This document shows, one piece after another, positions 1-64,000 of a DNA stretch of 64,000 nt; position 1 is the first letter of the stretch; every line of letters begins with the position of its first letter. A model generated the notes under the pieces. That model was not told the origin of the DNA and ran no database searches. It saw nothing but the letters and a program-made list of their open reading frames with translations. Both the position numbers and the translations under genes were made by a program. This stretch comes from Tetracentron sinense (lineage: Eukaryota; Streptophyta; Magnoliopsida; Trochodendrales; Trochodendraceae). The stretch covers positions 31,008,052 through 31,072,051 of the forward strand of contig CM026565.1 of assembly GCA_015143295.1 (NCBI GenBank). Reading direction: 5' to 3'.

Positions 1-3000
1 TCATCCATTTATTGAGATGTCTGCTTCAAGTTGAGGACCAGCTCACTGCATGTAATTGGCTCTACTCCATACCCAACAAGACTTGACAGGGTAGGACAGC
101 ATTATTTTCAGAAACTCGGGAGGTTTGCATAATTCCCAATAACACTCAGGACAGTGTCAATCATCCGAAAGGGATGCTTCTGTAATGTACACAATTTTTT
201 TTGTGCACCTGGTTCACATAAAAAAAATTATCTAAAAGACAACAATAGTGGGCTCAGTGGTAACAAAGTTCTTACTGTTGCTGTGCAGCCAAGTCAATAT
301 GCACTTCAGGAGGAGCGAGAGCAGGAGACTCAACAAAGTGAAGATTAGGATCCCTACAACAAACCATGCAAGTTTCAGATGTTAAATATCCTCCACCGCT
401 TTCTGTGGACCAAAAGATAATAATGATCTTATATTACTCCATTACCCTGCGAGTTTCCTGGCAAGGTAGAGGAAAGGCTTCTCAAAATTGTAATTGCTCT
501 TTGCAGAGATCTCATAGTACTGCAGATTCTTCTTCCGATGGAACGTAACCTGCTTTGCCTTCACCTGCCTGTTCTTGACATCAACCTTGTTTCCACAGAG
601 TACAATGGGGATATTTTCACACACCCTGCAATTGCCGGCAAGGAAACATTAATAAACACAGTTTAGTCATCATAGGAGAACATAATTAAAACTGCTACAA
701 AGGCGGAGGAGCAAAGGCATTTTCAAAAATTTATTGGACGCACCGGCAGAGATCCCGGTGCCATGTTGGAACATTCTTGTACGTCAACCGGGCAGTAACG
801 TCAAACATGATGATCGCACATTGCCCATGGATGCTGCACAGAGAAATAGTGAATTTTAGCAAAAGCAACAACGCTTCGAAGAGGCCAAAAGGAAAACCCT
901 CCATAGAGAGAATTATTTTGCAGCATCGATCAGTAAGACAACTAGGCACAGCCCTAATGAATTAAACACGTAAAAAATTAAGACGATACTGATCTCAGTA
1001 AACATTTAAAATTTTCTGAGTTTCTCACAGAACAAGCAAGTCAAAAATCTCAAATCAGAGAGGTTGGTTAAAAGAAATGATCCTGTGTATAACTTCAAAA
1101 GAGACTGAACAAATATGGCTCATCACCAAATAAAAAAGGTCAATGGGGACATTTTAATTTTATGGGGATAATATAATATAAGACTTTTTGCAATTTTTCT
1201 TTCAAGCACCAATCGATATTTCATTGTTAGGTTCTAAAATATTCCATTTTAAAAAATAGGTGTTAAAATTTAAGTTACTCTTATTCTGTTTAATCCCACT
1301 CAAAAATCATAGTTATTACCCCTTATTCTGTTTGAAAATAAAATAGCCCATAAAATTTTAAAATGAACACAAAACTTGCATTATATGGAATGATGTGGTT
1401 GGAATAAACAAAATCCTTGGCTTAGCTTGCAAAGTGATACCTACATCTTATAGATATAACCATCATAGGGTAACAGGAATCATACATTAAGATGAACAAT
1501 GAGGCTTAAAAGCTTATAAATATACAATGTACAATGGATGTATTCATCTCATAAAACATGTGTATTTCTATAAAGCATATGGTTAAATATTAAAAAGTCA
1601 GATAAGCAGCATGGTATCTTTTCATAATTTGGAATCATAGCACAAGATCGGTAACATACATAAAATGAGATCAGAATAGCCAAAATGGATGGCCAGTCAG
1701 TCCATTTATTTTCGTTAGGATAAGGAACAACATATAATAACCATAGAAATGAAGGAAAACACAAGGACCCCTCAAAGCTGGAAATGCCAATCTTCCTAAT
1801 GCAAAGAAGCAGAACTGGAAATTACAGTTGAGACCTAAAAGGCGACATAACAATTCAGAAACCAGATAGCAGTTGAGACCTAATAGGCGAGATAACAATT
1901 CAAAAACCAGAGACTACAGAGCAGTTGAGACATAAAAGCCAAGATAACAATTCAACAACCAGGAAGTCAGGGACACCATCTTGGATAAGAGCAACTTCTG
2001 GCAGAGATCTAAAAGACCAAAAAAGAGATCCCACAACATCCAAGCAGTTCCTCTTGAAGCTTGAAATCGAGCATTGTACACCAGAACCATCTCAAACCCA
2101 CTCAGTCCTACTTGCTACTGGTTTGGTTCTACATTGTATGGGAAATGGACCTTTAGGCATGCTCGTGCAATGCCCCGGTATCCATCCAATGGATTCTTTG
2201 AGAGACATTAGGGGTGATTTGGCACCTTATGAACTAGTCGAGTATACATGGTAAATTGAACACTAACGAAATCGAGAAAGCACATAACTCAACTTCCCAC
2301 GAACCAAAGATTTAAAGATAGAACGAAGTACGCCGACATTAGTCCACTAGGTCAATTAAGGCTAGTGGAGCGAAGGCATGCATGGGCACTAATAGCGATG
2401 GTGACAGGCAGGTTTGGGAGGTTCATAAATGTGGTAGGAGCAGGGATTGGAAATGATGGTTAAACCCAACCCAGGTTCAGGCCAAGGATAAATTCAAGTA
2501 GCCCCGCCCTGCCTATAATTTAAAAGTCTATTTCACCCTTAAATTACCTTAATATCTTATGTATAATATGAAATACCAAACCGACCTGCCCAAACACGCC
2601 CCGACTAGCACTTAACGGGGCAAGACGGGGTACAGGGCTAAAAAGGGTTTTGATAAACGGGGATGGGGTCACCCGCCCTTGGTTTTGGATGGAAACGGGG
2701 TAGGAGTCTTCCCATTAGGGGCCGGATAGGATTGGGGGCACCCCTTGCCCAAACCTGCCCCGTTGTCATCCTTAGGCACTAACCATATTTGATATAGCGG
2801 AATCCTTATGCAAGCATAGTTTTAGAGAGCAATAGTGTATCACTATATCTTGCACGTAGGGTTCCAGGGGTGGAATTATGCAGGGCCAACACAGAACCTA
2901 TGGTATATGCTTCCTCAGCTTCACCATAAGGAAGGAAGAGAGCTGATAAGTTCTCCCCATTGTGGGGATGACAAGCTGCCTCTGTTGACAATTTATCCTT

Positions 3001-6000
3001 TTTTGAAAACAGATTGAAGACGGGAACGTCATCCTTTGGCTACTTCAAGGGGAGTTAGTTCAAGGGTGGCTTGTATTATTCATTAGGAGTTCACAGGATA
3101 GCTCCAACTGGAGAGCATAAGAGGGATCTCCAAGGGGAACAATAGCTATCTAGAGAGCATAAAGTGGGATCCCCAAGGGGAACAAACAATGTCAATTGAG
3201 TTTAGGCCTCGGTGCCTGCCTAATCCTCTACTCAACTTATAGATTTCTTATGTAAATCACCAAATTCTTAAGACAACTTTGAAGAAGCTAAAATAAAATT
3301 CCTACACTTTCTAGGATTTCTTCCATCGTCTTCATGAACTCCTAGAAGGCTCTCTTCAGCTCCTTGTTCTAAGATCCTTCAAAACCGGGAGCGGAGAAGA
3401 AACAAACATAGAGGGGGAGATGGTTCTTGTGACAGCTAGATGAATACATCATTCTAAGCCCACAAATATAACCACTTGCGAGGATCAAGAAGTCAGCCAT
3501 CAGGGATGTAACATGACTCTAACAGATGAGGGCTTGTCAAATCAAGATTGTCAAAAAGCATGCAGATTATAAGAGGCATTATAAAATTCAAATGTTGGTT
3601 GCACTCTTCCCTAGCAACTATAGAGTGAAAATCAAAACATTAATCAATAGTGAGGAAAATATTTGGTTCTTTCATGTCTTCGAACACCCAGAACAAACAA
3701 TAAGTTTTTCGTTCTCATTAGAAAAAACTAGAATTATGTCAAAGAACAAGACATGACATCAGATTAAGAACTACATAAGAAAAAGGATCGGAGGATGTTG
3801 TGCTCCAGCCATTAAACAAGAGAGCGAATATAGCTTGCTCATGCACAAACACTAGCATAAAAAAAGCTTTATACCCATTTTTGATGCACGCCCTATAGTT
3901 CTACTTTATGAAAATCCCTTTGTTTTCACTTTTCACCAGTTATATCAGATAGGTTAGGTAATAACACATTCACATGGCTACTTAACAGAGAGGGACTAAC
4001 ATTAATTAACTCTTTTTACAGATTAAATAAATCTAGGAGCATAAAGCCATATGAATAGTAGATAGATGGTGAACTACTGACATACAAAAGAAGACCATTA
4101 ACAAAACAATATGGCAGCATCCCGAGGGGAAATATTCCTGAAGTCTATTAACACAGCTTACATGTTAAGTGTAAACTATTTTGAGTAAAGGAGGTTGGTC
4201 GATCAAATGTTGCCCTACACATCCCAAACAATACAGATAATGGCAACTGAATGAGTGATTTGAATGAAAACTATCTCTGATCTCCTGGAGCAAATATATG
4301 GAGTGAATCAAAGTGTGTATGACATCGGAAAACATGCTAAAAATGGAGAAAACAATTATCTCTACTCATCGAAGCAAATGATTTGGAAGCAAATCACAGT
4401 TTTATTTTCCTATTGGTCATGAAAATTTCTACTAAACACGATACAAACATTTTCATATTGGTCACAAGGTTTCTAGTAAAACATTATACATAAACCATAC
4501 CAAGACACTCAGTGTCATACATATAGATAAATACTTGGAAATTGGAACCACAGTAATATGATGAGATATGACCAAATATGAGAAGCAACAAAGTTCGTAA
4601 AATCATACACCATTACACCATCAAGATGTAGCAATATTCCTTGAGCATAGGAACTTTCAATGCCTTTAATCCTGATCTGAAGCCCTTTGACAATATTATT
4701 AAGTGGAGTTGGGTTTATTTTCAACTAGTACTTTCAGCCATCCCAATGCCCTTCGAGCTATGAGACTGTAATAGATGAGCAATCCTGCTCACTATGGGAA
4801 AACATTTCTTACTGTGAAGGCACTAGGTTTGTATTGTCTATAGAGCTATTGTCCTCTTCTGGAAAAGAAAAGCAAGAAGTTATTTATTTCCTTTTTCCCT
4901 AATGCAATCTGTTAGATTCATACAGTATAGCACACAAACACAAAAGCATATATACAACTCGTAGGCCTGAAATGTACAGCTGCCAATTTGTCATAAGAAC
5001 CAAATTACAGGAAGGGTGTTATATATCAATATCATATTTGGGGGGGGGAGAGAAAATTGCACAATGCTACAATCTTTTCTTTTGATGTTCAACGAAAAAT
5101 GAAAGTAAGCACATCGAGATATTAAACAAGAACTTCAATCCAAGATTCTATATTATCATGACCATATTTGCATGGCATCTAAATAATCAGTTCTTATCAG
5201 TTAGAATACAAGACCTTAAATGTGCAGACTGAACCCAAATAAAGTGCTTTGTTGTGGACAATAATAAGCAAAAGCTAAATCCCAAACAACCAAAAAAACA
5301 CTAGCTAAAATTAAGAAATTTTACGACAAGGTTATCAAAACGCTGCCAATAAATTTACTTACTAGTATCCATCTCTAAGACCACCGAATTTCTCTTGCCC
5401 AGCAGTATCCCAACAATAAAATCGTATTTTGCCACAATTTGTGAAGAAATCCAGTGGATGAACTTCCACACCAATGGTCGCTATTTGCATAGAGAGAAAA
5501 TAAATTTATTGCAAAAAGATTTTAAAAAAAAATCATAACAAAAGACAAAACCCACGAAAATGAACATTTTACTGGACACTTACGTTCGTACTTCTTTTCA
5601 AACTCGCCTGTAAGATGCCTCTTCACAAAAGTAGTTTTCCCTGCATTATGCAAACACTTTCAACTCAAACCAAACTACCATACTTGAAGCCAAGAAATGC
5701 TAAAACGTCATTTCCCAATTAACAAGTAGGTGAAGAAATCAAAAACCCTGTAAACTTGTTCCGAACTAATACCCCAATTCCTCAAAACAAAAGGAAATGT
5801 CTTTCTTACATTAGTACATCATAAACAGCTGAAACAACTATTACAAGTACCAAAACAATATCAAAATAAACCATTAGACGAAAGTAGCCAGGAAAAAAAA
5901 TCTACAAATCCCAGATCAACAAACTCAGCAGAAAGGGAAACAAAATGTAATCTTTATAATGATGAAGAGATCAAATCAAAGAAAAACACAACAGACTACT

Positions 6001-6202
6001 CAGAAAATGTAAATCAAAGATAACAAAATTACCAGTTCCTCCATCACCAACAATCACGAGCTTGAAGCTCGGGTAATCAACGGTCTGCTGATTCGGCAAA
6101 GCCTGCAAAAGAAGATAAACAATAATAACTTCAAATCTAATCTTCAATCAAGACCAAGAACCGGAAACTAAAACCCTAAACCCTGAAATCGAAATCTACC
6201 AT
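1..6202 (-). CDS. RAN: GTP-binding nuclear protein Ran (3' end beyond window)
   Basis: Ran is the small GTPase that drives nucleocytoplasmic transport and spindle assembly with importins, exportins and RCC1. Coding exons, read on the minus strand: 6202-6200 (the ATG alone), 6102-6033, 5640-5584, 5480-5363, 833-744, 625-446 and 353-276. All junctions are GT-AG and the phases join without error, giving 198 residues plus two bases. The protein starts [17 protein letters not shown]. It shows the P-loop GDGGTGKTT, switch I with [10 protein letters not shown], switch [12 protein letters not shown], the guanine-specificity motif NKVD and the [13 protein letters not shown] box, and runs to [14 protein letters not shown]. 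Plant Ran is about 221 aa, so the acidic C-terminal tail (normally ending in DDDDD-A/F-E) is missing; nothing in 1-275 fits that exon, so it lies past the left edge. Exon 1 holding only the ATG is an odd but clear structure. The fourth intron (834-5362) is about 4.5 kb, against roughly 0.1-0.4 kb for the others. No reading-frame damage is seen, so the gene looks functional. Confidence 0.95.
834..5362 (-). other. Large fourth intron of the Ran gene
   Basis: This 4.5 kb intron separates the exon ending DGYY from the exon beginning IHGQCAII. It is AT-rich and holds no coding exon that I recognise. It contains a small 45-52-bp minisatellite (1825-1966), a two-copy direct repeat around 3105-3200 (the phrase AAGGGGAACAA recurs), and a GC-rich dispersed repeat at about 2440-2780 whose ends read like GGGGCAGG/CCTGCCCC in opposite orientation. 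The size suggests growth by insertion of repeats. Confidence 0.75.
1825..1966. repeat. Minisatellite, three copies of 45-52 bp
   Basis: The phrase CAGTTGAGACCTAA recurs at 1825, 1870 and (as CAGTTGAGACATAA) at 1922. Each copy is followed by a shared ATAACAATTCA and then AACCAG. The copies differ at a few positions and in spacer length, so this is an old short tandem duplication inside the Ran intron. Confidence 0.8.
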
Positions 6203-6330
6203 TGATTTCTCTGCTGGGAATTTCTATTAGCAGAGAGATAGAGAGAGCGAATGAGAGAGGGAAAATAGGGCGAGAGATTTCAGACCCTAATGTGTATTTC
6301 ATGTAGCTTTAAGCTGACGCGACTCTATCC
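6200..6330 (-). promoter_or_regulatory. Ran 5' leader and core promoter region
   Basis: Upstream of the Ran ATG on the minus strand the leader is CT-rich (the plus strand shows runs of GAGAGA at about 6233-6262). No convincing TATA box is seen. Inside the 97-bp first intron, at about 6170-6185, the plus strand reads AAAACCCTAAACCCT, a telo-box type motif common near the start of plant housekeeping genes. The start of transcription is inferred to lie near 6250-6300. Confidence 0.5.
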
Positions 6331-6399
6331 ACCGTCCGATTGAATATATTTTGTTTCTTAAATTCAACGGATACATCTTCTTTCTATAATCTAACCATT

Positions 6400-7168
6400 C
6401 GATCGAGTTATATTTAGTTACGGTATATCGCGGATCACCATATTAAAGTACTTGAGGTTTCATGTACCGTTAATTGTGATTTAGAGTCACATCAGCCCAG
6501 TCATGTCTGATCCGAGAATCACACCTCTCATCTCTGATTCCAGGATCAGAACTCATCAGTTGCTTGTTTGACCCATATTGGAGATAGACCCTCAGGCCTC
6601 AACTGTAGCCCACATGCCTTTTTTAATTAATCCTTAAGGCCTGTAACCGAACCCAAGGATCTGGAAAAAGGGCGGGAAAATTGATGGGTTGGGCCGAAAA
6701 TTGCCACCCTTCATTTGGGCTTTAATTCTTGCTTGCAATATTGGAATTCGTCTGGCGACGTCTGGCTTCCATCCTACATGTCAACACATGTCCTACTTGA
6801 CACCACTTAACTGGGGTTATGGTTCACTAACCCTTAGGGTGGGTATGGATTTATGGAATTGGAGGATGAAATTATCAATTCCTCTATTGAATTCAAATCC
6901 ACGTAACCTTGGTTTTTAGAAAAAAAAAAGTTTAAAAATTTTAATTGCAAAAGTTAAAATTTTATAATCTAGGTTAAAAGGGTAGTTACTATGAGTGGGC
7001 CAAACAGTTTTGGTCTGGCGAGGGCAAGACCAAATCCGATCCCCTATGTAGAGGCCTTTTGTTTGGATACAAGTCAAGGAAATTTTTATATGTTAAAATT
7101 TATCAATGAAGGATAAGTTTTTTTTTATATTTTTAATGTAAATTCTAAAATTTTATAGGGTTTTGGTA
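6400..7168. other. Intergenic, no gene seen
   Basis: AT-rich DNA upstream of the Ran promoter. Short open frames here have no family resemblance and no splice context. No repeat with clear ends was identified. Confidence 0.5.
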
Positions 7169-7169
7169 A

Positions 7170-7335
7170 TTCCTCTTTTTTTTGGTGAGGATATAATTTA
7201 ACTACAGTTAGTGATGAGAACAATGGTTAGTTGTAGCTTGAGAGTTGGGAGAGTGGAGCTCTTGTGAACTCGTCACCCAGGCGCAGGAGGCGGGGCCCAA
7301 CCATTGGCGCAAGAGGCGGGGTGTCTAGGGTTTTG
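7170..7335 (-). mobile_element. tRNA-type SINE, minus strand, degraded
   Basis: Read on the minus strand this starts with a GACACCCCGCCTCTTGCG-like head, passes a B-box-like GGTTGGGCCCCGCC, and ends in a T-rich (A-tail) stretch at about 7170. It matches in plan the SINE copies near 20999, 27655, 27815 and 39045. The head is GC-rich compared with its surroundings. Confidence 0.45.
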
Positions 7336-7408
7336 GCGATTGATAATCACATGGGGGCATTTTTACTCATTTTTTATAAAATATTTTTTAGTGGATATTA
7401 TTTGATTA

Positions 7409-8101
7409 GAGTCCGTCTATAGGTACTCCTAAATATACTCATATATATTCTTGAATCTTAACTATCAATAGTTAATTATCAAGGATCAAAATTAATGTTG
7501 TCGTGGAAACAAACAGGATATGAGGATGTCCCCCAAAATGTAAGAAATTAAACCCAGCAACTGATCAAGTAGAAACCATAGGCCAAAGAATCAACTACAT
7601 AAGAGCTGGAAAATCCCCCAACAGAAAATCAAATAACTAGAAGTTAATCCACCATTCTTGAACCATAATTACATTGGTAATCATAGATTTTAGAAGGGAA
7701 ATGGAGATATATAGAGAGAAAGATGGAAGAAATTGAAAGATTGAAAAATCCACTACCATTCAGAACTAAGAGAAAAATTAAAAAAATAGAAAAATAATAA
7801 TAATGGCAAATAAAGAGAATGGAAATAGAAACCCTAGAAATGACAGTAGAAGTTTAAGCACTTACAGAGATAGATGAAGGAGAATACAGACCAACCACCA
7901 TAGGGATTGGGGACTAGAAGAAGGAGAAGGCTCCACCTTAGTCTTTTTCAAAGATTAATTACCAAAATTCTAAAAATGATGAATCCAATAGCAACGTCAG
8001 ATGCTACCTTAGCTTTAATCTTGACCCTTGATGATTAATTATGAATGGTTAAGATCCGGGAGTATTATGGGAGTATATTTAGGAGTACCCATAGACTAAC
8101 T
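7409..8101. mobile_element. Long-TIR DNA element, MULE-like, non-autonomous
   Basis: The left end (GTCCGTCTATAGGTACTCC and onwards, from 7409) is matched in inverted orientation by the right end (GGAGTACCCATAGACTAAC, ending about 8101). The inverted similarity runs about 100 bp. Possible flanking 9-mers, ATTTGATTA and ATTTAATCT, agree at six positions only, so the superfamily is a guess. The roughly 500-bp interior has no coding frame. Confidence 0.6.
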
Positions 8102-8439
8102 ATTTAATCTAAGTACATCTCGCACATAGTTTCAACTTGAGCTAACTTTAAGTCCACCTGAACTTAGTGAAGCTTAGCCTTGTCTCATTGGAACTTAACC
8201 AAGAGGTTCAACTCAGGCTAGCTCGATTTTATGTTGTGAGCCAAACTTGGACTTGGCGGGTTCTATACTTCTTGCTGACCCCAACCTGACCAGACTGCAC
8301 CTTCTAGTTACACTATTAATGGTTAACATCTCCTTGTTAAAGGGATATTATCAATATATGGTCGATTATTGGTTAACATATCCTTGTTAAAGAGATATTC
8401 AAAATTACCCTTATATACATGAGCTTAATTTTAGTTACT

Positions 8440-9175
8440 TACACACATGGGTTTAAAACGTTGAGTGAAGTTTTATTAATTCAAAAACCACTATTTCATT
8501 GGTTCAAAAGTTAGATTGAATTTTAGTTAATTCTAAACTTCCATTACACTTATGGATTGAATTTTAATTAATTCCAAAACTAACCTTACACATATGGGTT
8601 GAATTTTAGTTAATTCCAAAAATACCCTTACATATGGGTTCAAAATGTTGACTGAATTTTATTTGATTCCAAAAATATCCTATTTTTAGCTTTTATTAAT
8701 ATAGATGACTTTTTCACCTAAAAATATAGGGGACTTGAGTAGTTAATTGAAATTTATTATAATCTGAAAACTACAACTGGTCGAGTGACCAAATTCCAAT
8801 TGGATCATGTCCTTTTATTACTAAAAATATATATTTTTTAATTTCTTGGCTAGAATATCCTTAAAGTATTTATATCCTCAAAATGTTGTTAAGTTAGGTT
8901 TTGATACCTAAAATATCCTCAAATTTTTTCCTATAGTCTAAATGTCTTGAATATATTTTAGTTCACAAAATGCCCATATTCAAATTTCTATACCCAAAAT
9001 GCCCCCACAAACTTTTTAACCCAAAATGCTCTTCAAGTTTACCCATATTTTATTTTCTTTATTTCTATAATGTCCCTCAATTTTTTCTATACCCAAAATG
9101 TTCTTAATTTTTCTATACCAAAAATGCTCCTAAAGCTGTTGGGTTCTCAAAATGTTCATACGTCATATTTTTATG
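8440..9175. repeat. AT-rich dispersed repeat, copy 1
   Basis: The phrase TTGAATTTTAGTTAATTCC recurs several times, followed by a series of 'CCCAAAATGC' phrases. The same order of phrases occurs at 39600-40335, and the two copies part company at the same point (…ACGTCATATTTTTA here, …ACGTTATATTTCTA there). The identity of the element is not certain; a Helitron or other non-autonomous element is possible. Confidence 0.65.
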
Positions 9176-9179
9176 CATA

Positions 9180-10215
9180 GTGCTGAGCTCGTTGTCCGTT
9201 GTCTGATGTACAATGTACCCGTCGTGGTAGACAACGTACACGTTGTCTGCTGTACAACGTACCCGTTGTTTGCTGCACAACGGATGCACAACGTATGCGT
9301 TATCAGAGCTAGAGTTACGTTGTCCGAGCTATCTTATCAAAGCTAGAGCTACGTCATCCGACCTGCGTTATCAGTGCCTTATCTGAGCACGTTATCAGAG
9401 CTAGAGCTACGTCATCCGAGCTGCGTCCTTTGTGCCATATCCGAGCTACGTCCTCAGTGCCTTCTGAGCTACGTCCTCAGTGCCTTATCCGAGTTACGTT
9501 GCCAGTGCCTTATCCGAGCTAGAGCTACGTTATCAGAGCTACGTCCTCAGTGCCTTCAGAGCTACGTCCTCAGTGCCTTATCCGAGTTACGTTGCCAGTG
9601 CCTTATCCGAGCTAGAGCTACGTTATCAGAGCTACGTCCTCAGTGCCTTCAGAGCTATGTCCTCAGTGCCTTCTGAGCTACGTCTTCAGTGCCTTCTAAG
9701 CTACGTCCTCAGTGCCTTATCCGAGTTACGTTGCCAGTGCCTTATCCGAGCTTGAGCTACGTTATCAGAGCACGTTATCAGAGCTAGAGCTACGTTATCA
9801 GAGCTACGTTGTCCGAGCTATCTTATCCTAGCTAGGTTATCAGAGCACGTTATCAGAGCTACGTTGTCCGAGCTATCTTATCCGAGCTACGTTATCACAG
9901 AGCACGTTATCAGAGCTACGTTGTCCGAGCTATCTTATCCGAGTTACGTTATCAGAGCTACGTTGTCCGAGCTATCTTATCCGTGCTGCGTTATCAGAGC
10001 ACGTTATCCGAACTACGTTGTCAGTGCCTCCTGGGCTACGTTGTCAGTGCCTTCTGAGCTACGTTGTCAGTGCCTCCTGAGCTACGTTGTTAGTGCCTTC
10101 TGAGCTACGTTGTCAGTGCCTCCTGAGCTACGTTGTCAGTACCTTCTGAGCTACGATGTATGTGCTTTGTCAGAGCTACGTTGTCTGAGCCATATTCTTT
10201 GTGCCTCCTGATTTA
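9180..10215. repeat. Minisatellite of 'GAGCTACGTT' units (14 and 23 bp)
   Basis: About 1 kb of short tandem units. One form is 14 bp, ATCAGAGCTACGTT alternating with GTCCGAGCTATCTT and ATCCGAGCTACGTT (for example 9780-10000). The other is about 23 bp, CAGTGCCTTCTGAGCTACGT plus two or three bases (for example 10020-10150). Higher-order duplications are visible around 9470-9660. Several reading frames stay open across it only because the units are repetitive; the predicted peptides are SELSYPSYV-type repeats with no sign of a gene. Confidence 0.95.
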
Positions 10216-10289
10216 CAATCTCAAGTGCATATACCCAGTGCCTCACCAGAGCTCGTCCTCAAGTGCCTATGCCCAGTGCCCTCACGATA

Positions 10290-10495
10290 AGTATCTCTAT
10301 ACTGATGTGCTTGTGCCTTATCATGTGCTTGTGCCTTATACTGATGTGCTTGTGCCTTATCATGTGCTTGTGCCATATACTGTGCTCGTGCCTTATCATG
10401 TGCTTGTGCCTTATACTGATGTGCTTGTGCCTTATCATGTGCTTGTGCCATATACTGTGCTCGTGCCTTATCATGTGTTTGGTGCCTTATACTGA
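10290..10495. repeat. 75-bp higher-order minisatellite
   Basis: Units begin CATGTGCTTGTGCC at 10322, 10361, 10397, 10436 and (degraded) 10472. Spacings alternate 39, 36, 39 and 36 bp, so the true period is 75 bp made of two subunits. It lies directly after the GAGCTACGTT array and shares the GTGCCTTAT phrase with it, which suggests a common origin. Confidence 0.92.
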
Positions 10496-10499
10496 CTTT

Positions 10500-11150
10500 A
10501 TCATCGGAGCTTATTTCAGGGTGCACTCCCGCCCCCTCAGACTCATTCACAGGTGGCTTTTTGCTATCAATCCTCTACCAGCTCAGCAGCTACAGACGCG
10601 TGGCGTGTACGGGATTTTTTCCCTTTCAAAATCTACAAAACAAATTGAAAAAATTATTCAGATTCACCACAACACAGATTCCAAATTGGACGTCTACCTA
10701 GCATGATCAAAGGATCTTAACCATTTGTTCTACCCACAGTTATTTAAGCTTCATGACATTTTTTTCCCCAAAATGTCAAATAAAAATACATCCAAGACCA
10801 CGTTATTTGACGAGCAATGCTAGCCCTACTATCCAAACTGAAAAGATTTCCATGCTACATACAACGGCTCGCTTATTAATCTTGACTAGACCATGAACCT
10901 GATCCATACTGTGTCTATGGGGTTTCTTGAGGCTGCATCGACTCAAGAGTATTTTTTGTTTCCCCCCTCTAACGGAGGGTGTCCCAAACCCTTCAAGGCA
11001 AGAACTAGTCCCTTCGAGTGTCCGCACTAACCCACTCGAAATTATTCCTACGAACACTAGGGTAATTCGAGGAGTGCAACATGATCAAACTAGGGCTCAA
11101 GAGTATAACATTGGTATATAATTAAGGTAAGCGAACCCTCAGCCTGAAAA
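10500..11150. other. Intergenic, no gene seen
   Basis: Unique-looking DNA between the minisatellites and a MITE. At 10850-11060 there is a GC-richer patch (with CCACTCGAAATTATTCC) that may be a decayed repeat. No coding homology was recognised. Confidence 0.45.
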
Positions 11151-11336
11151 TGAGCTTATGAGCAACACCTCCTGTTGTAGCCAATTGGACTACAGCAGGC
11201 AGTCTATTGGTTCACTCCAACGAAAACAAAAAAGTAATTATAAAATAGTAAAATTTCTTTAAATCTTATTAATATTATTATTTTTGTTATAGTGAATCAA
11301 TAGCCTACAACAGGGGCTGCTACTCATTGCTCTCGA
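11151..11336. mobile_element. MITE, family with GAGCAAATGAGC ends, copy 1
   Basis: The left end reads GAGCTTATGAGCAAC…GTTGTAGCC and the right end, inverted, reads GAGAGCAATGAGTAGCAGCC…GTTGTAGGC. The AT-rich centre has no coding frame. The same inverted structure is found at 26064-26243. Confidence 0.75.
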
Positions 11337-11616
11337 AAACAGGATAGTCAAACCCTAAATAATTGGAGTTTGGTTTATCAAGTAGTTGGATGTCCATTGA
11401 CACCCTTAGATATTGGGGTGCTACTAGGGCAGATTAGGTTAGATTAGGGCTAATCCAAGCCCAAACCTAAGAACAAAATAGTTTTCCCATTGCCCAAAGC
11501 CATACTTACTTTCAATCCAATCCAATGGTTCATTTCTCAACCCGCGGCTCAACACGGGTACGCGGGTTGGGTTGTGTTGAGACCGGTTTGGCTAGGTCAA
11601 GTTGCGAAGCATATCC

Positions 11617-11757
11617 TTTGTGTTCTTCCCTGGGTTCATCCCTATGTCCGGAGTGTTTGAAGGTCAGGATTTCTTGTACAACTATTTACTGTTGTTAAAT
11701 CTATATAGACAATTTGATCCTAGCCGTCAAATACTCATGGCTATGGGAAGAACACAG
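11617..11757. mobile_element. Small hairpin MITE, TGTTCTTCCC ends, copy 1
   Basis: It opens with TTTGTGTTCTTCCCTGG and closes with GGGAAGAACACAGG. The inner halves also pair (TTTGAAGG.CAGGATT against GATCCTAGCCGTCAAA). About 140 bp, non-coding. Confidence 0.75.
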
Positions 11758-11836
11758 GCGATATACTTGCGTCAAGTTGTGCTTCTATATAATAAAGTCT
11801 TGTTATCTAGAAATTGTAGACTATAAACGGAACCAT

Positions 11837-11967
11837 ATTGTCTATATTCTTCCCTGTGGCCAGAGTTTTTGAAAGCCAGGAGCTTTCAACTATTTGATCT
11901 GTACAGGTGACTTGATTCTGGCCTTCCAACACTCGTGATCACAGGGAAGAACACAGATGATTTGCTT
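11837..11967. mobile_element. Small hairpin MITE, TATTCTTCCC ends, copy 2
   Basis: It opens with CTATATTCTTCCCTGTGGCC and closes with GATCACAGGGAAGAACACAG. It belongs to the same family as 11617-11757, only 80 bp away, in the same orientation or its mirror. Confidence 0.75.
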
Positions 11968-12371
11968 CTACTATAAACATGTGGCTTTAGAGTACATAAT
12001 GACTTGACTTACCAAACAAGGTCATTAAACCTTATCTTAACCTCTAACCCAACTCAGGGTTCATCCACCGCCACTTATATTGGGGTATATATTAATTTTT
12101 TTTCCTGTGTATTTGTTGCAGAGATAAAGGCTAATATCAGGGGAGAACAGTTTAATTACAATATTTTCTCTGGCTCCTTTATTTTGCTAAAAAGCTGCAT
12201 AATTACTCAATACAATCACACTAGTATCAACTGTTTATGACATTAGTATATAACTAGAACATGCTAAACTTAGATTAAGCCCTCTTTCTTGCATTACAAC
12301 AAAAATAATCTTAGCATATTCAAATAAGCGCAACACATCATGCACATAGCTTGCATTGCGATTCGATTCGC

Positions 12372-15300
12372 TTACAGGAGGCGACGAGGATTGCGAAGAC
12401 TGAGCAACTTCACGTCATCCACGACAGGCCCGCAGAGGGAAGCAAAGTCATCACTTCTCATAGTATAGAATGTGCTAAGGAACATAATCCGTGTACGAGT
12501 AGCAACAGCGGTGAACCGGAGTACTGCACGCTTGAAGCCACCTTTACCCTTAGACTCATAGGGTACCTTGATAGTGTCTCTACCTGCAAATGCTTCAACC
12601 ACCATGGACCCTTCACAAGAGTTGCTAGCATCTCCTACAGCAAATGTAAGGGTATAGACTTTGCCTGGGATGGTTCGAGCTACCTGTGCAATTGCACTCT
12701 CCTTTCCTGCAACAAGTTCTACAGCTCGTTTCCCCTCTGGGACTGAGAAATGAACAGAATCTATATACTTTACAGCTTTAAGGGATTCAACCATCCAACC
12801 GGGCAACGGCGAGTGATCATCCTCGATGTTAGGAGGAACTAGGACACCCCAGGATGTGTTGGGGAAAATATAAGGACCTTCTTCAAAATCTCCATTTTTT
12901 AACAGGTTTTCTGCATGATTAGAAAATGAAAACAAGCTCATTGTCAGTTAAAGAGATAATCCAATGATTTAATCCCTAAGGTTCTAGTATAGCTAAAGTA
13001 GATCATGATTAAATTCGGGGAGAGTTCAATCGCACCCACAGGTCAACATGTATCCCTTTTAACCCCTATTAAAGGTGGTTAATATTCACTAACCCTTAAG
13101 GTTCAAGAATCTATCCTTTGGTTTTTAGAAAAAAATAATATAAAATTTAACCTTAAGGTTAAGAAATTTTAACCCTAGGATTATTATTATTATAATTATT
13201 ATTTTAATTTCTAAAACCTAAGGTTAAATTGTTGAACACTAAGGATTAGTGAATCTTAACCATGGTTAATAAGGGTTAAAAGGGATACATTATGACCTCG
13301 GTGTGATTGAATTCTCCCCAAATTCAATCGATTGGCTGCAATTCAATCTCAAGTTGAAGATTGGACTAGGGGGTGTCAATTGGGCCGGGCTTGGGCTTAA
13401 AACTTTGTGATTTCTGAATAGGCCAGGCATGGGGCTGAAACATTCACAAGAGGGTTTGGGGGGCCAAATTCGGCCCATTGACACCCCTAAATTGGGGACT
13501 AACCACCTAGAGTGCATGTGGCTTGCCAACTAATGGATTCAAACCATTCAATTCGTAGGCCTACTCCTGGATGGCGATGGCGATGGCTCGAATCACTTGA
13601 ACCATGCGCCTTTTATCGTCTAGTTCCATGAACTAATGGTGCTAGGTCACACCTCTTCAAGTCAAGAAGACATGAATCAAAAGGCATATATATATATGCT
13701 TACCTAACAATAATACAGACGTGTACTATTGATAGGCCTTATATGGGCTATGAATTGCAAATGGCCCATCTGCAAGTAGGATATACTTGCAAATGCATAC
13801 ATAAATGTATGTAAAACTATAGATGAATGAATATTACATCAATAGTACATTGGTAGAGGATGGACTTACTGTTGGTTGCCCTAGGAGGATACAGAGACCT
13901 CATGGCAATGGAATCGATGAGAGGCCCGCAAGCCGGATCCTCCTCCACACCTGGGTTATGTATTAGGATCTCCACTACCGGGTAATCCGCCTGGAAGGCC
14001 CATGCATATGAATCCCAACCATTGCTACTATACATTGTCTGCATGGGGAGTACACCGGAGTCCGGTGCCACGGACACATTCAAGCGCTCCTCTTGTGCGC
14101 ATGTGCGTGCCGCACTAAATGTTATCGAGTAGTACATTCCCGGCATCACCTTCACCTTTTGCATAATCGAAGCCTCGTTTCCTAACCTAACTGCAAAAGC
14201 TCCTTCGGGCACTACTAGCAACATGTCACCCTGCTTCTGCCCCGACTTTATATATTCCACAAAACCCGAAATCTCCCATTCGGGTACCGAATTATGGCCG
14301 ATCACCACTGTGCCTTTCATCTGTGATGGCTTTGGCCCATATTCAAAGTTGCCATTAGGCAATAATCCTGCATTTTTGTGTGGCAATTAATGAAAATAAA
14401 ATGTGATTAGCACCATAGAAGCATAACATGCATGAATTGACTGAAATATCATTATTTTCCTATCAATATTACAAGCCTCAAAATATTAGAGAATGAATAC
14501 TTGATAGCTAGATTAATAGGATAGGTTAAGAATTAGTTTAGTACAAGAGATGGACAACTAAACCACCACACCGGCATACACGAAATTAAGTCCTTTACGA
14601 GGAGAAAATACCTCTTACCATTGGAACAAACGGCCAAACGTAATTAAAATAACAAAGATTAAATAAGGACAAGCAACTGAAAAAAATGACTTTTTTTAAT
14701 ACTTTTTTTTTTGGGACAAGCACCTATACACACGCATAGAATCAGAACTAAGGTTTCCATTAAAGTGTCATAAGGGTAAACTCACTCAATACTTCAAAAG
14801 GGCCTAACTTATCAAGAGATGTTGGTCTCTAATGCATACACTCATTTATAATTAAGTACACACCCGTTATGGGACTAATCTAAGGAAGTAGGTTGCTCTG
14901 GCCTTGATAGTCAATCTCAAATAAAATAAATAAATAAAATTAAAATTAAAAAATTGGTGGGACCACATATCCATTGTCATTTTCAAATGCACGCTGGAGA
15001 TGTTGGTACAAAGCCGTCCACCAGGGGGGAAGGGCAGTTTTATCTTTTTCCTTACCTCTGACAGAAAATTCGTGGCTGGCATACAGCAGCTACAGCTCTG
15101 TTGTATTTATTCTCAACTGCAGATTTCTTCCAAATAATGATATTTAATACCACCTTACCCAATGGGGACCTGTTAGATTCCTGATGACTTGCTTTAATAC
15201 TAGATGAAAACAAGTCATTAGTAGCAAATCCAATCCTAAGAAGGGATCCGACAGATTTTCATTCGAGTCAAAGCCCTTATCCTTTAAACCCAAAAATAGA

Positions 15301-17523
15301 AATGATATCACACAACCAGATCTAAGTAGCCGTTAAGGTGCATATGATATTTTGAACTAACTTCAAGACATCATAAAGGGAGCAATCACTCCAAAAGAAC
15401 ATGTCTTAAGGAGGGATGATGGCCCTTATACAATTAAACACCCAAGTCCACTTCCCAAGAGCAAATGATTATATCTAATGCCAGAAAAATGGTCTCGGGC
15501 TCCCACACATCATGTGGTGATAAAAATGAGTGGATTAGCAACACTTCTATACGTAACCTAATGGTTGGTTTGCAGGCCATAATTTTTTTTTGTTTAAATT
15601 TTATTGCTTGAAAGTAATAGATTTACACAAGATGAATAGCAAAACCAAACGAGTGAGCCTTATTACAATTTAAAACTTTATTTAAATTCTTTTCAGAAAA
15701 CGTGTTGTAGTGGAAATTTTAGTCAGTGAGATGAGGAGTGTTAGCCCTACCCTTAGGTCTTTCTTACTCTCAATATGAACCAACAACTTGTCCAAATTCT
15801 CTGTTAAAGCATTACAATAACTCAAAATTTATAATGCTTTAACAGAAAATTTGGACAGATAATTGGTTCATGTTAAAGTTAGGAAAGACACGAGAGTAGG
15901 GCTAACACTCCTCTTATTGACATAGACTCCCTGACTGTTGTAGCTCTCTCCAACAAGGGCTATCTTGTGTGGGTTTATCCTTATGACACCCTAAGGGTTA
16001 CCTTGGCTATCTTGTGTATGTTCATCCTTTGGACACCCTAAGGGTTATCTTAAGTCTGAATCGTGTGTGTTTAAATTACATCTTTAACCAAATAAAAAAA
16101 CAGGGAAATGGAAAACGGACCAGGGTCAGCTTAGAAGCTGACCTTATTAGCCTAACCCCTTTTTTACCATCCATCAACTATGGTTAGCCCTTTAGAGTTA
16201 AACAATTTAACCATAGTATTTAGAAAAAATAAAAGAACAAAATTATTTATTTTAATTTAATTAAATTTAATCATGATTAAAAATGAGTTAAAAGGGACAC
16301 TGGACTCTTCTTAAGCCTCTAAAATGAAAAAAAGGTATGTAGGTGTTGGACCGCCAATGGGAATGAGCCACATACCTCTTTTGGACGCTTATGAAGTATA
16401 ATATATGCATTTAAATTGAAACGTTACAGTGAAGGGGGTGTTTGACACCTTCCTATTGGGTGCTAGCGGTCTCCTCACCAACCAAGAGGATCTTGAGTCC
16501 TTCACATATATATAGCTCATGCTTGTGCAGCCACACGTGTGACCACGTGGACAGTAATAATGTCTGTCCACGGTCTTCTGGTATGCAGAGAATAGAACAG
16601 TATTTGGACGGGATGATTGACAGTATGTCTGCCACGTGTACTGAAGAGATTCTCACACTAAAGAAGATCTCAAATCTCTTTATACAACCCACTCAGGCAC
16701 ATGAAAATAAATGAAACCAGACTGTTAAAAAAACAAAACAAAACAAAACAGTGGACCCATTAAGCTGAAATGACATATTTGCCCCTCAACATTCAAATCT
16801 AAATCGAGCATATGGATGACTAGGGAGACAAAATGGGCATATCCTGACATAATGATCAGGAAACCTTTGTAGAACTGCAAACTCTATAGTCCATACTATA
16901 TATGCTACTTGAAAGATCAAGCTATCCTCAATCAAAAGACAAAAGGAGCCCAAGCTTTAGTACCGACGACAAAGGGTATTTTGGAAATTTAATTTCTAAC
17001 AAAAAAACACTATCAAGATTTGAAATTTTTATGAAGTAGTACATTTGAAATCATTAATGACAATGGCATTTCCGTAATATTGTACGAAACCTTGAGTTCA
17101 TTCAATTGGAGCCAAGCAACTAAAGCAAAATAAGCTTGAATCTGAGCTCGTTTAAACTGGTCGGAAAAATCAATGCAGTCAAATAAATCGAACGGTTATA
17201 AGCATTTCCGACCAAAACCCCTCGGCACATAAAAGAGTATCACTATTCAGCTTATAGCTCTATACACTCAGCTAAAAATCAATACCGATTATTACTTTAA
17301 CAGGTGTCAGTTTTTGATTGAGAATAGAGAATGCTTGAGAGTAGGGCTAGCATCACCCCTCTTCATCTTATAAGCTAAAACTCGGAAAAGAAAGAACTAC
17401 GAAAAAACCATGCGAAACGAAGCTCGTATTGCCGGAAAACGGATAGAGCTTACCGTCGGTGAAGGCTAAGGCGATGTGGCAGGTGGCGCAGAGTAGCATC
17501 GACAGGACAGCGGCAGTGAACAT
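12372..17523 (-). CDS. DUF642 cell-wall protein (BIIDXI-like), secreted
   Basis: Exons on the minus strand are 17523-17454, 14367-13870 and 12910-12372. GT-AG junctions and phases agree and give 368 aa, the usual length for the family. Residues 1-22 (MFTAAVLSMLLCATCHIALA and on) are a signal peptide. Two tandem galactose-binding-like DUF642 domains follow. The first starts GLLPNGNFEYGP and ends with ACGPLIDSIAMRSL; the second starts NLLKNGDFEEGPY and ends with CGPVVDDVKLLSL. Each has a conserved VPEG(A/K)xAV(R/E)L strand and paired cysteines. Plant DUF642 proteins are apoplastic, bind cellulose or pectin and affect pectin methylesterase activity; that role here is inferred from the family. 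The ATG chosen is the only one that gives a signal peptide and a good donor. Intron 1 is 3.1 kb and intron 2 is 959 bp, both with repeats. No frame damage is seen. Confidence 0.95.
13010..13330. mobile_element. MITE with GGGGAGAGTTCAATC ends, in DUF642 intron 2
   Basis: The left end (GGGGAGAGTTCAATCGCACC…CCCTTTTAACCC) and the right end (inverted, GGGGAGAATTCAATCACACC…CCCTTTTAACCC) match over nearly 60 bp. Inner arms also pair (CCTTAAGGTT…AACCTAAGG). Related copies lie at 34978-35262, 43848-44050 (partial) and 59850-60125. Confidence 0.85.
14698..14890 (-). mobile_element. SINE-like repeat in DUF642 intron 1
   Basis: A run of T at 14701-14711 would be the A-tail of a minus-strand copy. It is followed by CATTAAAGTGTCATAA, CAAAAGGGCCTAACTTATCA and, at the far end, GTTATGGGACTAAT. 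The same order is seen at 19733-19945, and a tail-less piece at about 15330-15480. No clear A/B boxes were read, so 'SINE' is provisional. Confidence 0.5.
15728..15930. mobile_element. MITE with long TIRs, in DUF642 intron 1
   Basis: The left end (GAGGAGTGTTAGCCCTAC, then TCTTTC, then ATGAACCAA, then TTGTCCAAATT) is mirrored by the right end (AATTTGGACA, TTGGTTCAT, GAAAGACAC, GTAGGGCTAACACTCCTC). The arms are about 85-90 bp around a short centre, so it can fold into one hairpin. The GTAGGGCTA(A/G)CA phrase also recurs alone near 17343 and 10825. Confidence 0.8.
16100..16325. repeat. Dispersed repeat with GGAAAACGGACC head, copy 1
   Basis: The shared order is GGAAAACGGACC, then CAGCTTAGAAGCT, then CCATCAACTATGGTTAG, an AT-rich centre with TTTAATTTAATTAAAT, then GTTAAAAGGGACAC. 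The same order is present at 24608-24840. Parts of the arms pair (TAACCATAG against CTATGGTTA). Probably a MITE; the ends are not resolved. Confidence 0.6.
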
Positions 17524-17524
17524 T

Positions 17525-17700
17525 GTGGCTGTGGCCTGTGAGTCTAGAGAGAGAGAGAGAGACTGCGGGATGTGCCGAAACTACTGGATGCTTATCGCCT
17601 TTTATGCACGCAAATCTCCAGAAAAGCCGCCAGATTTCAAGAAAACCACATGAATGCCACTGGCTTTGCGCGTCGTCACTTTCTGTTGATTTTACCGATT
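17525..17700 (-). promoter_or_regulatory. DUF642 gene core promoter
   Basis: On the minus strand a TATA-like GCATAAAAGGC lies at 17609-17599, some 75 bp before the ATG. It is followed by a CT dinucleotide tract (plus-strand GAGAGAGAGAGA, 17551-17563) typical of plant 5' leaders. The initiation site near 17570 is inferred. Confidence 0.6.
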
Positions 17701-17764
17701 TCAGGCAAAATATCACGATATAGGAATTCTAAGACAAGAATTTCTCGAGATATGAGAAATTGAC

Positions 17765-19530
17765 GAGAATTATTTATTTTAATTATAAATTCACGTGGGT
17801 TTGTATAATTACGGTTTGACCCTTCTCCGTTTTGCACCCTAAAACTGTGTATCTCCTGGTGGAGGTTAAAGACAAAAGCTGTTGAAATCACATGCTTTTC
17901 TCCCGAGTCTGTCTCAAACATATCTAAGGACACGACATCTCTTGATAATTTTTGGATCTCTGTCGTTCCAGAGTCTTTTCCGTCATTTTATGCCCAAAAT
18001 TGCATTTTATGTAGTGTGCTAATGCTATTGCAATTAAGGTTCTACATAAGAAAAGAATATTTTGGGAATTTTTATCGTAAATAACCAAATTGACCTTGAA
18101 GACAAGGGTATCTAGGGCACATGCTCGTTGTTATTTGATCAAAAGACCAAATTACCCTTAATTGAATCAAATTTTACCATCTCAAGATGGTTTCTATTTA
18201 ATTTTTTTTTAACCAAATAAAAAATGCTCTCAAATTATTTGTTAATTTACCGAGGTAAGTTATATATCTTAACCTTCCTTTTCCTTTTGGTCGGCAATAA
18301 TACAATATATTATACACCAAGGTTTGAAATTTTTATCTCATTAGCCTCTTTGAAATCGAAATAACTATAATCTCATATTGCACTAAATCGATCTAAATTT
18401 TACAAATTTATTTTTAGTAAAATTCTGGCACTTTTCAAAAAAAAAAAATTGATAACTTTATCAAGATTTAAAACTTTTATTTTAAAACCGAAAATAATGC
18501 AATTTTGTTATTAAATATAAAGTATAATTAAAGGTCAATCTATTATTATAATAAGATATCTTGTTAGATAGGATACTTAAAACTTTTAAACACTTCTACT
18601 AACCTATTTAAATTGAAAAATCTAAGCATTAAGACCCTTAAACACTTTTACTAACCAATTAAAACTACTGGCACATTAACCTATCTAAATAATTTGCTTA
18701 GTTGGAGAAGTTATTTACATCTAATAACACATGCAGATATATTAGATAGAAAAAAAAAAAATTATTTCTATTCTTTCAAAATTTCATGAAATAATGACAT
18801 ATATAGTGAAAAATCTAGTCTAGATTAAATAAAATCTTCAAAAAATAATAATTTCCAAAATTCGATGTGATTTTTGAAATATTCAATATTTTAGTTTCCC
18901 TTAGGGACCAAAATTTCTGATATTTTAGAAATTGCAGACCTTGCTACACCCACCATTATAGCTAGTTAGGATGGAAAAGGTGCGCATCTCCATAATGATG
19001 AGGTCCTCAAATCGATTCACCTGTAAAGAAGAGCACTGACTAGGGGACTCAGGTTCACTGCTTAAGTCACCGATGTGTCCTCTTGTCCCTTTTAACACCA
19101 ATTTAATCTTGATTAAATTAAACTAAATTAAATAATCGGTGAGTCTTGAAAATTGGGGCATGGACCAATGATGATCGGCCATTTTGTTAGATAAAAGTAA
19201 AGTATTTTCTATAAAGAAACTGAATTAGTAGAAGTTTTGAATAGATGAGGAGAGAGGAGGGCTCAGTCCTCGGTCATCACTACCCGTCATAGAAGTGCAG
19301 TGATTTATTGCCCAGGGGCAGTGAAGGAATATTCTAAATTTATGAAGAGGTGGCTCTATGTACTTTTGCTGTGTTATACCCTTATTTAGCTCATTGTAGT
19401 CACCAAGGCGTGTATTTTCTGTTAGATGATGTGATATTATTTTTATAATACTATTTACGTTTTGTTTGATGTTCCTCTCCTACTGTAGGTTTTACCTCAT
19501 TAACTCGTTTGCGTAGACATTGTCTTGCCA
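17765..19530. other. Intergenic, AT-rich, no gene seen
   Basis: Very AT-rich DNA upstream of the DUF642 gene. There are no open frames of note. At about 19060-19170 there are phrases shared with the GGAAAACGGACC family (CTTTTAACACC…TTAAATTAAAC). The phrase AATTGGGGCATGGACCAATG at 19150 recurs near 62352, marking another dispersed repeat whose ends I cannot place. Confidence 0.5.
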
Positions 19531-19533
19531 TAA

Positions 19534-19680
19534 TGCTATGTTTGGTTGATGAGAAAATACGTGAAAACATGGAAAATATAAGAAAATTGGACAAAACATA
19601 GCTAACAATTGTATTAGAAATCCAAAATTGTCTTTTATTTTCCATGTTTTCACCTAATTTCTCAACAACCAAACATAGCA
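19534..19680. mobile_element. Tourist-like MITE with TAA target duplication
   Basis: 147 bp. It begins TGCTATGTTTGGTTG and ends CAACCAAACATAGCA, a perfect 15-bp TIR, extended with AGAAA/TTTCT. It is flanked on both sides by TAA (19531-19533 and 19681-19683), the 3-bp target duplication of the PIF/Harbinger superfamily. Non-coding interior. Confidence 0.88.
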
Positions 19681-19732
19681 TAATTGATTGTAAGAACGAC
19701 TATTTCTTAAGCACCTATTCAACTATCCATTG

Positions 19733-19945
19733 ACTCTTTTTTTTTTTTTGGGTAAAAAAGTTATCATGTAACACACTCGCACATAAACCCTAAATGCACA
19801 CACAAATCAGACCTAAGGTAATTGTTAAGGTGCCATAAAGATAAATCCATGCAACTAGTCCAAAAGGACCTATCTTAAGGAGGGTTGATGACCCTTTACC
19901 TTTGTGAAGACCACTTCTCAACCAGTGTGAGACTAAATCCGGGAT
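19733..19945 (-). mobile_element. SINE-like repeat, T-run start, copy 2
   Basis: A run of T at 19738-19750, then TAAGGTGCCATAA, CCAAAAGGACCTATCTTA and GTGTGAGACTAAAT, in the same order as 14698-14890. Read on the minus strand it ends in an A-tail. Confidence 0.5.
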
Positions 19946-20499
19946 GCACACGATAAACATCAATTGATTTTTTGATAGAAAAGTAATCATTGACCATCTC
20001 ACATGTGGAAAATTTAATCATTCCTCTTCTAATATTTCCCACTTTTTAAGAATTTGATCATGTATTGAAAGAAATCGAAGTGATCAAGTCTGAGGGAGAA
20101 CTTTTAGTACATTCATTGCAGCACTACTCAAGAAATGTGATGGTTGAGCCACTCAGCCCGAAAATGACTACATATATAGAAAAATGATGTTTTTGACCAA
20201 ATATTTATAAATAAAAATAGTCATCTCAAAAAAACATAGGTTTAACCATCACAATATATATATAGAGAGAAATGCGTAAAAACAAAAAATATTATTACTC
20301 AGGGTATAAAATATAAGAATTATCAAATAGGTTTGGGATGGCATGATCGTTAATAACATTTACTATCAGGACTTAACAAATAATATTATCACCCTCATTC
20401 TTAACATATATAAGACAATTCAAATGCAACATTGTCATGCATTTCACATTTTAATTACAAATTTGCTATCGAAAACCCTATATGTTATTTTTTTTTATC

Positions 20500-20890
20500 A
20501 TGTTAAGCCACTGGCGAAGTCATATGGGACCCCTCTTCTCCCCCCCAACTTTGTGGAAAAAAACTCTATAGTATTAACAGGTGCATACTCCAAACTTTTG
20601 AGGAAAAAAATAAACAAATTTATACTTATATTATTTAATTTAAGAGGGCGAAGACATAGGGCAAGGGGGGAATTGCCCCCATCAACTTTTTTTTAAACTA
20701 AGTTTTATGCTAAATAATTTTATTTAAGATGCATAGTCATGGCAAAGGAGTAGCTGCCCACCATTAACTTTACAAAAAATTTATTTTACAAACAAACATA
20801 AATAGATGAGATGGTCTACGAATTTGACCCTAAAAAAAAATAAATCAGGGGCTACGACCCCACACCCAATTATTAGCCCCCCCGGCTTTG
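20500..20890. repeat. Dispersed 'CCCCC AACTTT' repeat, two tandem pieces
   Basis: It contains phrases such as CCCCCCAACTTTGTGGAAAA, TTTGAGGAAAAAAATAA, TATTATTTAATTTAAGAGG and GCATAGTCATGG. Related phrases recur at 26325-26510, 34785-34930, 36340-36400, 36790-36920, 38330-38520 and 50300-50530. It is an old, fragmented element; no ends or coding part can be defined. Confidence 0.5.
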
Positions 20891-20998
20891 TCCTAATGTT
20901 AACCCTTTTTTATATTTTCGACTTCTTAAAAGAAACTCTGGTAAATAACTCTTAAATATATTCATCTATTCCGTTACTGTTTAATTACCAATGATCCT

Positions 20999-21165
20999 TT
21001 ATAACAATTTTTTTTTTGTTTTTTGGCTACCAATATCATTTACTTAAGTTAGTAGGGTTTGGTTAGCTGGAAAATTGGAACTCTTGTTACTCATACCCGA
21101 GGGGACTCGATCCCCAAACCTCGCTCAACAGAGGTCACACCCCACCCTTCTATCTACATAATTGT
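20999..21165 (-). mobile_element. tRNA-type SINE, minus strand
   Basis: On the minus strand: head GGGTGGGGTGTGACCTC, B-box-like GGGGATCGAGTCCCC, body with TATGAGTAACAAGAG, then GTAAATGATATTGGTA and a tail (plus-strand T runs at 21009-21022). The body order equals that of the plus-strand copy at 39045-39192. Confidence 0.7.
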
Positions 21166-21892
21166 TTGATTACTACGGTAATTTTGATGTTTAAAGTTAC
21201 AAATCCTTTTTCAATAAAGTCTGTACTTCTGGGCCTTTTGTAGGCAGGAGATTCAGGACCCCAAGTAAGTATACAGAAGAGCAAAACGGATGATAAGGAA
21301 AAGACAAAAATAACCTCAAACGATACATAAAAGAATTCGGTTTTGATAAAAGCAGAGGAAACATGTCACGAGGGGGTGGGGCAGTCATCATGGTGGGCCC
21401 ACAAGGAAGGATGCTCAGAATCCAGCTAAACTAATCCCTTTGTGGGCCCATGCCACTTTGTGGGCTTTCATGGGAGGAGCATGTGGGCCTCCGAGCTTCA
21501 AATAGGGGTGGACCCATCTCAAGTTCAACCTTAGCCTCATCTCCTTCTCACACCTGCATGTGGACGACCGATCTTAGGCCGGATATAAAGGGCTCTCAAT
21601 CTTGGAACTTTCCTTGGCCCAAAACAAATATTTACATCTCATCAAAATTACCACTTAACTTCAAATAGTATTGAAAATCCTCATAAAATTACTATTTTAG
21701 CATTTTGTATGTCTCTTCCGAGACATCCGATTAAAAGAATTGTATGGTCCACAAAATTTGGTATCTCAATTTGATTCGCGGTAAGACTGTTAAAACTGTG
21801 GAGTTTAAAGGAGAGAATTATACCAAAATGTTATTTGATGGACTCACTTCAATCTAACTAAAAGCAATATTTTATGATACAACAACAATAAG

Positions 21893-22078
21893 ATTTTTTT
21901 TAAAAAAAATTATGGGGTGTCCTGAGCTCAAGACTACGACTAATCCCCATGTGCTACCAAGGGATACCCTCCCACTGGCAACCGATAACGCAGGTGCTCC
22001 CGGACTCGATCTCAAGACCTCCGGATCTACGGTTTGTCTTCTGATCACTCGGCTACACCCCCGAAGGGTATACAACAC
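21893..22078 (-). mobile_element. tRNA-derived SINE with A and B boxes, minus strand
   Basis: On the minus strand, starting near 22070: GGGGGTGTAGCCGAGTGATC holds an A box (TAGCCGAGTGATC), and about 35 bp later GGTCTTGAGATCGAGTCC fits a B box. The 3' end is A-rich (plus-strand TTTTTTTTAAAAAAAATT at 21894). The two boxes and their spacing support tRNA ancestry; it is not a functional tRNA because the arms do not pair. Confidence 0.8.
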
Positions 22079-22204
22079 TAAGATGGCTTAAGCTTTAATG
22101 GTAAAATATTGGGTAACCGAGAAGTAATGGTAAAAAAACAAAAAAAAACCAAGTAACTTGTTCAACAATGAGTATAAAATGAGAATAGCATTATTGAAGA
22201 GATT

Positions 22205-22385
22205 AAATCACAGCCAATTGCAATTGAATATAAGAGAATTCACTTGCATGTGTCACATGTGTATTGGAAGAAAAAAAAATTTAAAATTTTAATCACCCGC
22301 TTGTTTTTTCCCCATCCAAACCACTACGAACATGCAATTGAATAATCTTGAATTCAATTGCAATTGGCTGTCATCTAAGCTCACA
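22205..22385. mobile_element. MITE with ACAGCCAATTGCAATTGAAT ends
   Basis: The left end ACAGCCAATTGCAATTGAAT is the inverse of the right end ATTCAATTGCAATTGGCTGT. Further inside, CATGTGTCACATGTG forms a small palindrome. About 175 bp, non-coding. The same terminal phrases occur in weaker form beside the MITE at 59850-60125. Confidence 0.85.
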
Positions 22386-22419
22386 AATAAAAATGTTCAT
22401 TCGGGTGACCAAAAAACTA

Positions 22420-22578
22420 GGACTTTGCTACTGAGACCCTATTAAGGCCAAGACCATGCTCTAAAGCATTGGATTTCCGGTGGGGTCATTTCACATGGTA
22501 GGTCACACCTAAAATCTTATGCTCTTAGAGCCTGGTCTCAGTGGTCTCGGCCCTAATAGGGTCTCAGAAGCTTTATCC
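22420..22578. mobile_element. MULE-type hairpin MITE with 9-bp duplication, copy 1
   Basis: 159 bp. The left end GGACTTTGCTACTGAGACCC pairs with the inverted right end GGATAAAGCTTCTGAGACCC. The pairing continues inside (GGCCAAGACC…GGTCTCGGCC; GCTCTAA…TTAGAGC). It is flanked by AAAAAACTA on both sides (22411-22419 and 22579-22587), a perfect 9-bp duplication as made by Mutator-like transposases. Confidence 0.92.
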
Positions 22579-22599
22579 AAAAAACTAAGTAACAAAAAA

Positions 22600-23237
22600 T
22601 CATGAATGGACACATCTAAGAGAGTGTAGTAGAGCTCTCAAAAATAAAAATAAAAATGTAAAATTAATTTAAATGGTTTGAGTATATAAGATCAGGGTTT
22701 GAAATTTCGATTATGTCGAATGACGATTCAGCCCTCCAACCCGATATCAAAATTTTGAAAATTTTAGATTTATCAACAAAAATTTACAACTTTGAATTTT
22801 TTAAAATATTTTATTAATTAATATATTCATGATATTTCACGAAATTTTGAAATATTTCGAAAGAAATAATATTTTATAAAATTTAATATATTTACTTAAC
22901 ATTATTTTTTCTTTTTTTCAAAATTTCACAAAATTTTGATTGAATTTCAAAATATTTTGAAATCTTATTAAAAATTAATTAAAAAACCACCTAGATTTTG
23001 GCCGAAATCTCAAAATTTCAGTTGGATTCTACAAATCCGAAATGTATTACATTTCGATTTCAAGAGTTGGAACAAAACTGAGATTTCGCGACATCCAATT
23101 GGGATTTCAAACATTACTTAAGATTAATAATTGTAATAATGAAAAATATGTAAGTCATGTTTAAGCGTTTAGCTTAGAATTGAACAAGAAGATACTAAAA
23201 AAGAATGTGGATTGTGATAGATGAACAATTTAAATCC
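22600..23237. other. Intergenic, AT-rich, no gene seen
   Basis: Low-complexity AT-rich DNA with many AAATTTT phrases and loose palindromes (AAATTTTGAAATATTT, AAATATTTTGAAATCTT). No coding signal. Confidence 0.5.
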
Positions 23238-23422
23238 AAAGAGGAGCTCTACCTCACGACATTGTGTGGAGCTCCCGTTACACTATCACACTATCATGGT
23301 GGCAATCTTGTAATTATGTGTGTTGCAAAATTACCCTCCCCTCTCTTAATTGCAAATGTGTCATGACAATAGTGTATAAAAGGGAGCTTCGCATCGACGC
23401 CGAGAAGGAGAGCTCCGACTCA
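23238..23422. mobile_element. Imperfect-TIR MITE with GGAGCTC ends
   Basis: The left end GAGGAGCTCTACCTCACGAC…GGAGCTCCCGTTACACTAT matches the inverted right end GTCGGAGCTCTCCTTCTCGG…GAAGCTCCCTTTTATACACTAT in order and spacing over about 60 bp, with mismatches. Non-coding centre. Confidence 0.65.
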
Positions 23423-24607
23423 AAATAATCTCATAGATAAAAATTAAATAACAAACTCTTTAACCCAAGACAATACTCATCATGGATCGGATACCGTGCC
23501 TGACAACAAAAAGAAGAGCTTAAATATGAAGAAGCCCCCTTCCAATCTAAACACGGTGACAGCCTTGTAAATAGATTCATACAGCCGGGAGGGTTGCATA
23601 TAACTGCTAGGTTTAACCTTAGTGTATAAATACATTATTATGGATAATACCTCAGTGGCATCGAATTTATTTTGGCGGACGCCTGGCCTGAGTAATACTA
23701 TCGGGCGTTCATTCATTGTCCGGCAACTTGCGATAAAAAGGGGAGAAATCTTTTCACTTTCTTCTCATGATTTTGACTTCTCCCCACTTGATATCTCTCT
23801 CATTTTTATCACCCGTTGTTGGATGATTAATGGACGCCTGATGGTGTGACTCGGGCATCCACAGAGTAAATCTAATGCCTATCTTCACAAATTAAGTCAT
23901 CATTTATTAAATGTTAGACAAGGAACCTCAGTTCTTAGTTCGGTTGGACTTTGGTTTATAATTGTTACTAAAATTACTATTACGCTCTTAACTGTTTTTG
24001 AATTACAGTTAACAAGTTTGAATTTCTATAATAAAAAAAAATTTCCTTAAAAACAGGTTAAATGCTTTAATCATAAGGGTTAAAAAATCTTAACTATAGT
24101 TAAAGGGAGTTAAAAGAGGACATGTGTCATAAGTGTATAATAGTTATTTTACCACTAATCCTTAGGGTTAAAGGTTAGATGCTCTTAACTCTGGTTAAGA
24201 TTCACTAAACCTCAGGATTGAAACATTCAAACTTAGTTTCAAAATATTTAAAAAAAAAAAAAAAAAGTAAACACAAAGGTTAAAACTAATTAACTATAAT
24301 TTAAGGACATTATAATCATTTTACTAGCCGTAATAAACGAAAGTCAAATAGTACTAAAGGGTGAGGTCCTTTGTCGAAGAGCTAAATTATAAATATATTA
24401 TACATAACCTGATAACAATGTATTTATAAATTAAAATAAATTTAGCACTGATATTAAAAAAAAAAATTGCCCTAAGCTTAGCTGGGGTAATCTATCAATC
24501 CAAAGAGCAATCAAAATGATAATTATTCATCCAATAACGAATGATAAACTTTTTGTTTTCTCTGGTTGAAATAAATGATCTACTCAAAAGGTCCATTTTG
24601 AAAGCAG
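23423..24607. other. Intergenic; possible old LTR- or promoter-like tract
   Basis: Between 23480 and 23870 the DNA is less AT-rich and has a TATA-like GTGTATAAATACA at about 23620, but no coding region follows. 24050-24330 holds phrases of the GTTAAAAGGGACAC-type MITEs (TTAAAAGAGGACATGTG) in half-copies. No gene is recognised. Confidence 0.4.
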
Positions 24608-24840
24608 AAATGGAAAACGGACCGAGTTCAGCTTAGAAGCTAACCCCGGGATCTGATCTCATTAGTCCAGGCCTACTTTTTATCATCCATCAACTGTGGT
24701 TAGGATTCACTCAGTCATTAGGGTTAAGCAACATAATCATGTTTTCTTTTAAAAATTTTTAATTTAATTAAATTTTACCGTGATTAAAGAGGTGTTAAAA
24801 GGGACACCGGGACACTGCGGTCAAGCTTTGAAGAGGACCC
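24608..24840. repeat. Dispersed repeat with GGAAAACGGACC head, copy 2
   Basis: Same phrase order as 16100-16325: GGAAAACGGACC, CAGCTTAGAAGCT, CCATCAACTGTGGTTAG, an AT-rich centre, and GTTAAAAGGGACACC. Half of the arms pair with each other. Confidence 0.6.
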
Positions 24841-24864
24841 CAGTTCCTCATCTCAGGACTCTTT

Positions 24865-25240
24865 TGAAAGGAGTCAAATCCTCTATTATCACCCCTAGAG
24901 GTCGTCACGTGTCTCCTTTGACACCCTTTAACTGTAGGTAAGGTTCATACACCCCTAGGTTCACCCATCTATTTTATTTTTATTTTTTTAAATATTAATT
25001 CTTTTTTTAAATTTAAAAACTGTTTTTAGAGTTTATTTTTAATATTAAAAACAGTATTTTAATTTTAAAAAAAGAATTAATATTTTTTAAAAAAACCCAA
25101 AAATAGGTGGGTGAACCCTAGGGGTGAGTGAACCTTACCCACGGTTAAGGGGTATCAAAGGAGACACGTGGTGACCTCTAGGGGTGATAACCGGATTTGC
25201 CAAATCTGGTTATCACCGGAGATGATTTGGCTCCCTTTTG
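24865..25240. mobile_element. Long-TIR MITE with G-box arms, copy 1
   Basis: The left end CTTTTGAAAGGAGTCAAATC is mirrored by the right end GATTTGGCTCCCTTTTGAAAG. The arms then carry CACCCCTAGAGGTCG, CACGTGTCTCCTTTGACACC and CCTAGGTTCACCCA, inverted on the right. Arms are about 130 bp around an AT-rich centre that also pairs with itself (AATTCTTTTTTTAAA…TTTAAAAAAAGAATT). The right arm carries a self-palindrome, GATAACCGGATTTG facing CCAAATCTGGTTATC. Second copy at 36397-36790. Confidence 0.88.
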
Positions 25241-26060
25241 AAAGGCTATAATCGGAAGTCTGTTTTGACACATAGCATGACGACGTAAAACAGCATGCTC
25301 GTATAAAGCAGCCGCCGACATGAAAAAGGGAAACGGCGTCAATTAGTGGATGCTATGTCTAAACTCTAAAGCCTTTTTGAACGCTTTTCTCTTCACTGAC
25401 GTCCGTTTAGTTGTCGTCAAAGGCCCAGCTGAGGATGAAGACGCGGCAACCGACGCACAACCAATTTCAAATTGGGGGCCCACTTAAAAAGGCCCTCCAC
25501 GATCCTCTTGATGATAGTTGCCACGTGTTTAATAATTGGCTCTATTAATGAAGTTGCTTCCTCATCTGTTACCAGAATCAGAATCAGAAAACAGCCCCAA
25601 GATCTCTTCTCGTATGCTTTTAACTTTCAAACCACACCTTATTTTTTTTCCTTCCAGTAAAAATATGCAAAGGATAAGCTTTTATCCTAGTTGATTTGGT
25701 CTAATGAATTTGTATGTTAAAAAATTAGGATTTCAATAGTTTAAGTAAAGTCTAATGAACAAATAGAGTTAATACTGACAAATTAGAGTCTAATGAATTA
25801 TTTTAGAGTCGTTTGATTAGCACATTGTTGTAATGTGACTTTCAAGGAATTTATTTTGACATTCAATGATTGATTTTTAAAAGGCATATCACGTGTCAAG
25901 ATTTTAGAGGGACCGCTGACCAAAGAAGATGTATACAATCTGTTCGAAATTTCCTTTCCCTTGGACTCGATCCTAGGATCACTCTTTAATGTGGGGGCGA
26001 TTGATAGATTAAGGGACATGTTCTTAGCTATTTCCAACTTCTAAATATGAGCAATTTACT
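25241..26060. other. Intergenic, no supported gene
   Basis: The stretch 25380-25640 is less AT-rich, and one frame has a hydrophobic run (LLMIVATCLIIGSINEV). That frame lacks a good ATG context and has no recognised family. The rest is AT-rich. Confidence 0.4.
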
Positions 26061-26063
26061 AGC

Positions 26064-26243
26064 AGGAGAAAGAGCAAATGAGCAGCCCTAATTGTAGCCC
26101 ACTGGGCTAGCATGCAGAATACTAGTTCATTCCAAAAAAATAATTTCTTATATCGATATTAAGTTTTATTAAAAAATTTATTATTGGAGTGGATCAATAG
26201 CCTATCTGTTGTAGCCGTTCATCTGCTCTCAACAAAATCATCT
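26064..26243. mobile_element. MITE, family with GAGCAAATGAGC ends, copy 2
   Basis: The left end AGAGCAAATGAGCAGCCC…TTGTAGCCCA and the right end (inverted GAGAGCAGATGAACGGCTAC) match. The phrases TAGTTCATTCC and GGAGTGGATCAATAG also pair. Sister of 11151-11336. Confidence 0.75.
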
Positions 26244-26249
26244 TCTCCA

Positions 26250-27650
26250 ACTCAATAGCGACAGAGGTGGCATGACAATGAGTTCAGTTGGTTTAACTCC
26301 AATTTAGGGTTGCACAACAATGTAATCAGGGGTGGAGAAGCTAAGGGATGGGGGCTCTGTCACCTAAACTTTTGAGAAAAAAAAAATCTTTACAAACGGA
26401 CACAAACAAATGCGATTATCAATTAACTTGGTTCTCAAAAAAAAAAAAAAATGGGGACTTCGCCCGAACCCTCATTGATAACCCCCTACAAGAGAATCCT
26501 GGCTCTACCCTAATGAGCATACCATCATTTCCCTGAACATGAAGTAACTTTATTTTATTACATGGATATGGAGAATTTTTATTTACTTTATTATGTTTTT
26601 GAGAGGGAGACATTTGCATATGTAAATTGAAGAAAGAGGATCCATCAAGCCATATCTACCAAACGTGGTGGTACTATCAATCAATTCCACATGAAATGAG
26701 TAAACCATATGAAGTGAAAGTTCAATGAATTAGAGATAGAGATGGACTTGAATAACCCATCCCTGGTAATTCAACCCCACCATTTTTATGAATTGGAGAT
26801 TGACATTCTAACTACTTGCTCTTGTTTTTCTTATTTTTTGCCTTATCCAAACTATCTGGAGTCGGCACCATGATCTATTTTATAATTCTGTTTATATATA
26901 TATATATATATATATAAATCTAATATTCTTTTAGAACATATGAATTTGCAAACCGATAGTCGTAGTTCAAAGCTAAGTACTTTTTAGTTATGATGTGACT
27001 GTAATTCCAAACTTTGACAATTAATTAGACTCCAAAACTGGTATCAAATTATGTTTTGATCCTAGAATTAAGAATTAAAAATTAGTTAAGTGTTTGCTCC
27101 AACCTTTTCATGTATTGGCATGCCTCCATTAAAAAAAATGGAATACTATTTTCTATTTTATTATTATTTTAAAATTTGAAGATCAGGGCTAAGCTAGCAT
27201 TACTCATTGAAGAAGATATAATGTTTGTACATGCACTTGCAAGCTGCCCATCATATTAAAGATAAAAGACTGAAAGCATTTAATGGGATACCACTTATTT
27301 TTATGTATTTCATTTGTTTGAAAACTTATTTGCATTTACTTTATTTTACTGTTGTGATTGCAGGGAAAAAAAGGTAAAAATAAAGTAAGCTAAAAGAATT
27401 TCCTTTTTGGTATTTACAAATGTATAAAAATCCCAATATTTTCTTGTCATGTCAATTCCTAATTGCCCAATAAAAGAGAAGATAAAATTACTTGTGAACG
27501 TGGGCTCCACTTAAAGTAATTCAATCTTACTATTTATTATGTGGTGATTAGGTGAAGCTTAAATTACTTTTGAACATGGGCTTCACTAAAAGTAATTCAA
27601 TCTTAATATTTATTTGGTGATTATTGATTAAGGCGCTAGCACTCCCAAAG
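26250..27650. other. Intergenic with dispersed repeat and (TA)n
   Basis: A 'CCCCC/AACTTTTGAG' dispersed repeat piece lies at about 26325-26510. A TA dinucleotide tract of about 12 units lies at 26892-26917. The direct repeat AAGTAATTCAATCTTA occurs at about 27515 and 27591. No coding region. Confidence 0.55.
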
Positions 27651-27654
27651 TAGA

Positions 27655-27812
27655 TATAGAAAGAATTTTTTTTAGGGTTGTGGCCTTCGGTGGAGGGAGG
27701 TCGATCAGGGATCCAATCTCCCTTGGATATGAGTTGCAAGATCTCCAATGCCCCCAGTTAACTTCTAACCGTACTAACTCTGTACCAAGTAAATGATGAT
27801 GACACCAAAAAA
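27655..27812 (+). mobile_element. tRNA-type SINE, plus strand
   Basis: Head GGGTTGTGGCCTTCGG, B-box-like GATCAGGGATCCAATCTC, body ATGAGTTGCAAGATCTCC, then AGTAAATGATGATGACACC and a short A-tail. Same body order as 39045-39192. Confidence 0.7.
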
Positions 27813-27814
27813 GG

Positions 27815-27985
27815 ATTATTTTTTACTTTTTTTGTATATCAATCGTTTACACAAGTTAGTAGCACATTAGTTTTGTGGGATTAGTCGCGTGAGGAGTTGA
27901 TTACTTGCAAATCATCACCCAGTGGGAATGGATCCCACTACCTCACACACAAGAGAGGCCACACCCTATGCGGTGGGATGTGAAA
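27815..27985 (-). mobile_element. tRNA-type SINE, minus strand, tail-to-tail with the previous
   Basis: On the minus strand: head with GTGTGGCCTCTCTTGTGTG, B-box-like GTGGGATCCATTCCCACTGG, body, and a T-run end at about 27820-27834. It faces the plus-strand SINE at 27655-27812 so that the two A-tails almost touch. Confidence 0.65.
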
Positions 27986-28599
27986 AAAAAAAAGGGGGAG
28001 GTGGATAACTAAAGAGACAAAGACGGTGGTTTATTATTACAAGAACAGTTCTCTTTTAAAGCATAGCCTCATGACATCACATGGAATGTCTAATAGTAGA
28101 TACAGTTCGATTTGGATGAATTTATTTCAAGGCTCTTAAATTGAAGACAAGGGATATCCATTTAAATTGCCATTACAACCACTGCTCTTGTCTTAGATTT
28201 TATCTCGATATTTGTTCATTGGAGATGAGGATGGCTTATTTCCGTTATGTTCCATGGACAACACGCCACTTGTCACACCTAAATTGCTCATTAAACTAAA
28301 GAGATATGTGGCCTATTAGTCTTAGAGGATTAAATTTTTTTCAACCTCACTCTCACTATAATAGGTGTAACACTATTCTTGTTTTACTTTCAAATCTTCA
28401 AAGGTAATGCAAACCTTTTAAAAAAATGATAGAAAAACATTAACACATGTCATCATCACAATGAAAGTTTGGAAGGTTTTTTTATCATATGAGGCTAGAT
28501 TTTCTCAAGGTATGATGTATGGCTGAGAACAATGCTTGAAAATAGTCCAGCTGGTCTATATATTTGTATTTTGTACAGCCCACTTAATTATGATTATTG

Positions 28600-28650
28600 A
28601 TCACCCGACAGTTTTTTTTTTTTGTTTTTTTGATGAATCACCCGACAGTT
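28600..28650. repeat. Tail-only retroposition scar
   Basis: A perfect 14-bp direct repeat ATCACCCGACAGTT (28600-28613 and 28637-28650) encloses only a T-rich 23 bp. This is the pattern expected when LINE machinery inserts little more than a poly(A) tail, here on the minus strand. Confidence 0.8.
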
Positions 28651-28839
28651 GACTTGCCTAGTTTTCCAAATTAGATACGTGACTTGATTTTTTGCGGGTT
28701 GGGTAACTCCGATTATAATTGGGTTGGGATTTGGGCTCACCGTATCCAACAACCCATAATTACTAGTTAAAATATTAATTATTGTATGTTAAACATGTTT
28801 AAGTATCTACTATTCGTTTTAAGGTATACTATTGACTAT

Positions 28840-29020
28840 GGTAAAGCGCTTCTGAGACCCCATTAGAGCCAAGACTATCGAGACTACTATCGAGACTATG
28901 CTCTAAGAACACGGGATTTCAAGTGATGCTATCATGTGAAATGGAGCTCACCTGAAATACCATGCACTTGGAACATGGCCCGATTGTCTCGGCCTAATGG
29001 GTCTCCGTCGCAAAGTCCTT
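28840..29020. mobile_element. MULE-type hairpin MITE with 9-bp duplication, copy 2
   Basis: 181 bp. Left end GGTAAAGCGCTTCTGAGACC, inverted right end AAGGACTTTGCGACGGAGACC. Inside there are arms with GAGCCAAGAC and TCTAAGAACACGGGATTTC. It is flanked by ATTGACTAT on both sides (28831-28839 and 29021-29029), a perfect 9-bp duplication. A local duplication (ATCGAGACTACTATCGAGACTA is imperfectly doubled) lies near 28880. Confidence 0.9.
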
Positions 29021-29377
29021 ATTGACTATTGTAATAATTAAATATATTAACACTTCTCTTTATTTTACCATATTTTAACAGGTTAGGAGGCGCGGTTTAG
29101 TTAACACTGTGTTCGGTTTGACGGAATGTAGGTTAGGCTCCGTTTGTTTGCACGTAAAATAGGGGAAAACAAATGAATTCCATGGAAAATGTTATTTTCA
29201 CCTGTTTGTTTGTAAGGAAAATATTTTTCATGGAAATCATTTTCTAGAAAAGAAACACTATCTGAGGAAAATGACTTCCTTTTTAAAAATCGGTAAGTCA
29301 TTTTCCGGAACGATCGGGAAAATCGTCGCGCAAGAGCCAACACCTTTTAAAATCACAAACCCTAGAAATCCCGATGA

Positions 29378-29596
29378 TTTCTCTGGATCAACCATTCGCA
29401 CAGAAAGAATCGATCTGAGATAGTTCTCCATGCTGTCGCCGACCACATCTCCGTCACCGACCTCATCTCCGTTGCCATCGCCGTCGCAGTCGCCTTCCTC
29501 GTCGTCGTCGCCATCGCCATCATCGTTGCCGTCGTCTTCCTCGTTGCCTTCTCTCTCTTCTTCTCTCTGGCATTCACTTCAGAGTCCGATCACAAG
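29378..29596 (+). other. Possible 5' exon of the Harbinger element gene
   Basis: A 73-codon frame with no in-frame ATG runs to the splice-donor-like CACAAG|GTAAAA at 29596/29597. Its second half is strongly hydrophobic (…SVAIAVAVAFLVVVAIAI, then IVAVVFLVAFSLFF) and GC-rich, built on GCC/GTC triplets at 29430-29560. Because an acceptor-like TTTCCTACAG lies just before the Myb ATG at 32496, this could be a leader exon joined to it. It could also be a captured piece of a membrane-protein gene, or chance low-complexity sequence. Confidence 0.35.
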
Positions 29597-29795
29597 GTAA
29601 AACCAATTCAGGGGATGAGGCAGTTGCTAGTAGGCAAAGGAGAGATTCCAATTGATTTCTAGCCATAGAATCACCTACAAAAGCCAAGTGTTTGTTCTTA
29701 ATGAGCTGAAAAAAGGTTGCAGGTTCGAACCTCGGAAGCTTGCATTGCTTAGGCTGCCACCTCCAGTAGAGATAACCCATGTCAGGAGCTCCAAA
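29586..29795 (-). pseudogene. Captured fragment of a TBL/PMR5-type O-acetyltransferase gene
   Basis: The minus-strand translation contains GAPDMGYLYWRWQPKQC, KLPRFEPATFFQLI and AFVGDSMARNQLESLLCL. These match the PMR5N/PC-esterase junction of trichome-birefringence-like proteins, which acetylate wall polysaccharides in the Golgi; GDS is the family's catalytic-serine motif. About 65 of some 400 residues are present. The signal anchor, the upstream cysteine-rich part and the C-terminal DxxH region are absent nearby, so it cannot make an enzyme. It lies within the Harbinger TIRs, so capture by the transposon is the simplest reading. The lower boundary coincides with the donor-like site at 29597. 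Confidence 0.85.
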
Positions 29796-29859
29796 CACAA
29801 AACCCTTAGATTTATTTCATACTCTACTCTCTTTTCTATGCTTTCTCTTAGATTTATTC

Positions 29860-30825
29860 TCTAATCCATAAAAACAAAACCCTTAGATTTATTCTCTATA
29901 TCTTCAGGTTTGTTTTGTGTTAAGTGGTTTGATAAAATTCTGATGTCCCTAGAAACACTTGTGCAGTAGCACATAATGCATAGTATTTGTTTGACAAAAT
30001 GCTTAGAACAGTCATATATTGTGTTATTTGAAGTTCTAAAACAGTGCATACACAATGCATGGGAGATGTTTGATAAAATGTCTAAAGCAGTGGTGTATGG
30101 ATGCCTCATTAATAGGCATTTCCCAATTTAGCTATACTATATATGTTTTTGAAGAACCTGGACCATGGATATACTGTATAAGTTATTTCCTGTAGACATA
30201 AAACTATCAAACAATATTTTTACTCTTATTTATAGGTGTTTGATGAGAGATTATTGTAGTTGGAGAAGTAGGACTTGAGTTTAAGCTCATTAGCGATTTT
30301 CCTGATGGGGTTGATCATAGGACCCCAAATTTTTCCTATTGTGTTGTAACTTCGTTCAAATTTTCTTATGTTTACTGCTAATGACAGATAATATTATCCA
30401 TCAGTTATTTATGGCTTTGAATTAACAACAAACGGGGAATGTGTATGGGATCTGGAATTTGAAGTTATTAGTTTGGTAATGGAAGCACTCCAAAAGCCCC
30501 TGAAAGTTGTATGTAGAGTTTCTAGATATATTAGTTGCTTTTGTTCTCGGGGAGATGTGGGCGTCTAATTCATCAGGTGATATTTAGAGATTAGACACTA
30601 CTAAAACAAGGTGAGCCCCCCAGTCAACGTGTTCTCCTTGTATTCAATGTGCCGGCCTGATTGAGCAATCTAAAAAAAAGTAGACATGTTTCTGAGTAGT
30701 CCTTTCAAGTTGTTTTTTTCTTCTATGGTTCTTAATGGTTATCATGCAGGCTCTAATCAACTAAGCTAATTATGCAGGCACTGCATTTATATATCTGGTG
30801 AATTGAAAGAAGAGGGTGTGATGAA
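29860..30825. other. Harbinger interior, no recognised coding
   Basis: AT-rich interior of the transposon. The phrase AAAACCCTTAGATTTATT occurs twice (about 29799 and 29876), with a part-copy at 29848, so there is a local direct repeat at the edge of the TBL piece. TGTTTGA(C/T)AAAATG phrases recur at 29989, 30068 and nearby. No transposase-like frame was seen. Confidence 0.5.
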
Positions 30826-30828
30826 GCC

Positions 30829-30960
30829 ATGAAGGGTCATGAGTCTCGTTCAACGTCTTCATGTGCAGCTTGCAAGCTCTTGAAGAGGAGATGCTCTTCC
30901 AATTGTATCTTTTTGACCTATTATGCATTATCAAAATTATATCAAGTACTTATGATCTAA
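30829..30960 (+). pseudogene. LOB-domain (LBD/AS2-like) N-terminal fragment
   Basis: Frame MKGHESRSTSSCAACKLL, then KRRCSSNCIF and LTYYALSKLYQV, ending at TAA 30958. The spacing C-x2-C-x6-C-x3-C (residues 12, 15, 22, 26) is the LOB zinc-finger-like motif of plant LATERAL ORGAN BOUNDARIES DOMAIN transcription factors. After NCIF the usual (A/S)PYF and GAS block is absent or decayed, so it is not a complete domain. It lies inside the Harbinger TIRs. The frame at 31666-31935 may be the C-terminal remainder of the same source gene, but I cannot show that. Confidence 0.75.
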
Positions 30961-31665
30961 TAGATATCATTGAATGCGCTTTGAAGCAGAATTTGCTAAC
31001 CAAATTTAGAGCAGGGTTTCATTATGCACTCTGGATTCATTTATTTATTTTGTAAAGTAACTCTGTAGTAAGAACATATGACGTTTGTTTTCTATTTTTG
31101 TCATTCGAACATAATTTGTCAGAGTTGGTCTAATGGTATGAATTATATGTTCTCTCCAACTCTTTTAGTATTTACCTTTAATTTAATCTCATCAAAGCCC
31201 ATTTTATAATTCTATCTAGATGCCAATACATGGAAGCATAATAATATAATTCGTTATTTAATTGTATTGTTCATCTTTTTTGCAGTAGCTATATGTTCAG
31301 AATATATACCTCTCTGGTTTTATATCTACTAATCGGTGAAACGAAATGAATTCATATGTTCTCTCCAACTCCTATGATATTTTCCTGAATTTTAATCTCA
31401 ACATGGCACATTTTCTTATTCATATTTATTGTCTAGTAATGGGATGTCGGTGATCACCAATATGAGAGAGAATTTTGCTTTCTACTATGAGAGCACGAGT
31501 TAGGTGGACAGCTAACTTCATGGGAGGAAGGTTCAGAGAAGGATCTTCCAGAGAATTGCCGAATAGAGATCCCAGATCTAGAGCAGTACTATGAAAGAAT
31601 CTTGCTTTCCACTGTGTAAGCATGAAATTTTATAGGAGCAAGGTTCAGAAAATATTATAGATGAT

Positions 31666-31935
31666 ATGCACATGTTGCAAGGCCATGACAGTTATCCGGT
31701 CCAGCTCGACGAAATTGTCTATAGCAACCCACAAGCACAAAGATTAGATTGGCTGGAGTGTTTTTATGGAGTGGACATGGTCAATGCTAGCACTGGGACT
31801 AATTTAGAAGAAAGAAGCAATTGGGATAATACAAGGTCTATGGTTTATCCTCCTATTATCTCCAATTACGAAGGTTTCCAACAAGGGACGCTACAACAAT
31901 GTGGTTTTGAGTCGGGCTACCTCGAGTCGAAATAA
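31666..31935 (+). pseudogene. Unrecognised 89-codon frame, perhaps LBD C-terminal part
   Basis: Starts MHMLQGHDSYPVQLDEIV and ends QCGFESGYLESK. The composition looks protein-like (few rare residues, several Trp/Tyr/Asn), and it sits 0.7 kb after the LOB-domain fragment on the same strand within the transposon. LBD proteins have variable C-terminal regions, so identity cannot be judged by eye. It could be a captured exon. Confidence 0.4.
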
Positions 31936-32014
31936 CTGCACTGTACATGGATGGTGTAATTTTGTACCAGTAGCAAAGGTGGTGTTAGATTCCCAGAAAA
32001 CCCCAAATAAACTC

Positions 32015-32260
32015 TCAGAGATATGCTTCTTCTTTTGCACTTCCATTTTCATTCTGACTAGTTAGTGTTCTCTCAAATTTATTTGCTCTTGAAGGTTGTT
32101 CGGATAATTCATCAGAATGGTTCATCTCTAGATCTAGAGGTTTCTGTTGGACTAAATTTCCTGTGCTTGATGCTGAACAGGGAATCTTAGGAGCTTGAAA
32201 GCCTAAATATGATAGCATTTGACTGCAACTGGGTTCTATTTCCTTTGTTGACATGAGCAT
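32015..32260 (-). other. Unrecognised 81-codon frame inside the Harbinger element
   Basis: The minus-strand frame starts MLMSTKEIEPSCSQMLSYL and continues through LGFQAPKIPCSAS and NHSDELSEQPSRANKF to a TGA. The residue mix is like a real disordered protein segment. It is opposite in direction to the flanking LBD and Myb frames, so it may be another captured exon. No family is recognised, and chance cannot be excluded. Confidence 0.35.
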
Positions 32261-32495
32261 GACTCATTATAAATATTCTGGAATTACTTATACCTTGTGT
32301 AAGAAGTGCCTACTTCGACACTTGCTACAAAGGCTTTTGCAACTTCCATCCATTAATTGCTTATACCTTGCTTATACCTTGTATATGTAATTTTATATAA
32401 ACACTTATCCATGATGATGAGATGAAATGCATTTTTTGATTCAATGATTTTATTTAGGATATCTTTTACCTCATTTGATTTTATTTCCTACAGAA

Positions 32496-33485
32496 ATGGA
32501 ATCATCAAAAAATCAAGTTGGTGACAAAAGAAAAGAGGGAACAAAAAAGCAATTCAGGTGGACAAAAACTATGGATCGTTTATGCCTGGAAATTCTAGCA
32601 GAAGAGGCAAAAATAGGGAATAAGATCGACAAAACATTTAAGAAGAGTTCTTTCACCCGAGTAGCGAAAGAAGTTAGCGATAAGTTCAATGTGTCTTGTG
32701 GCGTCGGACATGTGGAAAATCACCTTAGAACTACTCGAAACACATGGCGGATTATTCAAGAGGTTCGTAAGGGTAGTGGATTTGGATGGGATGATAATCT
32801 TAAGATGATCACAGCTAGTTCTGTTGTGTACAATGACTACATTAAGGTATGTTATAATATTTCCAAATTTTATATTTAAAATATTATAATATGAACTTAA
32901 CACTTTGTGATTGTAAATCAGACACATCCTAACAATGATCAATACCTAAACAAGAGAATTGAAATGTATGAGGAAATAGCTCTTGTAGTCGGTGAGGATC
33001 AAGCGAAGGGGGATTTTGCCAAATCATATGCCGATGTAGATACAGAATCATCTATTCCTCCTTTTGATAGGAATGAACTGATGGACGATTGTATTGGTCT
33101 TGAAGGGATGGAAGAGCGGACGCATACCGAAAAGCAACAAGTTTCATCGAATAGTACATCATCCAATGTACGACGGTATGGAAAAAGGCTTCGTCGAAGT
33201 GAAGAGATGGAAAATAAAATAGAAATGATGGCGCAACAAATTGGAGAGATGGCTGCTGCAATCAGGGAAATGAATCAAGATAATTTTCCTAAAGAACTCT
33301 TTAAAGAAGTAATGAAAACAGAAGGCTTTGATTCTTCATTACTTATTTCAGCCTTTGATTACTTGTTAGAGCGCCGAGTGATTGGAATTGGATTTTTAGC
33401 CAAGAGTGAAGAGTTTCGCAAGCAGTGGATGCTCAAATTTCAGTCTCAGAGGGAGGGTTTTTCTAGTGGTGATTGTTTGTTTTGA
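32496..33485 (+). CDS. Myb/SANT-like protein of PIF/Harbinger element (ORF1 type)
   Basis: Two exons, 32496-32846 and 32922-33485, joined by a 75-bp GT-AG intron in phase 0, give 304 aa with no damage. The ATG at 32496 is preferred over upstream near-starts because an acceptor-like TTTCCTACAG ends two bases before it, implying a non-coding leader exon. Residues about 20-125 form the Myb_DNA-bind_3 trihelix-like domain: FRWTKTMDRLCLEIL, then HVENHLRTTRNTWRII and the SGFGWDDNLKMITAS block. A charged region, a KRLRRSEEMENKIEMM coiled coil and a conserved C-terminal segment (FDYLLERR…EEFRKQWMLKF) follow. In PIF/Harbinger elements this protein helps the transposase enter the nucleus and bind the ends. 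Host relatives are called L10-interacting or trihelix-like proteins. Its intact frame without a neighbouring transposase is notable. Confidence 0.9.
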
Positions 33486-33972
33486 ATATGTTAATAGTGG
33501 CATGAATTGTTTTGATGATATTCTTTTTAGGGGTTGAACATGTTTGATATAGTTTTTTTACTTTTAGGATGATACAAAAACTTTTTATGGTATGTTTTGT
33601 TATTGGTGAATATAGTGGGTAGGTACCATTTGAATATGCTAATTTTGGACAATATAGATCGAAATTGATGTATGATAATTGATATATGGTTTGAGATATG
33701 TTTGTAAGTTAATATGGATTTTGAGACAGGTTTGTGGGTTTATTGAATTGAGAAATTTATTATGCAATTATTAGAAAGTATATTTTCTCATTGATGAATT
33801 TTCCTCCCAAACAAACACTGGAAAGTAAAATGGAGTCATTTTCCACCTAATTTTCAGTATGGCAACCAAACAGCACAAACAAACTGGAAAACGATTGTTT
33901 TCTTGTAAAACATTTTCTGTGTAAATGATTTTATGCCGTAAAATATTTTACGTGCAAACAAACGGAGCATTA

Positions 33973-34975
33973 AAGTAAAAGAAAACCCAACTTTTTGCTT
34001 GTTCGGTTTGAAAAGAAAAAGCACATTTCTCGAGATTTAAGTTTCTGTAGTGTAAATCGTACACTTACTTTCTTGTACCCAAAGGTTATTTTGAAAAAAA
34101 ACTTGTAAGTTTCCTATTATACCCCTGTTATACCTCTCCCAACGGTCATCTTTTAAGATTGTTTTCGTCTTTTCTCAAAATTTTTTTTCCCTTTCCATCC
34201 GAACGAACGAACACTTATCTATTGAGTTGGTTTAGCTTTATCTTTTCATTCCGTTTATAAAAAGCAATCAGATGGCTGACTTTAGCAAACGAATCTTGCA
34301 AGAACAGATCTTCAACCTTTTTCTTGTAATTATTATCTCGGTACCCTTCCTCATGAGGCGAAAACTTTTTTTGCTACTTAATAAAGCTAGTCTTCCAAAT
34401 ATTAAAATGTAATTTCTTTAATTTTGTTGTAGGGACGATTTTACCCCCCTTATTTGTATCTTTTTAGTTTACTTAAATAAAATTAAAGGGCATGCCCAAG
34501 TCCTTCAGAATATTTTGTTTTTTTTCAACCAAAAAAAAAAAGTCAACCAAATTTAACTGACAGTTATCAGACGGAATAAATCACATGGACGAGTGCTAGC
34601 GCCAGAGGCACTTAATGTTTTTTTTTTTTTTTTTCACAGATGAGTGTGAGTTCAACACATAGTATTGCTATCCTGTAATAAGAGATGTGCTGTCACTTGT
34701 TGGCACCACGGGAAGAGCCACATGGAGCCTAAGGGGGCATATTTCTTTATTATAATAGTTGGGGTGTAGCTTGGAATAGAGGCAGAGCTGTTAAAGCCCC
34801 CTCCTAAACTTTTGAAGAAAAAACTAAATTTATTCTTATATTATTTAATTTAAGAGGACATATGTGCAGAGGTGGAGCTAGGAATTTTTCCTTAGGGGAG
34901 CCAGATACATGTATGAAGAAAAGTAATGCGTTTGGGGCCGTAGCCCCAGAGAAATTTTTTTCTTGGGTAATGGAT
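33973..34975. other. Intergenic, no gene seen
   Basis: AT-rich DNA to the right of the Harbinger element. There are T-runs at 34617-34634 and A-runs near 34530, and a 'CCCCCTCCTAAACTTTTGAAG' type dispersed repeat piece at about 34795-34930. No coding signal. Confidence 0.5.
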
Positions 34976-34977
34976 TC

Positions 34978-35262
34978 ATCGTTCAATTGCACATACAGGT
35001 TAACACGTGTCCCTTTTAACTCCTATCAACTGTGATTAAGATTCCTTACCTTTTAATGATCAACAATCTAAATTTTTTTTTAGAAAAATATCAATCTTAA
35101 GTGTTAAAATTACTCAACCACAGTTTAAAAAATTAATATATATATTTTTTTCTGGACAACATGGTTAGATTGTTGAATCGTAAGGATTAGCAAATCTTAA
35201 CTACAATTAAGAGAAGTTAAAAGGGACATGTGTTAGTTTGTGGGTGCGATTGAACTCAAAGA
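34978..35262. mobile_element. MITE of the GTTCAATCGCACCC family, copy 2
   Basis: The left end TTCAATTGCACATACAGG…GTGTCCCTTTTAACTCC is mirrored by the right end GTTAAAAGGGACATGTG…GTGGGTGCGATTGAAC. Inner arms pair too (AACAATCTAAA…). Same family as 13010-13330. Confidence 0.8.
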
Positions 35263-35468
35263 CTTGTTAACCTTGTTGGTGCGATCGATCAATCATAATT
35301 GACTGTGATCACCTGTGAGTGACGTGACGTATTAGAGTATTTTGAATTCCTGTTCCATATCTTTTTGGCCAAATGTTAGTTACAGTTTCTTTCAAATTCA
35401 CTTTGTTTACAAATAAGACATGTATTTTTCATCAGGGATAAGACTTGTATTTCACTTTAACTCTTCAA

Positions 35469-35542
35469 TCAAATGAAGAGTGAGGCTAGCATTATCAAAA
35501 AAAAAAAAAAAAAATCAAATAAAGAGTGGGTCTAGCATTATC
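35469..35542. repeat. 28-bp direct repeat flanking poly(A)
   Basis: Two 28-bp copies (35469-35496 and 35515-35542), starting TCAAATGAAGAG / TCAAATAAAGAG and ending CTAGCATTATC, differ at three positions and enclose exactly 18 A. This is another candidate tail-only retroposition scar, older than the one at 28600. Confidence 0.6.
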
Positions 35543-36396
35543 CTATATGTTTTATTTTCTAAACGAAATGAGGGCCACTATATGAATTAAGGCTATTTTA
35601 AAAATATTTACAACTCATTCACACCATGCCCCCCTCCGCCCCTGCATAGGCGGATACAAACATACAAGATGTCACACAAACTTGACCATCAATATAAAAA
35701 AATTACGAACGCCCACACCCACATTGTTAGCCCCCCTTGCAAGAAAATCTTGGCTCTGCCCTGACCCTTGGTTGCCACCACCTTACGTGTTGGGAGCCTG
35801 CGACTGGTGTTAACATTTCTGAAATAAACATGTCCTTGGGTCGGGTATTACCCATCATGCAATTAAACCCAATCCAGATGCGAACAAAGCCCAATCAATT
35901 GCCATGGTTCCATCAATGGAAGAACCATCAATACTACCTCCTCAGCAACTACCGCACCCTGGTCAGTGGTCGCGGTCTGCCTGAACCACGTACAATTGCA
36001 AAAAGTGGAAGGCACATGCATGCATTTATGGGGTGGTGGTATTTAATATCCGTGCAAAAGATAAGAATTTCGAATGAACGGAAGCTCATTTTTGTTTTAA
36101 GGTATAGACATCATTTAGTAGGGCTCTTAATGGGCCGAACCTGGCTGGGTTTTGGTCTGTTTAAGCTTGACACTCACATGTAAGAGTGAGGCCTTCGCCC
36201 GAGTGGCCTGGGTCGGGCCTGAGCCTGAGCCTGAGCCTGAGCCTGAAAGAAAATAATTTTTTTTTATAATAATATTTAGTAGAATTTTATTTTAGATAAT
36301 CATTTGACTACTAACTTGACATCAACCCTCCCATTTGAAGGGCGGAGCCAGGGAGCACGTGCCCCCCAAATTTTTGAAAAACAAGTAATATTTTTA
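35543..36396. other. Intergenic, no supported gene
   Basis: It holds part of the 'CCCCC' dispersed repeat (about 35625-35765). A frame at 35737-36183 is open, but its residues resemble no family. A (GAGCCT)n-like run lies at 36215-36246. Confidence 0.4.
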
Positions 36397-36790
36397 AGGA
36401 GCCAAATCATCTCCGGTGATAACCCGATTTGGCAAATCCGGTTATCACCCCTAGAGGTCGCCACATGTCTCCTTTGACACCCCTTAACCATGGGTCAGGT
36501 TCACCCACTCCTAGGGTTCACCCACCTATTTTTGATTTTTTTATAATATTAATTCTTTTTTTAAAATTAAAAAAAACTGTTTTTAATATTTAAAAAACTC
36601 TAAAAACAGTTTTTTTATTTTAAAAAAGAATTAATATTAAAAAAAAAAACCAAAAATGGGTGGGTAAACCCTAGGGGTGGGTGAACCTTACCCATGGTTA
36701 AGGGGTGTCAAAGGAGACACGTGGCGACCTCTAGGGCTGATAACCGGATTTGCCAAATCCGGTTATCACCGTAAAGGATTTGACTCTTAT
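36397..36790. mobile_element. Long-TIR MITE with G-box arms, copy 2
   Basis: The left arm starts AGGAGCCAAATCATCTCCGG and the right arm is its near mirror. Both arms carry the self-palindrome GATAACC.GATTTGGCAAAT and then CCCTAGAGGTCGCCAC(A/G)TG and TCTCCTTTGACACCCC. The AT-rich centre pairs as well, so the whole 394 bp can fold into a long hairpin with a cruciform at each end. Same family as 24865-25240. Confidence 0.9.
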
Positions 36791-36923
36791 TTTTATTTAC
36801 AGGGCATACATAGCATAGGGCATAGGGGTAGAGCAACTCAAGATCCTCTTTGCTTTTGAATTTTTTAAAATAGTTTTGTAAGGCATAGTCATTGGACAGT
36901 TGCCCCCCATTGAAATTTAAAAC

Positions 36924-38268
36924 AAGAGGAAAATACATTTACACCCCCTTAGGTTTGACTAAAATACACATAGACCCCCTTAGGTTTTGGAAAATACATT
37001 AATTACCCTTACTTTTCAAAATATTGATACTAACACCCCTTCCATCAATGGACAATTCATGGATAAAATGGTATGAACTACCAAAAATACCCTCTCTAAA
37101 GTTGTCATTTTCCATTTTTCTTATTTAAGAAATTGTCTTTTTTTTCTTTTTTTTTTGAATGAAATCAAATCCTCTAGGGTGACTACATGTCCTTTTTGAC
37201 ATCCCTTGTGGTGGCCACGTGTCCTTTTTGACACCCCTTAATTGGGGTTAGATTCACCCACCCCTATGGTTCACTCGCCCATCCTTGGTTTTATTCTTAA
37301 ATATATATATATTTTTTTTATAATTGTTTTTAAGTCTTTTTTAATATTAAAATATCAAAAAAAATAATTCATATTTAGAAGAAAAAAACCAAGGACAGGC
37401 GGGTGAACCCTAAGGATGACTGAATCTAACCCCATTTAAGGGGTGTCAAAAAGGACAAGTGGCTACCTCAAGGTGTCAAAAAGGACACGTGACCACCTCA
37501 AGGGTTCACCCGCCAAACCTTGGTATTGTTTAAAACTATTTTAATAGTAAAAAGGCCTTAAGAACAGTTTTTAATTTTTTTTAAATAATTAATATTAAAA
37601 AAAAAGAATTAATGTAAAAAAAAAAAACCAATGATGAATGAGTGAACCCAAGGGATGGGTGAATCTCAACCACAGTTAAGGGGTGTCAAAAGAGACACGT
37701 GGCTACTTCAAGGGGTATCGAAAAGGACACATGGCCACCCCTAGGGTTCACCGGCCCATCCTTGGTTTTTTTTTCTTCTAAATATTAATTATTTTTTAAA
37801 ATATTTTAATATTTAAAAAGTCTTAAAAACAATTATTAAAATTTTTTAAAAAATAATTAATATTAAAAAATAAAAAAAAACCAAGGATGGGCGGGTCCAT
37901 TGGGGTGGGTGAATCTAACCCCATTTAAGTGGTGTCAAAAAGGACACGTGGCTACCTCAAGAGGTGTCAAAAAGGATATGTGGCCACCACAAGGGGTGTC
38001 AAAAAGGACACGTGGTCACTCTAGAGGATTTGATTTCATTCCAAAAAAAAAAAAGGATAATTTCGTAAATAAGAAAAATGAAAAATAACAACTTTAGAAA
38101 TGATATTTTTGATAGTTCATACCATTTTAACTCATGACATCATCATTCCATCGAGTGTTAGTGTCAATATTTTTAAAAAGTAGGGATAGTTAATGTATTT
38201 TCTGAAACCTGAGGGGGTCAATGTGTATTTTAGTCAAATCTCAGGGGGTATAAATGTATTTTCTCCTT
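36924..38268. mobile_element. 1.35 kb long-inverted-repeat element, CACGTG-rich
   Basis: Outer ends AAGAGGAAAATACATTTACA (left) and, inverted, AAGGAGAAAATACATTTATA (right) pair over more than 220 bp, continuing through CCCCCTTAGGTTTGACTAAA / CCCCCTGAGATTTGACTAAA. Then comes a shared GAATGAAATCAAATCCTCTAG step at 37160 and 38020. Inside is a set of nested arms of the type TTCACCC…CCTTGGTTTTT and GGTGTCAAAAAGGACACGTGG. AAAAC lies directly outside both ends (36919-36923 and 38269-38273), a possible 5-bp duplication. There is no coding frame. The interior may be a separate palindromic MITE nested in an older one, later expanded by unequal copying. Confidence 0.82.
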
Positions 38269-38814
38269 AAAACAATATATCTTTTATAATATTTTATTTA
38301 ATTATTAAAAAGACATAATCATTTGTCAAAGGGTAACTGTTTTATGACATTTTGAGAAAAATTATATTATATTATTTATTATGACATAGTTATTGGACAA
38401 GGTGACCCCTAAACTTTTGAAAACAATTTTTTATTTTTAATTTGTCATATAATTTTATAATAGGGCATAACTATAGGGCAATGGGACAACTACTCTTGTA
38501 AACAAAAAAAAACAATATCTTAAAACATATGGACGAAATGATTCACGAACTTGGATCTGCTATTGGTTAAATTATTATTAGTATTTAGTTCTTTTTATAT
38601 TTTATTAATTGTTAATATGTGGGACCCATTACTAAAATTTAGGTTTTAGTAAACTCACATATTTAGGAGTCTAAATGTAATAAAACTACTAAAAGTCTCT
38701 ATAATGACAAAGGTGGTTTGGATTGGATTTTTTTGACCAAAAATCAATTCTAATAAAATTGATCATGTAGAAATTCATGATCAAATAATTGTGTTCGGAG
38801 AATACGAAGTTGAT

Positions 38815-38898
38815 AACCCTAGTTAGTAGTTGGGTTAGTAAACTGGTGGTCCAAAATGAAAACCCTAGTTAGTAGTTGGGTTAGTAAACTGGTGGGCC
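38815..38898. repeat. Direct duplication, 46-bp period
   Basis: AACCCTAGTTAGTAGTTGGG…AAACTGGTGG appears at 38815 and again at 38861, identical over about 35 bp with a short spacer. A recent small tandem duplication. Confidence 0.85.
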
Positions 38899-39044
38899 CC
38901 CAAGGGAATCAAAATCGAGTCCACCCCCTTGTGAGAGTACACTCCTCATGACGTGTATACGTCTCTCAATTATATGGGAAGGGAATTTCATATATTTTTG
39001 GGTGAATGCTAATTAATTAAACAAACAAACAATGGGGAGGCCAT

Positions 39045-39192
39045 ACACCTCGCCTCTTGCTTCAATGGTGGGGTGTGGCTCTCTCAAGTGAGAGGTCTCG
39101 GGATCTAATCCCACCGAGCCATGAGTTGCAAGAGCTTAACCACTGACCACTAATCGTAGGTAAATGATATCTGAACCAAAAAAAAAAAAGGC
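39045..39192 (+). mobile_element. tRNA-type SINE, plus strand, best-kept copy
   Basis: Head CTCGCCTCTTGC…GTGGGGTGTGGCTC, B-box-like GGTCTCGGGATCTAATCCC, body GAGCCATGAGTTGCAAGAG, then GTAGGTAAATGATATCTG and an A-run at 39178-39189. This is the reference copy for the family seen at 7170, 20999, 27655 and 27815; it resembles the Au class of plant SINEs in plan. Confidence 0.75.
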
Positions 39193-39599
39193 GGCCATCC
39201 AGGCCATTAAGAAAAAGGAGTCTGAGAACTAATTGTCCTGCGTCCGCGGCTAAGTATAGCATCAAAGGTCCTGGGCCTAACGCTCTAGGCCCAAGCCTAC
39301 CTAACTATTTATTTAGGCATCGGACAGGCCATGGCCCCGCCAGGCCCATTGACACCCTTGGCAATGATTTAAAAAAAAAAAAAAAATCATACTCTCAGTA
39401 TGAAGCAACGCATGTTGTTTTTTTTGGTAGCAAAAGAAAATATTTTTCACAGTTTGAAGTTGTTTAACCAATTGCAAAAATAACAAACATAAAAAAATGT
39501 GTCGCTTCCCTAGTGGGTACATGTAATTGTGAGAGTATGGCTAGCGTTTCTATTATATAAAATATATTTGTGATATACCTTTACTAATATAAAGAAGAT

Positions 39600-40335
39600 G
39601 GCATGTTTAAAACGTTGATTGGAGTTTTGTTTAATTTCAAAACTACACATTGCCTGTATAAATTCAAAATGATGAATGAATTTTTGGTTAATTCTAAATT
39701 TGTCCTTTACTCCTTTAGGTTCAAAGGTTTATTCAATTTTAGTTAATTCTAAAACTGCCCATTGCACATATGAGTTCAAAACGTAGACTAAATTTCACTC
39801 AATTCCAAAACTATCATTTACTCGTATATAAAAATCATGATACTTTAAAAGGGTAGATTGAATTTTAGCTTAATTCCAAAACTACTATTTACTAATAAAT
39901 AAAGAGAATGATACTTAAGAAAGTTAATTGAATTTTAACTTAAGTCTAAAATTATCCTTTATTAATTTCCACTTTAATTTTCTTTTAAAAAATATAGGAC
40001 TTAAAATGTTCATTGAAATTTAATATAATGCTAAATGTTTTCATAACCGGATCGGTTGTCGAACTGGTCGGGTGATTAGTTCCCGGCCGGTCTAAATTTT
40101 TTCCGAATATTTTTTAGTTTTCAAAATAGCCTTAAGTAAAATCTTTATACCCAAAATGCCCCTCACAAATTTTTATCCCAAAATACTCCTTAAGTTTGCC
40201 TATATTTCATTTTCTTTACTTCTAAAATATCCCTCACATTTATATACCCAAAATGACCTCACTTTTTTCTATACCCAAAATGCTCTTAAAACTTTTTGGT
40301 TCTCAAAATATCCTTACGTTATATTTCTACTAGCG
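39600..40335. repeat. AT-rich dispersed repeat, copy 2
   Basis: It follows the same order as 8440-9175: GTTTAAAACGTTGA at the start, repeated TTTTAGTTAATTCTAAA phrases, then a series of CCCAAAATG(C) phrases, ending ACGTTATATTTCTA. A third, short piece of the CCCAAAATG part is at 42505-42560. Confidence 0.65.
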
Positions 40336-42600
40336 TAAACCCTGTGCGATGCACGGGCTGAAAAATAAATGAATGTAAAGAAATGAAAGGATATATTAGA
40401 AAGATTGACTTTTTAAGAAAAACATATTTAAAAGGTATTCTTAAAAAAACAAATAAAATTGTAGAGCGCCTCATAACAATAAAAATACTCCTACAGTATT
40501 GCACAATGACAAAATCCCAATTCAAAATTTCCGCCCCAACGGCAAAGGTATCCCTATATTTAACCCATCCCCGCAAGAGAAAAGGAGATGTAGGATAGAA
40601 TTTGAGACAAAACTCATTAAAACCGTACCCATTTAAAGGATTTTGTGGGGAATTTCAGGGATACCCATTATCATGTGTAAGAGATAAGAACCATTGTCAC
40701 ACTAACCTAAAGCATACTAACCACCTCTGATTTTTTTGGGCTTGGAGATATTTTTCATACAATTTTTTTTTTCTTGTTCTCTTTTGACAATCAAAGATAT
40801 TTTTCATGCATAAGAGATAGAAATCAATAATGAAATGAGAAGCAAAGTTTGCCTCATTGGTAGTGTGGGCTTGTCACCACTTATTTGGTCCAGGTTCTGT
40901 TCCTAAAAGGATGTTAGTATTGTAATCTCCACCTGTCCCTAACATAGAACAAATACTAACCTGCTAACCAGGGGGTCAACAAACAAAAACAATCAAATAT
41001 TATAATAATATCGGATGAGACTTCTGTAAGGAAGAGAAACAAAAAAGGAAGTTTAAGGGATACTTATCAATAAAAGTTGGTAAAACGAAAAAAAAAACAG
41101 AAGAGATAATTTTTTCTAGAATTTACAAATGATAATTTTTTTGACAACTGTTCTACCATTGTATAGTTTTCTTATACGTTCTCAACTTGATTCTTTTGGG
41201 CATTTCATGATGCGGGATGTATAGGTGATATGCAAAATCTTCCTAAACAATGAGACAAACTCGAAAAATGGTGAACAATATGGGGCATCATTTAAAGATG
41301 AAGATTGGAATGAAGTTCTCCATGAGGTGACTAATGTCATTGTTAAGAGGATGATTGGAATGAAGTTCTCCACGAGGTGACTGTAGTTTGTTGTTTTGTT
41401 GGTAATCTAGATACTCCATCCCTTGTACTCGATGCGACCAAAACATTTACATGGTAACGAACATGGTAGTCCCTGGGAGCACGGTGTGGCTACCTTTGGA
41501 GCCTATGCATTGTCAAACTAACTCCTCTAATCCTGGAAAGGAGTTTATTCATTTCCTCATTGGAGGATGGTGGAATTGTTTCTTTGTTGACAATCTTTAG
41601 GGATGAGGATACATTACTTAACAATGACAATGATAAAAACATGGCAGGTCATATCAAACTTAATAAAGTATTGCAATTTTAATTCTTAAGGTAAGAAACA
41701 CAGGATGGGACGGGAAAAAACTTAATGCATGTGCAGTGTTGAATCCACCTAAAGCTCAAAACATATCCCATTACAGGTGGGGTATCAATAAAGATGGAAA
41801 AAAAACTAAAAAAATATTATTTCTAACAATCAAATAAACTGTAGTTTTAAAAAATGTGTACATACCCAAACAAACAAAGAGAAATTTGTCCGAGGAGGAG
41901 AACTCAAAGAGAGAGGGAATGTGGTAGTTTTAGTTTAGGACGTCATCAGACCAGAGAAGCTATTGAATTTGACACTAAACATGGACTGATCAACTTGTTC
42001 TTCACCATTCCCATCATGTTAGTGTCTTTGAAGCTCGAGACGATGGCTTAGAGGTTGGGTAGATGAATGGGCGGAGAGGGAGCTTTTGTGGAGTCAGGAA
42101 TGAATTTAGAGAGAATGGGAGGAAGGTTTTATTACTCCAACAAAAGTGGTTATATTTAAATCGTCGAGATCCAACCGTTCGAAATGGGTGCTTCAGTGTG
42201 GTTGGTCCAGGAATGAAAGGGTGTCGTTTCCAATGAGATTCAAATTAAACCATGGCGGAGACCTCATTAATACTAATCTATACGTTTAAGATAACTCTTT
42301 GTAAGAGTTATGTCGTTTGAGGATAAAGGAAAAAATCATTAATACTAATCTATACGTTTGAGAAAACTCTTTATAAAACGATCAGTGTGACACGTGTCAT
42401 AAGATGAGAATATTGTAATCCTATGTGGCAAAAGGAGGAGGGGAGGAAAAAGTCTGACTTATATTTAGTTAATAGATACCCAACGTGTTGCTCACAATTT
42501 TTTTAGCCCAAAATGTCCCTCAGGTTTCTATACCCAAAATATTTATCAATTTTTTCAAAAATACTCGTCACTAGGGTCCCTCTTTCTGATCTCTCTCCCC
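40336..42600. other. Region headed by a GTGC-GCAC palindrome, element type unknown
   Basis: It begins at CTACTAGCGTAAACCCTGTG with the palindrome CCCTGTGC GAT GCACGGG (40340-40357), a terminal motif found on some non-autonomous plant elements, possibly Helitrons. Inside there are direct duplications (ATTGGAATGAAGTTCTCCA at 41247 and 41353; TAATACTAATCTATACGTTT at 42270 and 42340). The CCCAAAATG phrases reappear at 42505-42560, before a CACTAG at about 42569. No helicase frame and no other gene is seen. Confidence 0.4.
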
Positions 42601-42791
42601 CTCCGCTCTCTCACCTGCATTGCGCATGTGGCCCACTAGTAAATATAAATACATTACATGTATATTATAAATTTATCTTATCCTATCCAGTCTGGAAACC
42701 ATGGTTGAGCCCATCCTTAATTTACATTTAAATCTGATACTGGAAACCAGTGTTGTTAGTACCGAACCGGACCAACCAGGGTAACTAGGGT

Positions 42792-43018
42792 AAAAACCGA
42801 GTAAAGGTAATCCAATAAACTCCATTCTTGAAAATGGGTAAACAACAAAATGGAGGTCATCTGATTATCTCTTTTGTTGAAAATAGGTGAAAAGGGGAAT
42901 GGAGGTAATCCGATTATCTCCTTTGTTGAAAATAGGTGAAAAGAGGAGTGTAGGTAATCTGATTTCCTCCCTTTCTAAAAATTGGTAAAAAAGGAGAGGA
43001 GGTAATCCAATTACCTCC
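42792..43018. repeat. 49-bp tandem repeat, four to five copies
   Basis: Units of the type AAAATAGGTGAAAAGGGGAA…GGAGGTAATCCGATTATCTCC start at 42831, 42880 and 42929 and continue to about 43018, with a shorter leading copy from 42792. Copies differ by several substitutions. Non-coding. Confidence 0.85.
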
Positions 43019-43090
43019 CAACAAGGTTCAGTTTAGGGCCTTGGGTCAAGGCCGTTTGGACCTATGGGTAAAAGTAAAGGCTTGGGTTTG

Positions 43091-43200
43091 GGCTTTGATT
43101 TGGGTTTAGGTAATTAGGCCCTGATTTAGGCTTTGATTTGGGTTTAGGTAATTAGGCCTTGGTTTGGGCTTTTATTTGGGCTTAGGCTTTTGGGACCTGT
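43091..43200. repeat. 38-bp tandem repeat, about three copies
   Basis: GGCTTTGATTTGGGTTTAGG followed by TAATTAGGCC starts at 43091 and 43129, with a third, shorter copy from 43167. It directly follows the 49-bp array. Confidence 0.85.
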
Positions 43201-43845
43201 GTTTGGGCTTGGGTTTGCTTGGAAACTTTAAGGAAAGAGAGAAATAATGGGTGCAAAAATGGGTTGCTTAGAAATATTATGGGTTTAAAAAAAAACTTGT
43301 ATATTGACGAGTGTGTCGGGTGTTTGTAGGGGTGTATTCAAATATATTTTTAGGGTGTTTGTATGTTATGAATATATTTTAGGATGTTTGTATTCGAATA
43401 TATTTTTAGCGTTAAAAAAAACTCACATATATGTTATGAATATATTTTTCCCCTCTTCTATTTGTAATCTATAATATCGGGTGTTTGTAGGGGTGTATTT
43501 GAACTGAGCTTGGGCAAGTTTGAGCTTGATTCAAGCTCGAGTGTTCAGCTTGATCTTGACTTCAACAAGCTTCGTTCAAGCTCAAGCTCTATTAAAGCCA
43601 AAACGAGCTTGGGTTGGCTCAGTCTTGATTCACGTAAGATTTGGATATAGTTCTTCGGTCCACAAAGTAAAGTTAGATCAAACTTTTGTACTTTTAGCTT
43701 AATTTTATTTGTTATTATTATCTCTTAAACTTATTTATTAAAAATTAAAAATTATTATAATCTATAATAAAATAAGTTTAAAAAATATTATTTTATATTA
43801 ATATAAATAACATTTGTTTTGGGTACAACGGGATTTAACTTGGGA
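43201..43845. other. Intergenic; GAGCTTG-rich dispersed repeat
   Basis: 43500-43640 is rich in GAGCTTG/CAAGCTC phrases that also occur at 58920-59395. TGTTTGTA(G/T) and AATATATTTT phrases repeat at 43310-43460. No gene. Confidence 0.5.
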
Positions 43846-43847
43846 GA

Positions 43848-44050
43848 GTTCAATTGCACCCATAGGTCAACAAGGACACATAGTTCAATTACATCCACGG
43901 GGACATGTTAGTACTTAAGGTTCAGTAATCTAACTTTGGTTTTTAGAAAAAAAATATATAAATTGTGTTCAACTCTGGTTAAGAACTTTTAACTCTTAAG
44001 ATTAATAAGTTTTTAATATGATCCCGAAGACCTAAGGTTAGATTGTTTTT
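43848..44050. mobile_element. MITE of the GTTCAATCGCACCC family, truncated
   Basis: The left arm GGGAGAGTTCAATTGCACCC is followed by CATAGGTCAAC, and inner phrases (TAAGGTTCAGTAATCTAAC) pair with GACCTAAGGTTAGATTG. The right terminal arm is missing. Confidence 0.65.
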
Positions 44051-44457
44051 ATATCAATACTCATGAAAATATATTAATCAAGAGAGAGAGACAAAAACAA
44101 ATACTTTACAAAGGTGTGTAAACTAAATACAGGAAAAAAATAACAAAGTGCAAAAAGCATGAAAAAAATCCTAAGAATGAGTATGGCAGAAGCAAATACC
44201 CAATGATAAGTGACCCAAACCCACCCTATCATGGCAGATCGAAATAAGCGAATCTACAATCAGAAGCCGGATTCACAACTGAATGCAAGAAAGAGGAGAG
44301 AGAGAATCCTCGAAGACTCTTATTTCGCTCTCGTCAGATCATAAGGAACGACAAAATAGCCATTTGCGCACTATCCACACTAATCAGATACCAACATGAT
44401 AAAAAATTGTGAAATGAAAAATGAAATATCCAATCTACTCCAACTCGAGAGAGGAAA
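44051..44457. other. Unassigned DNA left of an LTR
   Basis: Mixed-composition DNA without a recognised frame. At its right end GGAAA (44453-44457) is the presumed target duplication of the adjoining LTR. Confidence 0.4.
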
Positions 44458-46391
44458 TGTAGAGACCCGGATTTAGTTTCATGTAATTATCTTGATTAAA
44501 AAGGGTAGAATAGTCAATTATACATTTTAATGTGTGTTTGTTAATTGGATGATGTGACATATTTTAAAAAGCAAAAGTGGATAAAATCATAGAAATTAGA
44601 ACCTCTGATTGATTGCAGAACAACCCCGATCAATCTAATAAAGTCAGAAAATCATCAGGCACATTGGAATCGCGAAGATCGATTGTAGCACAACTTATGA
44701 TCGATCGGAGAAAACGTAGAAGTGTTCTAACTTTCTATTTGAGCTCCGATCAGTTGCAACCCATCGCGAAGATCGATTGTAGCACAACTTATGATCAATC
44801 GGAGAAAACGTAGAAGTGTCCTAACTTTCTGTTTGAGCTCCGATCACTCGCAACCCAACCTACAATCAATAGGAGTGAACCTGGAAATTTGGGGAGCTAC
44901 TGTAATGGCTACGATCAATCGCACTGTATGCTATGATCGATCGCAACAATCAAAAAGGCACGATTGTAGTAGCTCCGATCAATTAAACCTCGCGCACATG
45001 ATTTTTTAGAAGCTTACGAAAATTAGGGTTCTGAACCACTCCACTATAAATAGCCATTTTAATTCGAGGGTTTTAGCACATGAAAGATTCTAAACTTAAT
45101 TTGGGAGAGAAAATGGGGGAAATCCTAAGGTTTCAAGAGGGATTTAGCATGAAAAAAAAGGTTTTGCTTTGAGAATTGAGATTTGGCTTTGTGATCACCC
45201 CCAAAGCTTCTTGCAAGCGATTTAGGTCGAAGGGAACGATCCCAAATGTCGATATACTAATGTAACCCTATTATGAATCTTTGCATGTTTAAGTTTGAGA
45301 TTTCGCTTGGTGATCACCCCCAAGGCTTCTTGCAAGTGATTTAGGTCGAAGGGAACGATCCCAAATGTCGATATATTAACGTAACCCTATTATGAATCTT
45401 TGCATGTTTAAGTTTGATTAAACTAGAAATATGAGATTATTGGTATGATATGGTAAGATTATATACATTGGAGTATGAGAGATGATTTTTCATGTGTGGA
45501 TTTGATTTTATGAGCATGGATTGGGAAACTATGGAGGGTTATGGAATGATTAAGCTTATTAATGGTTGAAATGGAGGATGAGAATGTATGTGGATTGATT
45601 TTATGGTGGTTTGTGAATGTTTATGAAAGGAGGATGTGTTGATACAATGGAGGAATGACATTTTCACGAATAAATGTGAATGGATGTGTTTAACACTTTT
45701 GAATTTTGTTATGGAAATGATAGGATTATGATAATGTATGAATTGTGATGGTTATGCTAAACTATGCCCTAATTATATTGTATGGTGGTTGGCATTTGGG
45801 TGGACCAAAACTTAGAGGAAGTCTTACAGGTGGAGAATTCTCTAACCATCGTGGTATGTACCTTAGTGGAGTTTCTTAACGGATGATAGAAATTTAAGAG
45901 ATGACCAACTCGAATATTAATCACGATACTCAAGCACAAGTTCACATATGTGGTAGGTCAAGAGTCTTACAAGTGCACGCACAAGCATGTAGGATGATAC
46001 ATATTGATAAGAAATGACCATGTAGGATTGCACATATTAGTAAGAAATGACCAGTTGAATAACATGTAAAGGTACGAAGTTGAACCACATGTATTGGTAC
46101 GGAGTTGAACAACATGTATTGATACCCAATTAAATACTTGAGATCTTTTGATGTTGCTTAGACTCACACTTGTTTTTGGGTATGAGACTACTTTGATTAC
46201 ATTGTGGTATATGGTTGACTTAGATAAAATTATATAAGGTGGTTGTTATTAGCGAAATTTTATTACTGCCAATTTTTGAAGACAAAGACTTGTGTTTAGT
46301 ATTGCGTCATATGTCATAGTATTAAACAGGTGCAAATAGTGTCACGGCCCAAGGTCCCATTATAACTAATGTTGGATTTCGGGGTGCAACA
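44458..46391. mobile_element. Solo LTR, Ty3/gypsy-like fossil
   Basis: About 1.93 kb from TGTAGAGACCCGGATTTAG to GGATTTCGGGGTGCAACA, i.e. TG…CA ends with the 'ACCCGGAT…GGGGTG' style common in plant Ty3/gypsy LTRs. Flanks GGAAA (44453-44457) and TGAAA (46392-46396) agree at four of five bases. Paralogous copies of the right flank in the adjoining array read GGAAA, which supports the duplication. A TATA-like CACTATAAATAGCC lies at about 45043. Internal direct repeats have periods of 94 bp (from 44672) and 119 bp (from 45192). No gag or pol is present, so this is an LTR left after recombination; an old fossil. Confidence 0.7.
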
Positions 46392-47699
46392 TGAAAAATC
46401 TCTAGATCACACCCACAATAGGACAGTGCAACAATAAGTGATCTACTGACTCTTCGACTTGAAAGCACATGAAACTGCGATTAGCTACCCTCTATTTTTC
46501 AAGTGGTCACAAATAAGAATTTTATTAAAACCGCATTTCATAGGAAAAAGATATTTGAGAATGAATACCTTAATTCCTCACAATTTTATGAGGATAGGTT
46601 AGATTTTTGAACCATAAAGATTAGTATCTGAAGCGATTGGGATAACATTCCTAATTTTTTTTCCCAAAAATTGCACATAAATAAAAGTCAAAAGACTCGA
46701 TTCACATTGAACTTGGCGATTAGTGTTTCACGCGATTGCGATAACATTCCTCTCTAGGGGAATGCAAGCCCCAGTTTCCTTTTTTCTCACTTTCTCTCTA
46801 GTGTCAACACCTGTCATCTATTTTACCGACTGCTTTTACAGCTGGTTAAAGCTTCAACAACACTATGTATTTAAACTTTCTCCCTTCCTTAATTTGATAT
46901 TATAAAAAAACTTTCAAATGAAATTAATCAAAACTCTCATTCACTCACTCCTCACCTCACATAGTCTATTGCTTCCACTTCCCCTATTTCAGTGTTTACT
47001 CTCTCTCTCTCTCTCTCTCAAGTGTGTCTACAAAGCAATGTCACGGCTCAAGGTCCCAATTATGACAAAGGTGGGATTTTGGGGCGTGATAGGAAATCTC
47101 TAAATCACACCCACAATAGGTCAGTACAACACTAAGTGATCTACCGACACTTCTACTTGAAAGCACATGAAACCGTGATTATCTATTTATTACCATCTAT
47201 TTTTCAGGTGATCACAAATAAGAATTTTATTAAAAGCCGCATTTCATAAGAAAAAAATATTTTAGAATGAATACCTTAATTCCTCACAATTTTATGAGGA
47301 TAGGTCAGATTTTTGAACCACAAGGATTAGTATCTGAAGCGATTGGGATAACATTCCTAATTTTTTTTCCCAAATATTGCACATAAATAAAAGTCAAAAG
47401 ACTCCATTCACATTGAACTTGGCGATTAGGGTTTCCCATGATTGCGATGACATTCCTCTCTAGGGGAATGCAAGCCCCAATTTCCTTTTTCTCACTCTCT
47501 CTAGTGTCAACACCTGTCATCTATTTTCCCAACTGCTTTAACAACTAGTTAAAGCTTCAACAACACTATGTATTTAAATTTTCTCCCTTCCTTAATTTGA
47601 TATTATAAAAAAACTTTCAAATGAAATTAATCAAAACTCTCATCCACTCACTCCTCACCTCACATAGTCTATTGCTTCCACTTTCCCTATTTCAGTGTT

Positions 47700-47740
<41 letters not shown>

Positions 47741-48406
47741 GTGTCTACAAAACAGTGTCACGGCCCAAGGTCCCAATTATGACAAAGGTGGGATTTTGGG
47801 GCGCGTTAGGAAAATCTCTAAATCACACCCACAATAGGACAATACAACAATAAGTGATCTACCAACACTTCTACTTGAAAGCACATGAAACTGTGATTCT
47901 CAATTTATTACCCTATCAAAAGTAAGAATTTTATTAAAAACTGCATTCCATAGGAAAAAAATATTTTAGAATGAATAACTTAATTTCTTACAATTTCATG
48001 AGGATAAGTTAGATTTTTGAACCATAAAGATTAGTATCTGAAGCGATTGGGATAACATTCCTAAATTTTTTTTTCCCCAAATATTGCACATAAATAAAAT
48101 TCAAAAGACTCAAAACACATTGAGCCGGAGGATTAGTGTTTCCCTTGATGCGATAACATTCCTCTCTAGGGGAATGCTAGCCCCAGTTTTCTTTTTCCTC
48201 ACTTTCTCTGTAGTGTCAACACCGGTGTTTGTCTATTTTCCCGGCTGCTTTTACAGCCGGTTAAAGCTTCAACAACACTATGTATTCAAACTTTCTCCAT
48301 TCCTTAATTTGAATTTATAAAAAAACCTTCAAATGACATTAATCAAAACTCTCGTCCACTCTCTCCTCACATAGTCTACTGCTTCCGCTTCTCCTATTTC
48401 AGTGTT

Positions 48407-48441
<35 letters not shown>

Positions 48442-48598
48442 GTGTCTGCAAGTAGTGTCACGGCCCCAGGTCCCATTATGACAAACGTGAGATTTTAGGG
48501 CGTGATAGGAAAAATCTTTAGATCACACTCGTAATAGGACAATGCAATACTATGTAATTCATGGACTCTTCCACTTGAAAGCTCCTGAAATTGCAATT
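46340..48598 (+). repeat. Tandem array of 700-bp units, three and a part
   Basis: Units begin TGTCACGGCCCAAGGTCCC at 46340, 47039, 47756 and 48456 (periods 699, 717, 700). Each holds about 53 bp equal to the 3' tip of the LTR at 44458-46391, then the LTR's right flank (GGAAAATCTCTAAATCACAC), a GATTGGGATAACATTCCTAA phrase, GCTAGTTAAAGCTTCAACAA-type sequence, and a CT dinucleotide tract of 10, 17 and 14 units. The last unit stops after about 140 bp. The order shows that amplification followed the LTR insertion. Short open frames in each unit are not conserved between units. Confidence 0.92.
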
Positions 48599-48699
48599 AA
48601 ATTCAATGAAATGTGTAGAGGTAAGTTCATTCCCAGCTTACCTCCAAAGAAAGCAGAGGTACAGTTCTTCCCTCGTGAATTCTCTACCAGTACAGAGAG

Positions 48700-49012
48700 A
48701 TAGTGAAAGTGGAACAGAAGCAGACACACTTGACAGAGAGACAGAGTAAACAATGAAATAGGGAAAACGGAAGCGGAAGCAGAAGCGGAAATAGACTGTG
48801 CGAGGAAAGAGCGGATGAGAGTTTTGATTAATGTCATTTGAAGGTCTTTTTATAAATTCAAATTAAAGAAGGGGGAAAAGTTAATTTTGACAGTGTTGTT
48901 TGTTGTTGAAGCTTTAACCGACTATAAAAACAAACCTGAAAAATAAACGACAGATGTTGACACTAGAGAGAAAGTGAGGAAAAAAAAAACTCGGTAGCAT
49001 TCCCCTTCTTGT
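48700..49012 (-). repeat. Inverted copy of the 700-bp unit core
   Basis: On the minus strand it runs GGGGAATGCTACCGAGTTT, TTTCTCTCTAGTGTCAACA, GGTTAAAGCTTCAACAACA, CTTCAAATGACATTAATC and AAGTGTGTCTGC. This is the same order as the array core but lacks the LTR tip, and it continues past the array junction into new sequence (48600-48710). It may be the ancestral locus, or part of a gene leader: the continuation ends in CTTTGGAG|GTAAGCTGG, a good splice-donor context. Confidence 0.8.
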
Positions 49013-49361
49013 TTCATCTGAAAGAAACATGACGGTGTTGGATTCCTGCTTTATGTCCATATCATCTTTTTTTAAAGTGGACAAAAGATTAGGTGAAGAA
49101 TCCATACCGTCAATCACAGATCCAACGGTGATACATTTTAAAATTACTGTATCTGACATCACAATGCAAACTCTCTTTCATTTTATATACATGATGATAT
49201 ACATCACCATCATCCATCATCCTAAAAGATTAGAAGAAAAAAAAAAAGATCTTCCAAAGTTTCAAGCAATGTCGTGGACAGATTGATTGAAGGGAGGGAA
49301 AGTGAAAGCTAACACTAACCTTAACTCGCCGGATCGGAAACTTACCGGAGTCCAACGATCT

Positions 49362-49754
49362 CTACAGATCGGAGCGATTCGGAAGATCTGAAGCTAGCCG
49401 GGACGCGATCGCGGAGTGGTACATGATGTCGTGAAACGCCACGGTCTCCATCGTCTTCATCCGAAGCTGTTTCGCCTTCTGTTCGGTGAAACAACCAGGA
49501 GCGAATCGAGATCTAGAGCGTGCCGTTTCGGGATCGGACTCCGATCTGATCCGTATCTTCTCTGAAGGATCCTTGTTGTTGCTGCTGCTGCTGCTGCTGT
49601 CATCAATGTAGTCGGGATCAGAGGACCAGCCAAAGAGTGGAGTCCACCAGTTGGAAGATGAGGTTTTCCGGCTGTTTGGATCAGGTTTCCGGTGACCGGA
49701 GGAAGTGCATGCTCGGACTCCGGTTGGCCGGAAGGTCAAGAGACTGGTTGCCAT
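49362..49754 (-). CDS. Conserved plant protein of unknown function, 130 aa
   Basis: A single exon, ATG at 49754-49752, stop TAG at 49364-49362. The in-frame upstream part (to 49877) lacks the conserved start, so MATSLLTFRPTGVRA is taken as the N terminus. Features in order: a short Ser/Arg/Lys-rich N-terminus that may be a plastid-type leader, SNWWTPLFGWSSDPDYID, a six-Ser run encoded by AGC triplets followed by NNKD, and a conserved C-terminal block RFAPGCFTEQKAKQLRMK, then METVAFHDIMYHSAIASRLASDL. I recognise this C-terminal block from small land-plant proteins of unknown function, some carried in databases under enzyme names I do not trust; no catalytic motif is visible. No damage is seen. 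The gene points toward the 700-bp array 350 bp downstream. Confidence 0.85.
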   Translation of the reverse strand: MATSLLTFRPTGVRACTSSGHRKPDPNSRKTSSSNWWTPLFGWSSDPDYIDDSSSSSSNNKDPSEKIRIRSESDPETARSRSRFAPGCFTEQKAKQLRMKTMETVAFHDIMYHSAIASRLASDLPNRSDL

Positions 49755-49759
49755 GGGAG

Positions 49760-50890
49760 AGAGAAACAAATATCCAGAGTGTAGACCAGAGAAGTGTTTT
49801 GGGAATGGAGGTTCGTTTTCTCTTGTCATTTTAATAAGGTAGTGGGTGGGGGCTCGGAAACGGATAAGATTGTACACGTGGCAGTTTCATTAGAACGCGT
49901 CGTCGGTCTCTTAGCCTTTTTACCGGCTATTCCGGTTTTTGATCCTTTTTTAAGGTTTTGGTGTGGAGTATAGCGGAAGTTGGCGGAGAAAAAATATATG
50001 AATTTTTTTCCGTTGCAAAGGCGAAAATACCACCATATAAATGATTCGTTACCTAGGAAGCACGGTACGGCGATACTTAGATACGGTAGAAATGATGAAA
50101 AAACAGTTAAGTTTTACTTTATAATGTCGTATCCGATACGACGATATGGATATGACGATACAAATACGTTTCCATTTCAAAGTATTTATACTTCCTAATT
50201 TGTTATACAGCTTTGGTACAAATATATCCAAATTTCACTTAAATACCAAAAGGTTTTAGAGATTAGCTTCAGGATTCTCTTGCATGGAGCTAACAATGGG
50301 GGTTTAGCCGTTTAGGGGTGTAGCCTTCAATTTTTCAAGACCAACTCCATTGGTCATTACATTTGTTTGTGTCTGGTTGTATATAATATCTTTTTTTCTA
50401 ATAAGTTTAAGAGGGGCTATAGTCCTCACTTTCGACTCTGCCTCTCTCTCAAGTTACACCCCTACTAATACTATATTTTTTTTGTTCAAATTTCAGGAGG
50501 GGCTGTAGCCAATGGCTCCCATGTGGCTCAGCCCCTGGCTTCCTCAAAATAAAATGACTGACTATCTATTGGATTATGGTGATTCAAAATCTCAATACCC
50601 TTTCAACTCGGTGTCAAAGATTTAAAAACAAAATTCAATTGCTTTTGTTTTGGGTAAAAATGTTTTAGGAGATTAATAGTTAGTTGTGACAAATATATGG
50701 CTAACATTATTGGAAGATTAATCATAAATTTAAGAAGGATTTGTTTAGACAATAACAAACACTATTATTCTCTCTTTTATGAACATTGTTTTTTCTTTTA
50801 TCTTTGTTAACAAGTCAAAACTAGATAAAGGTTTTTTTTATGGTATCTTTTCGTTAAAAAAAATTTCCTAAGTCATATAGAGACATTATT
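49760..50890. other. Intergenic, no gene seen
   Basis: Upstream side of the 130-aa gene, with no clear TATA box. A palindromic patch with ATCGTATC…GATACGACGATATGG lies at 50040-50170. A 'GGGGTGTAGCC/AGGGGCTATAGTCC' dispersed repeat piece lies at 50300-50530. Confidence 0.45.
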
Positions 50891-51538
50891 GGAGTTTCTG
50901 AAGATGTTAAGGTTAATTTAGTGATTGAATGAATATGAAAGATATTTTGTGCCGTTTGTGAACGTTTGACCAAAGGAGGGGATATTTCTGAAGTTTTGAA
51001 GGAGTCCGGTTTTCTAACCGTCCGAATTCTCGATTTTCAAATCCTTGTCCAAGGTCATTTGGGGGACTACAGACCGATCGGGCTTTGAAACGTGGTTTGC
51101 AGAGCATGTCCAGAGTCTTTATAAAACGTATGAAGATAGTGCTCCCTTGACTTAATTCACCCACATCAACTTACTTTTGTCCTAATCGTAGCATTTCAGA
51201 AAGCATCCTCATTACTCATTACTCATTACTCATGAACTTCTCCCCCACATGAAATGAGTCAAGCGGAAGTCTGACTAAGTAATGACTGTGAAACGGGTTA
51301 GGAAGTCTGACTACCTAATGACTTAGGTAGTCTACCTGTTGCCAACCCCTTTGTTTCTTACAAAAAAATGGGGCCCATTTTTTTATTCCCAGTTTATCCC
51401 TGTTGAATGTGGGGCATTCCTTTGTAAGACACAAAAGGGCAACAACGCAACAGTGTGCATTTTTGCCCATCCAAACTCCTATGAAACTGGATATGAATAC
51501 AACTTATGACCGGCTTGGGTGGATTTTTCTCGAGAATG

Positions 51539-52714
51539 TGTTACGGCTGTAGAACCCTAAATTTATCAATTTTACACAAAGGTCCTTATACACTCGTAAA
51601 ATTGTACAAATATACTAAAATCATTTTAAAAGCCCTACACATTTAAATTGGGCCTAATGACAAGTCATGAGCCTCTAATGGATTGAGTCTGGACACGAAA
51701 TAGAAAGCGCATAAACCCAAAACCCAAGTCCAAATTCAAATGAGTTACACACTCAACAAATGAGTCGATCCGTCAACATAAGAAGCCTGAATATAAACTC
51801 AATACCCAAAAAAATGGGTGAGACCCATCAAAGTCGCGTAAGTCCCTTAAACCACTAAACAGAGTGAGACTGTTGAGATCATTATCTCTAAATGAGTGAG
51901 ACTCATCAAAGTCTCCAAATCCCTTAAACCACGAAATGGAGTAAGACTCTTAGAATCATTCTCTAAAAGTCTATAAATAAGACTCAAAGTTGGAGATTTA
52001 GGGGGATGATTCACAAATCCAGAAACTCAAAGATCTAGAAAGGGGATTCAGAAGAAGTCAAAGAAGATGATTCAGAAAGAATACTTAGAAAAAAGCATTC
52101 AGAAAAATCATCAAACAACACAAGTAAAACATTCTCAAGAACGAAAAAGTCTAGTATTCTTTCAGAGAAAATAAATTAAAGCATTGTAGAGAATACAAAG
52201 TTACAAAGAAGCTAACTCTCCACCAGAATCACTTTCTAGTCGATCAAGCGTGAAGCCCAGAAGAAAAGAAAAACTATATCGACACCTTCAATGTAGATCA
52301 AGAACACGCTTTAATCCCGAAAGGATCCAAAAAATTAGAAAGTCAAAGAGGAAAAGAAATCAAAGGACTCAAATTTCTTCAACAAGGGAAAAACTAAAGC
52401 AATCCTTCCAAGGAGCAAGAAAATGTATATTCCTGGCCAATAAATCATGAAGCACGGAAGGAGAAATCCACTACAACCTTCAAGGGAGATCAAGCTAAAA
52501 CAAAACCCAAACTTGGTTGAAGTGAAAAAAGTCACCCAAAGGTTAAAGAGGAGCGAAGAATACGCCTTTTGGCCCTTTTGTTCTCTTTATTAAATTCTAT
52601 TATTCTTCAAATACCCTGATTGTTAATCACGGGAATTATTGAGAGTACTCCACTTTAAATTATAAATTGTTATTTTGATCCTCACTATTTCGTTCGCGAA
52701 ATTTTGTGTCAACA
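51539..52714. mobile_element. LTR-like fossil inserted in the LINE
   Basis: About 1.18 kb from TGTTACGGCTGTAGAACCC to GCGAAATTTTGTGTCAACA, splitting the LINE reverse transcriptase right after FLEN and before the YRLL.CDRW block. A TATA-like GTCTATAAATAAGAC lies at about 51969, followed by an AG-rich leader-like tract. There are no coding domains, so a solo LTR is likely. Clean 5-bp target repeats could not be read. Family not assigned; old. Confidence 0.6.
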
Positions 52715-54054
52715 ATAGTGTATAGGCTTTTGTGATAGATGGGTGACTTTAATTATGCAATGTGTTAGCACTGTGCGCTATGTAATCTTAATTAACGGGG
52801 AGAGAAAGAGTTTCATTACCCTTACGTGAGGCCTAAGACAACATGGCCCCTTCTCTCCTTATTCATTATTGCTACTAATTGCTTATCTTATCTTTTGCAT
52901 GAGGCAGAGCACAAGAGGTTTCTTTCAGGTATACGGATCAAGAGACGAAATCTGACTATCTCGCATGTTCTTTTTGCCGATAACTATATTGTCTTTACGA
53001 AAGCAAACCTTGAGGAGGTTAGAATTTTGAAAAATCTGCTTACAAAGTATATGCAAATCTCTGGGCAATTGATCAATTATTCAAAATCGGGCCTAATGAA
53101 ATATGCCATGGAAATTTTCAGAAACTGATTTCTAGATCTCTTCACATGACTCTTTTGGAAAATCCGGGAATCTATTTGGGCATGCCCTCATCATTTGATC
53201 GATCTAAAGCCCATTTGTTTGCTCATATTCGAGATAGAGTTTTGGCAAAGCTTAGTAGCTGGCGTGACTGTTTTCTTAACAAGGCTAGACATGGTATTCT
53301 CATAAAAGCTATTGTGCATGTCATTCCTACTTATGCAATGAGTTGTTTCAAGTTACCCCTCTCGTTGTGTGATGAAATTGAGTCTAAGGCAGCACACTTT
53401 TGATGGGATCAAGATGATCATAGGAAGAGAGCCCATTGGATTAGTTGGAAATCCATGTGTCAGGGCAAGGCCGTGAGGGGAGCAGGTTTCCACCATCTAG
53501 CCTCTTTCAACCTTGCGCTTCTAGCAAAACAAGGTTGGAAACTCTTAATCAACCCCAACTCTGTATAGACTCGTTTGACCAAGAGCATCTACTATCCTTA
53601 GACGGAGTTTCTTCAAGCCAAAGTGGGGCACCGTCCCTCTTGGGCTTTGCGAAGTATTTTAGCCAGAAGGACCGTACTTCACTCAGGATTAAGATGGGGT
53701 ATTGGATCTGGACAAAGCCTCAATGCTTGGGATGATAAGTTGATCCTGACTTTGCACGGTTTCAAGCCTTTCTCCACTAAGCTGCAAGGTTACCCTTGGT
53801 TATGGGTAGATGACTTTATTGACTCCCCAACGAAGACTTGGAATCTAGCCCGACTCAACCAGGTTTTCCTTGAAGCGGAGGTCCTGGACATTCGCAAAAT
53901 CCCTTTGCCCCACCACTTTTGTGAGGATCAACTATTATGGTACTTCACCTGTACTGGAAAGTTCACGGTCAGATCAGCCTATCACCATTTTATTGCTTGT
54001 CACCCGTTGGGAAGGGCAAGAGGTCCTAGTTCTTCTCACGTGAATCACTCCAGC

Positions 54055-57000
54055 TGTAACAACCCGAAATTTTAATATAATAAAATTATACGTTTATGAG
54101 TCCTTAATTGAAGTTAATTAGTTGATTGTTTGTTAAATTGGTGAGAAGTGGGTTTTGTTCGGGATTGGATTATACCGATAAAACTTCAGTGTTTTTCTTC
54201 GAAAATCGCACATAGCATCCTAGTAGGCTATCGAAACAATAATTCATCATGCTAGTTCCGTCACACATTGATTCGCGTTGCCGCAATGCGATCGGTGTCC
54301 AAAAACCCCAGGAAATACGCTGGATCAGACATTTTGTCGTTCTTCCGTATTTTTAACCTGTCGAAATAGAAATCCGCAAAACTTATACCACTGCATTTCG
54401 GTATACCCTGTTTGTCGTTTCGGCAATTCATCATCTCATATGAAGAAACGGTAGCATGTTTTGTATCCAAAATCAAGAAATTTATGGGTTTTGTAATTTT
54501 TCTTCTGGACTTACTTTTTACTGTCAAAACTCATCATTTGTCCTCGAAATTTGTACATTAGGTGTCGAACTGCCCCTAGTTCAGTCACCTATAGTTTCAG
54601 TTCTGTCACGTATCGATTCGCGAGACCGCGAGGGCCTTGTACGTAAACAAATCAAGAAATTAAGAAATTTACAGATTTCTGAAGTTCATTTGGGACTCGA
54701 TATTTCGTAAGAACTCTAATAGAAATTTGTGCGGTTGGTATCCTAGTATGTCGGTTGACTGTGAGGACAACTGTCTGTCATTTCAGCAGTTAATAATCTT
54801 AAACGAAGAAACGGCTGTCTGTTTTGTGTCCAAAATCAGAAAATTAGTGGGTTTTACAGTTTTCTTCCAGACTTGCTTTTTACTGTCAAAATTCAGTATT
54901 TTCTCCTGAAATTTTTACAATAGGTATCGGATTGTCCCTACTTCAATCACTTGAAGTTTCCTCACTATTAGACGTTATGTAATAGGGTTACGATGGCTTG
55001 TATGTGAAAAAAATGAGAATACCAATCAACGGTCAAAACATGGTCAAAGCACCACGTCACGCACCCATGTGCTAACCACATAGCCTCGCCACATGGGCGA
55101 GGCCTTGGCTTATAAATAGGGGGCAGCCCTTCATTCTCATGAGAGTTCTGGAGAGCAAAACTCTGCCCGTTAAGTTTCTAGAGAGAGAAAGTAGAGTGAG
55201 AAAGAAGAGAGAGAAAAGAAAAGGGAGTTCCCCTTGTGGTTTTTCGGCGTCCCCATCGCGTTGGCGGCACCTGATTTTCTCCACGGCGTCTCGGTTGGCA
55301 TGTAGAGAGAGAAAGAAAAAGTTATAGAGAGAAAGCGAGAGTTAGAGAGCGAGGAGCTTTACCTTGAGGTTTTCTGGTGTTCTGACCGCATTGGCAATGT
55401 TCTTTTCTTTTCCAGGCATCTTAAAGTTTGTGTAGAAAGGTAAAACTCCTTCTCTCTCTTCTCTTTTCCCTATTATTTTGCTATATTTTGTATGTAGAAT
55501 GGATGTGTGTATTTTGGTGTGGATGAAAAAGGGTCGGAGACCCCGTGGATGTTGTATGGGAAGGTGTTGCGGCTTGAAAAGGTGAATAGAGGGTTATAGC
55601 CCTCGATCTAGGGTGTAAAAACCCCAAATTTAGGCTCACTGTATGAATGACATTGATGGAAAAGGGTCGGAAACCCTATGTTATGTGTGGAAGGGTTGGA
55701 TGTGCTAAAAAATGAGTAGAGGGGTGTAACCCTCGGTTTAGGGTATAAAAAAAACCCCGGATTTAAGCTCACTGTGTACTGGGCGACCAATCGCCCAACA
55801 CTGGCGATCGATCGCCAGTGCCCAAACTTGTATTTTTGGGTTGTTATGATGTGTGGATTTCAGGTGGACCTTCGGGGAGCCAGGATCGAGTCTCGGGTAG
55901 GTTGTATCATCACCCTAGGGTGTCGAAAAGCTGTCTGAGTATCGTATAAGGCGATTGAGACGTCCATTGGCCTAGAAATGTTCTCTAATGGGACGATATG
56001 TTATTAAACTTGGTTCACAGGTGTGAGGCCCAACTGTTGCAGTTAATCAAGCGAGGCTTGAGTTAACTGGGGTTAGTGTTATGGTTAGAAAATCTAACCA
56101 GGGTTAAGTATAATTCATGGTTTCTCTTTGACTAGGTCAGGAGTGACGGTGTCTTGCATAGCCAGTGGTTCCTCCATAACTGATAGTCGGGAGATATCGG
56201 TCTATTGTTTAAGTTGTCTGTTGTTCCTTTTTGACTAGGTCAGGAGTGACGGTGTTTTATAAAGCCCGTAGTTCCTCCATGACTGATAGTCGGGAGATGT
56301 CGGAGTCCTAGGGGAGTTTAAAATGACTAAACATCAAATAGTGTATAGTCCGGGGTTCCTCTCTGGTTGGGTCAGAAGATGTCAGCACCGTGTCTATTGG
56401 GGTATCTTCTTGGTGGAACGTCAGAAAATGACGACATTGGTAAAGATGTCGGGGTTCCTCCGTAGACTAGCCAAAAGATGAAGACATTGGTAAAAATGTC
56501 GGGGTTCCTCCGTAGACTAGCCAAAAGATGACGGTAGGCAGGTTGGTCCTGGTTCCTTCTTGACTGATACTCAGGGTGATGTCAGCGAATACACGATAGA
56601 TATTGTCAATTACTTGAATTGAGAAATATGTTCTTATCAGGTGAATGTCCGGGTGGTGTGTGTAATCTTCAGAAACGAAGTTGTCTGGGTTGGTGTACTC
56701 AGAGTTTGGTATGGAATCTTCGAATTTCAGGTGGTTTGGGTTGGTATACCCAAGGTTTGGTCGTGTTCGGACAGAAACCGGAACAGTGTGTTTGAATCTA
56801 AATGGCTCCATGCATGATTGGTATTTGGAGACTTTAAGATGAACATTTATGGTCTATGACCAGTTAATAGAGTCTAAGGACTCGAAATAAAACATGAATG
56901 ATGATTGAATTAATAACTTGGTAATATGAACATCATTTCATAAGTAAACCCCATAATTGGAAAATAATGAAAGGTCGGGAATTTCGGATAGGGTGACATA

Positions 57001-57467
57001 ACCCTAAGTGACCTTAGGTCACAGTTATTATATATTGTTTTATCATACTGCAACATGCAAATTGAACTGTTTATTATATCATTATTGACGTGTGTTATTA
57101 TATGAAAAATAATCTAGATGGACGGTGGTTTTATTGGGCTTCATATCTTACTGACATTTCATGTTAGCAGATCTCGGAACTGCTGATCAGTAGGTGATGG
57201 ATCTGGGGACTTTTGGATGTTGTACAGAGTCTACCCGGCACAGTAGTAGAGCCACATTTTCTAAACAAACTCAATGTAATTAATGCAGGTATATGGTTTG
57301 TGATGATGACTATTGTGATGACAGGTGTTTATTGTTTTTTGCAAACATCTGATAAATGCTTTAAATTTTCTGTATTTTCGCGGGTAAAGTCTTCTGTTTG
57401 CGTGTTTATGACGAACGGGCGCACGTCTCGGAGCATGATTCCCTAGGCACGGGTTCGGCACGTCACA
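54055..57467. mobile_element. 3.4 kb solo LTR, Ty3/gypsy (Del/Tekay-like) fossil, in the LINE
   Basis: It starts TGTAACAACCCGAAATTTT and ends GGGTTCGGCACGTCACA, terminal sequences typical of plant Del/Tekay-type chromovirus LTRs, which are unusually long. It is flanked by CCAGC (54050-54054) and CCAAC (57468-57472), a 5-bp duplication with one difference. It interrupts the LINE between the VRSAYHHFI part and WKLLWKLP. A TATA-like GGCTTATAAATAGGG lies at about 55108, with a GA-rich leader after it. There are internal repeats: about 360 bp doubled from 54490, and about 110 bp doubled from 56120. No gag or pol is present, consistent with a solo LTR. Moderately old. Confidence 0.82.
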
Positions 57468-58500
57468 CCAACTGTTGGAAGTTGCTTTGGAAGCTTCCAA
57501 TTCCTCTGAATCCCTTGGTTTATCTGGCGTTGTTTGCACAACGCGATTGCTGTAAACAAAAATATTGCCCGAAAGCGAATTCCGATGGACCCTTTGTGCT
57601 TGGTTTGTGCTCAACACTCTGAATCTTTGGTTCATTTGCTAGTTGATTGTAGCCTAGCTCGGGCTGTATGTTGGTGTTCCCCCCTTTCTACTAGAACAGA
57701 CTTCAAAATCTTCCACTCCTTTAACGACTGGTGGAATTTATGGGTCGATAACCTGCTTGAAAATGAGGATAAGATTAGGATGTTATCTTTAGTTGCTTGC
57801 TTGGCCTAGCAGATCTAGAAGGGCTGTCAGATATGGCAGCTCTCTTCCCTACCCTTCAAGCATTGTCTCTAAAGTTGTCTCTCTCTTGGAGGAGGTGGCT
57901 CATTTTGGTGAGGTTCGGAGAGGGGACACTCCTAGTCCTTCGTCTACTTCGGGGGAGGCAATTTGGATTTGGGAGTTTTGCCTCAGCACTGGATGGTTGT
58001 GGCGTCAGATGGAGCCTTGTCCCTCAGCAAGGACTTTGCGGGCATTGGTGTGTTGGCTCGATCTCACCAAGGTTCTATTTTGTGTGGACAGATTCAGGCT
58101 CATGGGAGGATCCCCGCTTGTGGGTGAGGCGATTGCTCTTCGGTCCGCCACAGAGTTGGCCTTGGCCCAAAATCGATCTTATGTTCGTTTTCTCTCTCAT
58201 GCGAAAGTGTCCTCTCCTCTCTCTTCCCCTCTTGTTGAAATCAGGCCTCTGGTGGAGGATATCAAGGCCAATTTATCGCTTATCCATTAGAGTCTTGTGA
58301 TGCATATTCCTCGGAGGAAGAACGGTTTTGCCCACAATTTAGCAGCACATGCACTTGCTCTAAGTTCAAGGGTGTCTTGAAGAACAACATTTGTTAGCTT
58401 GGGATTGTAGGCGTTTCATCTCTGAGTGTGGTCCCAAACCGCCGTAGGGGTTGGCCCTCTTTTGTAGTTTAAATGATGTCCAAGCTTCAAAAAAAAAAAG

Positions 58501-59845
58501 ACCTTTGTCCACAAAAAAGTCACATTTTTAAGGGCTTTTTAAATTCAGGTTAAAATTCATTAACTTATAAGGTTAAAAAAATTCAATATTGTTTTCGCTA
58601 AAAACAGGAAGATAGATGGATAAACCAATAAATCTTAACACATGTGTAAATAAGGACATGTGGCGACCTCAGGGACACTTGAGAGAATTTGAATTCTTTT
58701 TGGAATTGTCCATCAGTAACTACTTATCTTACAAGTACATCTAAGCTTTTTCCCCTTCTTACCACGATACCCCTTGTTTTGACGACATTAGAGCAGCATT
58801 CAAGCCCAGCTCTCTCATATGTTCGGCTCGGCCGGATCCTTTAAATGACATATCAAGTTGGTATTATATTTTTTCCAACAAAAAAAAAGTTGGTATATAT
58901 TTCATGTTCAGAGACCAAACCAATCTTTTATTTGAGCTTGAATGTGAACTGAAGCTGAGCTTCAGTAGGACCTACTTGATTCAGTTCGGCTTAAAAACTT
59001 GGCTCGTTAAAGCCGATTTGGCTTGGCTAGCTCAGACTATATGTATATATAGTTTTCTTTTGTAAAATTATTTATACTAATATATAAAAATATTATTAAC
59101 TTAATAATAAATAAAATTTTAAGATAATAATAACAAAAGAAAGTTGAAAAGTTAAAAATAATAACCTTAAAGCATAACTTTCTACTTTTGTGTATGAATA
59201 AATTAATTTTTTGTAATTTTTGTATTATAATTTAATAATAAATAATTCTACAAATCATAAAATTTGAATTAAGCTTTGGCCAACTCGAGCTCGGCTCGGC
59301 TCAGCTCAACTTGAATCAAGTTCAAGCTCGATCAAGTTTGTTTAAGTCGGGATCGAACTTTTTCAAACCAAGCTCAGGTCGAATATCAGTCGCTGGCATT
59401 AAGTAATACATTCATATCTTCCTGTAATGACTACCTCTCACCTTTTAAAAAATTCTTTGTGTTGATGCTCCTTGTACAGTCTTTTTAATTTGCAAACAAT
59501 TACTCTAGGTTATAGCCACTTAAATTGTTGACCATTTTATTTCATTCTAATTTTAATATAAAACAATAGATATTAAAATAAAGAGCGGCTCACAATATTA
59601 ATCTTATTCTTTGTACGGATGATATTTCAGCTACCTCGTTAACATCCTTTTTTGTTCTATAAAATATAGCATCAAACAAAATTTTCAGCAAATTAAATCA
59701 TTTTGATCCAGAATCATATTATTGTAAGCGTTGTCATAAATAAGTGTTGTCGTAAATAAGTTATGTGATGAATAAACAATGTTTTGGTGGGATGCGTGGA
59801 GTATCCAAGGGAATGGAATGAAATTGAATTACAACCAATTGCGAT
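58501..59845. other. Intergenic with GAGCTNGGCTCG-type repeat
   Basis: 58500-58690 carries phrases of the GGACATGTGGCGACCTCA MITE arms. 58920-59395 has GAGCTTGAA…/GGCTCGGCTCAGCTC ends around a very AT-rich centre, a probable old MITE related to 43500-43640. No gene. Confidence 0.5.
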
Positions 59846-59849
59846 TGAT

Positions 59850-60125
59850 TTCAAGGAGGTCAACACATGTGACTTGTCCCCTTTAACCCTTATTAATTTT
59901 GGTTAAGATTCTCTAATCCTTAATATCCAATAATTTAATCTTAGTTTTTTGAAAACAATATTCACTTTAAGAGTTAAAACTTCTTAACCAAAATTACATT
60001 TTTTTTTTTCTAGAAAACCAAAGTTAGATTAGTGAGGACTAAGGATTAGGGAATCCTAACCACGGTTAATAAGAGTTAAAGGGGACACGTGTTGACTTAT
60101 GAGTTCGATTGAACTCTCCTTGAAT
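59850..60125. mobile_element. MITE of the GTTCAATCGCACCC family, copy 4
   Basis: The left arm GAGGTCAACACATGTGACTT…CCCTTTAACCC pairs with the right arm GTTAAAGGGGACACGTG…TTGACTTATGAG. Outside both arms CAACCAATTGCGATTGATT and AGCGGTTGGCTGTGATTGGA pair as well, so it may sit inside a MITE like that at 22205. Confidence 0.75.
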
Positions 60126-60610
60126 TCAAAAGCGGTTGGCTGTGATTGGATCTCGAATGGAATAAAGCACGTGTCGTTATCATCTATCGCTACCAGCTCT
60201 GTCCTCATTTTGGAAAGCGTGTGGAAGGCCGATCTCCATCCAAGGCCGCTGTCGTCCGCCGTTTCGCCATACCTTCCAGTTCCAGATGAAACAGACACTG
60301 GCGATCATGCTTTTGTGTATATCATAAACATAGAACTCTCAGTGTTCCTTCATCACACACCGTCCACATGGTTCACCAACACATCAATAGTGCAATCTCA
60401 GTGTAGCTTGTGTACACACTGCGCAGATAGAAATATAAAGAAACAAACTCAAACTCTGGAATATTTCTGGTATATTTAAAGTCGAGGCACATGCGGTCAC
60501 GTGCAAGTGTGGAGAGATATAAAAGACGTTTGTAACTTTATTTATAAAAAAAAATTTACCAAATATTTAAAATAAAGCATTGATTATCCATTGATAATTC
60601 CTTTCGTTTG
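60126..60610. other. Intergenic, GC-richer patch of unknown origin
   Basis: 60180-60300 is GC-richer than its surroundings, and one plus frame reads SSVLILESVWKADLHPRPLS and on. This could be a small captured exon, but no family is recognised. The rest is AT-rich. Confidence 0.35.
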
Positions 60611-60614
60611 ATAG

Positions 60615-61870
60615 GCGGATTCTTTTTTTTTTTTTTTTCCTTCTTGTAATTGCAATATATAAAAGGGAAACAGGAACACAATGTGGGGCAAAAGTTTAGC
60701 TCTGGCGGCTGCTTGAGGAGCATCCACAAAAGAGTGGGCATGTGGCTTTTAAAGGGAAAATATATCAAATAAGGAGAAGTTAAAATCAGGAGAGAAAATG
60801 AAATGACTTTTCTCCTAAATTATCGTCAGGTGCCCAATGTTTTGTGGATGCCTGACCGCCTAGCTCAGGTAACCACCAGAGCTAATCTTTTGCCAAACCA
60901 GAAATATAGGAAAACAAAACTACATATGCCCTACCCACACCCTCGATGCCTGAGTCCCCGAACCCAAACACCATGAGCCCCTATTCGATGCAAACGAATA
61001 GCCTCTTGGGCGTGAATATGTGCTTGCTTGATTCACTTGACAGTGAATGAACACAACTCACACTTAACACTTCTAAGAGTTAATTTAAGAGAAAAAAAAT
61101 ATCGTAGGAGGATTGGACGGATCTCCATTGTCGAAGTAGAGGACCCGTCGTTTATAGCTTTGACCATGATTTGGGAGTCGCTTTTTATTGTGACCCGATT
61201 CCACCATTTTCTTCTAACCAATTCCAAACTTTCTTTTATAGAAAAGGCTGCAGTAACTAACGACGAGGTTGCAGAGTGGTGTGCAATCTCAGCCGCTAGA
61301 CTTTTGGCCCAATCAGCTTTTCTTCTTGGATCAACCCTTGCATGAGAGAAAAATCACCTCGTTTTGAGCAAATCAAATGGCCCAATTAGTGGTAGCCATG
61401 CACACTGTCATCCTATAATTTTCAGCATTAAAAATGATTGTTGTGGACCAGTGAGACCACCATTGAGCAAAGTCTTCCATGATAACCAGATTGCTCTTGC
61501 AAAGTTGCACTTAAGGAATAAATTTTTGACGGACTCAGTCAGTGGACTCTTGGCAAAGGGGGCATAGCAAATCAATTAGGACTCGTCTCTTATGGAGATT
61601 TTCGGCAACTGCTAAAGCATTCTAGCAATTTCTCCAAATCAGATTCAGGATTTTCGGATCTTCCATGTTTGTAACCACGTTTTCATTGCTAACAATAGAG
61701 AATGAAGGGCCCAGGCTATTTGCATGAACCCGCTAATCCTTCTCCAAGAGACATGATATGCTGATTTCACCGAGAACATTCCTGACTTGGAGCAATGCCA
61801 AAGAAGAAGGTCTTGGGCTCCCCGCGTGCTGAATGAGATTTTTATGATGGCTTAGGCTTCAACCTCCGAG
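60615..61870 (-). mobile_element. LINE 3' fragment, minus strand
   Basis: Read on the minus strand from 61870: GAQDLLLWHCSKSGMFSVKSAYHV, then a zf-RVT-like SVKNLFLKCNFARAIWLSW (about 61530-61470), then RNase H with SLELVRRKWWNRVTIKSDSQ and IMVKAIND (61230-61130). The 3' end is a plus-strand T-run at 60623-60641, read as its A-tail. It is 5'-truncated (no reverse-transcriptase core) and shows stops and frameshifts, so it is dead. It is the same class as 50900-58500 but a different copy and orientation. Confidence 0.82.
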
Positions 61871-62920
61871 AACCTGATAAGGCTAATTTCTAGCTTATTG
61901 TTTAGATTTTTGTTTGAGTTTTAAATGATATCTTGTAATTGAAAAATAAGGGCGTGTTTGTAATTATTTTGGTCGTAAATATTTATAATATAACTATTAG
62001 ACATATAATCAATCATTGAAAAAATAATTCTATTAAATTATAAACATGCTTGAACTATATAAGACAATACTAATTTAAATACCGATTATTTAATAAAATT
62101 GATTAAATCACTTGTTACACAATGTGTTTATTGAAAAACTAAATATTTTAATCATTTTCCAACTACTAAATTAGAAAAAAAATACATAATGCAACTTAAA
62201 TTAAAAAGAAAGTATGCTTAACATTTGATTAAATCAATTAACTAAAGTTGCGTTTGACTTTGATTATTTTGGCATTAAACATTTATAAGATAAAGGAAAA
62301 TATTTTAACAGACTTTGATTATTTTGGCATTAAACTATAATTGATGTGTGGTAAAATTGGGGCATGGACCAATGAAGACTGCACAATAATCTATATAGTC
62401 TAGTGCGGTAGTCAGTTAACCATTTCCCTTAAAAATACAAGAAATTGATTACCTATAACTTATGTTTTGGTAAACTCAGTAACACCACAAGGTGAACACT
62501 GAAGGCAAAGAAAGGAAAAGCAAACACACACACTCATGCAGACAGACCACACAGCCTTTATAAGCTTCACCCAAGAGCTTTCCCAAAACGGGTACCAACC
62601 GTTTGGGACGCTACGGAACTTATAAGGACATGCGTGCTCGGATATACATCCGATATGGGACTAAACTTAACACCACTCAAGGGTTTTTTTTTTTTTTTTT
62701 TTTGGATGTTATCAAAGTTCTTCAATCACACAAGTAAGCATTTTCTTACCCGCATGTAAATATAATATAATAAAGAGGTGGGATGTACCGATCATGGTAC
62801 ACCCTGTTCTGGTGTAGATAAGAGACAGAGCTCTTTCTCTCTCTCTGGCTCGGGTAGGATGGAAACTCTGCCCTTTCTCAGTGATGGTCAATAGATCAGA
62901 GAGAACAAAAGGGATCTCAA
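61871..62920. other. Intergenic, no gene seen
   Basis: AT-rich. Phrases shared with other repeats: AATTGGGGCATGGACCAATG at 62352 (also 19150), and CGATATGGGACTAAACTT at 62650 with a T-run at 62684-62702, which resembles the T-run/GGGACTAA repeats at 14698 and 19733. No coding region. Confidence 0.45.
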
Positions 62921-62924
62921 ATGA

Positions 62925-63099
62925 TATCATTTTCTCAAATGGTTGAAGGATTAACAGTAAAACCCGGAGGTCTCAAGGTCGAATATGGGCTCCTCTCAAT
63001 ATCAGATGTATGGGTTGGGAGTTTACCTATGCATCACGTGAGACTACATGAGACTAGTATGAGTCTGGCCCATGATACCCACTTTTACCAAAAAAAAAT
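62925..63099 (+). mobile_element. tRNA-type SINE whose tail was hit by a MITE
   Basis: It has AAATGGTTGAAGGATTAAC (A-box region), a B-box-like GGTCTCAAGGTCGAATAT, a body with GGTTGGGAGTTTACC and CATCACGTGAGACTAC, and the tail CCACTTTTACCAAAAAAAAA. The tail is directly abutted by the MULE-type MITE at 63100. Confidence 0.65.
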
Positions 63100-63267
63100 G
63101 GACTTCGCTACTGAGACCCCTTTAGGGCCGAGACCACCGAGACCATGTTCTAAGAGCACCGGATTCAGGTGGGGCCCATTTCACATGGTAGGCCCCACCT
63201 GAATCCCATGCTCTTAGAGCACGGTCTCGGTGGTCTCGGCCCTAAAGGGGTCTCACTAGCATTTCCC
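63100..63267. mobile_element. MULE-type hairpin MITE with 9-bp duplication, copy 3
   Basis: 168 bp. Left arm GGACTTCGCTACTGAGACCC then CTTTAGGGCCGAGACCACCG; the right arm is the mirror, with about 75 bp arms and few mismatches. It is flanked by AAAAAAAAT on both sides (63091-63099 and 63268-63276), a 9-bp duplication made in the SINE A-tail. It is the best-preserved hairpin of the family, so probably the youngest. Confidence 0.92.
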
Positions 63268-64000
63268 AAAAAAAATTAGCCCTTTCTCAAGGACATGGAG
63301 ATCTCTCAAAGACGGATCTCAAGAGGCTTTCTCCACGGTCTCTTGCATCTCACAGAAGTAAAATATGAAAAAACAGGGGCATACCTTTGCGGCTTGTTAA
63401 TCATTGCTCGCCTCTCGTGGTTTGCCTCTTGATTTGGGGACGACGAGTAGATAACTTAGTCTGAGAAATTACAATCAGAGTTGGGGTTCAAATTGAGCTG
63501 ATTAACTTCGATTTTAATGAAATTAAAAACAGATTCAGTCGTTTAAGATACAACTGGTTAATTGATAGTAATTATCTAAAACTAATTAAACTCTTTGTTA
63601 GCCAAATAGATTTATTTGGGAAAATAAAATTTTAATCTCTTTTAATGATTAAATTATACAAAAAAATCAAAACAAATGCCCTCTAAATTTTTTTTAGCTA
63701 TGGTTAAAATTAACTCCCTCGATTAGAAAAATTAATATTTTTTTACTAAAAACCAAGGATAGGTAGGTGAACCCTAAGGAAGGGTGAATCTTAACCACAG
63801 TTAAGGGGTTTTAAAAGGGACATGTGGCAACCTCAAGGGCATAACCAGACTTCCCCGATTTTAGATTGTTAAGTTGAAGGTTAATTGGATGTCTATATAT
63901 CTTTTTGAAGTAAGAGTTTTACCTCTAAAGAAAAAAGTAGTTATGAAGTAGAGGTTTTCACCTCTAAAATCTCTAATTCAAAAAGATGTAAACATCCAAT
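63268..64000. other. Intergenic; half of a G-box MITE arm
   Basis: 63740-63850 carries ACCAAGGATAGGTAGGTGAA, GGGTGAATCTTAACC and GTTAAGGGGTTTTAAAAGGG, one arm of the element type seen at 36924-38268 without its partner. The rest is AT-rich, with a short direct repeat (AGAGGTTTT / AGAGTTTTACCTCTAAA) at 63910-63980. No gene. Confidence 0.5.

Follow-up and report, generated by a model that had tools for sequence, protein, structure and literature searches.

A putative Pack-PIF/Harbinger element of Tetracentron sinense with cargo from several host loci, probably built by template switching

Pack-PIFs, as well as transposase-bearing PIFs with captured DNA, are already published from maize and grapevine. 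The Pack-PIFs of maize and rice have PIF/Harbinger ends, host gene fragments, and no transposase (Gisby and Catoni 2022, PMC8903248). The maize PIF example has a mean length of 535 bp and contains one or two short pieces (163 and 58 bp), and the Pack-TYPE classifier used there treats copies with a transposase match of >250 bp as autonomous. In grapevine, Pifvine-3 carries an additional long stretch that matches exons and introns of the host and that several copies sometimes have in common, and the PIF elements of that genome keep ORF1 and transposase (Benjak et al. 2008, PMC2528002). Autonomous PIF/Harbinger elements such as the orchid element PePIF1, for which abortive gap repair has been suggested, have a TTA or ATA target-site duplication (TSD), a Myb/SANT ORF1, and a transposase (PMC6327408). 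For animal Pack-TIRs, template switching with microhomology and inserted bases was described, with gap-filling and FoSTeST models and a median microhomology of 2 bp; 59.8% were intrachromosomal, and the authors considered the applicability of their models to plant Pack-MULEs worth exploring (Tan et al. 2021, PMC8277862).

We examined a window of 64,000 nucleotides from Tetracentron sinense (the whole stretch analyzed, whose numbering is used below) that contains a PIF/Harbinger element of ~4.8 kb at positions 29136 to 33969. Unlike the maize PIF example, this element draws on six donor loci and retains ORF1; unlike PePIF1-type autonomous elements, it lacks a transposase and contains host DNA, although its siblings have both ORFs. 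Like Pifvine-3, the family has long regions matching host DNA, to which we add a multidonor junction map, a microhomology analysis, and a probable passing of cargo between elements, all absent from the Pifvine-3 account as available. We consider it likely, judging from sequence comparisons, that the window element is a nonautonomous Pack-PIF/Harbinger built by repeated template switching. Its value lies in a readable mechanism, with captures so recent that they can be traced at single-base resolution and junctions that bear a template-switching signature.

The 26-bp terminal inverted repeats (TIRs) lie at 29136 to 29161 (plus strand) and 33944 to 33969 (minus strand). Positions 29137 to 29161 and 33944 to 33968 are complementary at 25 of 25 bases and the outermost base is unlike (25/26), and a TTA stands on either side (29133 to 29135 and 33970 to 33972), as read from the sequence and from flank comparison. 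Both features agree with the 3-bp TSD, usually TTA or TAA, and the short TIRs of the GG...GTTTG kind that typify PIF/Harbinger. The window TIR (GGCTCCGTTTGTTTG...) is close to those listed for Harbinger, ZmPIFa, and OsPIF1 (PMC6327408) and differs from the rice consensus GG(G/C)CC (PMC4423477) at the fourth base. Genome searches with each end, which the original prediction had named beforehand as a test that could refute it, returned at least 40 scored matches per end and showed that the two ends belong to one element. We compared the flanks of 21 copies, namely, the window copy and 20 retrieved by fetching; identical 3-bp flanks were found in 16 (13 TTA or TAA, 2 ATA, and 1 GTA) and unmatched flanks in 5. 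Chance ends or a spurious element were ruled out by these matches and TSDs. Of the 20 fetched copies, 19 matched the family-specific left end (29136 to 29607, plus strand), in whole or for the most part, at 79.9 to 96.0% identity; the remaining one, L019, was 99.4% identical over the full element. The family-specific right part (32244 to 33969, plus strand), which includes the Myb ORF and the right end, was 98.3% identical to the transposase-bearing copy L024.

The right part holds an intact Myb/SANT-like ORF1 of 304 amino acids on the plus strand (32496 to 33485), with an ATG at 32496 and exons at 32496 to 32846 and 32922 to 33485, the splice sites being predictions. Its Pfam match (Myb_DNA-bind_3, E 7.3e-19) is that of a PIF/Harbinger ORF1. 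A transposase was looked for in the window element and not found. The family transposase was recognized in a frame of L024 (DDE_Tnp_4, E 3.5e-23; Plant_tran, 9.2e-15), and a scan with the transposase region of L022 gave 30 rows of >1000 bp among 59, query included. Among copies alignable along the predicted transposase frame, 5 of 12 had it open; for Myb, the frame was open in 8 of the 19 that aligned, the window included. Both were open in 4 of 21 (L020, L022, L024, and L027). No transposase was found in 8 copies (the window, L019, L025, and L031 to L035), among which Myb was open in the window and L019 only. A special advantage of Myb retention was rejected, as transposase-bearing copies account for 6 of the 8 in which Myb is open. 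Across family pairs, which are not independent and have no bearing on the window Myb copy by itself, pN/pS was 0.29 for Myb among 28 pairs of intact copies (0.43 among all 171) and 0.40 for the transposase among 10 intact pairs (0.46 among all 66).

Between the two family-specific parts, the window element has 2.64 kb of cargo, all except ~44 bp of which was traced to six donor loci: TBL, LBD, and R2R3-MYB genes and three loci with no gene assignment. Donors L055, L056, and L057 gave no Pfam family at E 0.001 (three frames each). The donors lie on five chromosome-scale contigs, all other than the element's own, with identities of 94.5 to 99.5% and pieces of 15 to 666 bp. Piece A (29600 to 29786, minus strand) comes from inside a TBL/PMR5 exon (C18:29632746-29632932, 98.9%; Pfam PC-Esterase, E 1.3e-14), of which the sibling L025 has a longer version (265 bp). 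Piece B (29793 to 29816) is a 24-bp patch from the donor of piece C, ~60 bp farther along. Piece C itself (29810 to 30475; 666 bp; no gene assignment) is 99.4% identical to C18:22175145-22175810 and 98.6% to a copy on the small contig C97, and further loci resemble portions of it at 68 to 87%. Piece D (30471 to 30676; 206 bp) is 99.0% identical to a transposase-bearing element on C9, and its likely host donor is C3:668095-668300 (96.1%). Piece E (30671 to 30912, plus strand) spans sequence upstream of an LBD (LOB) gene together with its first 26 codons (C12:41228749-41229003; 94.5% with one 13-bp gap counted, 1 mismatch); its Pfam score stands at 24.3 bits against a cutoff of 24.2 (E 4.8e-5). 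Piece F (30907 to 31652) comes from one donor, C16:34158638-34159600, as two parts (30907 to 30993, 98.9%; 31037 to 31652, 99.5%) and a 15-bp patch (30994 to 31008), together with a 28-bp filler (31009 to 31036) that a genome search at ≤2 mismatches found nowhere except in the window copy and L019. Piece G (31663 to 32246, plus strand) derives from an R2R3-MYB gene (C2:9341473-9342056, 99.5%), of which it comprises the C-terminal coding end and the 3' flank.

The observation behind the original prediction was confirmed, and its interpretation was partly supported. Its reading of PIF/Harbinger ends and TSD, an intact Myb-like gene, and captured TBL/PMR5-like (minus strand) and LOB (plus strand) fragments in an element that lost its transposase held up. 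It was right that the sources are plural, with six loci in place of two, and of its two unassigned protein-like frames, the one at 31636 to 31935 proved to be the C terminus of the MYB gene, while the other is still unassigned. Gene-capturing PIFs do occur in grasses (maize and rice), as it said, but are also reported from grapevine (PMC2528002). What failed was the idea that keeping Myb while dropping the transposase is an unusual combination for packing, as transposase-bearing copies pack as well.

A second packed copy, L019 on contig C12, has the whole mosaic with other flanks and its own TAA duplication, and it differs from the window element by 15 mismatches and 2 indels over 4,821 aligned bases. 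Thus, the comparison indicates that the packed element has moved. A chimeric assembly was rejected, since L019 carries the entire mosaic and its internal junctions at another site. The window element has the marks of a Pack-TYPE element: intact TIRs and TSD without a transposase, captured host coding sequence (TBL, LBD, and R2R3-MYB) with donors elsewhere in the genome, and a packed unit in more than one copy.

We next considered 33 junctions, 32 in the nine copies with fetched neighbors plus a blunt switch within piece F (30993/30994). Outside this set lie the boundary at which the 15-bp patch meets the remainder of F, occupied by the 28-bp filler; additional junctions of L022, L026, and L027, including those of cargo zone 1; and junctions in copies with unfetched donors. 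Exact microhomology of 2 to 7 bp occurred at 16 junctions and fillers of 4 to 169 bp at another 16. At direct junctions the microhomology averaged 4.5 bp, against 0.73 bp when breakpoints were placed at random in those donors, a null that takes no account of local base bias; none of 2,000 simulated sets reached the observed mean, and two of the microhomologies, J3 (TAAAAA) and J7 (TTT), are of low complexity. Animal Pack-TIRs are similar in signature but differ in that the window donors are all on other contigs and the mean is higher than their reported median. Internal deletions in four siblings ended in microhomology (L030, 7 bp; L031, 4 bp; L033, 4 bp; L035, 2 bp), and patches from the same donor lie beside a neighboring piece (piece B and the 15 bp in F), with short fillers as well. 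Filler in place of microhomology at 16 of 32 junctions and the blunt switch in F count against template switching; longer fillers, such as the 411 bp over five gaps in zone 2 of L027, may contain pieces that escaped detection through divergence or repetitiveness.

Because of these microhomology and filler counts, the junction pattern favors template switching over the fusion of neighboring insertions, in which two nearby copies mobilize the intervening DNA as one over several rounds (the Pack-CACTA/Pack-TYPE model). Fusion has been argued for maize Pack-PIFs and other superfamilies (PMC8903248), would also predict internal cargo, and could draw on a family pair that lies ~150 kb apart on C9. 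We nevertheless regard it as unlikely here: the pieces of cargo in the window element, 15 to 666 bp long, stem from five contigs, the window junctions inspected by eye show no element ends, and a microhomology excess is unpredicted. Further, four exact TIR words were absent from the 20 donor loci checked (14 with only ~80 bp of flank). Within template switching, and overlapping with it in probability, replication-fork switching (FoSTeS type) or excision-independent break repair with later mobilization is a tentative option. It would leave an identical junction signature, and FoSTeST was proposed for multicopy animal Pack-TIRs (PMC8277862), but abortive gap repair would account for the internal deletions, which bear this signature too.

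Cargo in this family lies within the element center or in its place, and donor identity was 97.7 to 100% for 20 of 23 donor pieces in the window, L022, L025, L026, and L027 (pieces of <30 bp and repeats of one piece excluded). L022 and L027, in which both ORFs are open, also carry multidonor mosaics; thus, packing is not tied to transposase loss. By the 250-bp transposase rule, packing copies such as L027 would go uncounted as Pack-TYPE, and the definition of Pack-TYPE elements as nonautonomous omits transposase-bearing elements that pack. The window shares 1,077 bp of cargo with the packed element L025, which in turn has 964 bp in common with the transposase-bearing C9 element, so that shared junctions form a ladder from the C9 element through L025 to the window. 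The left 1.08 kb of the window cargo was probably acquired from another packed element.

A mosaic could also have been built outside the element, for instance by a Helitron or as filler where a chromosome broke, before landing in Harbinger ends or becoming flanked by them. Helitrons make comparable mosaics from multiple genes, and one L022 cargo piece includes an arm of another repeat. We find this very improbable, given that the cargo substitutes for the family interior instead of interrupting it (between its two family-homologous parts, the window element lacks 5.4 kb present in L024, with the transposase) and that sibling cargoes come from other donors with unchanged flanking modules. Among the genome matches listed for the cargo, none was an A-to-G mosaic without Harbinger ends.

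Under repeated template switching, the window element would have started from a break within a family copy, perhaps a gap left by excision. Repair by DNA synthesis would have kept both element ends while templates were switched, mostly at microhomologies of 3 to 7 bp and at times with a few filler bases. Synthesis may have run first through another, already packed element as the source of pieces A to D, then through the LBD gene, the C16 locus, and the R2R3-MYB gene, before rejoining the right-hand half of a family copy in which the Myb ORF was retained. The product would then have been moved in trans by a sibling transposase, giving the copies on C15 and C12.

For the family as a whole, we are evenly divided on a broader reading of the same comparisons, namely, that its members, including those with both ORFs open, continually rewrite their own interiors by microhomology-guided switching, taking up pieces of unlinked host genes and of packed siblings, with cargo passing between elements. 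If true, this would be a plant route for the capture of unlinked genes, distinct from the fusion of neighboring insertions. The junctions, which look like slippage between DNA templates during copying, bear on how such transposons acquire genes. As for the sibling cargoes themselves, those of L027 and L025 resemble PP2C and GDSL lipase by eye (Pfam 0.037 and 0.21, below the cutoff), and solved-structure searches with the cargo resemblances gave no useful match. Zone 1 of L024 matches unlinked loci on C20 (97%) and C18 (94%).

The element originally predicted at 29136-33969 of the window was borne out, with terminal inverted repeats (TIRs) whose inner 25 bp match perfectly and TTA on both sides. 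Inside it lie the expected Myb-like gene, a Myb/SANT open reading frame (ORF) of 304 amino acids with two predicted exons, and both the TBL piece on the minus strand and the LOB piece on the plus strand. A near-identical second copy on contig C12 (L019; 99.4% over the full length, 15 mismatches and 2 indels) occupies a different insertion site with its own TAA on both sides, and therefore the packed element has moved. We conclude that the window copy is a real multi-donor Pack-PIF element that was mobile after packing. Its value is that the capture mechanism can be read and that elements share cargo. In the parts of the open-access literature available to us, Pack-PIF elements are reported in maize and rice (PMC8903248) and captured DNA in grapevine PIFs (PMC2528002), template switching is reported for animal Pack-TIRs (PMC8277862), and abortive gap repair is suggested for PePIF1 (PMC6327408). 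We found there, with most subscription journals outside the scope, neither a description of template switching at individual junctions for a plant PIF family nor an account of cargo passed between plant PIF elements.

The proposed search for siblings with the element ends, run against the whole genome (1.16 Gb, 1479 contigs), gave at least 40 scored matches for each end. We fetched 20 copies with paired ends, for a family sample of 21 including the window copy. Identical 3-bp flanks were found in 16 copies (not in L023, L026, L028, L033, and L038). The flanks GTA (L037) and ATA (L025 and L035) indicate a target choice less strict than TTA/TAA. Because their flanks are alike, two pairs are not independent: L020 and L021, whose two flanks are 98% and 95% alike, and L027 and L028, whose left flanks are identical over 300 bp. 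The right flanks of the latter pair differ, as in a rearranged duplicate or a chimeric contig.

Three modules are conserved in the alignment: a left end (∼0.4 to 0.75 kb), a transposase block, and a right block that contains the Myb ORF. The two zones between them vary copy by copy. The transposase is of the DDE_Tnp_4 type (Pfam). In 12 of the 21 copies, the alignment covers 85% or more of the predicted transposase, which is open in five of them (L020, L022, L024, L027, and L038). The Myb ORF aligned in 19 copies and is open in eight (the window copy, L019, L020, L022, L024, L026, L027, and L028); both frames are open in four of the 21 (L020, L022, L024, and L027). The combination that the original prediction considered unusual (several source genes, with the accessory gene kept and the catalytic one dropped) is ordinary within this family.

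Family homology of the window copy ends at ∼29607 and restarts at 32244. The cargo runs, in order, from a TBL exon piece through a 24-bp patch, a 666-bp piece from C18, the 206-bp piece D, an LBD piece (upstream region and first 26 codons), and a C16 piece (F), which includes a 15-bp patch from the same C16 locus, to an R2R3-MYB tail. The TBL and LBD donor loci retain long frames (TBL, 375 amino acids, PC-Esterase, 1.5e-90; LBD, 174 amino acids, LOB, 2.8e-38; Pfam). Myb repeats are present in the R2R3-MYB donor and absent from the captured piece. The labels TBL and R2R3-MYB are based on Pfam matches (PMR5N and PC-Esterase; two Myb_DNA-binding exons) and further on known motifs. The genome search found no source for 44 bp of the cargo (29787-29792, 31009-31036, and 31653-31662); with as many as 2 mismatches allowed, the 28-bp filler at 31009-31036 is confined in the genome to the window copy and L019. 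Piece F also holds an imperfect direct repeat (76 bp, ∼80%; 31138-31212 and 31346-31421) that its donor locus, L047, already contains.

We examined 32 junctions from nine copies for which both neighboring pieces are known. Half (16/32) are direct, with an exact overlap of 2 to 7 bp (mean, 4.5), and the other 16 carry filler of 4 to 169 bp. When breakpoints were placed at random in these donor pairs, the mean overlap was 0.73, and the observed mean was reached in 0 of 2,000 simulated sets. A blunt switch inside piece F lies outside the 32; with it, the direct mean would become 4.2 (n = 17). Four junctions in this set mark internal deletions as judged against the transposase-bearing copy L024, with the same kind of overlap. 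The junctions of the window copy are, as listed, 3 bp (8 with a mismatch), filler of 6 bp, 7, 5, 6, and 6 bp, blunt, filler of 10 bp, and 3 bp. The microhomology, the short same-donor patches, the unlinked donors in one element, and the like signature in plain deletions are as repeated template switching predicts. Such switching might be repair after excision or fork-based switching. A neighboring-insertion model for Pack-TYPE elements, as given in PMC8903248, would instead place donors beside insertions; however, none of four exact TIR words occurred in 20 donor loci, 14 of which had only ∼80 bp of flank.

Packing extends to siblings. L027, whose two ORFs are both open, has a zone 2 with pieces 98 to 100% identical to C11, C18 (two pieces), C11, and C2; for 411 bp between and after these pieces, the genome search found no source. 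Its zone 1 matches C12 (100%), C9 (97%), and C8 (96%; other matches at 93%). A RING-finger fragment (zf-RING_2, 1.1e-6, Pfam) lies within the stretch that matches C9. L022, in which both frames are likewise open, carries pieces from C6, C12, and C4 at 96 to 100% and one with just an 82% relative on C14. Copies with transposase therefore pack too. In L026 (transposase frame broken, Myb open), pieces match C8, C7, C1, C7, and C2 at 98 to 99%. Positions ∼6807 to 6951 of oriented L022 (donor, C12:5448495-5448939) include one arm of a foldback-like repeat with many genomic copies, often inverted pairs, so that the element holds part of another mobile repeat. The interior of L024 zone 1 (oriented 1299 to 3002) is common to L020, L021, L023, and L024 and partly to L030. 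It also matches unlinked loci on C20 (97%) and C18 (94%), and therefore zone 1 too may be older captured DNA.

Cargo is also shared between elements. L025 (4.5 kb; flanks ATA) has lost the Myb ORF, and no transposase frame was found in it in the frame check across the 21 copies. Window positions 29600-30676 are common to L025 at 99.4%, but the TBL piece is 265 bp in L025 versus 187 bp in the window copy, and piece D of L025 continues into its C3 donor, whereas the window copy changes there to LBD. L025 and an element on C9 have 964 bp in common at 99.1%, including the join of D with the pre-transposase region. The simplest order would be a C9-type element, then an L025-type element, then the window copy. 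End matches place two C9 copies ∼150 kb apart, each ∼19 kb end to end (C9:21804389-21823623 and C9:21958053-21977103). In the first, the part designated L054 includes the beginning of the transposase block, piece D, and an NB-LRR-type LRR fragment (LRR_14; E value, 4.5e-23; Pfam).
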